This document shows, in pieces, positions 1-53,021 of a stretch of 53,021 nt of DNA. The stretch's first letter is position 1. Each line of letters begins with the position of its first letter. The notes under the pieces were generated by a model that was not told the DNA's origin, searched no databases, and saw nothing but the letters and a program-made list of their open reading frames with translations. Origin of the DNA: Acholeplasma sp. GTDB taxonomy: Bacteria; Bacillota_I; Bacilli_A; Acholeplasmatales; UBA5453. Both the position numbers and the translations under genes were made by a program. Where the stretch lies: positions 1-53,021 of the forward strand of contig DUNK01000002.1 in the NCBI GenBank assembly GCA_012839355.1. Direction: 5' to 3'.

Positions 1-248
1 AAGGGAAGCGAAAGTTTCAGTAAAGGAAAAGAATAATCAAAAGAAAACATCATTAGTAGAAATAACAATTACTGAAGGTAAAAATCACCAAGTAAGAGAA
101 ATGTGTGCGTGTTAATGACTTAACCGGAAAGCCAACGGCTTTGAACATTTCTCTTACTTGGTGATTTTTACCTTCAGTAATTGTTATTTCTACTAATGAT
201 GTTTTCTTTTGATTATTCTTTTCCTTTACTGAAACTTTCGCTTCCCTT
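1..248. repeat. 104-bp perfect inverted repeat at left end, 40-nt loop
   Basis: Bases 1-104 are the exact reverse complement of 145-248, leaving 105-144 as a unique loop; position i pairs with 249-i throughout. The right arm is genuine rluB coding sequence on the minus strand. The left arm repeats the same bases in reverse, so the gene is cut at about codon 208 and the frame then runs into nonsense. A fold-back this long and perfect at a contig edge most often comes from a chimeric read or amplification strand switch. A real hairpin end is the less likely alternative. Confidence 0.95.
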
Positions 249-727
249 GTTCGATAACCATCTAACTCTATCCCTGTTCTTAACTTTCTTTCAGCCTCTC
301 TAGTTATAATTCCTTTAGCCGTTACTAAGTATGTTTTCGGAACTTCATATTCTGGCCTTGTAAGAATGTAGGCTAATTCTCCATCATTTGTAAGTATTAA
401 TACTCCTGTAGAATCATAATCAAGTCTACCAACCGGATAAACTCTTTCATCTTTATCTTCATCATTTAATAAATCTAAAATCGTTTTTCTGCCTTTTTCA
501 TCTTTGACAGTGCTAACTACTCCGCGCGGCTTATTAACTAAATAATAAACTAATTCTTCCTTTTCAACTACTTCATCTTTGTAAGTAACTACATCATCTT
601 TTTTAACTAAATAACTAGGTTCAGTTACAACTTCACCATTGACTAAAACCTTACCATTTAAGATGAGTTCCTTGCTTTTTCTTCTAGAAGCAATCCCTCC
701 ATGGGCCAAATATTTCCCAAGTTTCAT
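105..727 (-). CDS. rluB: RluB/RsuA-type pseudouridine synthase, 3' end missing
   Basis: Predicted 23S rRNA pseudouridine synthase of the RsuA/RluB/RluE/RluF family. An S4 RNA-binding domain covers about residues 1-60 (MKLGKYLAHGGIASRRKSKE). The catalytic domain carries GRLDYDSTG at 100-108, with Asp103 as the expected nucleophile, and the late GKNHQVREMF motif at 186-195. Real sequence ends near residue 207 (VKSLTR); the family normally continues about 30 residues with a beta-strand tail. The apparent continuation to position 53 is translated from the inverted repeat and should be ignored. Start ATG at 727 follows a GGTGAT Shine-Dalgarno, and the gene has its own promoter at 744-773. RluB fits best, but other family members cannot be excluded. 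Confidence 0.85.
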
Positions 728-743
728 TTAATCACCTTATTTT

Positions 744-773
744 ATTATATCATAATAAATAAACCTTAGTAAA
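744..773 (-). promoter_or_regulatory. Promoter of rluB
   Basis: On the minus strand TTTACT (768-773) lies 18 nt from TATAAT (744-749), the latter preceded by TGA, an extended -10. It sits between the efp stop and the rluB start, so rluB can be transcribed separately from efp. Confidence 0.65.
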
Positions 774-783
774 CGAATTTCAA

Positions 784-1350
784 TTATTTATTATCTCTTG
801 ATACATACGAACCATCTGCTGTTGAGATAATTAGTCTATCTCCTTCATCAACAAAAAGTGGCACTTTTACTAACAATCCCGTTTCCATAATTGCATCTTT
901 TGATGCGTTTGTTTTAGTATCGCCCTTCACTCCTGGTGCAGTTTCAGCAACTAATAAAGAAACTTTTTCTGGTAAGACAAGCCCTAAAATCTCAGTGCCG
1001 TTAAAATACGTAATATCAACGCTTAACCCTTCATAAATGAAGTTTTTCTCATGTTCTATTTGACTGATATTTATTTCAACTTGCTCATAAGTTTCCATAT
1101 TCATAAAAACATACTTACTACCTGTGTCATATAAATACTGCATCGGTCTTTTTTCAATATTTGCTTGCTCCATTTTCTCGCCAGAACGGAATGTTTTTTC
1201 AACAACAGCGCCTGTTCTTAAATTTCTTAATTTTGTAACAACGTTAGCAGCACTTCTTGCTGTTTTTGAATGTAAAAACTCAATAATTTGATAAATTTCA
1301 CCTTCATATAATATCGTTAGACCTGTTTTAAAATCTGCTGTACTAATCAT
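784..1350 (-). CDS. efp: Elongation factor P
   Basis: EF-P relieves ribosome stalling at polyproline by binding near the E site and contacting the P-site tRNA with a domain I loop tip. The 188-residue length and three-domain layout are normal: KOW-like domain I ([20 protein letters not shown]...), OB domain II ([22 protein letters not shown]) and domain III ([30 protein letters not shown]). The tip loop reads [12 protein letters not shown], giving Arg at residue 32 where most Bacillota EF-Ps have Lys (KPGKG). The gene is 2 nt downstream of aroQ and is probably the last gene of the mutS operon. Arg32 is typical of proteins rhamnosylated by EarP, but no earP is visible here. Confidence 0.95.
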
Positions 1351-1352
1351 TT

Positions 1353-1778
1353 TTATTCTCCTTTTATATTAATTATTTTCTTAATTACTTCTATATAACT
1401 TTTTTCTTTTAAACCACAAACATAAACATCAGCTAAATCTTTCAGTAAATCTATTTTTCTAAATTCTTCCCTTTCTTCTATGTTTGATAAATGACAAACC
1501 CCTTTTTTAATCTTAACTAGCATAAAAGCATCTCTTAACGCAACTGAATAGTGTGCTAATGCTCCAGGATTGATAACTAAAAAATCATAGCCCTTTAAGT
1601 TTTGGAGCCTATCTATTATAGCACCTTCATAATTAGATTGGAAAAATTTAAACGAAACATTAGGAAATTCGTTTTTAATTAAATTGTTAATTTCTTTTAA
1701 AGTTAAAGATCCATAGTGTTCTTTTTCTCTTTTACCTAACATGTTTAAGTTAGGTCCATTAATTATTAAACCTTTCAT
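1353..1778 (-). CDS. aroQ: 3-dehydroquinate dehydratase, type II
   Basis: Converts 3-dehydroquinate to 3-dehydroshikimate in the shikimate pathway. The 141 residues match the small dodecameric type II enzyme. Visible signatures are GPNLNMLG at the N-terminus, catalytic Arg and Tyr in [24 protein letters not shown] with the catalytic His, CHLSN, and EEFRK carrying the substrate-binding Arg. The ATG overlaps the aroK stop as ATGA, so translation is probably coupled. Only this and aroK of the pathway lie in the window. Confidence 0.94.
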
Positions 1779-2269
1779 ATAAACTCTTCCGCTTCTAATA
1801 TTTCGATAATCTCACTAACTACCTTATTAAGATCAGTCTCTGATAATATTATATCAGCAAAATCATAATATAAATCAATTCTTTCATTAAACATTGCTTC
1901 TAAAGAATTATCATCTTTTAATAATGGTCTTTTTTTAGCTTCCTTTTCTCTTTCTTTTAAAACTTCAAGTTCAACATTTAAAAAAACAACAATCCCATCC
2001 ATTAAATCGTTATTATTTTCATCTAAAACGATTCCGCCGCCTGTTGAAATAACGGTATTTGACATCTTTAAACACTCTATTAATGCCTCAGTTTCTAATG
2101 ACCTAAATAAATCTTCATGACCGTTTTTTAACATTTCATCAATGTTGACTTCATAAAGGTCTTCAATAAAATCATCCAAATCAATAAAATCAAACAATAA
2201 TCTATCTGCCAGTTCCTTACCAACCGTGGTCTTACCACTTAAAGGCATTCCTACTAAATATATTTTCAT
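1775..2269 (-). CDS. aroK: Shikimate kinase
   Basis: Phosphorylates shikimate at the 3-hydroxyl with ATP. Length is 164 residues, normal for AroK. Walker A is GMPLSGKTT (7-15), followed by DFIDLDDFIE with the Mg and shikimate Asp residues. Also visible are FRSLETEAL with the substrate Arg, STGGGIV, and the lid REKEAKKRPLL. It lies directly after miaA with no gap and overlaps aroQ by 4 nt. The stop is TGA. An aroK-aroQ pair suggests the cell makes chorismate, which may also supply prephenate for wobble-uridine hydroxylation by the TrhP proteins encoded at 24320-26378 (inference). Confidence 0.93.
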   Translation of the reverse strand: MKIYLVGMPLSGKTTVGKELADRLLFDFIDLDDFIEDLYEVNIDEMLKNGHEDLFRSLETEALIECLKMSNTVISTGGGIVLDENNNDLMDGIVVFLNVELEVLKEREKEAKKRPLLKDDNSLEAMFNERIDLYYDFADIILSETDLNKVVSEIIEILEAEEFI

Positions 2270-3133
2270 TTACACCTCATAAAACTCTTCAATAATTTTG
2301 ATTATTTTTTCTTTCGCTTCTAATGGATTACTAACATCAATTTTAACCGTATCCATCTGATTATTAAACCAAGTTTCTTGTCGCTTAGCATATCGTCTCG
2401 TAACTTTTTTTATCTCATTTACCGCTTCTTCTAAACTTATCTTTCCATCTAAATATTCATTTAACTGCTTATAACAAATTATGTTAAATGTTAAACCTTT
2501 TTCTTTTAGTTCTTTAACTTCTTCTAATAAACCCTCAGCCATCATCTCATCAACTCTAGCATTAATTCTACTATAAAGAGTTTTTCTATCTAATGTTAAT
2601 TGAATAACTAAATTATCATAAATCGGTTTGTTTTTTCCTTTTTTCTTTGGTGCTGAACCACTTAACGCTCTTAAGACTCTTCTTCTATTATTAGGATGGA
2701 TTTGCTGGCTCAACATTAAATCCTTTTCTACTAATAAGTTATACAAATCTTCATTACTATAGTTTATATACTTCTGCTCAAAACTTTCATCTCTTTTTTC
2801 ATTACTAAAATCATAATCATTAATGGCTGCCTGAATATATAAACCTGTTCCTCCAACAATAAACGGTCTTTCTATTTGTTCAATTAAGTTTCTGGCAGTG
2901 GCTTGATAACTCGCCACATCATAAGTTTTTGGTGGCGTAACAATATTAATTAAATGATGTTTTACATCTTGCATTTCTGAAGCCTTTATTTTAGCTGTAC
3001 CGATATTTAAATCTCTATATACTTGCGCAGAATCAGCAGAGATAATTTCAGCATTAAAATGTTTTGCGATAGCCACAGATATACTTGTTTTACCAATCCC
3101 TGTTGGCCCTGTAATAACTACTACTTTTTTCAT
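2270..3133 (-). CDS. miaA: tRNA dimethylallyltransferase
   Basis: Transfers a dimethylallyl group from DMAPP to N6 of A37 in tRNAs reading UNN codons. The product is the substrate of MiaB, also in this window. P-loop GPTGIGKTS (9-17), DSAQVYRDLNIGTAK (substrate loop), VGGTGLYIQAA and RRYAKRQETWF near the C-terminus are all diagnostic. The 287 residues are slightly shorter than the usual 300-315, consistent with a trimmed insertion domain. The ATG overlaps the mutL TGA stop. The order mutS-mutL-miaA is common in Bacillota. Confidence 0.95.
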   Translation of the reverse strand: MKKVVVITGPTGIGKTSISVAIAKHFNAEIISADSAQVYRDLNIGTAKIKASEMQDVKHHLINIVTPPKTYDVASYQATARNLIEQIERPFIVGGTGLYIQAAINDYDFSNEKRDESFEQKYINYSNEDLYNLLVEKDLMLSQQIHPNNRRRVLRALSGSAPKKKGKNKPIYDNLVIQLTLDRKTLYSRINARVDEMMAEGLLEEVKELKEKGLTFNIICYKQLNEYLDGKISLEEAVNEIKKVTRRYAKRQETWFNNQMDTVKIDVSNPLEAKEKIIKIIEEFYEV

Positions 3134-4815
3134 ACTATTCTCTTAAACATCTTTTCAATTTCATAATATGAGAAAAAAAGCAGTACTGGTCTCCCATGTG
3201 GACAATAATAAGGATTCTTTGTTTCTCTTAAAACACTCACCAAGTGATTAACTTCATCGTTAGACAAAGGTTTATTCGCCTTTATCGCACCTTTACAAGC
3301 TATACTTTTTGATAAATTATCTCTTAAATCTTTTAAATTAACTTCCTTATATTTTTCTAATGATTCAACAATATTTTCTATAAACAAATAAACATCATCA
3401 TCAGCCAACCAATAAGGCATTTCTGTGAGTTCATAAGTGTTATCTTTTCTCACTAATGTTAAACCAAGTTTTTTAATCGCTACAAGATTGTCAACAATAA
3501 TTTCCATTTGCGTAGGTCTAAACTCGAAACTTAATGGGATTAAGAGTCCTTTAACAGGCGATTTTTCTCCTAATTTTTCATAATAATGTTCATATCTCAC
3601 ACGTTCAGCTGCAGCGTGTTGATCGATTAAATATAAACCGTCTTCATTTTGAAAAAGTAAATAGGTCCCTGCTAATTGACCAATATAATCAAACTGTGGT
3701 AACTTTTGCATGTTTTCCACATAAATATCTTTCTTAACTTCTTCATAATCTAAATCAAGTTCATTAATCTCATAATCAAAACTGCTCATCTGGGTAATGT
3801 TTGCAAGACTATCAACTATTCTTTTTTTAACTATTTGGAACTGCTCTCTAATGCTCGTTCTAATTAAAGAGGCAATTACATATTCATTTGATAGTTTAAC
3901 TTCTCTTTTTTGCGGGTGAACATTAACATCAACAAAAGCAGGGTCAACAGTAATTTTAACAATACCAATTGGATATCTATTAACCATTAAGCGTGTATGA
4001 TAACCTTCAATTACCGCATTAGTTAAAATGAAGTTATTAATCGCTCTACCATTCAAAAAGATATAAATATTATTTCTTCTCGCTCTCGTAATATCTGGAC
4101 TACCTAACTGCGCTTCTATTTTTATATTATGAACATTTTTTTCAAAACTAATCATATTTTTACTTGAGCCCTTCCCAAAAACAAGTTCAAATAACTCTTC
4201 ATAATCACCAGTTCCAAAAGATTGTCTTAAAACTTTATTTTCATGTCTTAAACGAAAAGAAATATATGGATAAGCTAAAATAAACTCATCAACTACTTCA
4301 GTTAAATGTGATAGTTCGGTTTGTGGACTTTTCACGAACTTTAATCTTGCAGGCACATTATAAAATAAATCATTAATTATTACTTCTGTTCCTTCATTTA
4401 AAGCCGCACTTTCGCTATCCTTAAGTTTCCCACCTTCATAACTTACTAAGTATCCATCACTATTTTTAGGTCTAGATTTAATTGTCATTTTTGAAACTGA
4501 AGCTATCGCTGGAATTGCTTCACCACGAAAACCTAAACTATCAATATGTGCTAAATCAAATTCAGTTCTTATTTTGCTTGTTGCGTGACGGAAAAAGGCA
4601 GTCTTTAAATCAGCCTCACTCATTCCATACCCATTATCGATTACTTTAATTTCTTTTAATCCATTACCAAGTAAATCAATATCTATTTTTGTCGCATCAG
4701 CATCAATTGCGTTTTCAATCATTTCTTTTAAAGCATTTGCAGGTCTACTAACAACTTCTCCTGCCGCAATCATATTGCTAATTCTTTCATCTAGTTTTAT
4801 AATCTTATTTTCCAT
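3130..4815 (-). CDS. mutL: DNA mismatch repair protein MutL
   Basis: GHKL ATPase and nicking endonuclease that links MutS mismatch recognition to strand removal. The N-terminal ATPase shows EMIENAIDADAT, DNGYGM, FRHATSK and GFRGEA, and the transducer domain has the usual DVNVHPQKREV. The C-terminal domain retains the endonuclease motif DQHAAAERVRYE (DQHA-x2-E-x4-E), ACKGAIKAN and CPHGRP, so it should nick DNA, as expected in an organism lacking MutH. The linker is short, giving 561 residues against roughly 630 in B. subtilis. It begins 1 nt after the mutS stop. Confidence 0.96.
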   Translation of the reverse strand: MENKIIKLDERISNMIAAGEVVSRPANALKEMIENAIDADATKIDIDLLGNGLKEIKVIDNGYGMSEADLKTAFFRHATSKIRTEFDLAHIDSLGFRGEAIPAIASVSKMTIKSRPKNSDGYLVSYEGGKLKDSESAALNEGTEVIINDLFYNVPARLKFVKSPQTELSHLTEVVDEFILAYPYISFRLRHENKVLRQSFGTGDYEELFELVFGKGSSKNMISFEKNVHNIKIEAQLGSPDITRARRNNIYIFLNGRAINNFILTNAVIEGYHTRLMVNRYPIGIVKITVDPAFVDVNVHPQKREVKLSNEYVIASLIRTSIREQFQIVKKRIVDSLANITQMSSFDYEINELDLDYEEVKKDIYVENMQKLPQFDYIGQLAGTYLLFQNEDGLYLIDQHAAAERVRYEHYYEKLGEKSPVKGLLIPLSFEFRPTQMEIIVDNLVAIKKLGLTLVRKDNTYELTEMPYWLADDDVYLFIENIVESLEKYKEVNLKDLRDNLSKSIACKGAIKANKPLSNDEVNHLVSVLRETKNPYYCPHGRPVLLFFSYYEIEKMFKRIV

Positions 4816-4816
4816 A

Positions 4817-7327
4817 CTACTTAATCTCCTCTTGAAGTTCTTTTAAAATAAGTAGCGCTTCAATTGGCGTTAAAGAATCAATATCAAGTTCTTTAATTTT
4901 ATTTATTGCAACCTCGTTAAAGACTTCTAATTTCTTTTCTTGTTCATGAATATCATAGTTAAAAATATTTAAATCTAAATCTTTTCTCTTATCAACCTCT
5001 AAATGATCTAAAATATCTTGACTGCGATTAATTAAAGATTTAGGTAGTTTCGCAAGTGCTGCAACATTAATCCCATAAGATTTATCTGTTGGTCCTTCTT
5101 TCACCTTATATAAGAAAAGAAGTTTTCCTTTTTCTAACACTGCCGATACATGAACATTTTTAACTCTTTTTAATACCGTTTCTAGTTTAGTCAACTCGTG
5201 GTAATGAGTTGAAAACAACATCCCAGCCTTAATTGCTTCATGAACATATTCAATAATTCCTTGGGCTAAAGCCATACCATCGTATGTAGCTGTACCTCTA
5301 CCGATTTCATCAAATATTAAAAGCGAATTTGGAGTTGCGTTTCTTAACGCTTCATTTGTTTCTAACATCTCAACCATAAACGTAGATTGACCTCGCGTTA
5401 AATCATCTTGCGCACCAATTCTCGTATATATCGCATCATAAATTGGCACTTTCGCAACATCTGCTGGGACAAACGAACCCATCTGTGCCATTATTACTAT
5501 TAACGCAACAGTACGCATATATGTTGACTTACCACTCATGTTAGGACCAGTGATTAATAATATACCACCATCAATAATTGAAACATCATTCGCAATGAAA
5601 GGTTCATTATGAAAATGTTCAACTGTTGGGTGTCTACCATTAGAAATAAAAAGTTCGCGATCTTCTTTTATTTCTGGTTTAACATAATTATTTTCTAAAG
5701 AAACTAACGCCAAAGACTGCATTACATCAATATACGCAATTTGATCAGCTAACAGTTGAAGACTACCTGCGTAAGTTGCGACTTCTTTTCTTAACTCTAA
5801 AAAGAGTTCATATTCTAAATCTAAACTTTTCTCTTCGGCTTCTAAAATTAATTCTTCTTGTTCTTTTAATTCTTCGTTAATAAATCTTTCACTATTAACT
5901 AATGTTTGTTTACGAACATAACCAAACTCATCTTGAACTAAAGAAATATTGCCTTTTGTAATTTCAATATAATAACCAAAAACACGATTAAACCCCACCT
6001 TTAGGTTTTTAATTCCTGTCTTTTCTCTTTCTCTTTCTTCAAAATCATTCAGCCATTTTTCGCCTTCTTTAGTTGCTTTATAATATTTGTCTAATTTTTC
6101 ATTATAACCAAGTTTAAAAATTCCTCCATCTTTAATAGTTAATGGTGGATTTTCAGTAATAGCGTTTTTTAACTTGTTTTCTAATTCAGAATGAATATCA
6201 ATACTATTTGCATATTCACTAATCTTCTTATTATTTAAACCCTCTAACGCTTCAATAATAATAGGTAATCTGCTTAAAGATTTTTGGAGTTGTGATAAAT
6301 CTTTTGGTGTGCTATTTTCACTTGCGATTCTGGAAGAAATTCTTTTTAAATCATAAACACCTTTTAATGTTTCTTTCAACTCTTTCATCTTTCTAGAACT
6401 ATTTCTTAGCACTTCTACAAAGTTAAGGCGTGAATCAATTTTTTCTTTATTCGTTAATGGTTGAACAATCATTTTCTTTAAAAGCCTTGAACCCATCGCA
6501 GTCTCACACTTATCTAAAACTTTAAATAAACTGTGATTAACCCTTAAAGGACTTTCAGTAAGTTCTAACGCATCAACGCTTCTTTTATCTAGTTGTAAAA
6601 ACTCATTTTTATTGCTTATTTCAATTTTCGCAAATATATTATCTAAATTTTTCTCAATTTTTGTTAAGTAACTTAGTAATAGCGCTGCTGCATCAACAGA
6701 CTCAGCTTTTTGTAAATCTTTAAATAATGGATGTTTTTTAACTTCTGTTTCTTGATAAGAAATTAAAAGATTTTCATTTAAATATTTTTCTAGATATTTC
6801 AAATCCTTTGATAAAACTAACTCTTTTAAACCTAACTTATTAATTTCTTTATCTAACGCATCTCTTCTTAAATCTTCAATCAAGTAAAACTCTCCTGTTG
6901 AAACATCAGCATAGCATAAAGAAAAATACACTCTTTTTTGACCTATACTACCAATATAGTTATTATCTTTAGTCCCTAAAATACCATCATCAATAACCAT
7001 TCCAGGTGTAATTAATTTAACGACCTCTCGTTCAACTAAGCCCTTACCTGGTTCAGTGATTTGTTCGGCTATCGCAACTTTATAACCTTTATTAATTAAC
7101 TTTTCAATGTATGGTAAAACACTATGATGAGGAACACCACACATCGGTATTTTTTCTTCAACACCACCATCTCTAGCAGTTAAAACGATTTCTAACTCTC
7201 TTGCTGCAGTTACTGCATCATCAAAAAACATTTCATAGAAATCGCCTAATCTAAAAAAGACTAAGCTGTCAGCATAGTCCTTTTTAATCTCTAAATATTG
7301 TTCGATCATTGGAGTATACTTCTTCAT
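4817..7327 (-). CDS. mutS: DNA mismatch repair protein MutS
   Basis: MutS1-type mismatch sensor of 836 residues. The N-terminal mismatch-binding domain has GDFYEMFFDDA, where the Phe-x-Glu stacks at the mismatch. The ABC ATPase domain has GPNMSGKSTYMRT (Walker A), DEIGRGTATYDG (Walker B and signature) and STHYHELT. The C-terminal tail (KELDIDSLTPIEALLILKEL) is the conserved dimerisation motif found in MutS1, which supports this assignment over MutS2. It is co-transcribed with mutL and lies 25 nt downstream of the 644-residue repeat protein gene. Confidence 0.97.
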   Translation of the reverse strand: MKKYTPMIEQYLEIKKDYADSLVFFRLGDFYEMFFDDAVTAARELEIVLTARDGGVEEKIPMCGVPHHSVLPYIEKLINKGYKVAIAEQITEPGKGLVEREVVKLITPGMVIDDGILGTKDNNYIGSIGQKRVYFSLCYADVSTGEFYLIEDLRRDALDKEINKLGLKELVLSKDLKYLEKYLNENLLISYQETEVKKHPLFKDLQKAESVDAAALLLSYLTKIEKNLDNIFAKIEISNKNEFLQLDKRSVDALELTESPLRVNHSLFKVLDKCETAMGSRLLKKMIVQPLTNKEKIDSRLNFVEVLRNSSRKMKELKETLKGVYDLKRISSRIASENSTPKDLSQLQKSLSRLPIIIEALEGLNNKKISEYANSIDIHSELENKLKNAITENPPLTIKDGGIFKLGYNEKLDKYYKATKEGEKWLNDFEEREREKTGIKNLKVGFNRVFGYYIEITKGNISLVQDEFGYVRKQTLVNSERFINEELKEQEELILEAEEKSLDLEYELFLELRKEVATYAGSLQLLADQIAYIDVMQSLALVSLENNYVKPEIKEDRELFISNGRHPTVEHFHNEPFIANDVSIIDGGILLITGPNMSGKSTYMRTVALIVIMAQMGSFVPADVAKVPIYDAIYTRIGAQDDLTRGQSTFMVEMLETNEALRNATPNSLLIFDEIGRGTATYDGMALAQGIIEYVHEAIKAGMLFSTHYHELTKLETVLKRVKNVHVSAVLEKGKLLFLYKVKEGPTDKSYGINVAALAKLPKSLINRSQDILDHLEVDKRKDLDLNIFNYDIHEQEKKLEVFNEVAINKIKELDIDSLTPIEALLILKELQEEIK

Positions 7328-7352
7328 ACCGACTCCTTAAACTGTGATAATA

Positions 7353-9287
7353 TTAGTATTCGTCTTTCTCTTCTTCAACAACAATTACTGGAACTGGTGG
7401 ATACTTACTCTTTTGATTTCTCTTAATTTCAGCTCGTCTCTCCATTTCAAGTTCTTTTTGTTGCTTTCTCTTCTTGAGTTTCTTGAAGTTTCTCTTACTA
7501 ATCTTTATTTCATTTGGCATTAAGATGTAAGGTTGTTTAATTGATATACCTTTTTCTTCAGCACCTTCATAGCCATATTTTTCAGAAAAATCAATATCTT
7601 CTAATTGATCGCTCTTGCCTGTGTTATAAAACGCATCTTTTAAATCTTCAACTGATTGATTAACTCTTCTAATTTCTACGATAATTTCGGATAAATCTAC
7701 ACTGCCATAAACTGCTTCTTTATCTTGTTCTTTCCAATGAGCAAATAAGATTATATCTTCGTTAACTGGTAAATTGAAATCAAATAGTTCATCAGCTAAA
7801 TACCATCCAGAAAACTTATAATCTTCTTTCTTCGGCGGTCTAATAGGATGTACTTTTTCACCTTTAATAAGTTCAACTTCTTCAGCCGACTCTCCGTCAA
7901 TAAATGTAACTGTAACTTTTTCAGGTTCAAGTTCATACCACTGAGCAACTAATTCAATGTCTTCATAAACAGGATCTTCAAAATCATATAAATTGTCTTC
8001 TAAGAACCAACCAATAAATTCATATCCTTCTTTAGTAGGGCTTTTAGGTTCTTGAACTAAATGTCCCTTTTCAATATGAACTTCATTAGATTCACCTTTC
8101 GCAATGAAATTAACTTTAACCATTTCTGGTCCTAATAATTTATATGTAGCAACTAATCTTAATTCAGCATCAACCGCTAAACCAAAATCATATAGTTTAT
8201 CGTCTAAATACCATCCCATAAACGCATAACCTTCTTTTTCTGGATCAGCTGGTTTAGCAACTTTTTCACCTTTAACAATTTCTAATGTTGTTTCTAAATC
8301 TTCATTTACAAAAGTGACTGCAACCATTTCTGGCTCTGGTTCTGGTTCCGGCTCAGGTTCTGGCTCTGGTTCTGGTTCTTGAATCATTTCATCAATCTTG
8401 TCTAAATCTGAAAGATCAAAATCTTCTCTTTCATAAACCTTATACGCTCCTGCTTGTGGTTTAAAGTATAATGCTTTTGTTTGATGAGCGTTTTTAAGTA
8501 TATACTCAATAATTTCTTCTTTCTTTAGTTCAATTGAAACTTTAATATCGTTATTAATTGCAAATCTTTGAAGTGGAATAACTGTCATTTTGTTAACTTT
8601 TTCTTCAATCTCATCAGTTAATTTACCGCGATCTCTAAGCTCATCTAAAATAATTTCAACTAATTCTTGTTTGCGTAATCTTCTTGGAACATTAACTCCA
8701 TATTTTTTGCCTATCTCTCTAACTTCAACTAAAGTCGAACATTTAAATACTACAGGTCTAAATATTTCTAGAGTTAATCCATCTATACAATTTTCTTCAT
8801 CAAAAAACAGAGGGTTTAAAACATCGTTATAAGCTATTCCATCTAACTTTTCTAATGGCGGAACATTTTCTAGACTTTTCGCTAAATCAAAAAGTTTATT
8901 GATGTTATCGCTAGATACTTTTTTCTCTAACATATAACTAACAATCCCTAACCAAAACTCTTCTTTATATTCGTCTAATAATCTTCCGTCTTCAAAAACT
9001 GGCAATAAATTAACTAACTGTGCTTCTGAAAATGTATCAAACCAACGAATACGATAAAGTAACTCATCAGTCAATTGAGTCACATGAGGTCTTTCATTAT
9101 TAACATATGGACTCAATACTTTTTTCAAAGCATCCATTCTTAATCTTCTCGGGAACATTAAACCTAAAACTGTAAAATAACTCAACATTGAATCTGCTGG
9201 TATATTTACAACCTTATCTAAAATATCGTTTATTTCGATATCTTGGTTATCAATTACAACTACGCTATCTTTTTCTAGTTTTTGCAT
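7353..9287 (-). CDS. Cytoplasmic-looking protein with three InlB B-type repeats
   Basis: Function unknown, 644 residues. There is no signal peptide or membrane segment. Residues about 1-300 are helical with two short SAP/Rho-N-like patches (187-217, PRRLRKQELVEIILDEL; 240-265, KKEEIIEYIL). A Pro-Glu dipeptide linker spans 304-320. Three repeats of about 62 residues follow (321-383, 389-450, 457-518), each with KGEKV..P..P.KEGY.F.GWYL.D.LYDF, the Listeria-Bacteroides (Flg_new/InlB B) repeat pattern. A basic, coiled C-terminus (593-628) ends in an acidic tail. InlB repeats usually sit in secreted adhesins, so their place in an apparently intracellular protein is odd. It starts the mutS operon after AGGAGG. 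Confidence 0.8.
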   Translation of the reverse strand: MQKLEKDSVVVIDNQDIEINDILDKVVNIPADSMLSYFTVLGLMFPRRLRMDALKKVLSPYVNNERPHVTQLTDELLYRIRWFDTFSEAQLVNLLPVFEDGRLLDEYKEEFWLGIVSYMLEKKVSSDNINKLFDLAKSLENVPPLEKLDGIAYNDVLNPLFFDEENCIDGLTLEIFRPVVFKCSTLVEVREIGKKYGVNVPRRLRKQELVEIILDELRDRGKLTDEIEEKVNKMTVIPLQRFAINNDIKVSIELKKEEIIEYILKNAHQTKALYFKPQAGAYKVYEREDFDLSDLDKIDEMIQEPEPEPEPEPEPEPEPEMVAVTFVNEDLETTLEIVKGEKVAKPADPEKEGYAFMGWYLDDKLYDFGLAVDAELRLVATYKLLGPEMVKVNFIAKGESNEVHIEKGHLVQEPKSPTKEGYEFIGWFLEDNLYDFEDPVYEDIELVAQWYELEPEKVTVTFIDGESAEEVELIKGEKVHPIRPPKKEDYKFSGWYLADELFDFNLPVNEDIILFAHWKEQDKEAVYGSVDLSEIIVEIRRVNQSVEDLKDAFYNTGKSDQLEDIDFSEKYGYEGAEEKGISIKQPYILMPNEIKISKRNFKKLKKRKQQKELEMERRAEIKRNQKSKYPPVPVIVVEEEKDEY

Positions 9288-9318
9288 AAAACCCTCCTAA
9301 TAAATTTCTGTGAAATGG

Positions 9319-9336
9319 CTTATAACTTATTATAAG
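9319..9336 (-). promoter_or_regulatory. Inverted repeat over the -10 of the repeat-protein/mutS operon
   Basis: CTTATAA-N4-TTATAAG is a perfect 7-bp inverted repeat with a 4-nt spacer. Read on the minus strand it contains TATAAT, about 30 nt before the AGGAGG of the 644-residue gene. It could be an operator overlapping the promoter, but AT-rich DNA makes chance palindromes common. Confidence 0.4.
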
Positions 9337-9409
9337 TATATAATAATGATACTACATAAAACAGCGTTTCACAACTTTTTTTATTTTTATTTTACTTTTT
9401 ACAATTATT

Positions 9410-9730
9410 CTAAATAATTAAAGCTTCTTCTAAAATTTCTTTAATTGTTTTGAAAAGGTTATTTATTTCTGTTTGTAAAGTTAAATAATTGCTGATAATT
9501 GGATTTTCTTCCAATCTTTTTCTTTTATCCCAATACTCTTTTTCGGCTATCTGAAGCGCTTTATGCTTTTCAGCCGCTTTTAAATTAACCATTTCTTGTT
9601 GCAATTGCTGAAGGTGAATAATTTCTTTTTTCAGTGTCGCATCTTCATTTAGTGTTTTTTCTAAACGCTTGTACTCTTTAATATAAGGATTATCCCTTAT
9701 TTCCGCAATTAATCTATCTTTACTTAACAT
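9410..9730 (-). CDS. ymcA: YlbF/YmcA-family protein (RicA/RicF-like)
   Basis: A 106-residue all-helical Com_YlbF-family protein. In B. subtilis YmcA, YlbF and YaaT form the Y-complex that directs RNase Y in mRNA maturation and affects competence and biofilm formation. The family pattern is visible in DNPYIKEYKRLEKTLNEDATLKKEI and in the C-terminal YLTLQTEINNLFKTIKEIL. Placement immediately after miaB is the same as B. subtilis ymcA, which favours YmcA over YlbF. The protein contains no cysteine, whereas the B. subtilis proteins help hold Fe-S clusters. It overlaps the miaB stop by 11 nt. Confidence 0.78.
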   Translation of the reverse strand: MLSKDRLIAEIRDNPYIKEYKRLEKTLNEDATLKKEIIHLQQLQQEMVNLKAAEKHKALQIAEKEYWDKRKRLEENPIISNYLTLQTEINNLFKTIKEILEEALII

Positions 9731-11153
9731 ATTCGCCTATTAAAAACCATGTCATTGGTTTAGTTATCTTAACATTAACAATTTTACCAATTAATGATTC
9801 ATCACCTTTAAAATTAACTAACTTATTATGTTCAGAATATCCAGATAAAACCCCATCCTTTTTCTTAGAAAAGCCGTCTACTAAAACTTTTACCGTTTTG
9901 TCTTGAAACTTTTTAGAACCCTCCAAATATCCTTTATTAACTAAATCGTTCAATCTCTTTAATCTGTTTTTAGCTTCTTTTTCAGTTATATTATTTTCAT
10001 AACTAAAAGCGGGCGTTCCTTCTCTTGGAGAAAAAATAAATGTATATGCGCCTTCAAAACCAACTTCGTTAACTATCTCTAAAGTTTCTAAAAAGTCTTC
10101 TTCGGTTTCTGTTGGAAATGCAACAATTATATCTGTTGTAATAGAGATATCGCTTCTTGCATCTTTTAACTTTCTAATTACTTCTAAATATCTTTCTTTT
10201 GTATAACCACGATTCATCTTCTTTAAAACTTTATTAGAACCAGACTGAAGTGGCAAATGCACATAAGGCATTACATGTTTAGATGTTCTAAAAACTTCAA
10301 TTGTTTTATCATCAAAATCTCTTGGATGAGATGTCGTAAAACGGATTCTTTCAATGCCCGTTTTATCAAGATCTAATAATAAATCACTGAAGGTATAATC
10401 TCCTTCTAAATCTTTTCCATATGCATTTACATTTTGACCTAGTAGAGTTACTTCTTTATATCCTCTTTCCACAAGATGTTTAACTTCAGCAATGATATCA
10501 TCTTTTAATCTTGACCTTTCTTTTCCTCTTGTATAAGGAACAATACAATATGTGCAAAACTCATCACATCCGTGCGTGATATGAACCCACGCTTTGTGAG
10601 TTTGTTCGCGTTTTTTTGGTAAGTTTTCAATGATTGAACCTTCGTACGAATAAGCTTCAATAACTCTTTTCTCGCCTTCGCTTAATCTATAGATATATTC
10701 AGGCAACTTGTAAAAGTTATGTGTCCCATAAACAAGACTAACATATGGATATTCATCTAAAATTTTTTCAACTACTCTTTCTTCTTGCGGCATACAGCCA
10801 AAAACACCTAATACTAAATTAGGTTTATCTTTTTTATAAATTTTTAATCTGCCTAATTCGCCCCAAATTCTATTTTCAGCGTTTTCTCTAATTGCACATG
10901 TATTAAGTAAAATTAAATCTGCATCAACTTCATCTTCTGCTAAAGTAAATCCTATCTTTTCTAAAATACCAGCGACTATTTCTGAATCAGCTTCATTAGC
11001 CTGACAACCATATGTTTGGATTCTATATTTCTTTCCTTCACCCAAACTTTTATATTTCTCATCCAAAATAAACTCTTTATACTCAATGTCGCTCTTTCTC
11101 ATCCGTGCTTCTTTTAAGTTCGGCTTCAAATATTTCTCTAACTTTTTATCCAT
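9720..11153 (-). CDS. miaB: tRNA-2-methylthio-N6-dimethylallyladenosine synthase
   Basis: Radical-SAM methylthiotransferase that converts i6A37, made by MiaA, to ms2i6A37. The N-terminal UPF0004 domain has Cys50, Cys86 and Cys120 (QTYGCQANEAD, NTCAIRENAENR, FGCMPQEE) for the auxiliary Fe-S cluster. The radical-SAM triad is Cys196, Cys200 and Cys203 (HGCDEFCTYCIVPYTRG). A TRAM domain closes the 477 residues. NENR-type and YTRGKERSR signatures favour MiaB over MtaB or RimO. It lies between ymdB and ymcA, as in B. subtilis. Confidence 0.96.
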   Translation of the reverse strand: MDKKLEKYLKPNLKEARMRKSDIEYKEFILDEKYKSLGEGKKYRIQTYGCQANEADSEIVAGILEKIGFTLAEDEVDADLILLNTCAIRENAENRIWGELGRLKIYKKDKPNLVLGVFGCMPQEERVVEKILDEYPYVSLVYGTHNFYKLPEYIYRLSEGEKRVIEAYSYEGSIIENLPKKREQTHKAWVHITHGCDEFCTYCIVPYTRGKERSRLKDDIIAEVKHLVERGYKEVTLLGQNVNAYGKDLEGDYTFSDLLLDLDKTGIERIRFTTSHPRDFDDKTIEVFRTSKHVMPYVHLPLQSGSNKVLKKMNRGYTKERYLEVIRKLKDARSDISITTDIIVAFPTETEEDFLETLEIVNEVGFEGAYTFIFSPREGTPAFSYENNITEKEAKNRLKRLNDLVNKGYLEGSKKFQDKTVKVLVDGFSKKKDGVLSGYSEHNKLVNFKGDESLIGKIVNVKITKPMTWFLIGEYVK

Positions 11154-11170
11154 TAAACCACCTTTGGTAA

Positions 11171-11926
11171 CTATTCTTCTAAATGGATTCTTTCAATTGT
11201 TTTTGCATCAAAATCCATAATAACTGCATTTAGTTGGTTTTTCGTTTCAGCAACTTTATTTGGCCTTGTATGACCGCTTATAAATCTCTTTATAACAATA
11301 TCTTTATCAACTCCAATAATCCCATCAAGTGGTCCAGTCATACCCACATCAGTAATATAAATAGTCCCGTTTGGCAATATTCTTTCATCGGCTGTTTGCA
11401 CATGTGTATGCGTACCAACAATCGCTGTAACTCTACCATCTAAATAATGAGCAAAAGAAATTTTTTCGCTTGTTGCTTCAGCGTGAAAATCAATTAAAAT
11501 ATAATCAGCTTCAACTTCGCTAATTATTTTATCAGCAACTAAAAAAGGGTTTTCTAAATTTGAGTCCAAGTAAGTTCTTCCAAGCAAATTGATAACTAGT
11601 AACTTTTTGTCATTATACCTAATTAAATCATAACCCTTGCCAGGCGCATCATAATAATTAGCCGGTCTAATAATATGGGCATTTTCAATAAAATCTTTTA
11701 ACTTTGGATTGCCCCAAACATGATTGCCCATCGTAATAGTTGCAACACCAGATTTCATTAATTCTAAATAATAATCTTCAGTGATGCTTCTACCATTATT
11801 AGCACTGTTTTCAGCATTTACCACAATAATATTTGGCTTATATTCTTGTTTAAGTTTTGGAAGTTGTTCACTTAAATATTTTCTTCCTGGCGCACCATAA
11901 ACATCACCAATAAAAAGTACTCTCAT
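11171..11926 (-). CDS. ymdB: YmdB-family metallophosphoesterase
   Basis: Calcineurin-like phosphoesterase; in B. subtilis YmdB hydrolyses 2',3'-cyclic nucleotides and influences biofilm and motility decisions, probably with RNase Y. Metal ligands appear in FIGDVYGAPGRKYL (6-19), NAENSANNGRSI, MGNHVWG, DFHAEATSEK and GTHTHVQTAD. The 251-residue length is close to the family's 260-265. It is separated from rny by a hairpin at 11957-11977, so its level may depend on read-through. Confidence 0.93.
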   Translation of the reverse strand: MRVLFIGDVYGAPGRKYLSEQLPKLKQEYKPNIIVVNAENSANNGRSITEDYYLELMKSGVATITMGNHVWGNPKLKDFIENAHIIRPANYYDAPGKGYDLIRYNDKKLLVINLLGRTYLDSNLENPFLVADKIISEVEADYILIDFHAEATSEKISFAHYLDGRVTAIVGTHTHVQTADERILPNGTIYITDVGMTGPLDGIIGVDKDIVIKRFISGHTRPNKVAETKNQLNAVIMDFDAKTIERIHLEE

Positions 11927-11956
11927 AATTCATTACCTTTCTATTTTATGCAACAA

Positions 11957-11977
11957 AAGGGGCAAACCTTGCCCCTT
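11957..11977 (-). terminator. Hairpin between rny and ymdB
   Basis: AAGGGGCAA and TTGCCCCTT form a perfect 9-bp stem with a 3-nt loop, 7 bases after the rny stop. On the minus strand it is followed by only TTTTGTTG, a weak U-tract. It may be a partial terminator or an mRNA-processing or stability element rather than a full stop, since ymdB lies directly downstream. Confidence 0.65.
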
Positions 11978-11983
11978 CAATTT

Positions 11984-13549
11984 TTATTTTGCAACATCTG
12001 TCGCTCTTGTTTCTCTAATTACAGTAACTTTAATTGTTCCTGGATATTGAAGAGTTGCTTCAATTTCTTCTTTAATCTGTCTTGCAATTTTGAATGTAGT
12101 TTGATCATCAATTTTTTCAGGTTGAACAACTACTCTTATTTCTCTACCTGCTTGAATCGCATAAGCTTTATCTACACCTTCAACGTTTGTCGCAACACCT
12201 TCAAGTGCTTCTAAACGTTTTAAATAATTCTCAACAGACTCACTTCTTGCGCCTGGTCTAGCAGCACTTACAGCATCTGCTGCTGCTACTAGTGCAGCAA
12301 TAATTGTTTTTGGTTCCTTATCACCATGGTGTGATGCTATCGCATCAATAACTTCTTTCGGTTCTTTATAACGTCTAACTAAGTCAACACCAATATCAAC
12401 ATGTGAACCTTCCACCTCATGGTCAACAGCTTTTCCAATGTCATGGAATAGTCCTGCACGTCTTGCAAGCGTCTCGTTTTGACCAAGTTCAGCAGCTAGC
12501 TTACCAGCTAAAAACGCTACTTCAATTGAATGTCTTAAAACATTTTGACCATAACTAGTTCTAAAGTTTAACCTTCCTAATAATTTAATTAAATCAGGAT
12601 GAACCTTACCTACGTTAGCTTCAAAAACTGCGTTTTCGCCAACTTCTCTAATAAATGTATCAACTTCTGCCTGTGAACGAATAACTACTTCTTCAATTCT
12701 ACCTGGGTGAATTCTTCCATCATCTACAAGAGATACTAACGCTCTTCTAGCAACCTCTCTACGAATCGGATCAAAACCAGATAAAACTACTGCCTCAGGT
12801 GTATCATCAATAATTAAATCTACACCAGTTAACGCCTCGAAAGTTCTAATATTTCTACCTTCTCTTCCGATAACTCTGCCTTTCATTTCTTCACTCGGCA
12901 AATCAACTACACTTACTGTTCTTTCTGCTGTGATGTCACTCGCGTATTTTTGAATTGCTAAAGTTAATAATTCCTTAGCTTTCATATCCGCTTCATTCAT
13001 TGCTTCTTCTTCTCTATCTTTTAAGTAAGCAGTTATTTCATCAGACATTGCTTCTTCAACATTTTTCATAATAATTTCGCGAGCTTGTTCAACACTCATT
13101 CCAGATATTTCTACAAGTCTCTGTTCTTGTTCAACTAATAATTCTTCCACTTTGCTGTTTAGAATATCAATTTCAGCCTTTTTCTCATCTAATTTTAGTT
13201 CTTTTAATGCTAAATTATCTTCTCTTTTATCTAAGTTATTAGAACGATTGTTTAGCATTTCTTCACGTCTGGCTAATCTTTCTTCAGAAGCTACAACGTT
13301 GGCTCTTCTTTCTTTTATATCTCTTTCAAAATCAGCCTTTTGATTGTGGATTTCTTGTTTAGCTTCTAAAATAATTTGTTTGCGATAATCATCGGCTTCT
13401 TTTTTGCCATCTTCAACAATTTTTTTAGCTTGTTCTCTGCTTTTCGTTAAAGTTTCTTCATGATGTTTTACACGAATTAAATATCCAAATAGGATACCTA
13501 AAATTAGTGTCAGCAAAATGGAGACAATTAGGGCTACTGCATCTCCCAT
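11984..13549 (-). CDS. rny: Ribonuclease Y
   Basis: Membrane-anchored endoribonuclease that starts bulk mRNA decay in Bacillota. An N-terminal membrane segment (about 5-25) is followed by a long charged coiled coil (about 30-200). A KH domain follows ([21 protein letters not shown]), then an HD domain with [14 protein letters not shown] and [11 protein letters not shown] supplying metal ligands. The 521 residues match B. subtilis Rny (520). The ATG follows GGAGG. Transcription starts from an extended -10 promoter at 13649-13678, giving a leader of about 95 nt with a small ATGGAT/ATCCAT hairpin. Confidence 0.97.
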
Positions 13550-13648
13550 ATCTTTTTTCCTCCATTTTAATTTAATTTTTTTGAGCGTTTATTTAATATT
13601 TCAATAATAAAATAAGAATTAATTTAATGGATAAAATCCATCTTTGTT

Positions 13649-13678
13649 ATTATACCATTTTTATGACATCTTAGTCAA
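13649..13678 (-). promoter_or_regulatory. Promoter of rny
   Basis: Minus-strand TTGACT (13673-13678), 18-nt spacer, TATAAT (13649-13654) with TGG just before it, an extended -10. This is one of the best sigma-A matches in the window. Confidence 0.8.
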
Positions 13679-13746
13679 TTTAATAAATATTTCTTTTTTT
13701 TTCTTCCGTGTTAGTGTATAATATCGTAAGTGAGGAGTGATTGTCA

Positions 13747-14319
13747 TTGAAAAATAATAAACCAAATAAATTCGTTTCGTTTTTTAAAAGACATGAAGTC
13801 TTTTCTATAACATTAATTTTATTTTTAGTAGTGGTACCTTTAATCTTAATTCCAACTACTTATATCTATCAAATAGTCTCTAGTAAACCGGTTCTTTTTG
13901 GTGATAAAAAGATAAAAGCTGTTAAGTTAGACAAACAAGAATATTTTGATATTACTGTTACTTTATATAACATTACAGAACCGATGGGTGATACTCCAGG
14001 AGAATACATATTCGACTACAAATTAACACCCAAATCAGCTGTAAACACCATTTCAAATGTTAGATTTACTGGTCAATTATCTGTTGTAAACGATAATTAT
14101 ACATCAATGAGCGGTGACACACTTACCAGTTTAGAATCCCACGAAAACAATAAATTAATCTTTAAATGGGATTACAACATGGGAAAAACGCTCTTACCGT
14201 TTTTAAAACCAAAAGGGCCAAAATTATATTTAAAAATTATGTTTTCATATGATATGGCTCCACCACTACAAGGTAATCCTCGTGAAGAAACAATCTATGT
14301 AGAGGTTCCTTATAGTTAA
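13747..14319 (+). CDS. Single-pass membrane-anchored hypothetical protein
   Basis: Function not recognised. A basic cytoplasmic N-terminus (NNKPNKFVSFFKRHE) precedes one hydrophobic segment (ITLILFLVVVPLILIPTTYIY), leaving about 145 residues outside with a beta-rich pattern. The upstream GAGGAG (13732-13737) is 9 nt before TTG 13747 but only 3 nt before TTG 13741, so 13747 is the likelier start. A TATAAT at 13717-13722 may be its -10. It is monocistronic, divergent from rny, and closed by a bidirectional hairpin shared with recA. It could be a lineage-specific envelope protein. Confidence 0.75.
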   Translation: MKNNKPNKFVSFFKRHEVFSITLILFLVVVPLILIPTTYIYQIVSSKPVLFGDKKIKAVKLDKQEYFDITVTLYNITEPMGDTPGEYIFDYKLTPKSAVNTISNVRFTGQLSVVNDNYTSMSGDTLTSLESHENNKLIFKWDYNMGKTLLPFLKPKGPKLYLKIMFSYDMAPPLQGNPREETIYVEVPYS

Positions 14320-14338
14320 TGTTTTATTTTTTAGTTTA

Positions 14339-14369
14339 AAAAAGTGCTAATTTGAATTTAGCACTTTTT
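14339..14369. terminator. Bidirectional terminator between membrane protein and recA
   Basis: AAAAAGTGCTAA (14339-14350) and TTAGCACTTTTT (14358-14369) form a 12-bp stem with a 7-nt loop. T-rich sequence on both flanks can serve the plus-strand gene and recA converging on it. Confidence 0.85.
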
Positions 14370-14378
14370 CTTTTTATT

Positions 14379-15362
14379 TTATAAACTATAATGTTCTCTT
14401 ATTTTGTTTTCTATTTCTTCTTTTACTTTTGGATTTTCATCAAGATACTTTTTAACGTTTTCTCTACCTTGGCCAATTCTTTCATTATTGTATGAATACC
14501 AAGAGCCGCTTTTCTCAACAATATTTAACTCCGAACCAATATCAATGATTTCGCCAGTTTTAGAAATTCCTTCGCCATAAATTAAATCTACTGTTGCTAC
14601 TTTAAATGGTGGGGCAACTTTATTTTTAACAACTTTAGCTGTAACTTTATTGCCAACTATTTCACCCTTTTCTTTTAATTGTTCGCCACGTCTAATATCT
14701 AAACGAACAGATGCATAAAATTTTAAAGCGCGTCCACCTGATGTTGTTTCAGGGTTCCCAAAAAAGACACCTACTTTTTCTCTAATTTGGTTAATAAATA
14801 TACAGATGGTATTTGTTTTACTAATTATTCCTGATAACTTTCTCATTGCTTGACTCATTAATCTTGCTTGTAGGCCTACATGTGAATCACCCATCTCGCC
14901 TGAAATTTCAGCTTCAGGTACTAACGCTGCAACTGAGTCTACCACAACAATCCCAACTGCACCGCTTCTAATTAACGCTTCTGTAATTTCAAGCGCCTGT
15001 TCACCTGTGTCTGGTTGAGATAAAATTAAATTATCAACATCAACGCCTAAACTTTTAGCATACTTAGGATCAAGAGCGTGTTCAGCATCAACAAACGCTG
15101 CATAACCTCCGCTTTTTTGCATTTCAGCAATTGCATGTAACGCAAATGTTGTTTTACCAGATGATTCTGGTCCATATATTTCTATAATTCTTCCTTTCGG
15201 ATATCCACCAATTCCTAAAGCTAAATCTAACGCGATTGAACCTGAAGATGATGATTCAATATTTCTATCTACTTCATCGCCTAACTTCATGATAGAACCT
15301 TTACCGAATTGTTTTTCAATTTGTTTTATTGCTGTCTCTAAAGCTTTATCTTTTTCATTCAT
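14379..15362 (-). CDS. recA: Recombinase RecA
   Basis: Strand-exchange ATPase for recombinational repair and for integrating DNA taken up by competence. Walker [10 protein letters not shown] (about 64-72), [23 protein letters not shown] (Walker B), loop L1 [13 protein letters not shown], and [21 protein letters not shown] (L2) are all present. Length is 327 residues and the protein ends in [10 protein letters not shown]. The acidic tail found in many longer RecAs (about 350) is missing. The 40-nt gap to pgsA shows GGAGG but no obvious LexA box. Confidence 0.98.
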
Positions 15363-15402
15363 GTTTTTTCCTCCTTATAATATATACAAATAAATTATAA
15401 AT

Positions 15403-16008
15403 TTACTCTTCTTTGTTTTTTGCTTTAATTGTTTTAGCGTATTTAAAAGCATAATCTAATCCGCTTAAAACTGTTGCTAATACACTAACATAAAATAGTA
15501 TGTCTGTAACAATAGTTGCAGCATCTTCACCTATTAAATAATATAAACCAAAATTATTAAATAAGATTGCCACAATTGCGATCATTGTAATAGTTGTTTT
15601 TAACTTGCCATAAATACTTGCTGCGATAACGATATCATTTTTCGCTGCTGTCATTCTAATCGCTGAAACAATAAACTCTCTACTAATTATTAAAAGTATT
15701 AACACCCACCACCAAGTATGTTCTGTTCTAGATGCTGCAATGTAAAGTAACGCAGTAGTCGTTAATAACTTATCCGCAATTGGATCTAAAAACTTCCCAA
15801 AGTCTGTTACTTCATTTCTTCTTCTTGCCAATTGTCCATCAAGAATGTCTGTGAGTGCCGCTAAAACAAAAAATATACCAAATATTAATTCTGCCAAATT
15901 CAAATTGAAAATTGTCTCTATTTTTGTAAGAGGCTCAATAAACAAGATGATAATCATCACCGGTATTATTATCATTCTTGAGATTGTAATTTTGTTTGAA
16001 ATCGTCAT
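15403..16008 (-). CDS. pgsA: CDP-diacylglycerol-glycerol-3-phosphate phosphatidyltransferase
   Basis: Integral membrane enzyme making phosphatidylglycerol phosphate from CDP-DAG and glycerol-3-phosphate. The CDP-alcohol phosphotransferase motif D-G-x2-A-R-x8-G-x3-D-x3-D is intact in DGQLARRR..GKFLDPIAD. About five membrane segments follow. An upstream ATG at 16065 is possible, but MTISNKITISR at 16008 is the family N-terminus and has AGAAAG upstream, so I use 201 residues. It is adjacent to recA, as often in Bacillota, and divergent from rpsT. Confidence 0.93.
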   Translation of the reverse strand: MTISNKITISRMIIIPVMIIILFIEPLTKIETIFNLNLAELIFGIFFVLAALTDILDGQLARRRNEVTDFGKFLDPIADKLLTTTALLYIAASRTEHTWWWVLILLIISREFIVSAIRMTAAKNDIVIAASIYGKLKTTITMIAIVAILFNNFGLYYLIGEDAATIVTDILFYVSVLATVLSGLDYAFKYAKTIKAKNKEE

Positions 16009-16033
16009 ATTATTCCAACTTTCTATTTTTATG

Positions 16034-16062
16034 TTGCAAAACTTTTTATCTTTTGTTATAAT
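16034..16062 (+). promoter_or_regulatory. Promoter of rpsT
   Basis: TTGCAA (16034-16039), 17-nt spacer, TATAAT (16057-16062), followed by a GGAGGTG ribosome-binding site before the rpsT ATG. Confidence 0.85.
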
Positions 16063-16090
16063 CAAGTGGTGAGTTTATGGAGGTGAAATC

Positions 16091-16351
16091 ATGGCAAACA
16101 TTAAACAGCAAATCAAACGTAACCGTACAAACGAAAAGAAACGTCAATTAAACAAAAGTTATGTCTCTTCGACTAAAACAGCGATGAAGGCAGTTTTAGC
16201 TGCGGTTGAAGCGAATGATAAGGATAAAGCAATTGAAACTTTAAACTTTGCTAATAAAAAATTAGACAAAGGACAAGCCAAAGGTATTTATCACCGTAAC
16301 TATGTTGCAAACAAGAAGTCACAACTTGCTAAACTAGTAAATTCTTTATAA
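16091..16351 (+). CDS. rpsT: 30S ribosomal protein S20
   Basis: An 86-residue basic helical protein that binds the 5' domain of 16S rRNA early in 30S assembly. It begins MANIKQQIKRNRTNEKKR and contains the family pattern KSYVSSTKTAMKAVLAAV and LDKGQAKGIYHRNYVANKKSQL. It is convergent with the competence operon, the same neighbourhood as B. subtilis rpsT next to holA. Confidence 0.98.
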   Translation: MANIKQQIKRNRTNEKKRQLNKSYVSSTKTAMKAVLAAVEANDKDKAIETLNFANKKLDKGQAKGIYHRNYVANKKSQLAKLVNSL

Positions 16352-16358
16352 TTTAAAT

Positions 16359-16383
16359 CACATCGGTCAGATGTGTTTTTTTT
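16359..16383 (+). terminator. Terminator of rpsT
   Basis: CACATC-GGTCA-GATGTG hairpin followed by eight Ts. It overlaps the last codons of the convergent exonuclease gene. Confidence 0.85.
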
Positions 16384-17041
16384 CTATTACTAACATATTT
16401 TCTCGCTGTGGGACATACTCCACATGCGGGATTTTATATTTATTAGGCCCATATTTAGGATTATAACCAATAACATTAATATATTTTTTTGTTGTATCTC
16501 GTTCTTTTATCATTTCCACTAAAACTTTTAAAGTTGTTTTAGCATCATCTAAAGCTCGATGAGCATCTTCGTTTATTATACCATATGTTTCTGCTGCGCT
16601 TTCTAAACGATGTGGATAACGATATCTATCTTTATAAATTGCCATCACATCTAGTAAATCGTTTTTAATATAATAACTACCAACGCCTAAATATTTTCTA
16701 TATAGTTCATTTAAGAACCCATAATCAAACGCGATATTATATGCAACTAGTAAACAATCATTTGTGTATAACTCTTGAAACTTCATAAACGCTTCTTTTT
16801 CTGTTATACCTTCAGCAAACAATAATTCATCAGTAATTCCTGTAATCTCAACAATTTTATCAGGAAGTGGAAGATCTTGTTTAATTAAAACATTTAATTC
16901 TTTAACTATCCCAAACTGATTATCTGTTTTTTTCTCTAAAAGAATAGCTCCTATTTCAACAATCTTATCATGATACGGATCTAAGCCTGTTGTCTCAAAA
17001 TCAAAGATTAATATATGCTTATATTTATTACTTAACATCAT
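16367..17041 (-). CDS. DnaQ-family 3'-5' exonuclease
   Basis: A 224-residue DEDDh exonuclease. Exo I is FDFETTGLDPYHDKIVEIGA (about 13-32), Exo II AYNIAFDYGFLNE, Exo III HRALDDAKTT. It could act as a stand-alone proofreading or epsilon-like subunit, or as a general DNA or RNA trimming enzyme. It overlaps the end of holA (polymerase III delta) by 14 nt, which fits a replication role, though PolC already contains an exonuclease in Bacillota. This gene is not part of the B. subtilis comE-holA-rpsT block. Confidence 0.88.
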   Translation of the reverse strand: MMLSNKYKHILIFDFETTGLDPYHDKIVEIGAILLEKKTDNQFGIVKELNVLIKQDLPLPDKIVEITGITDELLFAEGITEKEAFMKFQELYTNDCLLVAYNIAFDYGFLNELYRKYLGVGSYYIKNDLLDVMAIYKDRYRYPHRLESAAETYGIINEDAHRALDDAKTTLKVLVEMIKERDTTKKYINVIGYNPKYGPNKYKIPHVEYVPQRENMLVIEKKHI

Positions 17042-17987
17042 AACCTCCTAACAGCCATAACTCTAGACCTAAGTTTTTATCTATTTGGCCAGATTTAATC
17101 TTATAATCTAACTCAGCCAATGTCTTATAACAAAACTCTAAAAATTTAAATTCTTGATTATTAGCATTTTGAATCATGTAATATGCTCTACCACTACTAA
17201 TATTAAAATAATCTGCAATACTTTGGTTACTTAAACCTTTTGATGTTAAATGTTTAGTTGTAATAGTTTCTTTTATTTTACCTGCCAAACTATTAATAAT
17301 TGTAACAGCATCTAAACCTCTTTTTAATAAATCATAATAAGACTCAATCGCTTTTTGTTTATCTTTTTCAATTACCGCCGTTGTTAATTCAAATAAGTTA
17401 TCTTCTAAGTTTCTAGATACTAATAGTTTAACATCTTCTAAAACTATTTTTTTTGTTTGTGTTTTTAAGAGTTCAAGTTTAACTAATTCATTTTTTAGTA
17501 GTTGATAATTACTATCTACTCTACTTAATAACTCACTAATTGCAGCTGCCTCTATTTTATAACCTTTTTTATTAAAGTACTCTTTAACATACTCTGGTAA
17601 TTGTTGCTCGCCTATTTCCTCAACAATTTCAAATCTAATATATTTTTTAGCTTCTTTACTGACAAGTAAACTTGAATTCATTTCTTCTGTCAGCATAAAA
17701 ATTAAAACTGTGTCTTCTTTCGGATTTCTAAAGTATTTTACTAGTTGCGATAAATCCTCATTTCTTTGTTCATGAAAAAACCACGGATTTCTAACTTTTA
17801 TTACTTTTTCATCTGAAAGTAAACTTACAGTTGTGAGTTCTTGTAAAAGCACTTCTAATTGTTCTTCTTCTAAATCATAAGTAATTATATTAAAAGGTTC
17901 TACATTTAAATTCTCAATTATTTTGTCTACTTCGTTTTCAACTAGAAATAGATCTTTACCAATTATTGCATAAAGGTTTTCTTGCAT
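17028..17987 (-). CDS. holA: DNA polymerase III subunit delta
   Basis: Clamp-loader subunit that opens the beta clamp. At 319 residues it has the AAA+-like fold without a functional P-loop. The N-terminal AIIGKDLFLVENEVDKII, the VVKV-like DEKVIKVRNPWFF, the central SRVDSNYQLLKNELVKLELL and the C-terminal KIKSGQIDKNLGLELWLL are characteristic. It sits downstream of comEC, as in B. subtilis (yqeN). Confidence 0.92.
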   Translation of the reverse strand: MQENLYAIIGKDLFLVENEVDKIIENLNVEPFNIITYDLEEEQLEVLLQELTTVSLLSDEKVIKVRNPWFFHEQRNEDLSQLVKYFRNPKEDTVLIFMLTEEMNSSLLVSKEAKKYIRFEIVEEIGEQQLPEYVKEYFNKKGYKIEAAAISELLSRVDSNYQLLKNELVKLELLKTQTKKIVLEDVKLLVSRNLEDNLFELTTAVIEKDKQKAIESYYDLLKRGLDAVTIINSLAGKIKETITTKHLTSKGLSNQSIADYFNISSGRAYYMIQNANNQEFKFLEFCYKTLAELDYKIKSGQIDKNLGLELWLLGGYDVK

Positions 17988-18017
17988 AAATATCTTTCAC
18001 TCCTAATAAATATTATA

Positions 18018-20099
18018 CTATATCATTCCCTTTTTTACTATTAAAAAGTGATACTTCCTTTTAATGATAGTTTGTTCATTACTTGTTAAGTAAACTTTAA
18101 CATTATATAACCTTAAATTAAGAATTGTCTCTTTATGTGGATGATTATAATAGTTATATTTGCCAACACTTATTATTGCTTCTTTAGCTCTCGTATATTC
18201 TAATAATTCTTTTGGTGTTCCGCCATACGCACCGTGATGTGAAACATGTAAAAGATCACATTTAAGTTCATATCTATATTTGTTAATTAAATCACTAATT
18301 GCCTCTTCTTCTATATCACCTGTAAACAAATATATTTCACCAAACATTTTAATTTGTAAAACTAACGAGTTATTATTTAAACTATTATATTTTCTCAGAG
18401 GACCTAATACTCTTATTTCTAAATCATTTATTTTATAAACATCTCCAACAACGCTTTTCTTTAAGCTATATCCTTTTAAACTACTAATAATTTCTGATTC
18501 ATCATATGGGCTAACAATAATATTTTTTACATTAAAACTTTCAATAATTTCTTTCGCTTCATACGCATGATCTAAATCCCCATGAGTGATAAAAAAATAA
18601 TCAATATTGATATCTCCTAATGTATCTAAAAAACTTTTCGTTCCCTTATTAGCATCTATCAGTACATTTCCATCATTAAATTTATTTTGAATAAAAGTAG
18701 CATCGCCTTGACCAACATCTAAGAAATATATTTTACTATTAAAATCTAATCTAGGCGACACATAAACAAACAAAATAAAAATCACTAAAAAGATACTTCT
18801 CTTAAAAAATATTTTATTATCTTCACCATAAATAGCATAAATAAATATCAAAACATAAACAAAGATTGAAATAAGACTTTGATATGGAACTTTAAAAGAA
18901 AAGTTGGTTTCAAACGCTAAAATTAAATTAGTAAAACCATTTAATAAAGGTTCAGTAATTATACTTAAAAAAGGGACAACGCTTATAAATATTAAAGGTA
19001 AAATTATAATAGGAAATATACTAGTAAACATAAAACTTGTCAGCAAGCTTAAAGGGTAAATTTTACCATTAATATTACTCGCAATTAACACACTAAGAAA
19101 GATGATTTTTAAATGTACAATAAACCTCTCTTTTAGTGTGTTTTTATAAGGCGTTATTATTAGTAGAAAACTCACTAAAAAGCTTAATATAAACCCCACT
19201 CTAAAGCGGTAAAAAGGATTAATTATTAATATCAATATAAAACTTATACTTAAGGAATCAAGCCTAGTTAAGCCTTTTTCCTTATAAGAATTAAAAAGTA
19301 TATACATTAATACCGCCCTTAAAAGACTAACAGAAAAACCGCTGAACCAAAGATAGATTACAAAGATGATAAAAACACTTTTTTTATTAATATTTATCTT
19401 TAGTTTTTTCGATATAAAACTTAAGACTAAAATGATGAAATTAATATGCATTCCTGATAAGGCAAAAAGATGAATAATCCCTAAACTTACCTTCGCTTCT
19501 TTTACCTCTTCTTCAAAAGTATCAGTAGAGAATAAAAACATCTTTAAATACATGGATACATATGTTGGATACTTATCTAATCCGCTTATTAATTTATCTT
19601 TAATTTTATTAATATGAAACTTATGACCGACTACTTCTACATCTTTAACATTTAACTTATAAAATATTCTCTTAGATGCATAATGTTTTTTTAAATTAAA
19701 ACCATTAGGTGTTCTGTTTTTCGTAAATTCTTCATAATTATAATTAAGTTTAACAACATCACCTACATTTAATTCTTCATTACTATAAAAAAGATATTTG
19801 TTGAAGTTTTCTCTAATATAATAAGTATAATAATCTCTTCTTTTATTTTTCTCTGTAACTATGAATGTATTTCCTTTAGGTGCTATTTTAAATACTTTTT
19901 CATATGTTGAAACATAAAGTAAGAAAACTAATACAACAATCAAAACCAAATATTTATTTTTATAGTTTCTTATTAAATAAAAAAAGGGAATATACAACAT
20001 AAAAAACAAATAATTAGATATCCCTAATAGTAAAATTAATACAGCAATCGCATAATAATGAAAATAATTAAATGGTAATTTTTTCAAGTAATTGTTCAT
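18018..20099 (-). CDS. comEC: DNA internalisation competence protein ComEC/Rec2
   Basis: Polytopic channel that carries single-stranded DNA across the membrane during transformation. N-terminal membrane segments and a soluble OB-like domain (about 55-150) precede a multi-helix competence domain (GIIHLFALSGMHINFIILV). A C-terminal metallo-beta-lactamase domain follows, with FLDVGQGDATFIQ, THGDLDHAYEA, LFTGDIEEEA and HVSHHGAYGGTPKE. The start at ATG 20099 gives about 693 residues and overlaps comEA by 32 nt; an upstream start at 20126 is less likely. Length is near the usual 750-780. Confidence 0.93.
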   Translation of the reverse strand: MNNYLKKLPFNYFHYYAIAVLILLLGISNYLFFMLYIPFFYLIRNYKNKYLVLIVVLVFLLYVSTYEKVFKIAPKGNTFIVTEKNKRRDYYTYYIRENFNKYLFYSNEELNVGDVVKLNYNYEEFTKNRTPNGFNLKKHYASKRIFYKLNVKDVEVVGHKFHINKIKDKLISGLDKYPTYVSMYLKMFLFSTDTFEEEVKEAKVSLGIIHLFALSGMHINFIILVLSFISKKLKININKKSVFIIFVIYLWFSGFSVSLLRAVLMYILFNSYKEKGLTRLDSLSISFILILIINPFYRFRVGFILSFLVSFLLIITPYKNTLKERFIVHLKIIFLSVLIASNINGKIYPLSLLTSFMFTSIFPIIILPLIFISVVPFLSIITEPLLNGFTNLILAFETNFSFKVPYQSLISIFVYVLIFIYAIYGEDNKIFFKRSIFLVIFILFVYVSPRLDFNSKIYFLDVGQGDATFIQNKFNDGNVLIDANKGTKSFLDTLGDINIDYFFITHGDLDHAYEAKEIIESFNVKNIIVSPYDESEIISSLKGYSLKKSVVGDVYKINDLEIRVLGPLRKYNSLNNNSLVLQIKMFGEIYLFTGDIEEEAISDLINKYRYELKCDLLHVSHHGAYGGTPKELLEYTRAKEAIISVGKYNYYNHPHKETILNLRLYNVKVYLTSNEQTIIKRKYHFLIVKKGMI

Positions 20100-20571
20100 A
20101 TGTTTTTTCGCCAATACCTGAAACATTCATTAGTTCTATTAGTTCTTTAAAAAGCCCATTTTTATTTCGGTAATCAATAATCGCTTCAGCCTTCGTCGGT
20201 CCAATGCCTGGTAGCGTCATCAACTCTTCTTTTGTTGCAGTATTAATGTTGATTAAATTTTCTGTTGGTAATTCTTCCTCTTCTATTTTCTTAAATGGAA
20301 TATAATAGTTGCTATTACTTTTTAAGTATTCATCTTTATTTATCTTTTCTATATCGGCACTAGCTTTTAATCCACCAGCATAAAAGATTAAGTCTTCTAA
20401 CTTTGTTGTAGGAGAAACTTCATAAGTTCCTGGGACTTTTATTGCTCCATCTATTTTAACTATTATTACATTATGAGTTATAGAATTCTGCTCTTCTTCT
20501 TTAAACGCATAAAAACCATAAAAGATTACTAAAACTAAAAAGATTCCAACAATAAAAAAAGACTTTTTCAT
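20068..20571 (-). CDS. comEA: Competence protein ComEA (DNA receptor)
   Basis: Membrane-anchored double-stranded DNA-binding protein that hands DNA to ComEC. One N-terminal membrane segment (FFIVGIFLVLVIFYGFYAF), a SLBB domain (IVKIDGAIKVPGTYEVSP) and a C-terminal helix-hairpin-helix pair (NINTATKEELMTLPGIG and LMNVSGIGEKTYEQLLEKI) are in the canonical order. ATG 20571 (MKKSFF) is chosen over 20586 because GGGTGAT lies just upstream of it. An AT-rich inverted repeat spans the start region. Confidence 0.93.
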   Translation of the reverse strand: MKKSFFIVGIFLVLVIFYGFYAFKEEEQNSITHNVIIVKIDGAIKVPGTYEVSPTTKLEDLIFYAGGLKASADIEKINKDEYLKSNSNYYIPFKKIEEEELPTENLININTATKEELMTLPGIGPTKAEAIIDYRNKNGLFKELIELMNVSGIGEKTYEQLLEKITI

Positions 20572-20621
20572 AATATCACCCAACATATATATACAACGGG
20601 ACTATGAAAAAGACTTTTTTT
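20554..20621 (-). repeat. Inverted repeat around the comEA start
   Basis: 19-nt arms at 20554-20572 and 20603-20621 match as reverse complements with one mismatch. Each arm itself contains AAAAAG-N-CTTTTT. On the comEA transcript the downstream arm covers the ATG, so pairing would bury the start codon and adjacent ribosome-binding site. Confidence 0.6.
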
Positions 20622-20633
20622 ACTATATTTTAT

Positions 20634-20957
20634 TTAAAGATCTTTAACTTCTTTAATATTAATAAATCTCTCTTCAAAACGATAATAATCTCTAGAAATA
20701 TTATCGAAAACATGAACAACTAAATTACCTAAATCAACTAATAACCAACCTGAGCCTTTACCTTCAATACCTCTAACCTCGTATGCGTTTTTTAGTTCTT
20801 CTTTTAAATAACCTAGAAGTGCATTTGCTTGCTTGTTGTTACCAAAGGCAATAATTACATAATTATAAAATGGATTAGTGTTTTCTAAATCATAAGCTTT
20901 ATAATCTGTAATATTGACCTTTAGAAATGCATTGATAGTTTTTTTAAGTAGATCCAT
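20634..20957 (-). CDS. rsfS: Ribosome silencing factor RsfS
   Basis: A 107-residue RsfS/Iojap protein that binds L14 on the 50S subunit and blocks joining with 30S when nutrients are scarce. The core VIIAFGNNKQANALLGYLKEEL, VRGIEGKGSGWLLVDLGN and VVHVFDNISRDYYRFEERF is typical. It lies 4 nt downstream of yqeK, as in B. subtilis (yqeL). Confidence 0.95.
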   Translation of the reverse strand: MDLLKKTINAFLKVNITDYKAYDLENTNPFYNYVIIAFGNNKQANALLGYLKEELKNAYEVRGIEGKGSGWLLVDLGNLVVHVFDNISRDYYRFEERFINIKEVKDL

Positions 20958-20961
20958 TTAT

Positions 20962-21510
20962 TTATCTTCTCCCCTCTTTGTAGTATCTATATACTTCTTT
21001 CTGTTCTTTTACAGGTTCTATTCCTTGTTTCTTTAAATGGTTTAGTGTTGATTCTATCACTAATAAATATGCTTCTTTAATATTTTTAAGCGACACCTCA
21101 TAAACTTCATTAGCTTCAACGAAAGTTCTGTTTTCTTCACTAAAGTCGCTCACACATAAAATCATTGTTTCAATCTCCATATCTATTTTACCAAAAATAT
21201 GATAATTAATCGCTTCAATTATTTTTTTATTTTTAATTCCTAACTCTTCTGCCAACTTAGCAGCACTATACGCATGCCACATCGGCTTTGGATATGATGA
21301 TAGTATCTTCTCATCATCAATCATTTTAATATGATAATCATCACTTTCGTGTTTCGTTACATCATGAAGTAAACTAGCAACTTTTAAAACCTCTAAATCA
21401 GCGCCATAGATTTTACCTAACTCAATTGCTCTTTTGTAAACTCCAAGAGTGTGCCTTAATCTTTTTGGATGATCTTTAAATCTTTCTTCAACAAAACTTT
21501 TATAGTCCAT
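20962..21510 (-). CDS. yqeK: YqeK-family HD-domain hydrolase
   Basis: HD-domain protein of 182 residues; B. subtilis YqeK hydrolyses diadenosine tetraphosphate symmetrically. Motifs are RLRHTLGVYKRA (first His), SLLHDVTKHE (HD pair), WHAYSAAKLA and AINYHIFGKIDM. In most Bacillota nadD is directly upstream, but here yqeH is, overlapping by 11 nt, so nadD has been lost or moved. Confidence 0.92.
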   Translation of the reverse strand: MDYKSFVEERFKDHPKRLRHTLGVYKRAIELGKIYGADLEVLKVASLLHDVTKHESDDYHIKMIDDEKILSSYPKPMWHAYSAAKLAEELGIKNKKIIEAINYHIFGKIDMEIETMILCVSDFSEENRTFVEANEVYEVSLKNIKEAYLLVIESTLNHLKKQGIEPVKEQKEVYRYYKEGRR

Positions 21511-22543
21511 GATAACTGCCTTTCTTTAAAATAATGTTAGCTCCTTTTGGTGCATACAATTCTAAAGTAATTGGTCCTTTAACAACTAAATATCCTAAAT
21601 CAAAAAGACTTATTGTATACTTACTTGATTCTTCAAGTTTCATAAATCTTTTTTCTAACTTTTCTTCTACTGTTGGCTTAAATAATTCGCCTTTATGTTT
21701 TTCAAAAACACTATATACATTTTCATATTTAGTACGATGTAAATTTATATTTCCTAAATAAAAAGTAAAGTTTGTTTTATCGCCTTTAATGAAACTAACA
21801 ATTAAGAAACCACCAACAATTATAGACTGATGTGGATCTAAGTTATAATTAACTGGTTTAACTCTTTTATTGATTATTAACTTATTAAATTCTTCATAAG
21901 GTAAATAATCACTAATAAACCCACCTTCAAACACTCCTGGTGTATCAATTAGTGTTTGATTATTATATTTAAAACTAATATTTCCTTGAGTTAAACCAGG
22001 AAATTTAGAAGTTAACGCAACTTCTTCTTTTTCTAAATGTTGAGCGATTCTATTAATAAGTGTTGATTTACCACTGTTTTGCAAACCAACAAAATAAACA
22101 TTTTTATGCCCATAATGAGTAATTGTTTCTAAAAAGATTTCTAAATATTTTCCTTTTAAAGCTGATATCGGCATCACCTCTAAAAGCTTAATATGATTTA
22201 CTGCCGCCTCTTTTTTTATCTCACTAGTTAAAACATCAAAATTAACAGTCATTGGCAGTAGATCAACCTTATTAATTAAAAGGATTATATCATTATCCGG
22301 ATAAAACTTTTTAAGATCATATTTAAATAAAACATTCAAATGAAAAACTGAAATTAAATAAACCACAAGTCCTTTATCCTTTACAATAGGAAAATGTACT
22401 CTACTAATTTCTACTAAAGGTTTATTGTAGTGTTTTATACTAAAGCAATTTAAGCAATATTCATATTCTAAACTTCTTACAAAACCTTCTTTTTTATTAT
22501 CTTCAGTTTGTAATATTGCCCCACAACCTTTACATACTTTCAT
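21500..22543 (-). CDS. yqeH: Circularly permuted ribosome-assembly GTPase YqeH
   Basis: A 347-residue GTPase required for 30S assembly. An N-terminal zinc ribbon (CKGCGAILQ...YCLNCF) precedes a permuted G domain in which G4 (NKVDLLP) comes before G1 (GLQNSGKSTLI) and G3 (DTPG). The C-terminal domain is the treble-clef-like RNA-binding part. It overlaps yqeG by 14 nt. The order yqeG-yqeH matches B. subtilis. Confidence 0.95.
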   Translation of the reverse strand: MKVCKGCGAILQTEDNKKEGFVRSLEYEYCLNCFSIKHYNKPLVEISRVHFPIVKDKGLVVYLISVFHLNVLFKYDLKKFYPDNDIILLINKVDLLPMTVNFDVLTSEIKKEAAVNHIKLLEVMPISALKGKYLEIFLETITHYGHKNVYFVGLQNSGKSTLINRIAQHLEKEEVALTSKFPGLTQGNISFKYNNQTLIDTPGVFEGGFISDYLPYEEFNKLIINKRVKPVNYNLDPHQSIIVGGFLIVSFIKGDKTNFTFYLGNINLHRTKYENVYSVFEKHKGELFKPTVEEKLEKRFMKLEESSKYTISLFDLGYLVVKGPITLELYAPKGANIILKKGSYHGL

Positions 22544-23090
22544 AATCTTTTAATCTTTCCTCGTACAACTTTGGATATTTCTTTTTAATTTTTCTTAACT
22601 TTTTCTTTTCAAAGAAACGGTTTATTTTTGTTGTAATAACATCTGTCTTTTTCTCTATAGGTCTAACTAAAATATTGTAAAAACCCATTTTGTTAGTACC
22701 TTTAACATCTGTCATCAGTTGATCACCAACAGCGGCAACCTCTTCTTTTTGATAATTTCTTGAAGCTTTTCTTAATGCTTTTCTATACCCACATTTTAGT
22801 GGTTTTAAGGCATAATGAACAAACTCCACATCTTGAAATGGTTTAGCAAAAGTACTAACTCTCTTAAAATTATTATTAGAAATTAATATTACTTCAAAAC
22901 CCATTTCTTTTAATTTTTCTACTAATTCTATGTTTTCTTCACTAGGTAATGCCACTTTATAATTTGCTAAAGTATTATCAATATCGATTAAAAGTAATCT
23001 TATTCCGCGCTCATAAAGAGCCAAAAAATCGATTTCATAAATCGATTCTTTAAATTCATTTGGAATATATTTCTTTAACCTATTTTTCAT
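22530..23090 (-). CDS. yqeG: YqeG-family HAD phosphatase
   Basis: HAD superfamily IIIA phosphatase of 186 residues. Motif I is LLIDIDNTLANY (33-44) with the nucleophile Asp, motif II LISNNN, and motif III/IV AVGDQLMTDVKGTNKMG. The substrate is not established from sequence; distant relatives act on phosphatidylglycerophosphate. It overlaps the greA end by 11 nt and leads into yqeH. Confidence 0.9.
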   Translation of the reverse strand: MKNRLKKYIPNEFKESIYEIDFLALYERGIRLLLIDIDNTLANYKVALPSEENIELVEKLKEMGFEVILISNNNFKRVSTFAKPFQDVEFVHYALKPLKCGYRKALRKASRNYQKEEVAAVGDQLMTDVKGTNKMGFYNILVRPIEKKTDVITTKINRFFEKKKLRKIKKKYPKLYEERLKDYESM

Positions 23091-23565
23091 TTGTAATCTC
23101 TAAAATTTTAACGTTGAAACTCTTTCCGTTTTGAAGTTGCACTAATACAACATCACCTTTTTCTCTACCCATAACTGCTTGACCAATCGGTGAATCTACA
23201 GATATTTTATTTTGTATTGGGTTTGTTTCAACTGTTCCTACTAACTTATACTTAACTTCCTTTTTCTTTTCTATAAACAACAACTTCACAGTTTTCCCAA
23301 AAGCTACCTTGTTATCTTTAGTAGAAACTTGGATTATTTTTGCATTATCAATGATGTTTTCTACTTCTTTAATTCTGTTTTCAACAGTCGCCTGTAGATT
23401 TCTTGCTGCATCATAATCAGCGTTTTCTGACAAGTCTCCTAGTGCTTTCGCTTCTTGTAAAAGTTGGATTGCATTTGGTCTTTTTTCTTCCTTTAATATT
23501 TTTAATTCTTCTTTAAGGTTATTTAAACCTTCTAATGTCAGTTCATAGACTTTTCTGCTACTCAT
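23080..23565 (-). CDS. greA: Transcription elongation factor GreA
   Basis: Rescues backtracked RNA polymerase by stimulating transcript cleavage. It has the N-terminal coiled coil with the acidic tip (LGDLSENADYDAARN) and a C-terminal FKBP-like domain (VDSPIGQAVMGREKGDVV). At 161 residues it is normal length. It ends the yrr-type block and overlaps yqeG, so the two conserved gene blocks meet here. GGAGT precedes the ATG. Confidence 0.96.
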   Translation of the reverse strand: MSSRKVYELTLEGLNNLKEELKILKEEKRPNAIQLLQEAKALGDLSENADYDAARNLQATVENRIKEVENIIDNAKIIQVSTKDNKVAFGKTVKLLFIEKKKEVKYKLVGTVETNPIQNKISVDSPIGQAVMGREKGDVVLVQLQNGKSFNVKILEITNEK

Positions 23566-23676
23566 TTTTTACTTACTCCTTTTTTTGCGTTTTATGTATT
23601 ATACAATAATTAAATGTTTTTTAATAGTGTAAATCTTTTATTAATTATTCTCTTATCTTTATAAAATCATAAAATA

Positions 23677-24342
23677 TCAAATATTTAATCTTTTTTTCTT
23701 TATTTTCTTTTGATATTCTCTATGGTCTTTATACAATTTATTAAGCCCTTTATAAAAATCTTTTTGGTGGTTTTTAACCTTTTGATGGGCATATTCATGG
23801 TATAAAACATATAAAGTGAATTCTTTTTCTAATGTTGCTAAACAGACATTTAAAACAATATATTCTTCTTTCTTCTTATTAATATTATAAGAACCATATT
23901 TACTTCTTAAATACTTTAATTTAAGTGGCACTTCATAATAATTATTTTTATGCAGCTTTTCAACAACTTCATCTCTAATACTTAATAAATAGTTTTTTAA
24001 TTCTTCTTTTAATATTCTTACTTTAATATTTAAATAATTGTTATCTTTTGAATTAACTATTATTACATCATCTACAATTTGATAACTAAATATCTTTCCT
24101 TCGTTAACAATTAGCCTATATGGTTTATTCCATACATACAAAATGTCTTCTTTAATTTTCTTAGTGCTTTCTAAATAATAATCAAACTTATCTAATAACC
24201 TGTTTGTTATTCTTTCTAAAGGCATATGTTTAGATTTGGTTATTAAAACATAACCATCTTGTGGTTTTATATAACTATGCTTAATGTTTTTCTCAATAAC
24301 TTTATATAATAAAATCTTATCATTCTTTATAAGTTTCTGCAT
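23677..24342 (-). CDS. YgjP-like zinc metallopeptidase (M48-related)
   Basis: A 221-residue protein ending in the YgjP/DUF45 catalytic region: LRSKYGSYN, then HEYAHQKVKNHQKDFYKGL, an HExxH-x9-H arrangement that should bind zinc. Family members have been described as metallopeptidase-like; E. coli YgjP is reported as a nucleotide hydrolase, so the substrate is open. The ATG lies inside the last codons of the U32 gene, overlapping by 23 nt. It replaces udk between yrrO and greA compared with B. subtilis. Confidence 0.85.
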   Translation of the reverse strand: MQKLIKNDKILLYKVIEKNIKHSYIKPQDGYVLITKSKHMPLERITNRLLDKFDYYLESTKKIKEDILYVWNKPYRLIVNEGKIFSYQIVDDVIIVNSKDNNYLNIKVRILKEELKNYLLSIRDEVVEKLHKNNYYEVPLKLKYLRSKYGSYNINKKKEEYIVLNVCLATLEKEFTLYVLYHEYAHQKVKNHQKDFYKGLNKLYKDHREYQKKIKKKRLNI

Positions 24343-25522
24343 ATACTTTTCTCAACATATCATACTCATTAACCTTATATGGTATCTTTAAATAAACTTT
24401 TTGTTGGGGATGTCTAGCTACTTTAAGAGGTTTCTTTTCTTCATCAAACATCTCTTTTAAAATGAATGTTTTATTTTCTCCTAACGGGCTAAATAGTTCT
24501 AATTTATCGCCCACTTCAAAATAGTTTCTCTGTTCAACCAACGCTAAATCTGTACTACCATCTAAAACTAAACCAACAAATAACTGTGATGGTCTTTCAT
24601 CGCCTTCGCTATATAGTTGAAGATCGTTTATGTTTTCTTTATTGAAAAATCCAGTGTTAGTTATTCTGCTTTCAGCCTTCATTATTTCTTCTTCATAAAT
24701 GCTAAAATCTTTAACTTTACCAGTACCTAAATATTCATCAATTAACATTCTATATGTTTTTACAACTGTTGCAATATAGTGCAAACTCTTCATTCTACCT
24801 TCAATTTTTAATGAATTAACATTACAATCAATTATTTTAGGTATTTCTCTTAATGTTTGCATATCTTTTGAACCCATAGAAAATGGTATTTTAGTACTTA
24901 TTTTTTCTTCCCCATCATAAAGATTATAATCCCATCTACAACTATGCGCACATCCGCCTCTATTCGCATCTCTTAAAGTAAACGTATTACTTAATGTACA
25001 TCTACCACTATATGATGAACACATCCCACCATGAATAAACACTTCAATATCCAAACCACTAATGGCAGTTATTTTTAGTATTTGTTCATAATCTAACTCT
25101 CTACCTAAAACTACTCTACTAGCTCCTAAATCTTCCCAAAAGTTTAGATGATAAGTATTTAATACTGATTGTTGAGTTGAAACATGAACTTCTAAATTTG
25201 TATGGTCTTTTGCAACCTTTGCGATATATGGGCTTGCAACAATTATTCCATCAACACTTGCCTTTTCTAACTCTTTTAAATATTCTAATAATCCTTCATA
25301 ATTTTCATGATGAGGAACAATATTAGTTGTAACATAAAGTTTTTTATTTAACATATGAGCAATTTTTGCTCCTTCTTTTATATCAGCAAGTGAAAAATTA
25401 GATGCTCTCGCTCTTAGCGAAAATTCCTTTCCACCAATAAAACAAGCATCCGCTCCATATAGATACGCTATCTTTAATTTTTCTAAATCACCTGCTGGTG
25501 CTAGTAGTTCAACTTTCCTCAT
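24320..25522 (-). CDS. trhP2: tRNA 5-hydroxyuridine synthase TrhP2 (U32 family)
   Basis: U32 family protein of 400 residues, equivalent of B. subtilis YrrO, which with YrrN hydroxylates U34 of tRNAs to ho5U. VELLAPAGDLEKLKIAYLYGADACFIGG opens the TIM-like barrel. The signature MCSSYSGRCTLS... RGGCAHSCRWDY carries the Cys ligands of an Fe-S cluster. Older databases call this a collagenase-like protease. It overlaps trhP1 by 14 nt, and trmR is directly upstream, giving the full hydroxylation-methylation set. Confidence 0.9.
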   Translation of the reverse strand: MRKVELLAPAGDLEKLKIAYLYGADACFIGGKEFSLRARASNFSLADIKEGAKIAHMLNKKLYVTTNIVPHHENYEGLLEYLKELEKASVDGIIVASPYIAKVAKDHTNLEVHVSTQQSVLNTYHLNFWEDLGASRVVLGRELDYEQILKITAISGLDIEVFIHGGMCSSYSGRCTLSNTFTLRDANRGGCAHSCRWDYNLYDGEEKISTKIPFSMGSKDMQTLREIPKIIDCNVNSLKIEGRMKSLHYIATVVKTYRMLIDEYLGTGKVKDFSIYEEEIMKAESRITNTGFFNKENINDLQLYSEGDERPSQLFVGLVLDGSTDLALVEQRNYFEVGDKLELFSPLGENKTFILKEMFDEEKKPLKVARHPQQKVYLKIPYKVNEYDMLRKVYAETYKE

Positions 25523-26378
25523 CTTTTTTATAGATAGTATTGATGTTTAAAAAACCATCATCCCATCTCTCCTCATATTTTTCTTGAAGGTCTTTAACTT
25601 TATCTTCATCATAACCATTTCTAAACATCTTGAGCATTTCTAGTGCATATTCATCATCTTTGAATATTGAGTCTATTAAAAAGTAATCAACACCTTTTAA
25701 TTCATCTAAATGTTTAATAACTGTTGAAACTTTATCTCTAAAGATATGTGTGCCAAACTGATCTTCGGTAATTGGATACTTACCTTCTCTATTTAACTCT
25801 TCTATTTTTAATGTTGTCTTATGATAATTATAGGGTTTATCTATAAACTCAAAATAACTTTTCAATAGTTTTCTCTTTGAATAAAACATATTTAAATGCC
25901 CATGAGCTATAATATATATTTTCCCTTTTTTACCCTCAGTTATTTTAACTATATCTTTTAAGTTTATTTCTTTGGAAACAAATGTTCCTTTAACACCTAT
26001 ATCAAAATAACTATTAACATCTTCTACATTTGTAAGAAGCGTTTCAGGATTATAAATTATATTTTGCACACCATAAAACTTTAAGAGATAAAGATAACCA
26101 ATATCACTAACAATAACACCAGTATATTCAACATCTTTTATCGCCTCAAAAAGCACATCAAAAAAATTTACATATTCATCATAAAGCAACGGCTTTAAAC
26201 TAATGTACAATTCTTTTTTTTCTGCCTTTACAAGATTAGCAAGTTGTCTAAATTCTTCAACTTCTAAATTGCTAGTTTCTCTTGCAACAAAACCAGCCAA
26301 TCCAACAACTAATCCATCTGCTTCTTTTAACAATTTTTCTGCGTTTTTTAACTTGTGAATTGTCGTTAATAATTTCAT
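25509..26378 (-). CDS. trhP1: TrhP1-like U32 family protein
   Basis: A 289-residue U32-like barrel without the Cys-rich signature of TrhP2, equivalent to B. subtilis YrrN. It shares a weak barrel pattern (LLKEADGLVVGLAGFVARE, YTGVIVSDIGYLYLLKFYGV, IIYNPETLLTNVEDVNSYFDIGVKGTFVSKEI) and is assigned mainly by position between trmR and trhP2. It probably partners TrhP2 in ho5U34 formation. The ATG overlaps the trmR TGA stop. Confidence 0.82.
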   Translation of the reverse strand: MKLLTTIHKLKNAEKLLKEADGLVVGLAGFVARETSNLEVEEFRQLANLVKAEKKELYISLKPLLYDEYVNFFDVLFEAIKDVEYTGVIVSDIGYLYLLKFYGVQNIIYNPETLLTNVEDVNSYFDIGVKGTFVSKEINLKDIVKITEGKKGKIYIIAHGHLNMFYSKRKLLKSYFEFIDKPYNYHKTTLKIEELNREGKYPITEDQFGTHIFRDKVSTVIKHLDELKGVDYFLIDSIFKDDEYALEMLKMFRNGYDEDKVKDLQEKYEERWDDGFLNINTIYKKDEES

Positions 26379-26956
26379 CTTTTTCTCCTTGAAACACTCA
26401 TCCCATCACCGACATCAATGAAGGTTGTTTCAAACTCAATATTAGTCTTTAAAAACTCTTTAAAGTTGCTTATTTTTCTTAAAAGGGCTTTCGTATTTCT
26501 ACTTACGTTTTCTGGTTTTAAATTATGAAAACTTAAATTATCGCAAACAATTATACCATCATCTGTTAAGTTATTTTTAAACTTATTAAACATCTTTCTA
26601 TATTGAGCTTTTGCAGCATCAATAAAAATAAGATCATACTTATCTTCTAGTGATAATTCTAAGGCGTCAGCATTAATTAAAGTTATCTTCCCACTGCTAT
26701 ATTTTTCAATGTTCATCTTCGCAATTTTATAGATATAAATGTTTCTTTCGATAGTCGTAATTGAATCAACATATTCTTCTAATATAACCGCTGAATATCC
26801 TATGCCTGTGCCAATTTCTAATAGTTTTTTAGTTTCGTTTTCTTTAATTTTATCAATCAAAAAACCTAGTCCCTCATCACTTACAATCGGGAACTTCATT
26901 TGCAACGCTAAGTCTTTTAAATCACTCTTCGTCAACGTCGTCTTCGTCCTCTTCAA
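26375..26956 (-). CDS. trmR: tRNA 5-hydroxyuridine methyltransferase TrmR
   Basis: SAM-dependent O-methyltransferase, equivalent of B. subtilis YrrM, making 5-methoxyuridine at tRNA position 34 from ho5U. SAM motif I is LLEIGTGIGYSAVIL, the metal-site motif FIDAAKAQYRKMF, and VCDNLSFHN follows. The family helix before FPIVSDEG requires a start inside yrzB, either TTG 26956 (193 residues) or TTG 26935; there is no ATG there, so translation may be coupled. In B. subtilis mltG precedes this gene, but here nothing does. Confidence 0.9.
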   Translation of the reverse strand: MKRTKTTLTKSDLKDLALQMKFPIVSDEGLGFLIDKIKENETKKLLEIGTGIGYSAVILEEYVDSITTIERNIYIYKIAKMNIEKYSSGKITLINADALELSLEDKYDLIFIDAAKAQYRKMFNKFKNNLTDDGIIVCDNLSFHNLKPENVSRNTKALLRKISNFKEFLKTNIEFETTFIDVGDGMSVSRRKR

Positions 26957-27203
26957 GAACTAACGAATCTAAATATTCATCTAGTAATTCTTCTAATTCG
27001 TCCCATTCTTCGTCCGTCTCGATATCTTCAAAATATCCGCCATCTTTTGAAGTTTGAACATATCTCGCTGCGCTTATTTCATCTGACCCAACAATTTGAA
27101 ATACAACATATTGTTTTTGAGTTTCTTCGTTAAGGTGTGTAAATAAAATATCAGCTAAGATTTCTTCGTCATCACGAATGATTGTAATTTGATTATTTTC
27201 CAT
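26922..27203 (-). CDS. yrzB: DUF1292 protein (YrzB-like)
   Basis: A 93-residue acidic protein of the DUF1292 family, function unknown. The pattern ITIIRDDEEILADILFTHLNEETQKQYVVFQIVG and an acidic tail rich in D and E fit YrzB. It is placed between ruvX and trmR as in B. subtilis. It overlaps ruvX by 11 nt, and its last 35 nt may also encode the trmR N-terminus in another frame. Confidence 0.88.
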   Translation of the reverse strand: MENNQITIIRDDEEILADILFTHLNEETQKQYVVFQIVGSDEISAARYVQTSKDGGYFEDIETDEEWDELEELLDEYLDSLVLEEDEDDVDEE

Positions 27204-27624
27204 CTTTCTTTTCTCCTTTATAATCTAAATAGTTTTGCAGTATTAGTACTGCAGCTAACATATCTTTATTTTCATGTCTTTTCTTGCTTGAAAGACCTGC
27301 TTCTTTCATTGTGTCTAATGCTTGTTTAGTTGTCAGTCTTTCATCCCAAAGAATGACTTCTTTTTTCGTCTTTTCTTCCAATAGTTCTTTAAACATAATA
27401 GATACTTCTGCCCTCTCGCCAATGTCGCTACTTAAATGTTTAGGAAGACCTAAAACTATTATATCAATATTTTCTCTTTTTATATATTTAGAAATATAGT
27501 TGGCGGCTTGTCTATAATTACCTTTTGGAAACCTATATGTTTCTACTCCATTAGCAATAACTCCTGTGTCGCTTCTTGCGATTCCTAAACTAACTTCACC
27601 TAAGTCTAAACCTATATAAATCAT
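27193..27624 (-). CDS. ruvX: RuvX/YqgF-family nuclease
   Basis: RNase H-fold protein of 143 residues, homologue of YqgF/YrrK, linked to Holliday-junction resolution and pre-16S rRNA processing. Catalytic acids are in IGLDLGEVSLGIARSD, VLGLP and WDERLTTKQAL, with the C-terminal NKDMLAAVLILQNYLD. It lies 1 nt downstream of alaS; yrzL, normally between, is absent. Confidence 0.93.
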   Translation of the reverse strand: MIYIGLDLGEVSLGIARSDTGVIANGVETYRFPKGNYRQAANYISKYIKRENIDIIVLGLPKHLSSDIGERAEVSIMFKELLEEKTKKEVILWDERLTTKQALDTMKEAGLSSKKRHENKDMLAAVLILQNYLDYKGEKKDGK

Positions 27625-27625
27625 C

Positions 27626-30220
27626 TTAAATAGTCTCCATTAATTCTATTAGTGCATCAAGCATACTCATCTCACTTGTCCCACCCATCGCAAAATCGTT
27701 TTTACCGCCACCTCTACCACCAGAAACTTCATTTAATTTATTGACAATATCTCTAGCATTGTTTTGGTTGGTGCGAACTAAATATGTAACTTTATCTTCT
27801 TGAATATTTAATAATAACAATGTGTCTGATTTAATCTTATCATAAAGTTCAAATAATAAACTTCTTAAAATATTACCTTCTAAACCTTTAGTAATAATTA
27901 AGTTGTTTCTCTTATTTTTAATTAATTCATCTTGATTACTTAAAAGTTCTTTTTCTAAACTTTCTTTAATGCCTACTTCTAATTGATGATTTAACTGTTT
28001 TAATTCATTGATATAGTTTCTTAAATTGATTGTATCTAAGTAACTCTTAGTTGGTTTAGGTTCTTCTAACTTATTATATTTAACACTAATCCCTTTTTCT
28101 TTTATTTCATCTAAAAGTGAATTAGTTTTTTGTTTTAATGTTTCAATCTCATTGAATAAGCCTTTATTTCTCTCTTTAAAATCATCAATGATATTTGCAC
28201 CAGAAAAAGCCTCTATTCTATATATACCTGAACCGATAGAGAAAATACTTGAGATTTGAAAATCTATAATCTCTTTTGTGTTTTTAACATGCGTTCCACC
28301 ACACAACTCAACTGAGTCTTTTCCTGCGCTTACAACTCTAACTGTATCACCATATTTTTCACCAAAAAGAGCTGTTGCGCCTTCTTTAATTGCATCATTA
28401 TAACTCATTACATTGGTGGAAACTTCTAACTCTTCTTTTATCATATCTTTAACTCTTTTTTCAATCTTTAATATTTCTTCATCTGTTAAAGATTCATAAT
28501 TGTTAAAATCAAATCTTAAAAAGTCATCGGCTACTAAACTTCCTTGCTGATTAACATGTTCGCCTATCTCTGTTTTTAAAGCATGATGCAGTAAGTGTGT
28601 TGCCGTATGATTTTTTCTGATGTTATCTCTTCTACTAACATCAATTTTCGCTACAACAATATCACCTTCAGCGAAGTCTCCGTCTACTTGATGTAAATGC
28701 TGACCATTTGGAAGTTCAATAACATCTTCTACTAAAAGATCATTGATTGTTCCAGTGTCCGCTATTTGTCCCCCTTTTGTTGCATAAAAAGGTGTTTCTT
28801 CTAAAACTATCCCACTATCAAAAACTTTAATGATGCTTGTTGTTACGGCAGTTTTTTCATAACCAACAAACTTTGATTCACCTTTAAAGTTTAAATAAGA
28901 CTCATCTTGTAAAGACATTGATGAAACATCTTTTCTTAAATCACGACTCATCTTTTGTCTTTCTTTTAAGAGTTCATAAAACCCTTCAGTATCAATTTTA
29001 ATTTTATGTTCGTTAGCATATTCTTCTTGTAACTCTAATGGAAACCCATAAGTATCAAATAATAAAAATGAATCTTCTTTGTTAATTTCATTTTTCTCTT
29101 TTGCTATTTTTCTAACTAACATTTCACCCTTTGATAATGTCTTTAAAAATTTTTCTTCTTCGCTACTAATTATCTTATTAGTTATTTCAATGTTTTGTTT
29201 TACTTCTGGATACCAATCACCCATTATTCTAACTACAGCACCTGTAAGTTTTGTTAGAAATGGTCCTTCAATATTTAATTCTTTGCCATGTTTTAACGCT
29301 CTTCTTAATAATCTTCTTAAAACATAACCTCTACCTTCGTTTGACAAAACTGCTCCATCGCTAATTGCCATCACTAATGTTTTAATATGATCGGCAATTA
29401 TTTTAAATGATGTTTGACCAGTATATTTAACATTAGCAACCTTTTCTAACTCTTCAATAATCGGTAAAAATAAATCAGTCTCAAAGTTTGTCTCTGTGCC
29501 TTGTAAAACACTCGCAAATCTTTCTAAACCTGCGCCTGTATCAATGTTTTTGTGCGGTAACTCTTTATATTCGCTTCTTTTCTTGCCTTCTTCGGCATTA
29601 AACTGAGAAAAAACAATATTCCAAATTTCTACATAACGATCATTTTCAATATCTTGAGCGATTAACTCAATGCCACCATCAGCATATCTACTACCTCTAT
29701 CATAAAAGATTTCTGTGTTTGGACCCGATGGGCCAGGACCAATTTCCCAGTAATTATCTTTTGTCGCAACTAAATGCGTTTCCGGAACTCCCAAACTTAA
29801 CCAAACATTTTTAGCATCAATATCAGTTGGATAATAACTAAAATAAAGTTTTTCAAGTGGAAAGTTAAAATACTTTTCACTCGTTAGCAGTTCAAATCCC
29901 ATTTCGATTGCTTCTTTTTTAAAATAATCGCCAACAGAAAAGTTGCCTAACATCTCAAAAAATGTATGATGTCTTGCTGTTATACCTACATTAGTAATAT
30001 CATTCGTTCTAATACATTTTTGAATGTTTGCCATTTTCTTTGATGGTGGTACATGTGTTCCATCAAAATATTTTTTAAGTGGCGCAATACCAGCATTAAT
30101 CCATAAAAGTGTAGGGTCGTCAAAAGGAATTAAAGGTGAACTTTCAATAATTCTATGCCCTTTATCTTTAAAAAACTGTAACCATACTTTTCTAATTTCA
30201 TCACTACTCATAAATCGCAT
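27626..30220 (-). CDS. alaS: Alanyl-tRNA synthetase
   Basis: Class II synthetase of 864 residues. The catalytic core shows SSPLIPFDDPTLLWINAG, QKCIRTNDI, TARHHTFFEMLGNFSVGDYFK and GAGLERF. The editing domain has NHTATHLLHHALK and the distal ELCGGTHVKNT zinc motif. A C-terminal oligomerisation part ends GGRGGGKNDFAMGG. Expression is controlled by a T-box leader upstream that reads tRNA-Ala charging. It heads the ruvX-yrzB-trmR-trhP1-trhP2 operon. Confidence 0.98.
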   Translation of the reverse strand: MRFMSSDEIRKVWLQFFKDKGHRIIESSPLIPFDDPTLLWINAGIAPLKKYFDGTHVPPSKKMANIQKCIRTNDITNVGITARHHTFFEMLGNFSVGDYFKKEAIEMGFELLTSEKYFNFPLEKLYFSYYPTDIDAKNVWLSLGVPETHLVATKDNYWEIGPGPSGPNTEIFYDRGSRYADGGIELIAQDIENDRYVEIWNIVFSQFNAEEGKKRSEYKELPHKNIDTGAGLERFASVLQGTETNFETDLFLPIIEELEKVANVKYTGQTSFKIIADHIKTLVMAISDGAVLSNEGRGYVLRRLLRRALKHGKELNIEGPFLTKLTGAVVRIMGDWYPEVKQNIEITNKIISSEEEKFLKTLSKGEMLVRKIAKEKNEINKEDSFLLFDTYGFPLELQEEYANEHKIKIDTEGFYELLKERQKMSRDLRKDVSSMSLQDESYLNFKGESKFVGYEKTAVTTSIIKVFDSGIVLEETPFYATKGGQIADTGTINDLLVEDVIELPNGQHLHQVDGDFAEGDIVVAKIDVSRRDNIRKNHTATHLLHHALKTEIGEHVNQQGSLVADDFLRFDFNNYESLTDEEILKIEKRVKDMIKEELEVSTNVMSYNDAIKEGATALFGEKYGDTVRVVSAGKDSVELCGGTHVKNTKEIIDFQISSIFSIGSGIYRIEAFSGANIIDDFKERNKGLFNEIETLKQKTNSLLDEIKEKGISVKYNKLEEPKPTKSYLDTINLRNYINELKQLNHQLEVGIKESLEKELLSNQDELIKNKRNNLIITKGLEGNILRSLLFELYDKIKSDTLLLLNIQEDKVTYLVRTNQNNARDIVNKLNEVSGGRGGGKNDFAMGGTSEMSMLDALIELMETI

Positions 30221-30248
30221 AAATAATCCTCCATATACATAAATAAAA

Positions 30249-30440
30249 CCCTTAGAAAAACTCTAAGGGCGACATAGCCGCGGTACCACCTTAGTTCTAC
30301 AAAATCGTAGCACTCGTTATGCTTTTAAGGCAAGCTTACCTCGTACTCATAAGCAGCTTCACTAAATTTAGTTTACACCATTTCACCAACCTGATGCTCT
30401 CTTAAAAACTTCCTTCAGTTACTCATCTTAATCTTCATAC
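30249..30440 (-). promoter_or_regulatory. T-box riboswitch leader of alaS
   Basis: On the minus strand the leader has the core AAGGTGGTACCGCGG (30279-30293 region) that pairs with the uncharged tRNA acceptor end. Next is a terminator CCCTTAGA/TCTAAGGG (30249-30269) with a T-rich tail before alaS. Stem I has AGAGAGCATC and GGTTGGTGAAA. The specifier region GAAGCTGCTT (30351-30360) offers two consecutive GCU codons, both alanine. Uncharged tRNA-Ala should favour antitermination and raise alaS expression. Confidence 0.93.
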
Positions 30441-30446
30441 AAAACT

Positions 30447-30475
30447 ATTTTATAATAACTTCTTAAAAATGTAAA
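30447..30475 (-). promoter_or_regulatory. Promoter of the alaS T-box transcript
   Basis: Minus-strand TTTACA (30470-30475), 17-nt spacer, TAAAAT (30447-30452), directly after the stop codon of the upstream PAP2 gene. Confidence 0.7.
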
Positions 30476-30479
30476 CATT

Positions 30480-31328
30480 TTAAGTTTCTATTTCTTGTTT
30501 AAATATCTTTTTAAAAAGCGCTGGTGCTCCTAAACTTGCCCAGAAAGCAACAAAGAAATATCTAATTGCATCTAAGATGTTATATTCACCAATTAATTTA
30601 AATAAAAGTTTTAAGCCAAAATATAATGCTAATGTAACACCTAATCCAATTAACACTTTAAATATTTGAATTTTAAGCGGAGCCTTAGTATCATAACCAA
30701 TATACTTTTTCTCAAGCAAATATCCTGTCACTAAACCGATATATGCTCCACCTGAAACAAAGACTTGGTGCTCAGGAATAAAAATCATTAAAAGTATTAG
30801 TGCTGGCGCAAGCGCTAAACCAACATATTCTTCTTGGTCGGGAAGTCTACTATATAAAACTAACCCTAATATACCGATTACTAATCCTAGTGCCATACCT
30901 ACTAAAACATCTTCTAAGTAATGCTGTCCTAAATACATTCTTGAAAATGGAACTAAAATTGCCAAAGCTATAAATGTCCATTTCACCCAATTAACTTTTC
31001 TATATTCATACACCATAAAAGTTGCCGCTGTAGTTATGTTTTGTGAGTGACCACTTGGCATACTTGAGCCTTCTGTTTTTTGTAAGATTGGCTTTGCGCC
31101 TTCTTCGTATGGTCTAGGTTTTTGAGTAAAGTTTTTTATTGCTCCGTTAAGACCAGCTGAAAACAGTAATGTTGTCATTAATTTATATGCTGTCTTTTTA
31201 TCAATACACCAAAAAAGAATCACACCTAAAATTATAAATGCTAATACATCGCCAGTCTCAGTAATTATTCTCATCAACCAATCTAACACTGGATTTGATA
31301 ACTTTTGAATTGCTTCAATAATTGCCAT
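30480..31328 (-). CDS. PAP2-family membrane phosphatase
   Basis: A 282-residue polytopic phosphatase with all three PAP2 motifs: KNFTQKPRP (K-x6-RP), PSGHSQ, and SRMYLGQHYLEDVLVG (SR-x5-H-x3-D). The likely substrate is a lipid phosphate such as phosphatidate, PGP or undecaprenyl diphosphate; the sequence does not decide. About seven membrane segments are present, more than the minimal family, with a C-terminal extension (GVTLALYFGLKLLFKLIGEY). It follows the patatin gene by 14 nt, suggesting a lipid-turnover pair. Confidence 0.88.
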   Translation of the reverse strand: MAIIEAIQKLSNPVLDWLMRIITETGDVLAFIILGVILFWCIDKKTAYKLMTTLLFSAGLNGAIKNFTQKPRPYEEGAKPILQKTEGSSMPSGHSQNITTAATFMVYEYRKVNWVKWTFIALAILVPFSRMYLGQHYLEDVLVGMALGLVIGILGLVLYSRLPDQEEYVGLALAPALILLMIFIPEHQVFVSGGAYIGLVTGYLLEKKYIGYDTKAPLKIQIFKVLIGLGVTLALYFGLKLLFKLIGEYNILDAIRYFFVAFWASLGAPALFKKIFKQEIET

Positions 31329-31342
31329 AATTTTTCTCCTTT

Positions 31343-32254
31343 TTATCCTTTATCTTTTTTATACATCTCTCTAACCTTTTCGTGAATTTTTTCAGGAATG
31401 GTTATGTTGTTAAAAGACTTTTCATCTACATTAAACTCATACTTGTTTTCTTTTCTAATTAAGATCTTCTCTTGTAGTAAATATTCTATCATACTCTTAG
31501 TTACAAAGTATCCATATTTGACTCTTCGTTCAAATAATCTTATGTCAAATGCTATCGATGACAAGAACCTTGTAAGTCTCAAAGCGGGCATAGAATACAT
31601 ACTAGTTAACTCAATTAAAGTTACATTTTTATCACTATATTTATTAATGTCCATATTCTTTTTAAACGAGGAACGAAAAATAACATCCACACCTTTCTCA
31701 ACTAACACGTTAATCGGATTGTTATCAGATATTCCACCATCTACATAATAATTATCATCAATGTTTTGAAAACCGAAAACGACTGGAATAGAACCGCTCG
31801 CAATAACATAATCTAATGGGTTTTCTTTATAGTTTAAATGAACAATAACTTTCTTTCTATTAGATCTAAGTGCTAATTTTACCAAGGTAGGTTCTTTGAT
31901 TTTTGTTAGTACTACATAAAAATCTTTATTTGATGATTTAAAGAGGTTTTCATCTAAATAAATCTTAGCCATTTCTCTAACGATATCCATACTATAAAAC
32001 CCGCCGGTTTCTCTATCCATTCTTGAAAGTGGTTCTTCTTTAAATGGATTCTTTTTTATTCCGTTTAACCAAATATCATAAACAGTTTGACTATTATTAC
32101 TACATAAATAAAAATATGCATTTATCGCTCCTATTGATACACCAGAAATAACATTAATTGAATCGATTAAGTTATACTCTTCAAGTGCTTTTAAAACTCC
32201 TATTTGATAAGCACCTTTAGCTCCTCCGCCTCCGAGCGATAATCCTACTTTCAT
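31343..32254 (-). CDS. Patatin-like phospholipase
   Basis: Serine-Asp dyad lipid acyl hydrolase of 303 residues. The oxyanion glycine stretch is GLSLGGGGAKGAYQIGVL (4-21), the nucleophile elbow GVSIGAINA (GxSxG), and the catalytic Asp is in YVDGGISDNNP. There is no signal peptide, so it acts on the inner face or in the cytosol. The ATG overlaps the smpB stop by 4 nt. It may process membrane lipids with the adjacent PAP2 phosphatase. Confidence 0.92.
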   Translation of the reverse strand: MKVGLSLGGGGAKGAYQIGVLKALEEYNLIDSINVISGVSIGAINAYFYLCSNNSQTVYDIWLNGIKKNPFKEEPLSRMDRETGGFYSMDIVREMAKIYLDENLFKSSNKDFYVVLTKIKEPTLVKLALRSNRKKVIVHLNYKENPLDYVIASGSIPVVFGFQNIDDNYYVDGGISDNNPINVLVEKGVDVIFRSSFKKNMDINKYSDKNVTLIELTSMYSMPALRLTRFLSSIAFDIRLFERRVKYGYFVTKSMIEYLLQEKILIRKENKYEFNVDEKSFNNITIPEKIHEKVREMYKKDKG

Positions 32255-32691
32255 TTCACACCTAGTTTTCTCATTCTTCTTTTTTGTTCTTCTTGTTTTA
32301 TGCTTTCACGTTTATCATACAATTTTTTCCCTTTTGCAACTGCTACTTCTACTTTTAATAATGCTTGTTTAAAGTAGAGTTTTAAAGGTATTAGTGTATA
32401 ACCTTCACGCTCTCTCCTTGTTTGGAGTTTTAATATCTCACGTTTATGCATTAAAAGTTTTCTATCTCTTGTTTCATCATGATTAAAACCGCCAGACTGC
32501 AAGTATGCTGCAACATGCATACCAATGATAAAAAGCTCACCATTTTTAATAGTGATATGCGCATCATTAATATTAACTTTTCCTGCACGAATAGACTTAA
32601 TCTCTGAACCTTTTAATTGGATTCCCGCTTCATAAGTCTCTTCAATAAAATATTCGTGTCGTGCTTTTCTGTTTTGCGCAACAACTTTCAT
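32251..32691 (-). CDS. smpB: SsrA-binding protein SmpB
   Basis: Binds tmRNA and delivers it to stalled ribosomes for trans-translation. 146 residues with KARHEYFIEETYEAGIQLKG, GSEIKSIRAGKVNINDAHI and the C-terminal KGKKLYDKRESIKQEEQKR tail that occupies the mRNA channel. It is located 8 nt after rnr, the usual rnr-smpB pair. The tmRNA gene itself is not in the window. Confidence 0.96.
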   Translation of the reverse strand: MKVVAQNRKARHEYFIEETYEAGIQLKGSEIKSIRAGKVNINDAHITIKNGELFIIGMHVAAYLQSGGFNHDETRDRKLLMHKREILKLQTRREREGYTLIPLKLYFKQALLKVEVAVAKGKKLYDKRESIKQEEQKRRMRKLGVK

Positions 32692-32699
32692 TTTATCAC

Positions 32700-34706
32700 C
32701 TATTTTCCGACAATCTCAAAAGTGATTTGTCGTAATTCTACACTAACAGAGACTAGTTTTACTATTAATTTTTTACCTAATTTAAATACTTCGTTAGTCT
32801 TTTCGCCAACTAACATTCTTCTTTTCTCATCATAATTATAATAATCTTCTAATGTTCTTACTAATACTGCACCTTCAATACCTTTATCAATCTCAACGAA
32901 AATTTGGTTTTTCGTAACACCAGAAACTATCCCCTCATAGATGTTACCAACTTTATCTTCCATAAACTCAGCAATCTTTAACTTATCTACTTCTCTTTCA
33001 AGAGTCATTGCGAGTCTTTCCATTTTACTAGACTGAATAGCAATTGGTTCAATATTTTCTTCATAATAACTAATTGTTTTTTCTAAATTATTTGGTCTTA
33101 TTAAAAAATCTTTAACTATTCTATGTAAAAGCAAGTCTGGATATCTTCTTATTGGTGCTGTAAAGTGACTATAATATTTTAATGCTAAACCAAAGTGGCC
33201 TAATGGTTCCATAGTATATTTAGCTCTATTCATCGCCTTTAACATTAACTCATGAACAAGCCTTTTATTTGGACTATCTTCAACATCTCTAATAATTGCT
33301 TGGAGAGTTTTTGGCGTAATATTTTTATGTTTTGGTGTATTAATATCTAAAGCTTTTAATTCTGTAAACAACTCTAATAGTTTTTCATCTTTTGGTTTTT
33401 CATGAACACGATAAATTGATGGTAAATCAAGATAAAACAAATGACTGCCAACAATCTGGTTTGTTAAAATCATAAACTGTTCAATAATTCCTTCAGAGAT
33501 TCCATGTTCTCTTACTTGAATATCTACTATATCATTATTTTCATTTAAAATATACTTATATTCAACACTTTCAAACTCTAATGAGCCTTCTTTTTCTCTT
33601 TGTTCTTTTAAAAGTTTTGATAGTTTAAGCATATTATCTAACATATTTTCTTCTTGTTTATTTTTTAATGAACCACCAGCAAAATAAGCATTTACTTCAT
33701 TATATGATAATCTTCTATTAACATTAATGACTGTTTCTTTTATCTCATGAGAAACAACTTCGCCTTTATCGTTAATAATCATAAAAACACTCAACGCATA
33801 TTTTTCTTCTTCATTTAGACTACATAAATCGTTGCTTAATCTTTGTGGGAGCATTGGAATAACACGATCCGCAAGATATGCTGATGTCGCACGTTTTAAC
33901 GCTTCTTTATCAATTGATGAACCTTTTTTCACATAATGAGAAACATCAGCTATATGCACACTTAAATGATAATTACCATCAACAATCTTTAAACTGATGG
34001 CATCATCTAAGTCTTTCGCATCTTCACCATCAATAGTAACTATATATTCATCTGTTACGACAAACCTATCATCCTTTTTGATTTCTCTATCTAAACTATT
34101 TGCTTCATTAATTACTTCTTTTGGAAACTTATATGGAAAACCATACTCATAAACTAAAGTTAAAATATCAATATCTGGATCATTAATAAAACCTATTCTC
34201 TCTTCAATCCTTCCATCAATATAATCAAGGTTATATTCAACAAACTTAATTAATACTACTTCTCCATCTAAAACATTTTGTCTACCAACTAATCTTATCG
34301 GTAAACGAAAATATTTATTTGGAGTTAAAAAGATTTGATTTTTAAACTTTTTAACTGTACATACAACCTCTTCTGTTTCTCTTTTTAAAACTTCTATAAC
34401 ATGATTATATCTACCCATTCTAACTAAGACTAAATCGCCATCTAAAGCAGTACCTAAATCTCTATCTTGTAGATATAAGTCTTCCATTCCTTCTAACAAT
34501 AAAAAACCAAATCCTTCTTTTAAATCAAGTCTACCAATAATAAACTTTCTTTCTAAAGAATAATTATCTTTTTTTCTTCTTAATATTCCATTATCAACTT
34601 TTTCATTTAATAACTTTTCTAGTAGTTCATAATCCCAGTATCCCAACTCCAAAAGTTCAAGAAATGAATATACCCTTTTATCCTTAAAAGGTTCTAAAAT
34701 GTGCAT
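32700..34706 (-). CDS. rnr: Ribonuclease R
   Basis: Processive 3'-5' exoribonuclease of the RNB family, 668 residues. N-terminal cold-shock domains precede the RNB core with IDGEDAKDLDDAISL (catalytic Asp cluster), HIADVSHYV and YSHFTAPIRRYPDLLLHR. A C-terminal S1 domain (EGIVSGVTKNQIFVEI) follows. The Lys-rich tail of longer RNase Rs is missing and the total is about 100 residues shorter. It pairs with smpB for decay of trans-translated mRNAs. It is driven by a promoter overlapping the eno terminator. Confidence 0.94.
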   Translation of the reverse strand: MHILEPFKDKRVYSFLELLELGYWDYELLEKLLNEKVDNGILRRKKDNYSLERKFIIGRLDLKEGFGFLLLEGMEDLYLQDRDLGTALDGDLVLVRMGRYNHVIEVLKRETEEVVCTVKKFKNQIFLTPNKYFRLPIRLVGRQNVLDGEVVLIKFVEYNLDYIDGRIEERIGFINDPDIDILTLVYEYGFPYKFPKEVINEANSLDREIKKDDRFVVTDEYIVTIDGEDAKDLDDAISLKIVDGNYHLSVHIADVSHYVKKGSSIDKEALKRATSAYLADRVIPMLPQRLSNDLCSLNEEEKYALSVFMIINDKGEVVSHEIKETVINVNRRLSYNEVNAYFAGGSLKNKQEENMLDNMLKLSKLLKEQREKEGSLEFESVEYKYILNENNDIVDIQVREHGISEGIIEQFMILTNQIVGSHLFYLDLPSIYRVHEKPKDEKLLELFTELKALDINTPKHKNITPKTLQAIIRDVEDSPNKRLVHELMLKAMNRAKYTMEPLGHFGLALKYYSHFTAPIRRYPDLLLHRIVKDFLIRPNNLEKTISYYEENIEPIAIQSSKMERLAMTLEREVDKLKIAEFMEDKVGNIYEGIVSGVTKNQIFVEIDKGIEGAVLVRTLEDYYNYDEKRRMLVGEKTNEVFKLGKKLIVKLVSVSVELRQITFEIVGK

Positions 34707-34723
34707 CTAATCACCTATATTTA

Positions 34724-34753
34724 ATTATATCATTTTTCCTTAGTTTCTTGCAA
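34724..34753 (-). promoter_or_regulatory. Promoter of rnr
   Basis: Minus-strand TTGCAA (34748-34753), 18-nt spacer, TGA-TATAAT (34724-34729), an extended -10. The -35 abuts the T-tract of the eno terminator. Confidence 0.7.
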
Positions 34754-34784
34754 AAAAAAAGGAGCAACTTTGAATTGCTCCTTT
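34752..34784 (-). terminator. Terminator of eno
   Basis: AAAGGAGCAA and TTGCTCCTTT form a 10-bp stem with a 7-nt loop. It is followed on the minus strand by a run of Ts, 10 nt after the eno stop. Confidence 0.92.
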
Positions 34785-34793
34785 ATTTCAATC

Positions 34794-36113
<1,320 letters not shown>

Positions 36114-36137
36114 TCATTCATTTATTTACCATCTTAA

Positions 36138-36165
36138 ATTATACTATAATTTTGATTTAATTCAA
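36138..36165 (-). promoter_or_regulatory. Promoter of eno
   Basis: Minus-strand TTGAAT (36160-36165), 16-nt spacer, TATAAT (36138-36143). Confidence 0.7.
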
Positions 36166-36207
36166 CGAATAATGTAAAATTTTCACAAGTAAACACTTAC
36201 ATCTTTT

Positions 36208-36684
36208 TTATTTCATTCTTTGGTATGTTAAATAGATAATAATCCCATAAATAAATATGCTTAATAAATTTATTGCTATTTGAAAAGCATCAAATGCCCA
36301 GTAAAACAAAAAAGTATACTGATGAATAGGATTTAAAATGTGTATGCTAAGTGGTTGTTTAGAATATAATAATGTAATCATATCGCTAGACACACCCATT
36401 ATATAATCCCCTATTAATAAAAACAAAACAGCTAAAATTGAATACCAAACGTGATAAACATAAAAACTGCCTCTCAACCTTTTAATGAGCAACATATAAT
36501 AAATAACAAACACAAACAATGAGAGAAATGCAAAAGGTGTAAAAACAACTAAAAACCTTAACGCCCCAAGCATTGCCGCAAAAAGCGTAGAAAGCAATAA
36601 TCCTTCAAGAAGAAATCTTCTCAATTCTTTTTTCATTATTGGCTCTTTAAATTGTCTGAAATAATTTACAATCCTTCTTTTCAT
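36208..36684 (-). CDS. Four-helix membrane protein, unknown function
   Basis: A 158-residue protein with about four hydrophobic segments (TLFAAMLGALRFLVVF; FLSLFVFVIYYMLLI; YSILAVLFLLIGDYIM; FQIAINLLSIFIYGIIIY). I do not recognise the family. The stated start gives a basic N-terminus. A second Met (MKKELRRFLLEG, 36636) has AAAGAG 9 nt before it and may be the real start. It stands alone between eno and the divergent gpmI. Confidence 0.7.
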   Translation of the reverse strand: MKRRIVNYFRQFKEPIMKKELRRFLLEGLLLSTLFAAMLGALRFLVVFTPFAFLSLFVFVIYYMLLIKRLRGSFYVYHVWYSILAVLFLLIGDYIMGVSSDMITLLYSKQPLSIHILNPIHQYTFLFYWAFDAFQIAINLLSIFIYGIIIYLTYQRMK

Positions 36685-36841
36685 TTATTAATTAAACCCC
36701 TATATAGTTTTTTTATCTTAGTAAAGCCACTATTTATTATACATAAAAAGTATAATATTCGCAAATTAGACACATTTTCAAACCTCGAAAAAATGAAAAC
36801 ACTTTCTTTACATATTGTTTATAATTATATGCGTTTTAATG

Positions 36842-36847
36842 TATAAT
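36842..36847 (+). promoter_or_regulatory. Candidate -10 of gpmI
   Basis: TATAAT 25 nt before the gpmI ATG, with a second TATAAT at 36820-36825. No clear -35 at standard spacing is seen for either. Confidence 0.4.
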
Positions 36848-36871
36848 TATTAAGGACAAGGATGTGAATAT

Positions 36872-38395
36872 ATGAAAAAGTTTGTAGGATTAGTTATTTT
36901 AGATGGTTTTGGAATCGCAAAACCAGGACCAACAAATAGCGTTTCTTTAGCGAAAAAACCGACATTAGATTATTTAATGAAAGAATATCCAAATAAAACT
37001 TTAAACGCTTCTGGTACATATGTAGGATTGCCTGAAGGTCAAATGGGCAATAGCGAGGTTGGCCATTTAAACTTAGGTGCTGGAAGAGTTGTTTGGCAAA
37101 GTTTATCACGAATTCATCAAGCGGTTAAAACTGGCGAATTTTATGAAAACAAAGCCTTTTTAAACGCTATTAAACATGCAAAAAAGCATAATTCAAAATT
37201 ACATATTTTTGGTTTAGCAGGCGATGGTGGTGTTCACTCCCATAGTAATCATATTATTGCCTTATATGAACTTGCGAAAAGAAACGGCTTAGAAAACAAA
37301 ACTTATTATCATGCGTTTTTAGACGGAAGAGATACTCCGCCTACTAGCGGTTTAGGTTTCTTAAAAGATATTGCAAAATCTGGTTTAAATATCGCAACCG
37401 TTAGTGGTAGATATTACGCTATGGATAGAGATAACAACTGGGATAGATTGCAATTAGCAATTGATAATTTAACTTTAGGTACAGGCAAAAAATATAGTTC
37501 ATTCGCAGAAGGCGTACAAGCATCATATGATGCTGGCGTTACAGACGAGTTTTTAGTTCCGTTTTTAGTAGATGAAAACGGACTAATCGGTGATAATGAC
37601 GCAATTATCTTTGCAAACTTTAGACCTGATAGAGCAATTAGAATTTCAACAGCATTTTCAAACCCTACAGCTGTAAAAGAATATTATAGCCCTGGCAAAG
37701 CACAATTTGATGCTTCTAATATTCCTTCTAATATTTTCTATGTATCAATGATGCACTATGCTGATACTGTTAAAGGGGAAATTGCTTATGGTTTACAAGA
37801 TTTAGTTAATCTTTATGGCGATATTGTAAGTGAAGCTGGCTTAACACAGCTAAGAGCCGCAGAAACTGAAAAATACGCTCACGTAACCTTCTTCTTTGAT
37901 GGTGGTTATGATAAAGAATTAAAAGGGGCAAAAAGACTTTTAATTCCTTCACCTAAAGTTGCAACATATGATTTAAAGCCGGAAATGAGTGCTTATGAGC
38001 TAACTGATGCGGTTATTAAAGAGTTGCAGGAAAATAAATACGATACAATGATTTTAAACTATGCTAACCCTGATATGGTTGGTCATACAGGTTCTATTGA
38101 AGCGGCAACAAAGGCTGTTGAAGTGGTTGATGAGTGCTTAGGCAAAATTTACGAGCAAGTTAATAAAATGAATGGTACATTAATCATTATTGCTGACCAT
38201 GGCAACGCCGAAGTTATGAGAACTGAAGCGGGCGAACCACACACTGCTCATACATCTAACATCGTTCCAATCATTATTACCGATAAAAACGTTAAAATTA
38301 GAGATAATGGCGCTTTATGCGATATCGCACCAACAATGTTAAAGATGTTAGATCTCAAACAACCTAAAGAAATGACAGGTGAATCACTAATTTAA
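36872..38395 (+). CDS. gpmI: 2,3-bisphosphoglycerate-independent phosphoglycerate mutase
   Basis: Manganese-dependent alkaline-phosphatase-type mutase, 507 residues, that interconverts 3- and 2-phosphoglycerate. Visible are VILDGFGIA (metal Asp), GQMGNSEVGHLNLGAGR (catalytic Ser), DGDRAIR-like NFRPDRAIR, VSGRYYAMDRD, and the C-terminal metal motifs YANPDMVGHTG and ADHGNAE..HTAHTSN. AAGGA-type ribosome site upstream. It is monocistronic with a terminator. Confidence 0.98.
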   Translation: MKKFVGLVILDGFGIAKPGPTNSVSLAKKPTLDYLMKEYPNKTLNASGTYVGLPEGQMGNSEVGHLNLGAGRVVWQSLSRIHQAVKTGEFYENKAFLNAIKHAKKHNSKLHIFGLAGDGGVHSHSNHIIALYELAKRNGLENKTYYHAFLDGRDTPPTSGLGFLKDIAKSGLNIATVSGRYYAMDRDNNWDRLQLAIDNLTLGTGKKYSSFAEGVQASYDAGVTDEFLVPFLVDENGLIGDNDAIIFANFRPDRAIRISTAFSNPTAVKEYYSPGKAQFDASNIPSNIFYVSMMHYADTVKGEIAYGLQDLVNLYGDIVSEAGLTQLRAAETEKYAHVTFFFDGGYDKELKGAKRLLIPSPKVATYDLKPEMSAYELTDAVIKELQENKYDTMILNYANPDMVGHTGSIEAATKAVEVVDECLGKIYEQVNKMNGTLIIIADHGNAEVMRTEAGEPHTAHTSNIVPIIITDKNVKIRDNGALCDIAPTMLKMLDLKQPKEMTGESLI

Positions 38396-38409
38396 CTAAA
38401 ATAAAATAA

Positions 38410-38446
38410 AAGAGTCAGATTTAATGCTAAAAATCTGGCTTTTTTG
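38410..38446 (+). terminator. Terminator of gpmI
   Basis: AGTCAGATTT pairs with AAATCTGGCT (one G-T pair), followed by six or more Ts. Confidence 0.85.
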
Positions 38447-38485
38447 TTATAATAGATATGATTATAAATTTTAGGAGTTTAGATT

Positions 38486-40555
38486 ATGGCTGATTTATTA
38501 AAACTAAGACAAATAATTATTGACAACAAACCTAATTATCCGATTAATTATGCGATACCTAGTCTTTTTAATGTCAATAATTATCCAACCCTTGCAAAAG
38601 TTAAAAGTGGTGAACATCTAATTGATCCATATGATTTTTTAGTTCATTTGTTAGATGATTTATTTTTAAAAGATTATAAAAAACTTCCACCTAAAAGTTT
38701 ATCTGCTATTAAAAATAGCAAATATAGAAAAGGCGGAGACTGGATTAAGAAAAGTGTTGTTTATTCCATGATGATACGCGCTTCCACTGCTTGGGATCAC
38801 GATAGAAATGGCTATTTAGATGAAAACAACTTTTATCATCTAAAAGAAACTGGAACTTTTATTAAGACTTTAATGCTACTTCCACTACTTTTAGAGATGG
38901 GAGTAGATGCTATATATTTACTGCCAATTTCAAAGTTTTCTACCAAAAACAAAAAAGGTAATATCGGTAGTCCTTATAGTGTTAGTGACTTTTTTGAGTT
39001 AGACCCTAATTTAGCTGATCCTATCGTTGGCGATAAACTCTCTTTAGATGAACAATTTAAACTCTTAGTTGAAGCTTGTCATTTATTAGATATTAAAGTT
39101 TTAATTGATATTATTCCTAGAACCAATAGCACTGATAGTAAATTAATTATTGACCATCCTGAATGGTTTTATTGGATAAAAACTAAAGATTTAGCGCGTT
39201 ATAAACCACCAATCGTTGATGAAATACCACACTCTACTGTTGCCCCAACAAAAGAATTTATGAAAGAAGTCTACAAGAGTAAAAACGTTAGAAAACACTT
39301 AAGATTATTCCAATTTGATCCAAAGACACAAGATTCAGACAAGTGGGAAAAACTTAGAGAAGAATACAAAAGCAACCCTGAAGTTAATATTTTAACTTTA
39401 GTTGATAAATACTACGGATTAACTACCGCTCCTGCGTTTAGCGATCATATTAACGATAGCCAACCACCATGGAGTGATGTAACTTTTTTTAGACTTTATA
39501 AAGATCACCCAAAAAGAAATAAAAAGTTCTTAAAAGACCCTAATATGCCGCCTTATGTCCTTTTTGACACAATTAAAGCAAACCTACATCCAGGCGAAAT
39601 TCCTAACTTAGACCTTTGGGAAACTTTAGCTGATGTTATCCCGCATTATCAACGAAAATACGGGATTGATGGGGCAAGAATCGACATGGGACATGCTTTA
39701 CCGAAAGACCTAATTAGGTTAATCATTAAAAATGCACGAGATATTGACCCTGATTTTTGTTTCATCGCCGAAGAATTAAACCCAAATAACGATAAACAAG
39801 CTAAAACTTTAGGTTATAACATGATTATCGGTAACGGATTTATGATGGAATGGGAATTAAAACATTTAAGTATGCATAAGTTTATGCTCAATCAACATAA
39901 GTTAAGTATTCCTAGTTTTGCCTGCGGAGAAACTCACGATACACCTAGATTAGCCGCAAGAGATGGCGGACATCTTCTTACAAGATTCGTAACCATCATG
40001 AATATGTTTGTACCAAATACTGTCCCTTTTATTAACTCAGGTCAAGAAGTTTTAGAAGTTCAACCGATGAATACAGGTATCGGTGCTAGAGAAAACGAAC
40101 TATATATGCTACCTGAAGATGATCCTCTTTATGGTAAACTTGCCCTGTTTGACAAATATGCATTTCACTATTTAAATCCAAATAGTCATGATATTAAAAA
40201 TAATTTAAGAAAAATTAAACCTATTAGAAAAAAATACTTAAACTATATAGTTAATAAGAAAAGATATATTCCTCTGACATATTTAGAAGGGGAAAACTTA
40301 ATAGGTTTCGCATATAAAACGAATAAAGAAATGCTGTTTATACTAGGTAACCCTTATTACACTCATTCACAATATGGCAAGGTTGATTTAACTAAAGTTA
40401 AAGAAGACTATCCTTTATTAAAAGAAGGCAAACTCCTTTATGCCACATACGAAAGAAAAGCGAGAACCCTCCATGAATTTGACCCTGACGGAAATCCATA
40501 CTTCTTATTGGGAAGCGGAGAAATTAAGATATTTACAATCAAACGCGATAACTAA
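38486..40555 (+). CDS. Divergent GH13 alpha-amylase-family protein
   Basis: A 689-residue protein with a GH13-type barrel. The nucleophile region is GARIDMGHALP (Asp400), acid/base FIAEEL (Glu429), and third-acid region GETHDTPR (His484-Asp485). Region I, usually DxVxNH, reads DIIPRTNS. HPEWFYW and the long spacing between elements recall GlgE-type maltosyltransferases rather than secreted amylases. There is no signal peptide, so it acts on cytoplasmic glucans or maltosyl donors. Exact reaction unknown. It is monocistronic, follows gpmI, and is closed by a hairpin. Confidence 0.8.
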   Translation: MADLLKLRQIIIDNKPNYPINYAIPSLFNVNNYPTLAKVKSGEHLIDPYDFLVHLLDDLFLKDYKKLPPKSLSAIKNSKYRKGGDWIKKSVVYSMMIRASTAWDHDRNGYLDENNFYHLKETGTFIKTLMLLPLLLEMGVDAIYLLPISKFSTKNKKGNIGSPYSVSDFFELDPNLADPIVGDKLSLDEQFKLLVEACHLLDIKVLIDIIPRTNSTDSKLIIDHPEWFYWIKTKDLARYKPPIVDEIPHSTVAPTKEFMKEVYKSKNVRKHLRLFQFDPKTQDSDKWEKLREEYKSNPEVNILTLVDKYYGLTTAPAFSDHINDSQPPWSDVTFFRLYKDHPKRNKKFLKDPNMPPYVLFDTIKANLHPGEIPNLDLWETLADVIPHYQRKYGIDGARIDMGHALPKDLIRLIIKNARDIDPDFCFIAEELNPNNDKQAKTLGYNMIIGNGFMMEWELKHLSMHKFMLNQHKLSIPSFACGETHDTPRLAARDGGHLLTRFVTIMNMFVPNTVPFINSGQEVLEVQPMNTGIGARENELYMLPEDDPLYGKLALFDKYAFHYLNPNSHDIKNNLRKIKPIRKKYLNYIVNKKRYIPLTYLEGENLIGFAYKTNKEMLFILGNPYYTHSQYGKVDLTKVKEDYPLLKEGKLLYATYERKARTLHEFDPDGNPYFLLGSGEIKIFTIKRDN

Positions 40556-40556
40556 G

Positions 40557-40581
40557 AGAGACAATTTTTGTCTCTTTTATT
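40557..40581 (+). terminator. Terminator of the GH13 gene
   Basis: AGAGACA and TGTCTCT form a 7-bp stem with a 5-nt T-rich loop, followed by TTTATT. Confidence 0.75.
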
Positions 40582-40608
40582 GTAATTTACAATAATTAGG
40601 AGTATAAT
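40580..40608 (+). promoter_or_regulatory. Promoter of tRNA-Lys
   Basis: TTGTAA (40580-40585), 17-nt spacer, TATAAT (40603-40608), 15 nt before the mature tRNA. The -35 lies in a perfect inverted repeat ATTGTAA-T-TTACAAT (40579-40593). Confidence 0.75.
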
Positions 40609-40622
40609 TACTTTTGTTAAAT

Positions 40623-40699
40623 GCTCCCTTAGCTCAGCTGGTTAGAGCATCAGACTCTTAATCTGAGGGTCCAGGGTTCAAATCCCTGAGGGAGTACCA
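40623..40699 (+). tRNA. tRNA-Lys (anticodon CTT)
   Basis: 77-nt cloverleaf with CCA encoded. The acceptor GCTCCCT pairs with AGGGAGT (first pair G-T), discriminator A. D arm is AGCTCAGCTGGTTAGAGC. The anticodon loop CTCTTAA carries CTT at 40657-40659. T arm is CAGGGTTCAAATCCCTG. Confidence 0.97.
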
Positions 40700-40710
40700 A
40701 TTTAAATATA

Positions 40711-40743
40711 AAACACACGTCAGCAAAAGAGTGTGTTTTTTTG
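40711..40743 (+). terminator. Terminator of tRNA-Lys
   Basis: AACACAC and GTGTGTT stem with a 12-nt loop, then a run of Ts. From here to 40818 I see no gene. Confidence 0.8.
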
Positions 40744-40818
40744 TTCACTATAGCAAATTTTTTCCTACTCGTTTTAATAATCCATTTATGACAACTTATA
40801 CCTGAAAGTTAAAATGTC

Positions 40819-40845
40819 TAAAAAAAAGACATCTACGGTGTCTTC
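40819..40845 (-). terminator. Terminator of the 94-residue membrane protein gene
   Basis: AAGACA and TGTCTT stem with a 7-nt loop, followed by a T-run on the minus strand, 12 nt past the stop. Confidence 0.8.
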
Positions 40846-40856
40846 TTTTATTACTT

Positions 40857-41141
40857 TTAATTTTTAGTTGGATAGAATGTTACGCCAACCGCTGCTAATA
40901 TTGCTAGTACAGAAACAACGATGAATATAATTTTCCATACTTTTGATAGGCCTTTAGCGTATTGCCAACCTACTCCAATTACAACGACCGTTAACATTAT
41001 GTTTGCAATAAATGATAACCATCCTAAATTAATACTTCCATCAAATAGCCCTACTATAAAAACAATTAAGTGTATAGCTGCTGTTAACATTAAAGCTAAA
41101 AATGATATAATACTCATTAATTTTGCTTGATCTTTGTTCAT
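40857..41141 (-). CDS. Small three-helix membrane protein, unknown function
   Basis: A 94-residue protein that is almost entirely membrane: three segments (ISFLALMLTAAIHLIVFIVG, LSFIANIMLTVVVIGVGW, IIFIVVSVLAILAAVGVTFY). No family recognised. GGGGGA lies upstream of the ATG. A clear promoter and terminator show it is an independent expressed unit. Confidence 0.75.
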   Translation of the reverse strand: MNKDQAKLMSIISFLALMLTAAIHLIVFIVGLFDGSINLGWLSFIANIMLTVVVIGVGWQYAKGLSKVWKIIFIVVSVLAILAAVGVTFYPTKN

Positions 41142-41171
41142 TATTAATTCCCCCTTATTTAATTTATCTAC

Positions 41172-41200
41172 ATTATAGCATTTTTGTTTAACTTTGAAAA
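41172..41200 (-). promoter_or_regulatory. Promoter of the 94-residue membrane protein gene
   Basis: Minus-strand TTTTCA (41195-41200), 17-nt spacer, TGC-TATAAT (41172-41177), an extended -10. Confidence 0.6.
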
Positions 41201-41243
41201 GATAAAGGGTAATTTTCTTTGATGATACCTTACTTTTACATTT

Positions 41244-41332
41244 TGGCGGAGAAAGAGGGATTTGAACCCTCGCGGCTTTTACACCCTACGAGCTTTCCAA
41301 GCCCGCCTCTTCAGCCTCTTGAGTATTTCTCC
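41244..41332 (-). tRNA. tRNA-Ser (anticodon GGA)
   Basis: 89-nt class II tRNA with CCA encoded. The acceptor GGAGAAA pairs with TTTCTCC. The anticodon stem CGGGC/GCTCG encloses TTGGAAA, with GGA complementary to 41296-41298. A long variable arm follows, then the T arm GAGGGTTCAAATCCCTC. It lies 10 nt downstream of the PTS IIC gene. Confidence 0.96.
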
Positions 41333-41342
41333 GCTTTTTTAA

Positions 41343-42458
41343 TTAAATCTTTAAATCTCCAGGTTTAATTAACCCTTTCTTTCTAAATATAACATCTAAA
41401 ATATAAACTAATACTATTGGTAAAATTATTTGTAAAATTACAATCGAATAAAAAGCATTCATTGTCCAACCCATTGCATCAATAGTGCCAAACTGCCCAA
41501 CCAAGCCGCTTGTTCCCATTCCTGCGCCAATTGGTGTTGTTTCCGTTTTAAAGACTAATGTCGCTAATGGGCCTAAAATTGCTGAAACAATGATTGTTGG
41601 TAGCCAGATAATCGGTTTTTTAATAATATTTTTAAACTGCAGCATACTCGTTCCAATTCCAACGCCGATAACAGTTCCGATATTATTATCTTTTCTGCTC
41701 ATTACCGCAAACCCTAACATTTGCACACAACAGCCAACAACTGCAGCCCCACCAGCAATACCACCTAAGTTAATCGCAATCGCAATTGCTGCACTACTAA
41801 TAGGCATTGTAAGAAACATACCCATAAACACTGATATTAAAACTCCACTAATAAATGGTGCGTATGTTGTTGCGCTTTGAATAAAGTTTTCTAATAAGTT
41901 CATAAACCAAGTAATTGGCATTCCAACTATAAATGCTACAATAAAGCCTAATGTTACTCCTATTAAAGGAATTATTACAATATCAACTGGAGTTTTCTTT
42001 TTCATTACATGTGTAAAGAATAAATAAACTGAAATTACACAAAAATAAACAACCATTGGATCATTTAAAGGTTTTGCATCGGCAATATGTAAATAAGTAA
42101 AACGACTCGCTAAACCACCTACAACAGCTGTTACAACCATCTTTAAACCATCCATCTTTAATGTATAAGCCATACCAATTCCAATGCCTATGCCCATTAA
42201 ACCTTTTAATATGGTTGATAATTGAAGAATGTAATTTCCAAACATCTCTAATGCATCAATTTTTAAAACTAGATTGCCAATTTGTTGAATTATTACACCA
42301 ACTATTAATGTCGCGAAGAGTCCATAAGCCATACCGTTGAATGAGACAACTAAAAAATCAATAAACTTTTTAAACTTTGTTTTTTCTTTGGTTTCTGCAG
42401 TTTCGCTTTTCTGTTCAACTATTTCATTTTCTTGTTCAATCACTTTATTTTCTTCCAT
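41343..42458 (-). CDS. PTS system IIC-like membrane protein (PTS_EIIC_2/PfoR type)
   Basis: A 371-residue protein. A charged 30-residue N-terminus is followed by about ten membrane helices with glycine-rich stretches (GLMGIGIGIGMAYTLKMDG, GGIAGGAAVVGCCVQMLGF, PIGAGMGTSGLVGQFGTI). The pattern matches the PTS_EIIC_2 family, whose Clostridium member is PfoR. No IIA or IIB domain is fused or adjacent, so sugar phosphorylation cannot be assumed; it may be a transporter or sensor. The gene follows the alpha/beta hydrolase after 2 nt. Confidence 0.82.
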   Translation of the reverse strand: MEENKVIEQENEIVEQKSETAETKEKTKFKKFIDFLVVSFNGMAYGLFATLIVGVIIQQIGNLVLKIDALEMFGNYILQLSTILKGLMGIGIGIGMAYTLKMDGLKMVVTAVVGGLASRFTYLHIADAKPLNDPMVVYFCVISVYLFFTHVMKKKTPVDIVIIPLIGVTLGFIVAFIVGMPITWFMNLLENFIQSATTYAPFISGVLISVFMGMFLTMPISSAAIAIAINLGGIAGGAAVVGCCVQMLGFAVMSRKDNNIGTVIGVGIGTSMLQFKNIIKKPIIWLPTIIVSAILGPLATLVFKTETTPIGAGMGTSGLVGQFGTIDAMGWTMNAFYSIVILQIILPIVLVYILDVIFRKKGLIKPGDLKI

Positions 42459-42460
42459 TT

Positions 42461-43264
42461 TTATTCTCCGATTTTTTCCATTTCACTTAAAAATATTTTC
42501 ATTCTCTCATTAAATAAACGGTTATTATCTAAAAACACAATTTGTTTACTCTGTCTATAACCTTCCAGCGTTGTTAATGGGATTTTTTGTTCATATTGAA
42601 CTGAAGCATCCTTTATAACATCTAAATCTTCTTCCCCACAAACAATATAACTTGGATATTCATTAGTGTTTTCACCTAAAGAATAAAATCTCTTAAATCC
42701 TTTTAAAACATTTTTGCTCTTTCTTTTGAACCCCACCATACTTTCTTTAAATTTTTCTCTTCCTTTTAATGTGTGTGCGCTTCTTTCAATAAACCATTTT
42801 TTATACTTTTTAAAATAGAAAATTCTAAAGAAGTTTAATTTAAAGTTTGTTAGAGCGAGTGATGATGATAATGCTTTATGTGAATCATAATAAATAGACA
42901 TAGTAGATATTCCAATTAAACTACTAACTTTTTTTGGAAACAAGTGAGCGAATGCTTGGGCAATTTCCGCACCTTCACTTATCCCAATAAAGTGTGCTTT
43001 AGTTATTTTTTCTATTTCGAAAATCATGTTGATTATTTCCGGCATATCTTTAAGAAGCACATATTTAGAGTATTCACTTTGCCCATGTCCTGGAAAATCT
43101 ACAACAATAATTTGGTATTGTCTTTTTAAAACTACTATTTGGTCGCTAAAAATTAAACCACTTGAACCAAAAGAATGTAACATCACTACATATGGTTTAC
43201 CTGGGTTTAAATACCTTTCATAATAGATTCCACAATCTTTAAATCTTATTGTTTGTTTTTCCAT
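42461..43264 (-). CDS. Alpha/beta hydrolase
   Basis: A 267-residue alpha/beta-hydrolase-fold protein. The oxyanion segment is VVMLHSFGSSGLIFSDQ, strand 4 is VVDFPGHGQSEYS, and the nucleophile elbow GISEGAEIA (GxSxG). The catalytic Asp is probably in VCGEEDLDVI. The late catalytic His is not obvious: the segment after DNNRLFNERMK lacks one, so activity is uncertain. It forms an operon with the PTS-like protein. Substrate unknown. Confidence 0.83.
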   Translation of the reverse strand: MEKQTIRFKDCGIYYERYLNPGKPYVVMLHSFGSSGLIFSDQIVVLKRQYQIIVVDFPGHGQSEYSKYVLLKDMPEIINMIFEIEKITKAHFIGISEGAEIAQAFAHLFPKKVSSLIGISTMSIYYDSHKALSSSLALTNFKLNFFRIFYFKKYKKWFIERSAHTLKGREKFKESMVGFKRKSKNVLKGFKRFYSLGENTNEYPSYIVCGEEDLDVIKDASVQYEQKIPLTTLEGYRQSKQIVFLDNNRLFNERMKIFLSEMEKIGE

Positions 43265-43341
43265 TTATAATCACCTATGCTAAATTATATCACATTTATA
43301 AAATTTATTAAGTAAAATATGAAAAGTCTCTTTTCATAAAT

Positions 43342-43370
43342 AAAAAGGGAACCACTAATCGGTTCCCTAT
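43342..43370 (-). terminator. Terminator of the M17 aminopeptidase gene
   Basis: GGGAACC and GGTTCCC stem with a 7-nt loop, then TTTTT on the minus strand, 14 nt after the stop. Next to it (43319-43337) is a separate palindrome ATGAAAAG-TCT-CTTTTCAT. Confidence 0.9.
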
Positions 43371-43383
43371 TTTATATTCTTTT

Positions 43384-44757
43384 CTATTTTTTGTTTATTA
43401 TATACTGATAAAGTGTTTTAATTCCAAACCCGTAGGCGCCTTCTTTATAATACTTTTTCTTAGATCCATATGCAACGCCTGCGATATCTAAATGTAAGAA
43501 TGGTTTATCTTCAACAAACTTACTTAAGAATATTCCTGCAGTAATCGCTCCTGCACCACCAGGAATAGAGTTTTTAAGATCTCCAAATGTACCTTTAACT
43601 TTTTCATCAAGTTCTTTAGTCATTGGAAGTCTCCAGTTAAATTCACCTGCAGTGATACCTGCTTTATGTATCTCTTCATATAATGCATCATTGTTAGAGA
43701 TAACTCCAGCCATATCTGTTCCTAACGCTGTTACAACAGCGCCAGTTAATGTTGATAATTCAACTATTTCTGTTGAGTCAAGTTTTGTTGCAGCATAATA
43801 TAGTGCATCAGCCAATGTTAGTCTACCCTCAGCATCAGTATTACCAACTTCAATACTTAAACCTTTCATTGATGAAATAATATCACCATTTTTATAAGAA
43901 CTGCCATTAAGCATATTTTCTGTTAAAGCCATAACTCCAACAACATTTTTTTCCACCTTATTTAGACTTAACGCTTTAAAGAGTCCAACCACTGCAGCAC
44001 TACCGCTCATATCAGAGTGCATTGATGCCATTGAACTAGCTGGCTTAATTGCATATCCACCAGAATCATAAGTTAAACCTTTACCAACGATTGTAACATG
44101 TTCTTTTTCTTTTAAAGGTAATCTTTTTAATACTACAAGTCTAGGGTCTTTATCACTACCACTTGCAACCGCTAAAAGCGCATGCATGTTTAAAGTTTCA
44201 ATTTGTTTTTTATTGTAAACTTCAACTTCAACATCAGTACCTTTAAACATTTCTACAATTTGTTTTGCATAGCTTTCAGGATATAAATCAATCGGTGGAG
44301 TATTGATTAAATCTCTTGCGGTAAATATCCCAGCCATCAGGTTTTCTAACTTTCCGATTGCTTCTTTATGTTCAGCATTTATAGATAGTTCAATCACATT
44401 AGGTTCATCATCCTTTTTAGATCTATATCTATCATATTCATAATTAGAATGTAAAACACCTTCTAATAGATAAATTAGATTTGGATTCATACATTTTAAG
44501 TGTGCTTCTTTTACTTTTGCACCTCTTAATGTGCCGGCTAAATTATAGCCTAACATTCTTAACCCTTCATAGTCATTCATATCAGCAACGAGATAAATTT
44601 CTCCACTACGATCTAAATTGAGATTTGAAAATAAACTGCCACCTTCTTTTTTCATCAATCCTAATTCCACTATTTTATCTAAGTCTTCATATGTTTTTTC
44701 CACATCAAAAACTCTTACGCGTGTTTTAAATTCTTTGTTTGTTGTTAATTTAATCAT
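43384..44757 (-). CDS. Leucyl aminopeptidase (M17 family)
   Basis: Two-metal cytosolic aminopeptidase of 457 residues that releases N-terminal amino acids from peptides. Active-site elements are intact: VGKGLTYDSGGYAIKP (metal Lys and Asp, catalytic Lys), SDMSG (metal Asp) and NTDAEGRLTLADAL (metal Asp and Glu, catalytic Arg). The N-terminal domain is divergent, as usual in the family. AAAGGAG precedes the ATG. It is monocistronic and divergent from the lysine-riboswitch transporter operon. Confidence 0.95.
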   Translation of the reverse strand: MIKLTTNKEFKTRVRVFDVEKTYEDLDKIVELGLMKKEGGSLFSNLNLDRSGEIYLVADMNDYEGLRMLGYNLAGTLRGAKVKEAHLKCMNPNLIYLLEGVLHSNYEYDRYRSKKDDEPNVIELSINAEHKEAIGKLENLMAGIFTARDLINTPPIDLYPESYAKQIVEMFKGTDVEVEVYNKKQIETLNMHALLAVASGSDKDPRLVVLKRLPLKEKEHVTIVGKGLTYDSGGYAIKPASSMASMHSDMSGSAAVVGLFKALSLNKVEKNVVGVMALTENMLNGSSYKNGDIISSMKGLSIEVGNTDAEGRLTLADALYYAATKLDSTEIVELSTLTGAVVTALGTDMAGVISNNDALYEEIHKAGITAGEFNWRLPMTKELDEKVKGTFGDLKNSIPGGAGAITAGIFLSKFVEDKPFLHLDIAGVAYGSKKKYYKEGAYGFGIKTLYQYIINKK

Positions 44758-44896
44758 TTCTTTTTTTCTCCTTTTTTTATTATTTAGACATTACATTTTT
44801 ACTTGCCTACTATTAATATTATATATTAAAAACCCTTTATTTAAAACATAATAAACTATCTAATTTTTTCGTGAAGCGTTTACATTGCCTTTTTTA

Positions 44897-44925
44897 TTGA
44901 CTATTCATTTTTTTTACTTTATTAT
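44897..44925 (+). promoter_or_regulatory. Promoter of the lysine-riboswitch transporter operon
   Basis: TTGACT (44897-44902), 17-nt spacer, TATTAT (44920-44925). Transcription would start about 44932, just before the riboswitch. Confidence 0.75.
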
Positions 44926-44937
44926 ATTACCAAACAA

Positions 44938-45149
44938 AAAAGTTAGAGGCAGCGATGCAAATGAGTATAATACCTAGGAGGCATCCGTAAGTATTAGAAA
45001 GGTAACCATCGCCGAATAATATAATTAGGCATAATTGTATTATGGGGTTATTGAGAACATCAATAACACTCCTACCCTTAAAATAGGTAGAGGCGCTAAA
45101 TGATTTAATACTAAACACTTTATCATTTTGTGCCATATGGCACTTTTTT
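44938..45149 (+). promoter_or_regulatory. Lysine riboswitch (L-box) with terminator
   Basis: The leader carries the conserved lysine-aptamer elements in order: TTAGAGGCAGCGATGCAAA, GAGTATAAT..GTAAGTATTA, GAAAGGTAACCATCGCCGAA (44997-45016), and the P5 hairpin GTTATTGA-GAACA-TCAATAAC. The expression platform follows. GGCGCTAAATGAT (45092 region) can pair with ATCATTTTGTGCC as an antiterminator; alternatively GTGCCATATGGCAC plus TTTTTT (45130-45149) terminates. Lysine binding should favour termination, so the downstream transporter is predicted to be repressed by lysine. Confidence 0.92.
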
Positions 45150-45175
45150 GTTTATTAAGGCAAAGGAGAATAAAA

Positions 45176-45979
45176 ATGAGAAAAGTATTTATTTTATTGT
45201 TAGTCTTTTTTGCAACACTATTATTAGGTAGTTGCCAAAAAGATGACAGCGAAACATTTATTGTTGGTTTAGAAGCGGACTATGCTCCCTTTAATTGGAT
45301 GAGTCCGAAAAAAGGCGAACATGGCGTTAAGATTTCTGGACAACCAGGATATGCTGATGGTTATGATGTTGTTATGGCAAAATATATTGCTGAAAGGCTT
45401 GGAAAACGTTTAGTAATTAAAGCAATTGAATGGGATGGATTAATAACTGCTCTTCAAAATGGAGAAATTGACGCGATTATTGCCGGAATGAGCCCAACTG
45501 AAACAAGAAAACAAACAGTAAATTTTAGTGATGTTTACTTTAGAAGCGAACAAGTTATCGTTGTTAAAAAAGGTTCTGTCTATGAAAACGCTACTTCTTT
45601 AAACGACTTTAATGGAGCGAAAATTGTTAACCAACTTGGAACTCTTCAAGAAGGGTTAACTGATCAAATCCCAAATGTTAATAAACAAACCTCGCTTAGC
45701 TCATACGCAGAATTAATTCAGGCTGTGCGTTCAAACGTTAGTGATGGATTTGTTGCTGAACTACCAATCGCTAGAAGCGCAACTAACACTAACTCAGATT
45801 TAGTTTATGTATCATTTACTGAAGGTAATGGTTTCGTTGTTGAAGATGAAGATGTTAGTGTATCTATTGCATTTAGAAAAAACGATGTTGAACTAATGAA
45901 TCAAGTTAATGAGATTTTAGCAACCATTTCCGATGAAACAAGAAACGCCTGGATGACTGAAGCACTAGAAAGGCAGTAA
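45176..45979 (+). CDS. Amino-acid ABC transporter, substrate-binding lipoprotein (probably lysine)
   Basis: Periplasmic-type binding protein (family 3) of 268 residues, with signal peptide and lipobox LLLGSC (Cys20). Ligand-binding pattern GLEADYAPFNWM, GYDVVMAKYIAERLGK, WDGLITALQNGEIDAIIAGMSPTETR, and VVEDEDVSVSIAFRKND is typical for polar amino acids. ATG 45176 follows AAAGGAGA; frames extending further upstream cross the riboswitch terminator and are not real. The lysine riboswitch indicates lysine as ligand (inference). Confidence 0.93.
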   Translation: MRKVFILLLVFFATLLLGSCQKDDSETFIVGLEADYAPFNWMSPKKGEHGVKISGQPGYADGYDVVMAKYIAERLGKRLVIKAIEWDGLITALQNGEIDAIIAGMSPTETRKQTVNFSDVYFRSEQVIVVKKGSVYENATSLNDFNGAKIVNQLGTLQEGLTDQIPNVNKQTSLSSYAELIQAVRSNVSDGFVAELPIARSATNTNSDLVYVSFTEGNGFVVEDEDVSVSIAFRKNDVELMNQVNEILATISDETRNAWMTEALERQ

Positions 45980-45981
45980 GC

Positions 45982-46728
45982 ATGTTAAGTGCGTTACCAG
46001 ACCAAAGTCAATTTTTTCAAACCATTTGGTATATCATTAAAACCTTTTATCCGATTATTCTTTACGGCTTAGGAATTACTTTTTTACTATCAGTTGTAGG
46101 AACTGTCGGCGGATTCGTTTTAAGTATCAGTTTAACACAAGCAAGGTTGGTTAACATTGACAGAAAAAGAGATAAAAAAGCGAATATATTTTTTAAAGCG
46201 GCGACAAGATCAGTAGCTAATGGTTATGTTACTTTGTTTCGCGGCACACCAATGATTGTCCAATCAATGATTATTTTCTATGGGATTAGTGCCTTAAAAA
46301 TCTTCCCTTGGTGGACTCCATTAACAGCAGGATTAATTATCGTTACAATTAACACAACAGCTTATATTAGCGAAGTCTTACGCGGTAGTGTTCAAGGTAT
46401 TTCTGTTGGGCAAATGGAAGCCGGCAGAAGTTTAGGATTAACGCACGGACAAACAATGAGAAAAATCATTTGGCCGCAAGCAATTAAAAACTCACTACCA
46501 GGCATTGGTAATGAGTTCGTTGTTAACTTAAAAGATACTGCCGTTTTATCAGTTATTAGTGTTGTTGATTTATTCTACGCTGTTAGACAATCAGCATCAA
46601 GCAACTATCGTTATGTAGAAGCCTTTATAGTTGCTGCAATAATTTATTTAATTATTACTTATACTTCATCTAAAGTAATTGCGTTTTTAGAAAAAAGAAT
46701 TGGTACTGTGAGGACGGAAAATGATTAA
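45982..46728 (+). CDS. Amino-acid ABC transporter permease
   Basis: A 248-residue HisM-type permease with about five membrane helices. The N-terminal helix ([24 protein letters not shown]), the [16 protein letters not shown] segment, and the EAA loop [29 protein letters not shown] are diagnostic. It begins 2 nt after the binding protein and overlaps the ATPase start by 8 nt, so the three genes are one operon. Confidence 0.95.
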
Positions 46729-47458
46729 AATAGAAAACCTTTATAAGTCTTACGGTAAAACAAATATACTAAAAGATGTTTCCTTACATATTAAAGATGG
46801 TGAAGTAGTAAGTATTATTGGCAAAAGCGGTTCAGGTAAAACAACCCTTTTAAGATGTCTAAATCTATTAATAGAACCTGATGAAGGATCAATCATTTTT
46901 GATGGAGTTGATATAACTTCTCCTTCTATAGACATTAATTCTATTAGAGCGAAAATGGGAATGGTGTTCCAAAGTTTTAATTTATTCCATAACCTAAATG
47001 TTATTGATAATTGTACGCTCGCCTTAAGAAATGTTTTAAAGATGGATAAAGAGGCCGCTAATGAAAAAGCGTTACTCTATTTAGATAAGGTTGGTATGAA
47101 AGACTTTGCTTATAAAAGTGTTTTAACTTTATCTGGTGGACAACAACAAAGAGTAGCTATCGCAAGAGCTTTACTTATGGAACCAAAAGTAATGTTGTTT
47201 GATGAACCCACAAGCGCTCTTGATCCATTATTAGTTGATGAAGTTCTATCAATTATTAAAAGTTTGAAAGGACAAATGACACTAGTCATTGTCACTCACG
47301 AAATGCGTTTTGCTTATGAGATTTCTGATCGTGTTGTATTTATGGATGATGGCGTAGTTAAGGAAATTAACAGTCCTGAAGAATTATTCAAAAAACCTCA
47401 AGAACCTGAAACAAAAGAGTTCATTGATATCATCAAATCCCAAACACTTATATTATAA
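46721..47458 (+). CDS. Amino-acid ABC transporter ATP-binding protein
   Basis: A 245-residue GlnQ/HisP-type ATPase that powers the preceding permease. Walker A is GKSGSGKTT (34-42), Q-loop MVFQSFNLF, signature [15 protein letters not shown], Walker [14 protein letters not shown] and the H-loop VTHEMRFA. It is the last gene of the lysine-riboswitch operon, ended by a long hairpin. Confidence 0.97.
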
Positions 47459-47479
47459 AAAACATTTATATGACCCTCC

Positions 47480-47529
47480 GGAACAACCAAACAAATTTAC
47501 CCTTTTATTTGTTTGTTGTTCCTTTTTTT
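47480..47529 (+). terminator. Terminator of the lysine transporter operon
   Basis: A long stem of about 16 bp, GGAACAAC..AAACAAAT with ATTTGTTTG..TGTTCC, loop of about 10 nt, then seven or more Ts. Only the plus strand has a U-tract. Confidence 0.9.
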
Positions 47530-47537
47530 ATTGCTTA

Positions 47538-48902
47538 TTAAAACAACAATAACATCAAAGTTGCTATTAAGTAATAAGTAAGGATTGCAACAATATCCGC
47601 TAGTGTTGTAAGGATTGGACCTGAAGCATTATCAGCATCCATATTTTTACTAGTAAAAAAGATTGGTAATACTGTTCCAAGTAGTCCTGAAATAAACATT
47701 CCGCTGAAGAGCGATGCACTTACAACAATACCTAACTTATATGGTGAAATTAAATCCCCTGCGTTATTTTTTTGGCCTGTAACTGCTGAGAATATTGACA
47801 CCATAACAAACCCAAAGACTGCGACCAACAAACAATTTAATAGCATAATAAATAATTCTTTTCTAAAGAATGAACGTCTATCATCTTTTGTTGATAGTTC
47901 ATTTTTGTGAATACCTAGGATTGTAACAGCTAAGTTTTGGGTACCAATATTACCTGCCATATCTAAAACGAGCGGTTGGAATAACACTAATGCGAACACT
48001 TCGCTAAGCGTTAATTCAAACGCAGGAACTAACAAGAAAAGAATCGCTATCACCATGTTTAAAACTGTTGCTATAATTAACCAAGGCAATCTTTTCGCAC
48101 TTCTTTGAAATCCTGTATATGATTCATCACGACTAGGTAATGATGCGAAACTAATATATAACTCATCATAATCTTTAATTAACTGTTCAAGAACGTCATC
48201 GGCTGTAATAATACCTAATAATTCTTCTTGATGATCAAGCACTGGAAGTGATGTAAGGTCATAGTCTTTAGCTATTTTAATCGCTTCTTTAATTGTTGTA
48301 TCATTATAAGCATAATGAAAATCATCATCCATTAACTCTTTAATTGAATCATTAGCTCTTGCGACAATTAAATCTTTTAAATGTAAAACACCAACAAGTT
48401 TACTTTCATTATCTAAAACATAAATATTATCAATAAATTCATTTTCTTTAACATTACTAAAGACATACGAAGTTGCTTGTTTAACTGTCGTATTTATGTT
48501 AATGCTTAAATACTCTGTCGTCATAATTGAAGGTGCTAAATCATTTGAATATTTTAAAAGGTCTTTAATAATGTTAGCTTTCTTTTCTTCAACATATTCT
48601 AATATTTCTAATTGTTCTTCTTTATCATAAAAACCGATAAACTCTTTTAATTCGTCAACTTCCAAGTTGTTAAGTATTTGTTTTTTTCTGACATCATTAA
48701 AATCTTCAAACACTTCTGTCTGCTGATATTCTGATAATCTAGAAAACACTTCAGCAGATTTTTTAACACCAATTAAATCTAAAACACGAGTTTGTTCATC
48801 CTTTTCTAACTCATAAAAAACTTCACTTATATCATAAGCTTGCATTTTATTTAATTCTCTTTTGAGAGCGTAGTTAGATTTTTTAAAATCAAGATTCATC
48901 AT
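47538..48902 (-). CDS. mgtE: MgtE-family magnesium transporter, copy 1
   Basis: A 454-residue Mg2+ channel/transporter. The N-terminal superhelical domain (about 1-125), a CBS pair (about 130-250) and five membrane helices (about 275-454) are in the normal order. The pore region has LVLDMAGNIGTQNLAV, close to the consensus M-G-G-N-x-G-x-Q, and the final helix retains SGPILTTLADIVA with the selectivity Asp. CBS and N domains normally close the pore when cytosolic Mg2+ is high. It overlaps copy 2 by 4 nt. Confidence 0.93.
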   Translation of the reverse strand: MMNLDFKKSNYALKRELNKMQAYDISEVFYELEKDEQTRVLDLIGVKKSAEVFSRLSEYQQTEVFEDFNDVRKKQILNNLEVDELKEFIGFYDKEEQLEILEYVEEKKANIIKDLLKYSNDLAPSIMTTEYLSININTTVKQATSYVFSNVKENEFIDNIYVLDNESKLVGVLHLKDLIVARANDSIKELMDDDFHYAYNDTTIKEAIKIAKDYDLTSLPVLDHQEELLGIITADDVLEQLIKDYDELYISFASLPSRDESYTGFQRSAKRLPWLIIATVLNMVIAILFLLVPAFELTLSEVFALVLFQPLVLDMAGNIGTQNLAVTILGIHKNELSTKDDRRSFFRKELFIMLLNCLLVAVFGFVMVSIFSAVTGQKNNAGDLISPYKLGIVVSASLFSGMFISGLLGTVLPIFFTSKNMDADNASGPILTTLADIVAILTYYLIATLMLLLF

Positions 48903-50266
48903 ATCATCCCTACCCCCTTCAAAATTAATGCCGCTAAACCAAAATAGACAAGCGATGAGAAAAAGTCTATCAATGTAGTTATGAGTGGACCACTTACTAC
49001 CGCCGGGTCAACTCTCAACGCTTTAAACATATGTGGCAAAAGAATCGCTAATGAACTAACAAGCCCAATAACTATTACAAGCGATATTGTTATGATGCTT
49101 GCGAATATTAAGGCTGTCTGAACATTCGTATATTCGCCTGCACTTTCAGGCAAGCCTGCTTGTGTTAAATAAACAAACACAAAAGAAATTATAAACGTTA
49201 TCACACCTAAAAGAACGCTAGTAATAAAACTGGAAGCGAACTCTTTTCTAATCTCGCTTTTTTTCATTTTTCCTTCATCAGCAATCGCCTTTAAAGAAAC
49301 CGCCAGTGTTTGTGTAGCAACATTACTTGGAGAATCTAACATCAATGGTTGGAAAAATGCTAGTATCGTTACCCCACTAATACTTCCAATCATAACATCT
49401 GAAAAAGACATTAAAGGAATGGAGATAATCATTAAGACAATTAACCAAGGTAATCTTCTAAAAGCCGTTCTAATCCAAGTATGTGTTCTATCAGTAGCAG
49501 GTAAGGCTGCTAACTTTTCAAAGTCTTCTTCTGCCTCTTGTGTTGCAACATCAATAATATCATCAAGTGTTAAAAAACCAATTAGTTTGTTTTCTTCATT
49601 AATAACTGGTAGTTCATACAACTCATAGTTTTTCATGTCATGGACCGCTTCAGTTACTGGCGAATCATCATAAACCGTTGGAATATTTATCATTATCTCT
49701 TCAATCAACTTTGGGCTTCTCGCTTTAACAAGCGTTCTTAAATCAACCGCACCTAAATAGTTTTCTTCTTCATCTACAACAAATAATAAATTAATGCTTT
49801 CAGCATCTGGAGCTTGTTTAATTAAACTTGAAGAAGCCTCTTTTACATCCATGTTAGGAACAATGTGGACATATTCGTTTGACATATAAGCACCCACTAA
49901 ATCATCATCGTACTCAATATTTTTTTGAATATCTTCAGCATCTTCTAAAGTTTCAATAAGTTTATCTCTTAATTCATCATCTTCGTATTCTTGTAAAATA
50001 TCGACAGTATCATCAACATACATTTCATCTAAGATTTTTGTTTGTTTAGATATATCAAAAGTCTCTAAAAGATCCGCAGCAAACGCTGGGTCTAAATAAG
50101 CAACTATTTCTGCTATTTGTTCATCAGTTAATAATTGATAAAGTGTTTCTTGTTCCAGAGGTGTTAACTCCTTTAATTCATTTGCAATATCATATGCGTG
50201 TAACTCATCAATTCTTTCCTGAAAATCCTTCTTATTTAATTTTTCAGTTAAGAGTTCTTTAATCAT
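48899..50266 (-). CDS. mgtE: MgtE-family magnesium transporter, copy 2 (divergent pore motif)
   Basis: A 455-residue paralogue with the same N-CBS-TM layout as its neighbour. Its pore motif reads LMLDSPSNVATQTLAV, so the conserved G-G-N-x-G is lost (S-P-S-N-V-A), while SGPLITTLIDFFSSL keeps the late Asp. It could be a heteromer partner, a transporter for another divalent ion, or a degenerate copy. No M-box is seen; the leader from the TATAAT at 50311-50316 is only about 50 nt, so control is probably post-translational through Mg2+ binding. Confidence 0.92.
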   Translation of the reverse strand: MIKELLTEKLNKKDFQERIDELHAYDIANELKELTPLEQETLYQLLTDEQIAEIVAYLDPAFAADLLETFDISKQTKILDEMYVDDTVDILQEYEDDELRDKLIETLEDAEDIQKNIEYDDDLVGAYMSNEYVHIVPNMDVKEASSSLIKQAPDAESINLLFVVDEEENYLGAVDLRTLVKARSPKLIEEIMINIPTVYDDSPVTEAVHDMKNYELYELPVINEENKLIGFLTLDDIIDVATQEAEEDFEKLAALPATDRTHTWIRTAFRRLPWLIVLMIISIPLMSFSDVMIGSISGVTILAFFQPLMLDSPSNVATQTLAVSLKAIADEGKMKKSEIRKEFASSFITSVLLGVITFIISFVFVYLTQAGLPESAGEYTNVQTALIFASIITISLVIVIGLVSSLAILLPHMFKALRVDPAVVSGPLITTLIDFFSSLVYFGLAALILKGVGMI

Positions 50267-50328
50267 TTGCCCACTCCTTCCTTCTAAATATTTTTTTTAT
50301 TCCTCTATCATTATACAACACCAACCTT

Positions 50329-50363
50329 AAAAAAAAGAACTAAATTAAATTTTCAGTTCTTTT
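50329..50363 (-). terminator. Terminator of the acetyltransferase gene
   Basis: AAAAGAACT and AGTTCTTTT stem with a 13-nt loop, followed by Ts on the minus strand. Confidence 0.8.
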
Positions 50364-50397
50364 CTATCGTTTATTTCGCAATTATTATTACTGTTTT

Positions 50398-50946
50398 TTA
50401 TAATTCATTTTCTAAAATTGTTATTGCTGCTTTATAACTTTGATTTGTTTTGGTTGTTAATATAACATCTTTATAAAACTTAAATCCACATTTTTCTAAC
50501 ACCCTTTTTGATTGTTTGTTATCTTCAAAATAACTAGCATGTAGAAAATCTAATTTTAACTTTTTAAAACAATATTCAACAACTGCCTTAACTGCTTCTG
50601 GCATCAGTCCTAGACCCCAATAATCTTTACTTAAAACATAACCTATTTCTCTACCAACCTTATTATCTAATTCTGGTGACAAACTCTCATTATATTTTTC
50701 TATCCCTAATGAACCAATTACTTTACCTTGATACTCTACCGCAAAAGTCTTTTTTTCTTCAATAAACATTTTTAAGATTTCTAAAGATTCTTCTTTGTTT
50801 TTGTGGTGAGTCCAACCAGCCATTTCTCCTACTCCTTCAACTTTAGCATATTCATAAAAATCATCTAAATCTTTTAATGTCCATGGTCTTAAAGTTAATC
50901 TTTCAGTTTTCATTATTACATTTGATACATCAATGTTCGCATTCAT
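50398..50946 (-). CDS. GNAT-family N-acetyltransferase (RimJ-like)
   Basis: A 182-residue Acetyltransf_3 protein. TERLTLRPWTLKDLDDFYEYA opens the domain. The acetyl-CoA site is in REIGYVLSKDYWGLGLMPEAVKAVVEY, and the C-terminus has ASYFEDNKQSKRVLEKCGF. Similar proteins acetylate ribosomal protein N-termini or small molecules; the target cannot be read from sequence. The start at 50946 is used, but MKTERL (50913) is equally plausible. It follows the next membrane protein gene by 10 nt. Confidence 0.88.
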   Translation of the reverse strand: MNANIDVSNVIMKTERLTLRPWTLKDLDDFYEYAKVEGVGEMAGWTHHKNKEESLEILKMFIEEKKTFAVEYQGKVIGSLGIEKYNESLSPELDNKVGREIGYVLSKDYWGLGLMPEAVKAVVEYCFKKLKLDFLHASYFEDNKQSKRVLEKCGFKFYKDVILTTKTNQSYKAAITILENEL

Positions 50947-50956
50947 TTCTATTACC

Positions 50957-51358
50957 TTACAATGTTGTTTCTTTTTCTTTTATTTCTTTTAATAATACAA
51001 ATGCTCCAATTATTGGAAGAAGAAACTGCCCTTTTAATATGTTTTTAGCTGAAGAGGGAAAAGTTTTTACAGCATCTTTACCGACTTTATTTTTCATTAT
51101 TGCAGCAACAATACCAAAAATGATACAAACGCCTAAACAAACAAAAGTGTTTATTTGTTCAATGCCAAAACCTTTATCAGCATTTATAATCCCTATACAT
51201 ACTGTAACTATCAAAAACAACACACACAAAAATGCAGCCATTATGAAAACTCTAGTGTTTTTTGCTAGTTTTTTAAGTTCTTTCTTTTGAACTTCAGTAA
51301 CTTCTGTTTTGTTTGGTTTTACATCGTCTTTGAAAATCTGCTTGTTGTTTCTATTCAT
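50957..51358 (-). CDS. Membrane protein of unknown function
   Basis: A 133-residue protein with a charged, Lys-rich N-terminus (about 1-35) and two to three hydrophobic segments (VFIMAAFLCVLFLIVTVCIGII, INTFVCLGVCIIFGIVAAI, LLPIIGAFVLL). No family recognised. AGGAGAA precedes the ATG. It probably forms a two-gene unit with the acetyltransferase. Confidence 0.7.
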   Translation of the reverse strand: MNRNNKQIFKDDVKPNKTEVTEVQKKELKKLAKNTRVFIMAAFLCVLFLIVTVCIGIINADKGFGIEQINTFVCLGVCIIFGIVAAIMKNKVGKDAVKTFPSSAKNILKGQFLLPIIGAFVLLKEIKEKETTL

Positions 51359-51393
51359 CTTATTCTCCTAAAATATAAAGAGTCTATATATTT

Positions 51394-51423
51394 ATTATAA
51401 CGATATCCCTTATTAATTGTTAA
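51394..51423 (-). promoter_or_regulatory. Promoter of the membrane protein/acetyltransferase unit
   Basis: Minus-strand TTAACA (51418-51423), 18-nt spacer, TATAAT (51394-51399). This is the only element seen in 51359-51481. Confidence 0.55.
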
Positions 51424-51481
51424 AGGTTAATAGTTTATTTTACGATTCAACTTTCGCTCAAACAAAATTATACTTATTTCG

Positions 51482-52285
51482 TTACTTGTTGTATTGAGAC
51501 AAAACAAAATCTATTTCTTTTAATGATTTTTCTATTTCATCACAGTTTAAATCTCTTATAGTTAATTTAGTTTTATCAATATCTTCTAATTGCTTTCTTA
51601 TGCTCCTTTTTATATACATATCGTGTAATTTGTCTTTAGATAGATTGTTTAAATCAATTTTTACCCTATTCTTTCTATTTATACTTCTTGATTCCAACAT
51701 TTCTAACATTTGTTTTTTAGTAAATGGTAACTGTTTGTTATAGTACTCTCAAATTTTATGTATATCATAAAAATCTCTAGCTCTTCTTATTTGGTCATCT
51801 TTTTCTTCTTTATTATTAAGAAAGCCTTGATATAGTTCTTTTTGAAGCAATATCTTTTCAAATAGTGTTCTATATGGTTCTTGGGTCTTTACAGTAATTT
51901 CTTTTATTTCATACTCTTTTATTTCATCATTATTTAAATATTTCATTATATATGGTGAAATCTTTTTTTCGACAATTGGAAAAGGATCTAAAAAAGTTAA
52001 CAATTCCAATCTTATTCTGTTTTCTACTTTAAAATCATCTTTATTATCATCCGCACCATAATTTAAAAAGATTACTTTAAAATCTTGAAATATTTTTGTT
52101 TCATCTTCTATATTCCATGCCCAGTGAGTTTTAATATCTTCAATAATTTTATGAGTTTGTTTTTGGGCCCCTTTTTTACTATTGTGTTTAACAGATAAAT
52201 CAATATCTTCAGAAAACCTTTTAATTATATCGAAACATTTCGCAAGTGCTGTTCCCCCAATAAACACAATATCGTTATTATTTAA
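51482..52285 (-). pseudogene. AbiEii/AbiGii-family nucleotidyltransferase toxin, broken
   Basis: Remnant of the toxin of a type IV AbiE toxin-antitoxin pair. The nucleotidyltransferase motif is present (VFIGGTALAKCFDII..FSEDIDLSV), with the later LFEKILL and RRARDFYDIHK motifs. The N-terminal part (about 40-50 residues before GGT) is missing at the junction with the ATPase fragment. An in-frame TGA at 51749-51751 follows YDIHKI, and the same frame then continues EYYNKQLPFTKKQ to the stop at 51482, so the 90-residue C-terminus is separated by one nonsense codon. TGA is a stop elsewhere in the window. No AbiEi antitoxin is visible. Confidence 0.82.
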
Positions 52286-53021
52286 TTAATCCGTATAAAT
52301 TACTCTACAAAATACTCCTGAACCAGAAGCTCTATCCATCGCTCTTTTGAAGCCTTGAGCACCTTTTGAATGATGATGACTATATATAATCGTACATCCG
52401 GTTTCTTTGCTGATTTTATCGAAGATATTTGTAAATGCACCCATTTGAGAAGCATTGTTTTCATCTACAGTAATTACCTTATAAATTGGATCAATGATGA
52501 TTGCTTCGTATCCCTTATTTGCGACTTTTCGTATGATTTTTGGTGCTAGTTTATCAAGAGGCATCGAGCTTCCTCGAAGACTCCAAACAACAAAATCTTG
52601 TTCATATTTAGGTTCCACACCAAGCGCAAGATGTATCTCATCAATCCGGTTACCACAGCTTTTTTCAGCAATTTCTAAATTCACATAAAACACTTTTGTC
52701 TTTTTGCATTGAAAACCTAGCCATTTTCGTCCTTCTGCTAGTGCAATAGCTAATTCAATTAATAAGAAACTTTTACCGGCTTTGGAAGAACCTGAAATGA
52801 GCATTTTGTGTCCAACACGAACAATGCCTTCTATAAGTTGAGGTTCTAAGAATTCCTTTTTTGTACGGATTTGTCCACTCGTCTTTTCTTGAGGTAATTC
52901 ATCAGTATTTCCTTCAGCAAAATCTAGCCATTCATTCCAATAACGTCTTCCTATGTTAGTATCCACTAAAGTTTGAAGTACACCATTTCGTGTGACACCA
53001 GGCATTCTTGAAAGTCTTGAT
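52286..53021 (-). CDS. RepA-like AAA ATPase of a mobile element, both ends incomplete
   Basis: AAA_25-type ATPase found in phage, plasmid and integrative-element replication genes. RLSRMPGVTRNGVLQTLVDTNIG reads open to the window edge with no start codon needed. Walker A is ISGSSKAGKSF, Walker B EAIIIDPIYK, and TIIYSHHHSKGAQG with RAMDRASGSGVF matches the family closely. The family continues FARDPDAL, but here the frame breaks at VF into CRVIYTD and stops, so the C-terminus is cut near 52305. GC is higher than the neighbours (26 of 60 bases in 52321-52380 against 17 of 60 in 51841-51900). Confidence 0.82.
   Translation of the reverse strand, partial: SRLSRMPGVTRNGVLQTLVDTNIGRRYWNEWLDFAEGNTDELPQEKTSGQIRTKKEFLEPQLIEGIVRVGHKMLISGSSKAGKSFLLIELAIALAEGRKWLGFQCKKTKVFYVNLEIAEKSCGNRIDEIHLALGVEPKYEQDFVVWSLRGSSMPLDKLAPKIIRKVANKGYEAIIIDPIYKVITVDENNASQMGAFTNIFDKISKETGCTIIYSHHHSKGAQGFKRAMDRASGSGVFCRVIYTD

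Follow-up and report, generated by a model that had tools for sequence, protein, structure and literature searches.

An uncharacterised protein family with a conserved helical head in the rny–mutS operon of Acholeplasma-like bacteria

In Bacillus subtilis, CotE lies between ymcA and mutS in an operon equivalent to the one described here, in which that position is held by a gene that we call X. The CotE family is not among the Pfam matches of X at E ≤ 1. Two other described systems bear on the X protein or on its neighbours. The B. subtilis Y-complex binds at the membrane in an RNA-dependent manner, YaaT being its proposed membrane anchor (PMC8945944), and the helix-extension-helix (HeH) proteins Src1 and MAN1 reside in the inner nuclear membrane (PMC4810098). 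We analysed X in a stretch of 53,021 nucleotides from Acholeplasma sp. (contig DUNK01000002.1, hereafter the window) and compared it with its relatives in other genomes.

Gene X and its operon

Gene X is an inner gene of a series read from the minus strand in the order rny-ymdB-miaB-ylbF-X-mutS-mutL:

3130..4815 (-): mutL
4817..7327 (-): mutS (MutS1)
7353..9287 (-): gene X, 644 aa, with an HeH head, a Pro-Glu linker, three InlB repeats and a helical basic tail
9292..9298 (-): AGGAGGG ribosome-binding site of gene X
9410..9730 (-): ylbF/ymcA-like gene (Com_YlbF, Pfam)
9720..11153 (-): miaB (Radical SAM, UPF0004 and TRAM domains)
11171..11926 (-): ymdB-like gene, named after its presumed counterpart in the B. 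subtilis operon (translation; conserved neighbour)
11984..13549 (-): rny, which we take from its translation to encode RNase Y (conserved neighbour)
13649..13678 (-): TTGACT-18-TATAAT with TG, the region's best promoter-like site, upstream of rny (consensus match only)

A preliminary description of this DNA had placed X at the head of a mutS operon. That placement does not hold: four genes of the same strand (ylbF, miaB, ymdB and rny) precede X, and the region's best promoter-like match stands in front of rny, with none above chance between ylbF and X; taken overall, such sites occur no more often than in shuffled sequences.

The encoded protein is laid out as follows:

8463..9287 (-): conserved helical head, residues 1-275 (homologue alignments; AlphaFold mean pLDDT 86)
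9102..9197 (-): HeH motif 1, residues 31-62 (model helices 31-41 and 47-62; hhalign)
8631..8732 (-): HeH motif 2, a Rho_N motif, residues 186-219 (Pfam PF07498; conservation)
8490..8582 (-): HeH motif 3, residues 236-266, with conserved K256 (model; hhalign)
8328..8384 (-): (Pro-Glu)n linker, about residues 302-320 (sequence; Trypan_PARP low-complexity match)
8124..8327 (-): InlB B/Flg_new repeat 1, residues 321-388
7920..8123 (-): InlB B/Flg_new repeat 2, residues 389-456
7716..7919 (-): InlB B/Flg_new repeat 3, residues 457-524
7620..7691 (-): post-repeat helix, residues 533-556; a similar helix precedes the transmembrane (TM) segment of relatives (model; relatives' sequences)
7404..7496 (-): basic helix, residues 598-628, at the position of the basic juxtamembrane and TM segments of relatives, the TM being absent here

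Pfam recovered both kinds of module that the preliminary description had read by eye: Flg_new in three stretches behind the Pro-Glu linker, far above the cut-off (E 5.2e-29), and, within the helical N-terminal half described as bearing SAP/Rho-N-like patches, Rho_N PF07498 at residues 185-218 (E 7.1e-8, 32.7 bits for a cut-off of 24.9), where the AlphaFold model places one of three HeH units. The lack of an export signal was likewise borne out. Window X has neither a signal peptide nor a lipobox at its conserved start; its relatives share the same aligned Met start, each with its own strong ribosome-binding site, and no in-frame signal peptide was found upstream of that start in the aligned relatives of the window protein. 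Near the N-terminus a single stretch is hydrophobic, SMLSYFTVLGLM (hydropathy 1.82), and the AlphaFold model shows it as the first of the conserved HeH helices. A misplaced start hiding a signal peptide is ruled out by the ribosome-binding site, the aligned Met and the signal-free relatives, and on these sequence grounds the start assignment is correct. The contrast drawn earlier between X and surface proteins also stands, since most of the other own-genome Flg_new proteins that we looked at have lipoprotein- or signal-peptide-like N-termini, unlike X. Stretches L155-L164 of this genome, whose assembly is smaller than 1 Mb, encode many Flg_new repeat proteins, mostly with such starts.

A conserved head with three predicted HeH motifs

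X is a member of an uncharacterised protein family in Acholeplasma-like bacteria. A query with the whole protein found matches in 57 of the 61 nearest genomes, some of them to the repeats only, and a profile of the head matched 101 of the 395 genomes sampled from the class, counts that depend on the genomes sampled and on contig ends. Among the matches listed for a phylum-wide sample, all lie within the same class as the window; the tally of that sample (70/392) overstates the family, as hits with E between 1e-3 and 1e-5, present in many genomes, are short matches to HeH3. The two weak secondary profile hits that we inspected are uS2 ribosomal proteins with C-terminal Rho_N tails. Named relatives, some of which duplicate entries of the main genome sample, belong to the Acholeplasmataceae/Acholeplasmatales (Paracholeplasma, Haploplasma, Peloplasma, Acholeplasma), together with one Anaeroplasmataceae bin, and the head of window X is up to 55% identical to that of its nearest relative. 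No description of the family was found in open PMC papers. A protein of a core operon (RNase Y, MiaB, MutS) is kept across Acholeplasmatales and related lineages without a Pfam or NCBIfam family model.

Apart from one Rho_N segment, the head is left without a Pfam or NCBIfam model. Rho_N was matched at E ≤ 1 by all 24 head sequences scanned with Pfam, the HeH/LEM model gave a weak match in 12 of the 24, and Ish1, a model named for nuclear-envelope organisation, matched one family member. X is no Rho: it scores 15.4 bits against the Rho equivalog TIGR00767, whose cut-off is 509, and has no Rho ATPase core. A PDB sequence search with the head profile returned no match. A match to a PHROG endonuclease VII family (residues 225-265, E 7.5e-7) covers HeH3 only, and we did not take it as an indication of function.

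The AlphaFold model of the head (mean pLDDT 86, pTM 0.79) contains three helix-extension-helix units of the HeH/Rho_N/SAP type, at residues 31-62, 186-219 and 236-266, and finds no fold match at E ≤ 0.001 in PDB or viral libraries. Profile comparisons by hhalign, all E-values being single-pair values, related HeH3 to HeH2 (E 3e-8) and HeH1 to HeH2 (E 1.8e-5), HeH1 to HeH3 weakly (E 0.003), and HeH3 to the Rho_N tails of uS2 (E 3.5e-10), control segments giving E ≥ 0.013. Five basic or proline positions, K195, P201, R203 and K206 in HeH2 and K256 in HeH3, are conserved in 87-100% of diverse relatives. Computation thus shows a conserved head with a predicted HeH fold and conserved basic residues.

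Beside tsf, two loci (L179 1367-2473(-) and L181 1320-2366(-)) encode a uS2 whose Lys/Pro-rich linker leads to a Rho_N/HeH domain at the C-terminus that exceeds the Pfam cut-off; short profile hits suggest such tails in further genomes of the class, L179 and L181 being the ones checked.

A C-terminal anchor and a variable linker

The main feature of the family, overlooked in the preliminary description, is a C-terminal membrane anchor that the window's clade has lost. Judged by a hydropathy scan, 76 of 86 relatives carry a TM-like segment C-terminal to the head; the ten rows without one include L148, which is truncated where its contig stops. The layout common to the family is therefore a head followed by a variable linker and a C-terminal TM, down to the shortest members, those of family f16 at about 330 aa, in which the head and a short linker lead to a TM at the extreme C-terminus. 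In 70 of the 76 TM-bearing rows, positive charge is higher over the 15 residues that precede the last TM than over the 15 that follow, and from this positive-inside bias the head is predicted to be cytosolic in these relatives. Window X has no TM, its best hydropathy being 0.95. On a tree built from heads only, TM presence or absence requires 5 changes, one of them owed to the contig-truncated L148; the window groups with the TM-less L031, L032, L033 and L034 (support 86), and the TM-bearing L035, L036, L037 and L041 branch just outside this group. The loss, in the window's clade, of a predicted ancestral TM anchor is shown by this computation. Homologues of the Acholeplasma laidlawii group (L074, L076, L077, L078 and L080) have about four hydrophobic segments, with loop charges that misfit a simple topology.

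The head is conserved in relatives and the InlB repeats are not, so that the architecture first described is no conserved feature: Flg_new matches occur in 4 of 87 full-length rows, namely the window, its duplicate L001, L022 and L055. In G001/L031, the nearest relative and a member of the same genus, the linker is plain Pro-Glu without InlB repeats. The window repeats most resemble a repeat of an own-genome protein, L160 (49-54% identity in a comparison that covered selected stretches of the genome), and lipoproteins of the sister genome; L160 is cut at its 5' end, so that any export signal would fall outside the sequence read. The repeats of L022 and L055 are not among the best matches of the window repeats, and InlB repeats of a different subtype occur in another branch of the family. 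These likenesses point to separate gains of InlB repeats by the window and L022/L055 lineages, and the window repeats probably came from the repeat pool of their own genome.

Other inserts are found at the same place. In Acholeplasma sp. OttesenSCG-928-E16 (L071 6001-8730(+)), five Big_3 Ig-like domains lie between the head and the TM (E 2.3e-50). An FN3-looking linker stretch was recognised by eye in L120 4341-6890(-), whose Ig-like match in Pfam is weak (E 0.067). Surface-type modules have therefore entered the X linker in at least three lineages. InlB and Ig-like repeats are hence no proof of surface exposure. In the full-length model, the InlB region has pLDDT <50; few relatives align there, which makes the value uninformative on folding. 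The InlB repeats of window X may equally well be neutral.

Proposed role and alternatives

We propose, at about even confidence, that X represents a type of membrane-tethered nucleic-acid-binding protein with a triple-HeH head, an acidic/Pro-rich spacer and, ancestrally, a TM anchor. The ancestral protein would have a cytosolic triple-HeH head joined through the spacer to a C-terminal TM; the head would hold nucleic acid (RNA or DNA) or nucleoprotein near the inner face of the membrane, at a reach set by the spacer, and InlB repeats might act inside the cell as stiff spacer beads. The window form, without a TM, could be soluble, or its basic tail or a partner could keep it at the membrane. Nucleic-acid binding is suggested by the motifs of the head and tethering by the layout of the family. 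Against this proposal, HeH/SAP/LEM motifs can also bind proteins, window X itself has no anchor, A. laidlawii-group members have their several hydrophobic segments, and no fold match in PDB or viral libraries points to a function. The nucleic-acid or ribosome-associated scaffold suggested in the preliminary description stays plausible, on the intracellular location and the SAP/Rho_N-like segments. If X does tether nucleic acid to the membrane, it offers a testable handle on membrane-side RNA decay or nucleoid organisation in wall-less bacteria.

The gene's neighbourhood bears on what might be tethered. Among 94 loci, mutS follows X at less than 400 nt in 71, several of the others being limited by contig ends, and miaB, ylbF, ymdB or rny lies close upstream of X in 71; neighbour absences are partly due to contig ends (L052, L071, L148). 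X is not linked to mutS in f19, f7 and f9. Family f23 has rny-miaB-X and then a gene reading as miaA, X standing next to miaB where its surroundings were read, and MutS1 and MutL over cut-off are found in none of the five X-bearing genomes (drafts, 85-97% complete, consistent in all five). Genus g20 (genomes of 0.6-0.9 Mb), which we infer to be Phytoplasma, is without X, MutS1, MutL, YlbF and PSP1. Homologues for which the stretch read holds no mutS-operon gene occur in L116, L117, L118, L129, L151-L153, L057, L072 and L075; several genomes with such off-operon homologues also carry an operon copy.

It is possible, though on balance unlikely, that X serves RNase Y and the Y-complex as a membrane partner whose Rho_N/HeH head captures RNA or ribosomes beside the membrane-bound RNase Y. 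X sits in the rny-ymdB-miaB-ylbF block, the MutS-less f23 genomes keep Com_YlbF (4/5) and PSP1/RicT (3/5), both secondary profile hits inspected are uS2 with Rho_N, and the B. subtilis complex binds the membrane RNA-dependently (PMC8945944). That complex, however, has a proposed membrane anchor in YaaT (PMC8945944), Com_YlbF was not detected in the X-bearing f24, f7, f19 and f9 genomes, RicT is also present in genomes without X, and operon position alone is a weak argument.

We consider it doubtful that X is a nucleoid tether, holding chromosomal DNA at the membrane by analogy with the eukaryotic HeH/LEM proteins Src1 and MAN1 of the inner nuclear membrane (PMC4810098). Its HeH motifs, the anchor of most relatives and the HeH/LEM and Ish1 matches would fit, and wall-less lineages may need such a tether; but it is Rho_N, and neither SAP nor LEM, that X matches best in Pfam, and the neighbours of X are mostly RNA genes.

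A mismatch-repair accessory recruiting MutS/MutL, in line with the functional link raised in the preliminary description, is improbable. In most loci relatives do keep X immediately 5' of mutS, separated by a short gap, as that description had thought worth checking, and g20 is without X, MutS1 and MutL together. Yet five f23 genomes keep X without MutS1/MutL over cut-off and X is unlinked to mutS in f19, f7 and f9, so that the link is positional; the loss of X in g20 would reflect general reduction, because YlbF and PSP1 are gone as well. RNA handling, suggested by the rny, ylbF and miaB neighbours, would be a likelier link than mismatch repair.

A surface protein with an overlooked export signal, as the InlB repeats and the lipoprotein-like starts of most own-genome Flg_new proteins might suggest, is highly improbable given a conserved start with its ribosome-binding site and no signal peptide, and the positive-inside bias that places the head of TM-bearing relatives in the cytosol.

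Our proposal of a membrane-tethered nucleic-acid-binding protein sets X beside several known systems. Rho_N (PF07498) and the HeH/SAP/LEM motifs are matched by X above the Pfam cut-off at residues 185-218 and in three HeH forms with conserved basic residues, but X sets these motifs in a 275-aa helical head whose remainder has no Pfam model, and no Rho ATPase accompanies them. The Flg_new/List_Bact_rpt InlB B repeat (PF09479) is present in window X in three clear copies; it is normally found on exported proteins, whereas window X has no signal peptide and its repeats are not conserved in the family. The uS2 Rho_N tail of related genomes carries an HeH motif closely similar to HeH3, but as a single motif on a ribosomal protein without a membrane anchor. 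More speculatively, and with little confidence, X may represent, in Bacilli of a wall-less lineage, a conserved bacterial counterpart of the nuclear HeH tethers, into whose cytosolic linker several lineages would separately have inserted extracellular adhesin-type modules (InlB repeats, Big_3 domains) as rigid spacers. X is bacterial and mostly has a single C-terminal TM, absent from the window protein, but by analogy most of its relatives would resemble Src1/Heh1 and MAN1 in joining HeH motifs to a membrane anchor.
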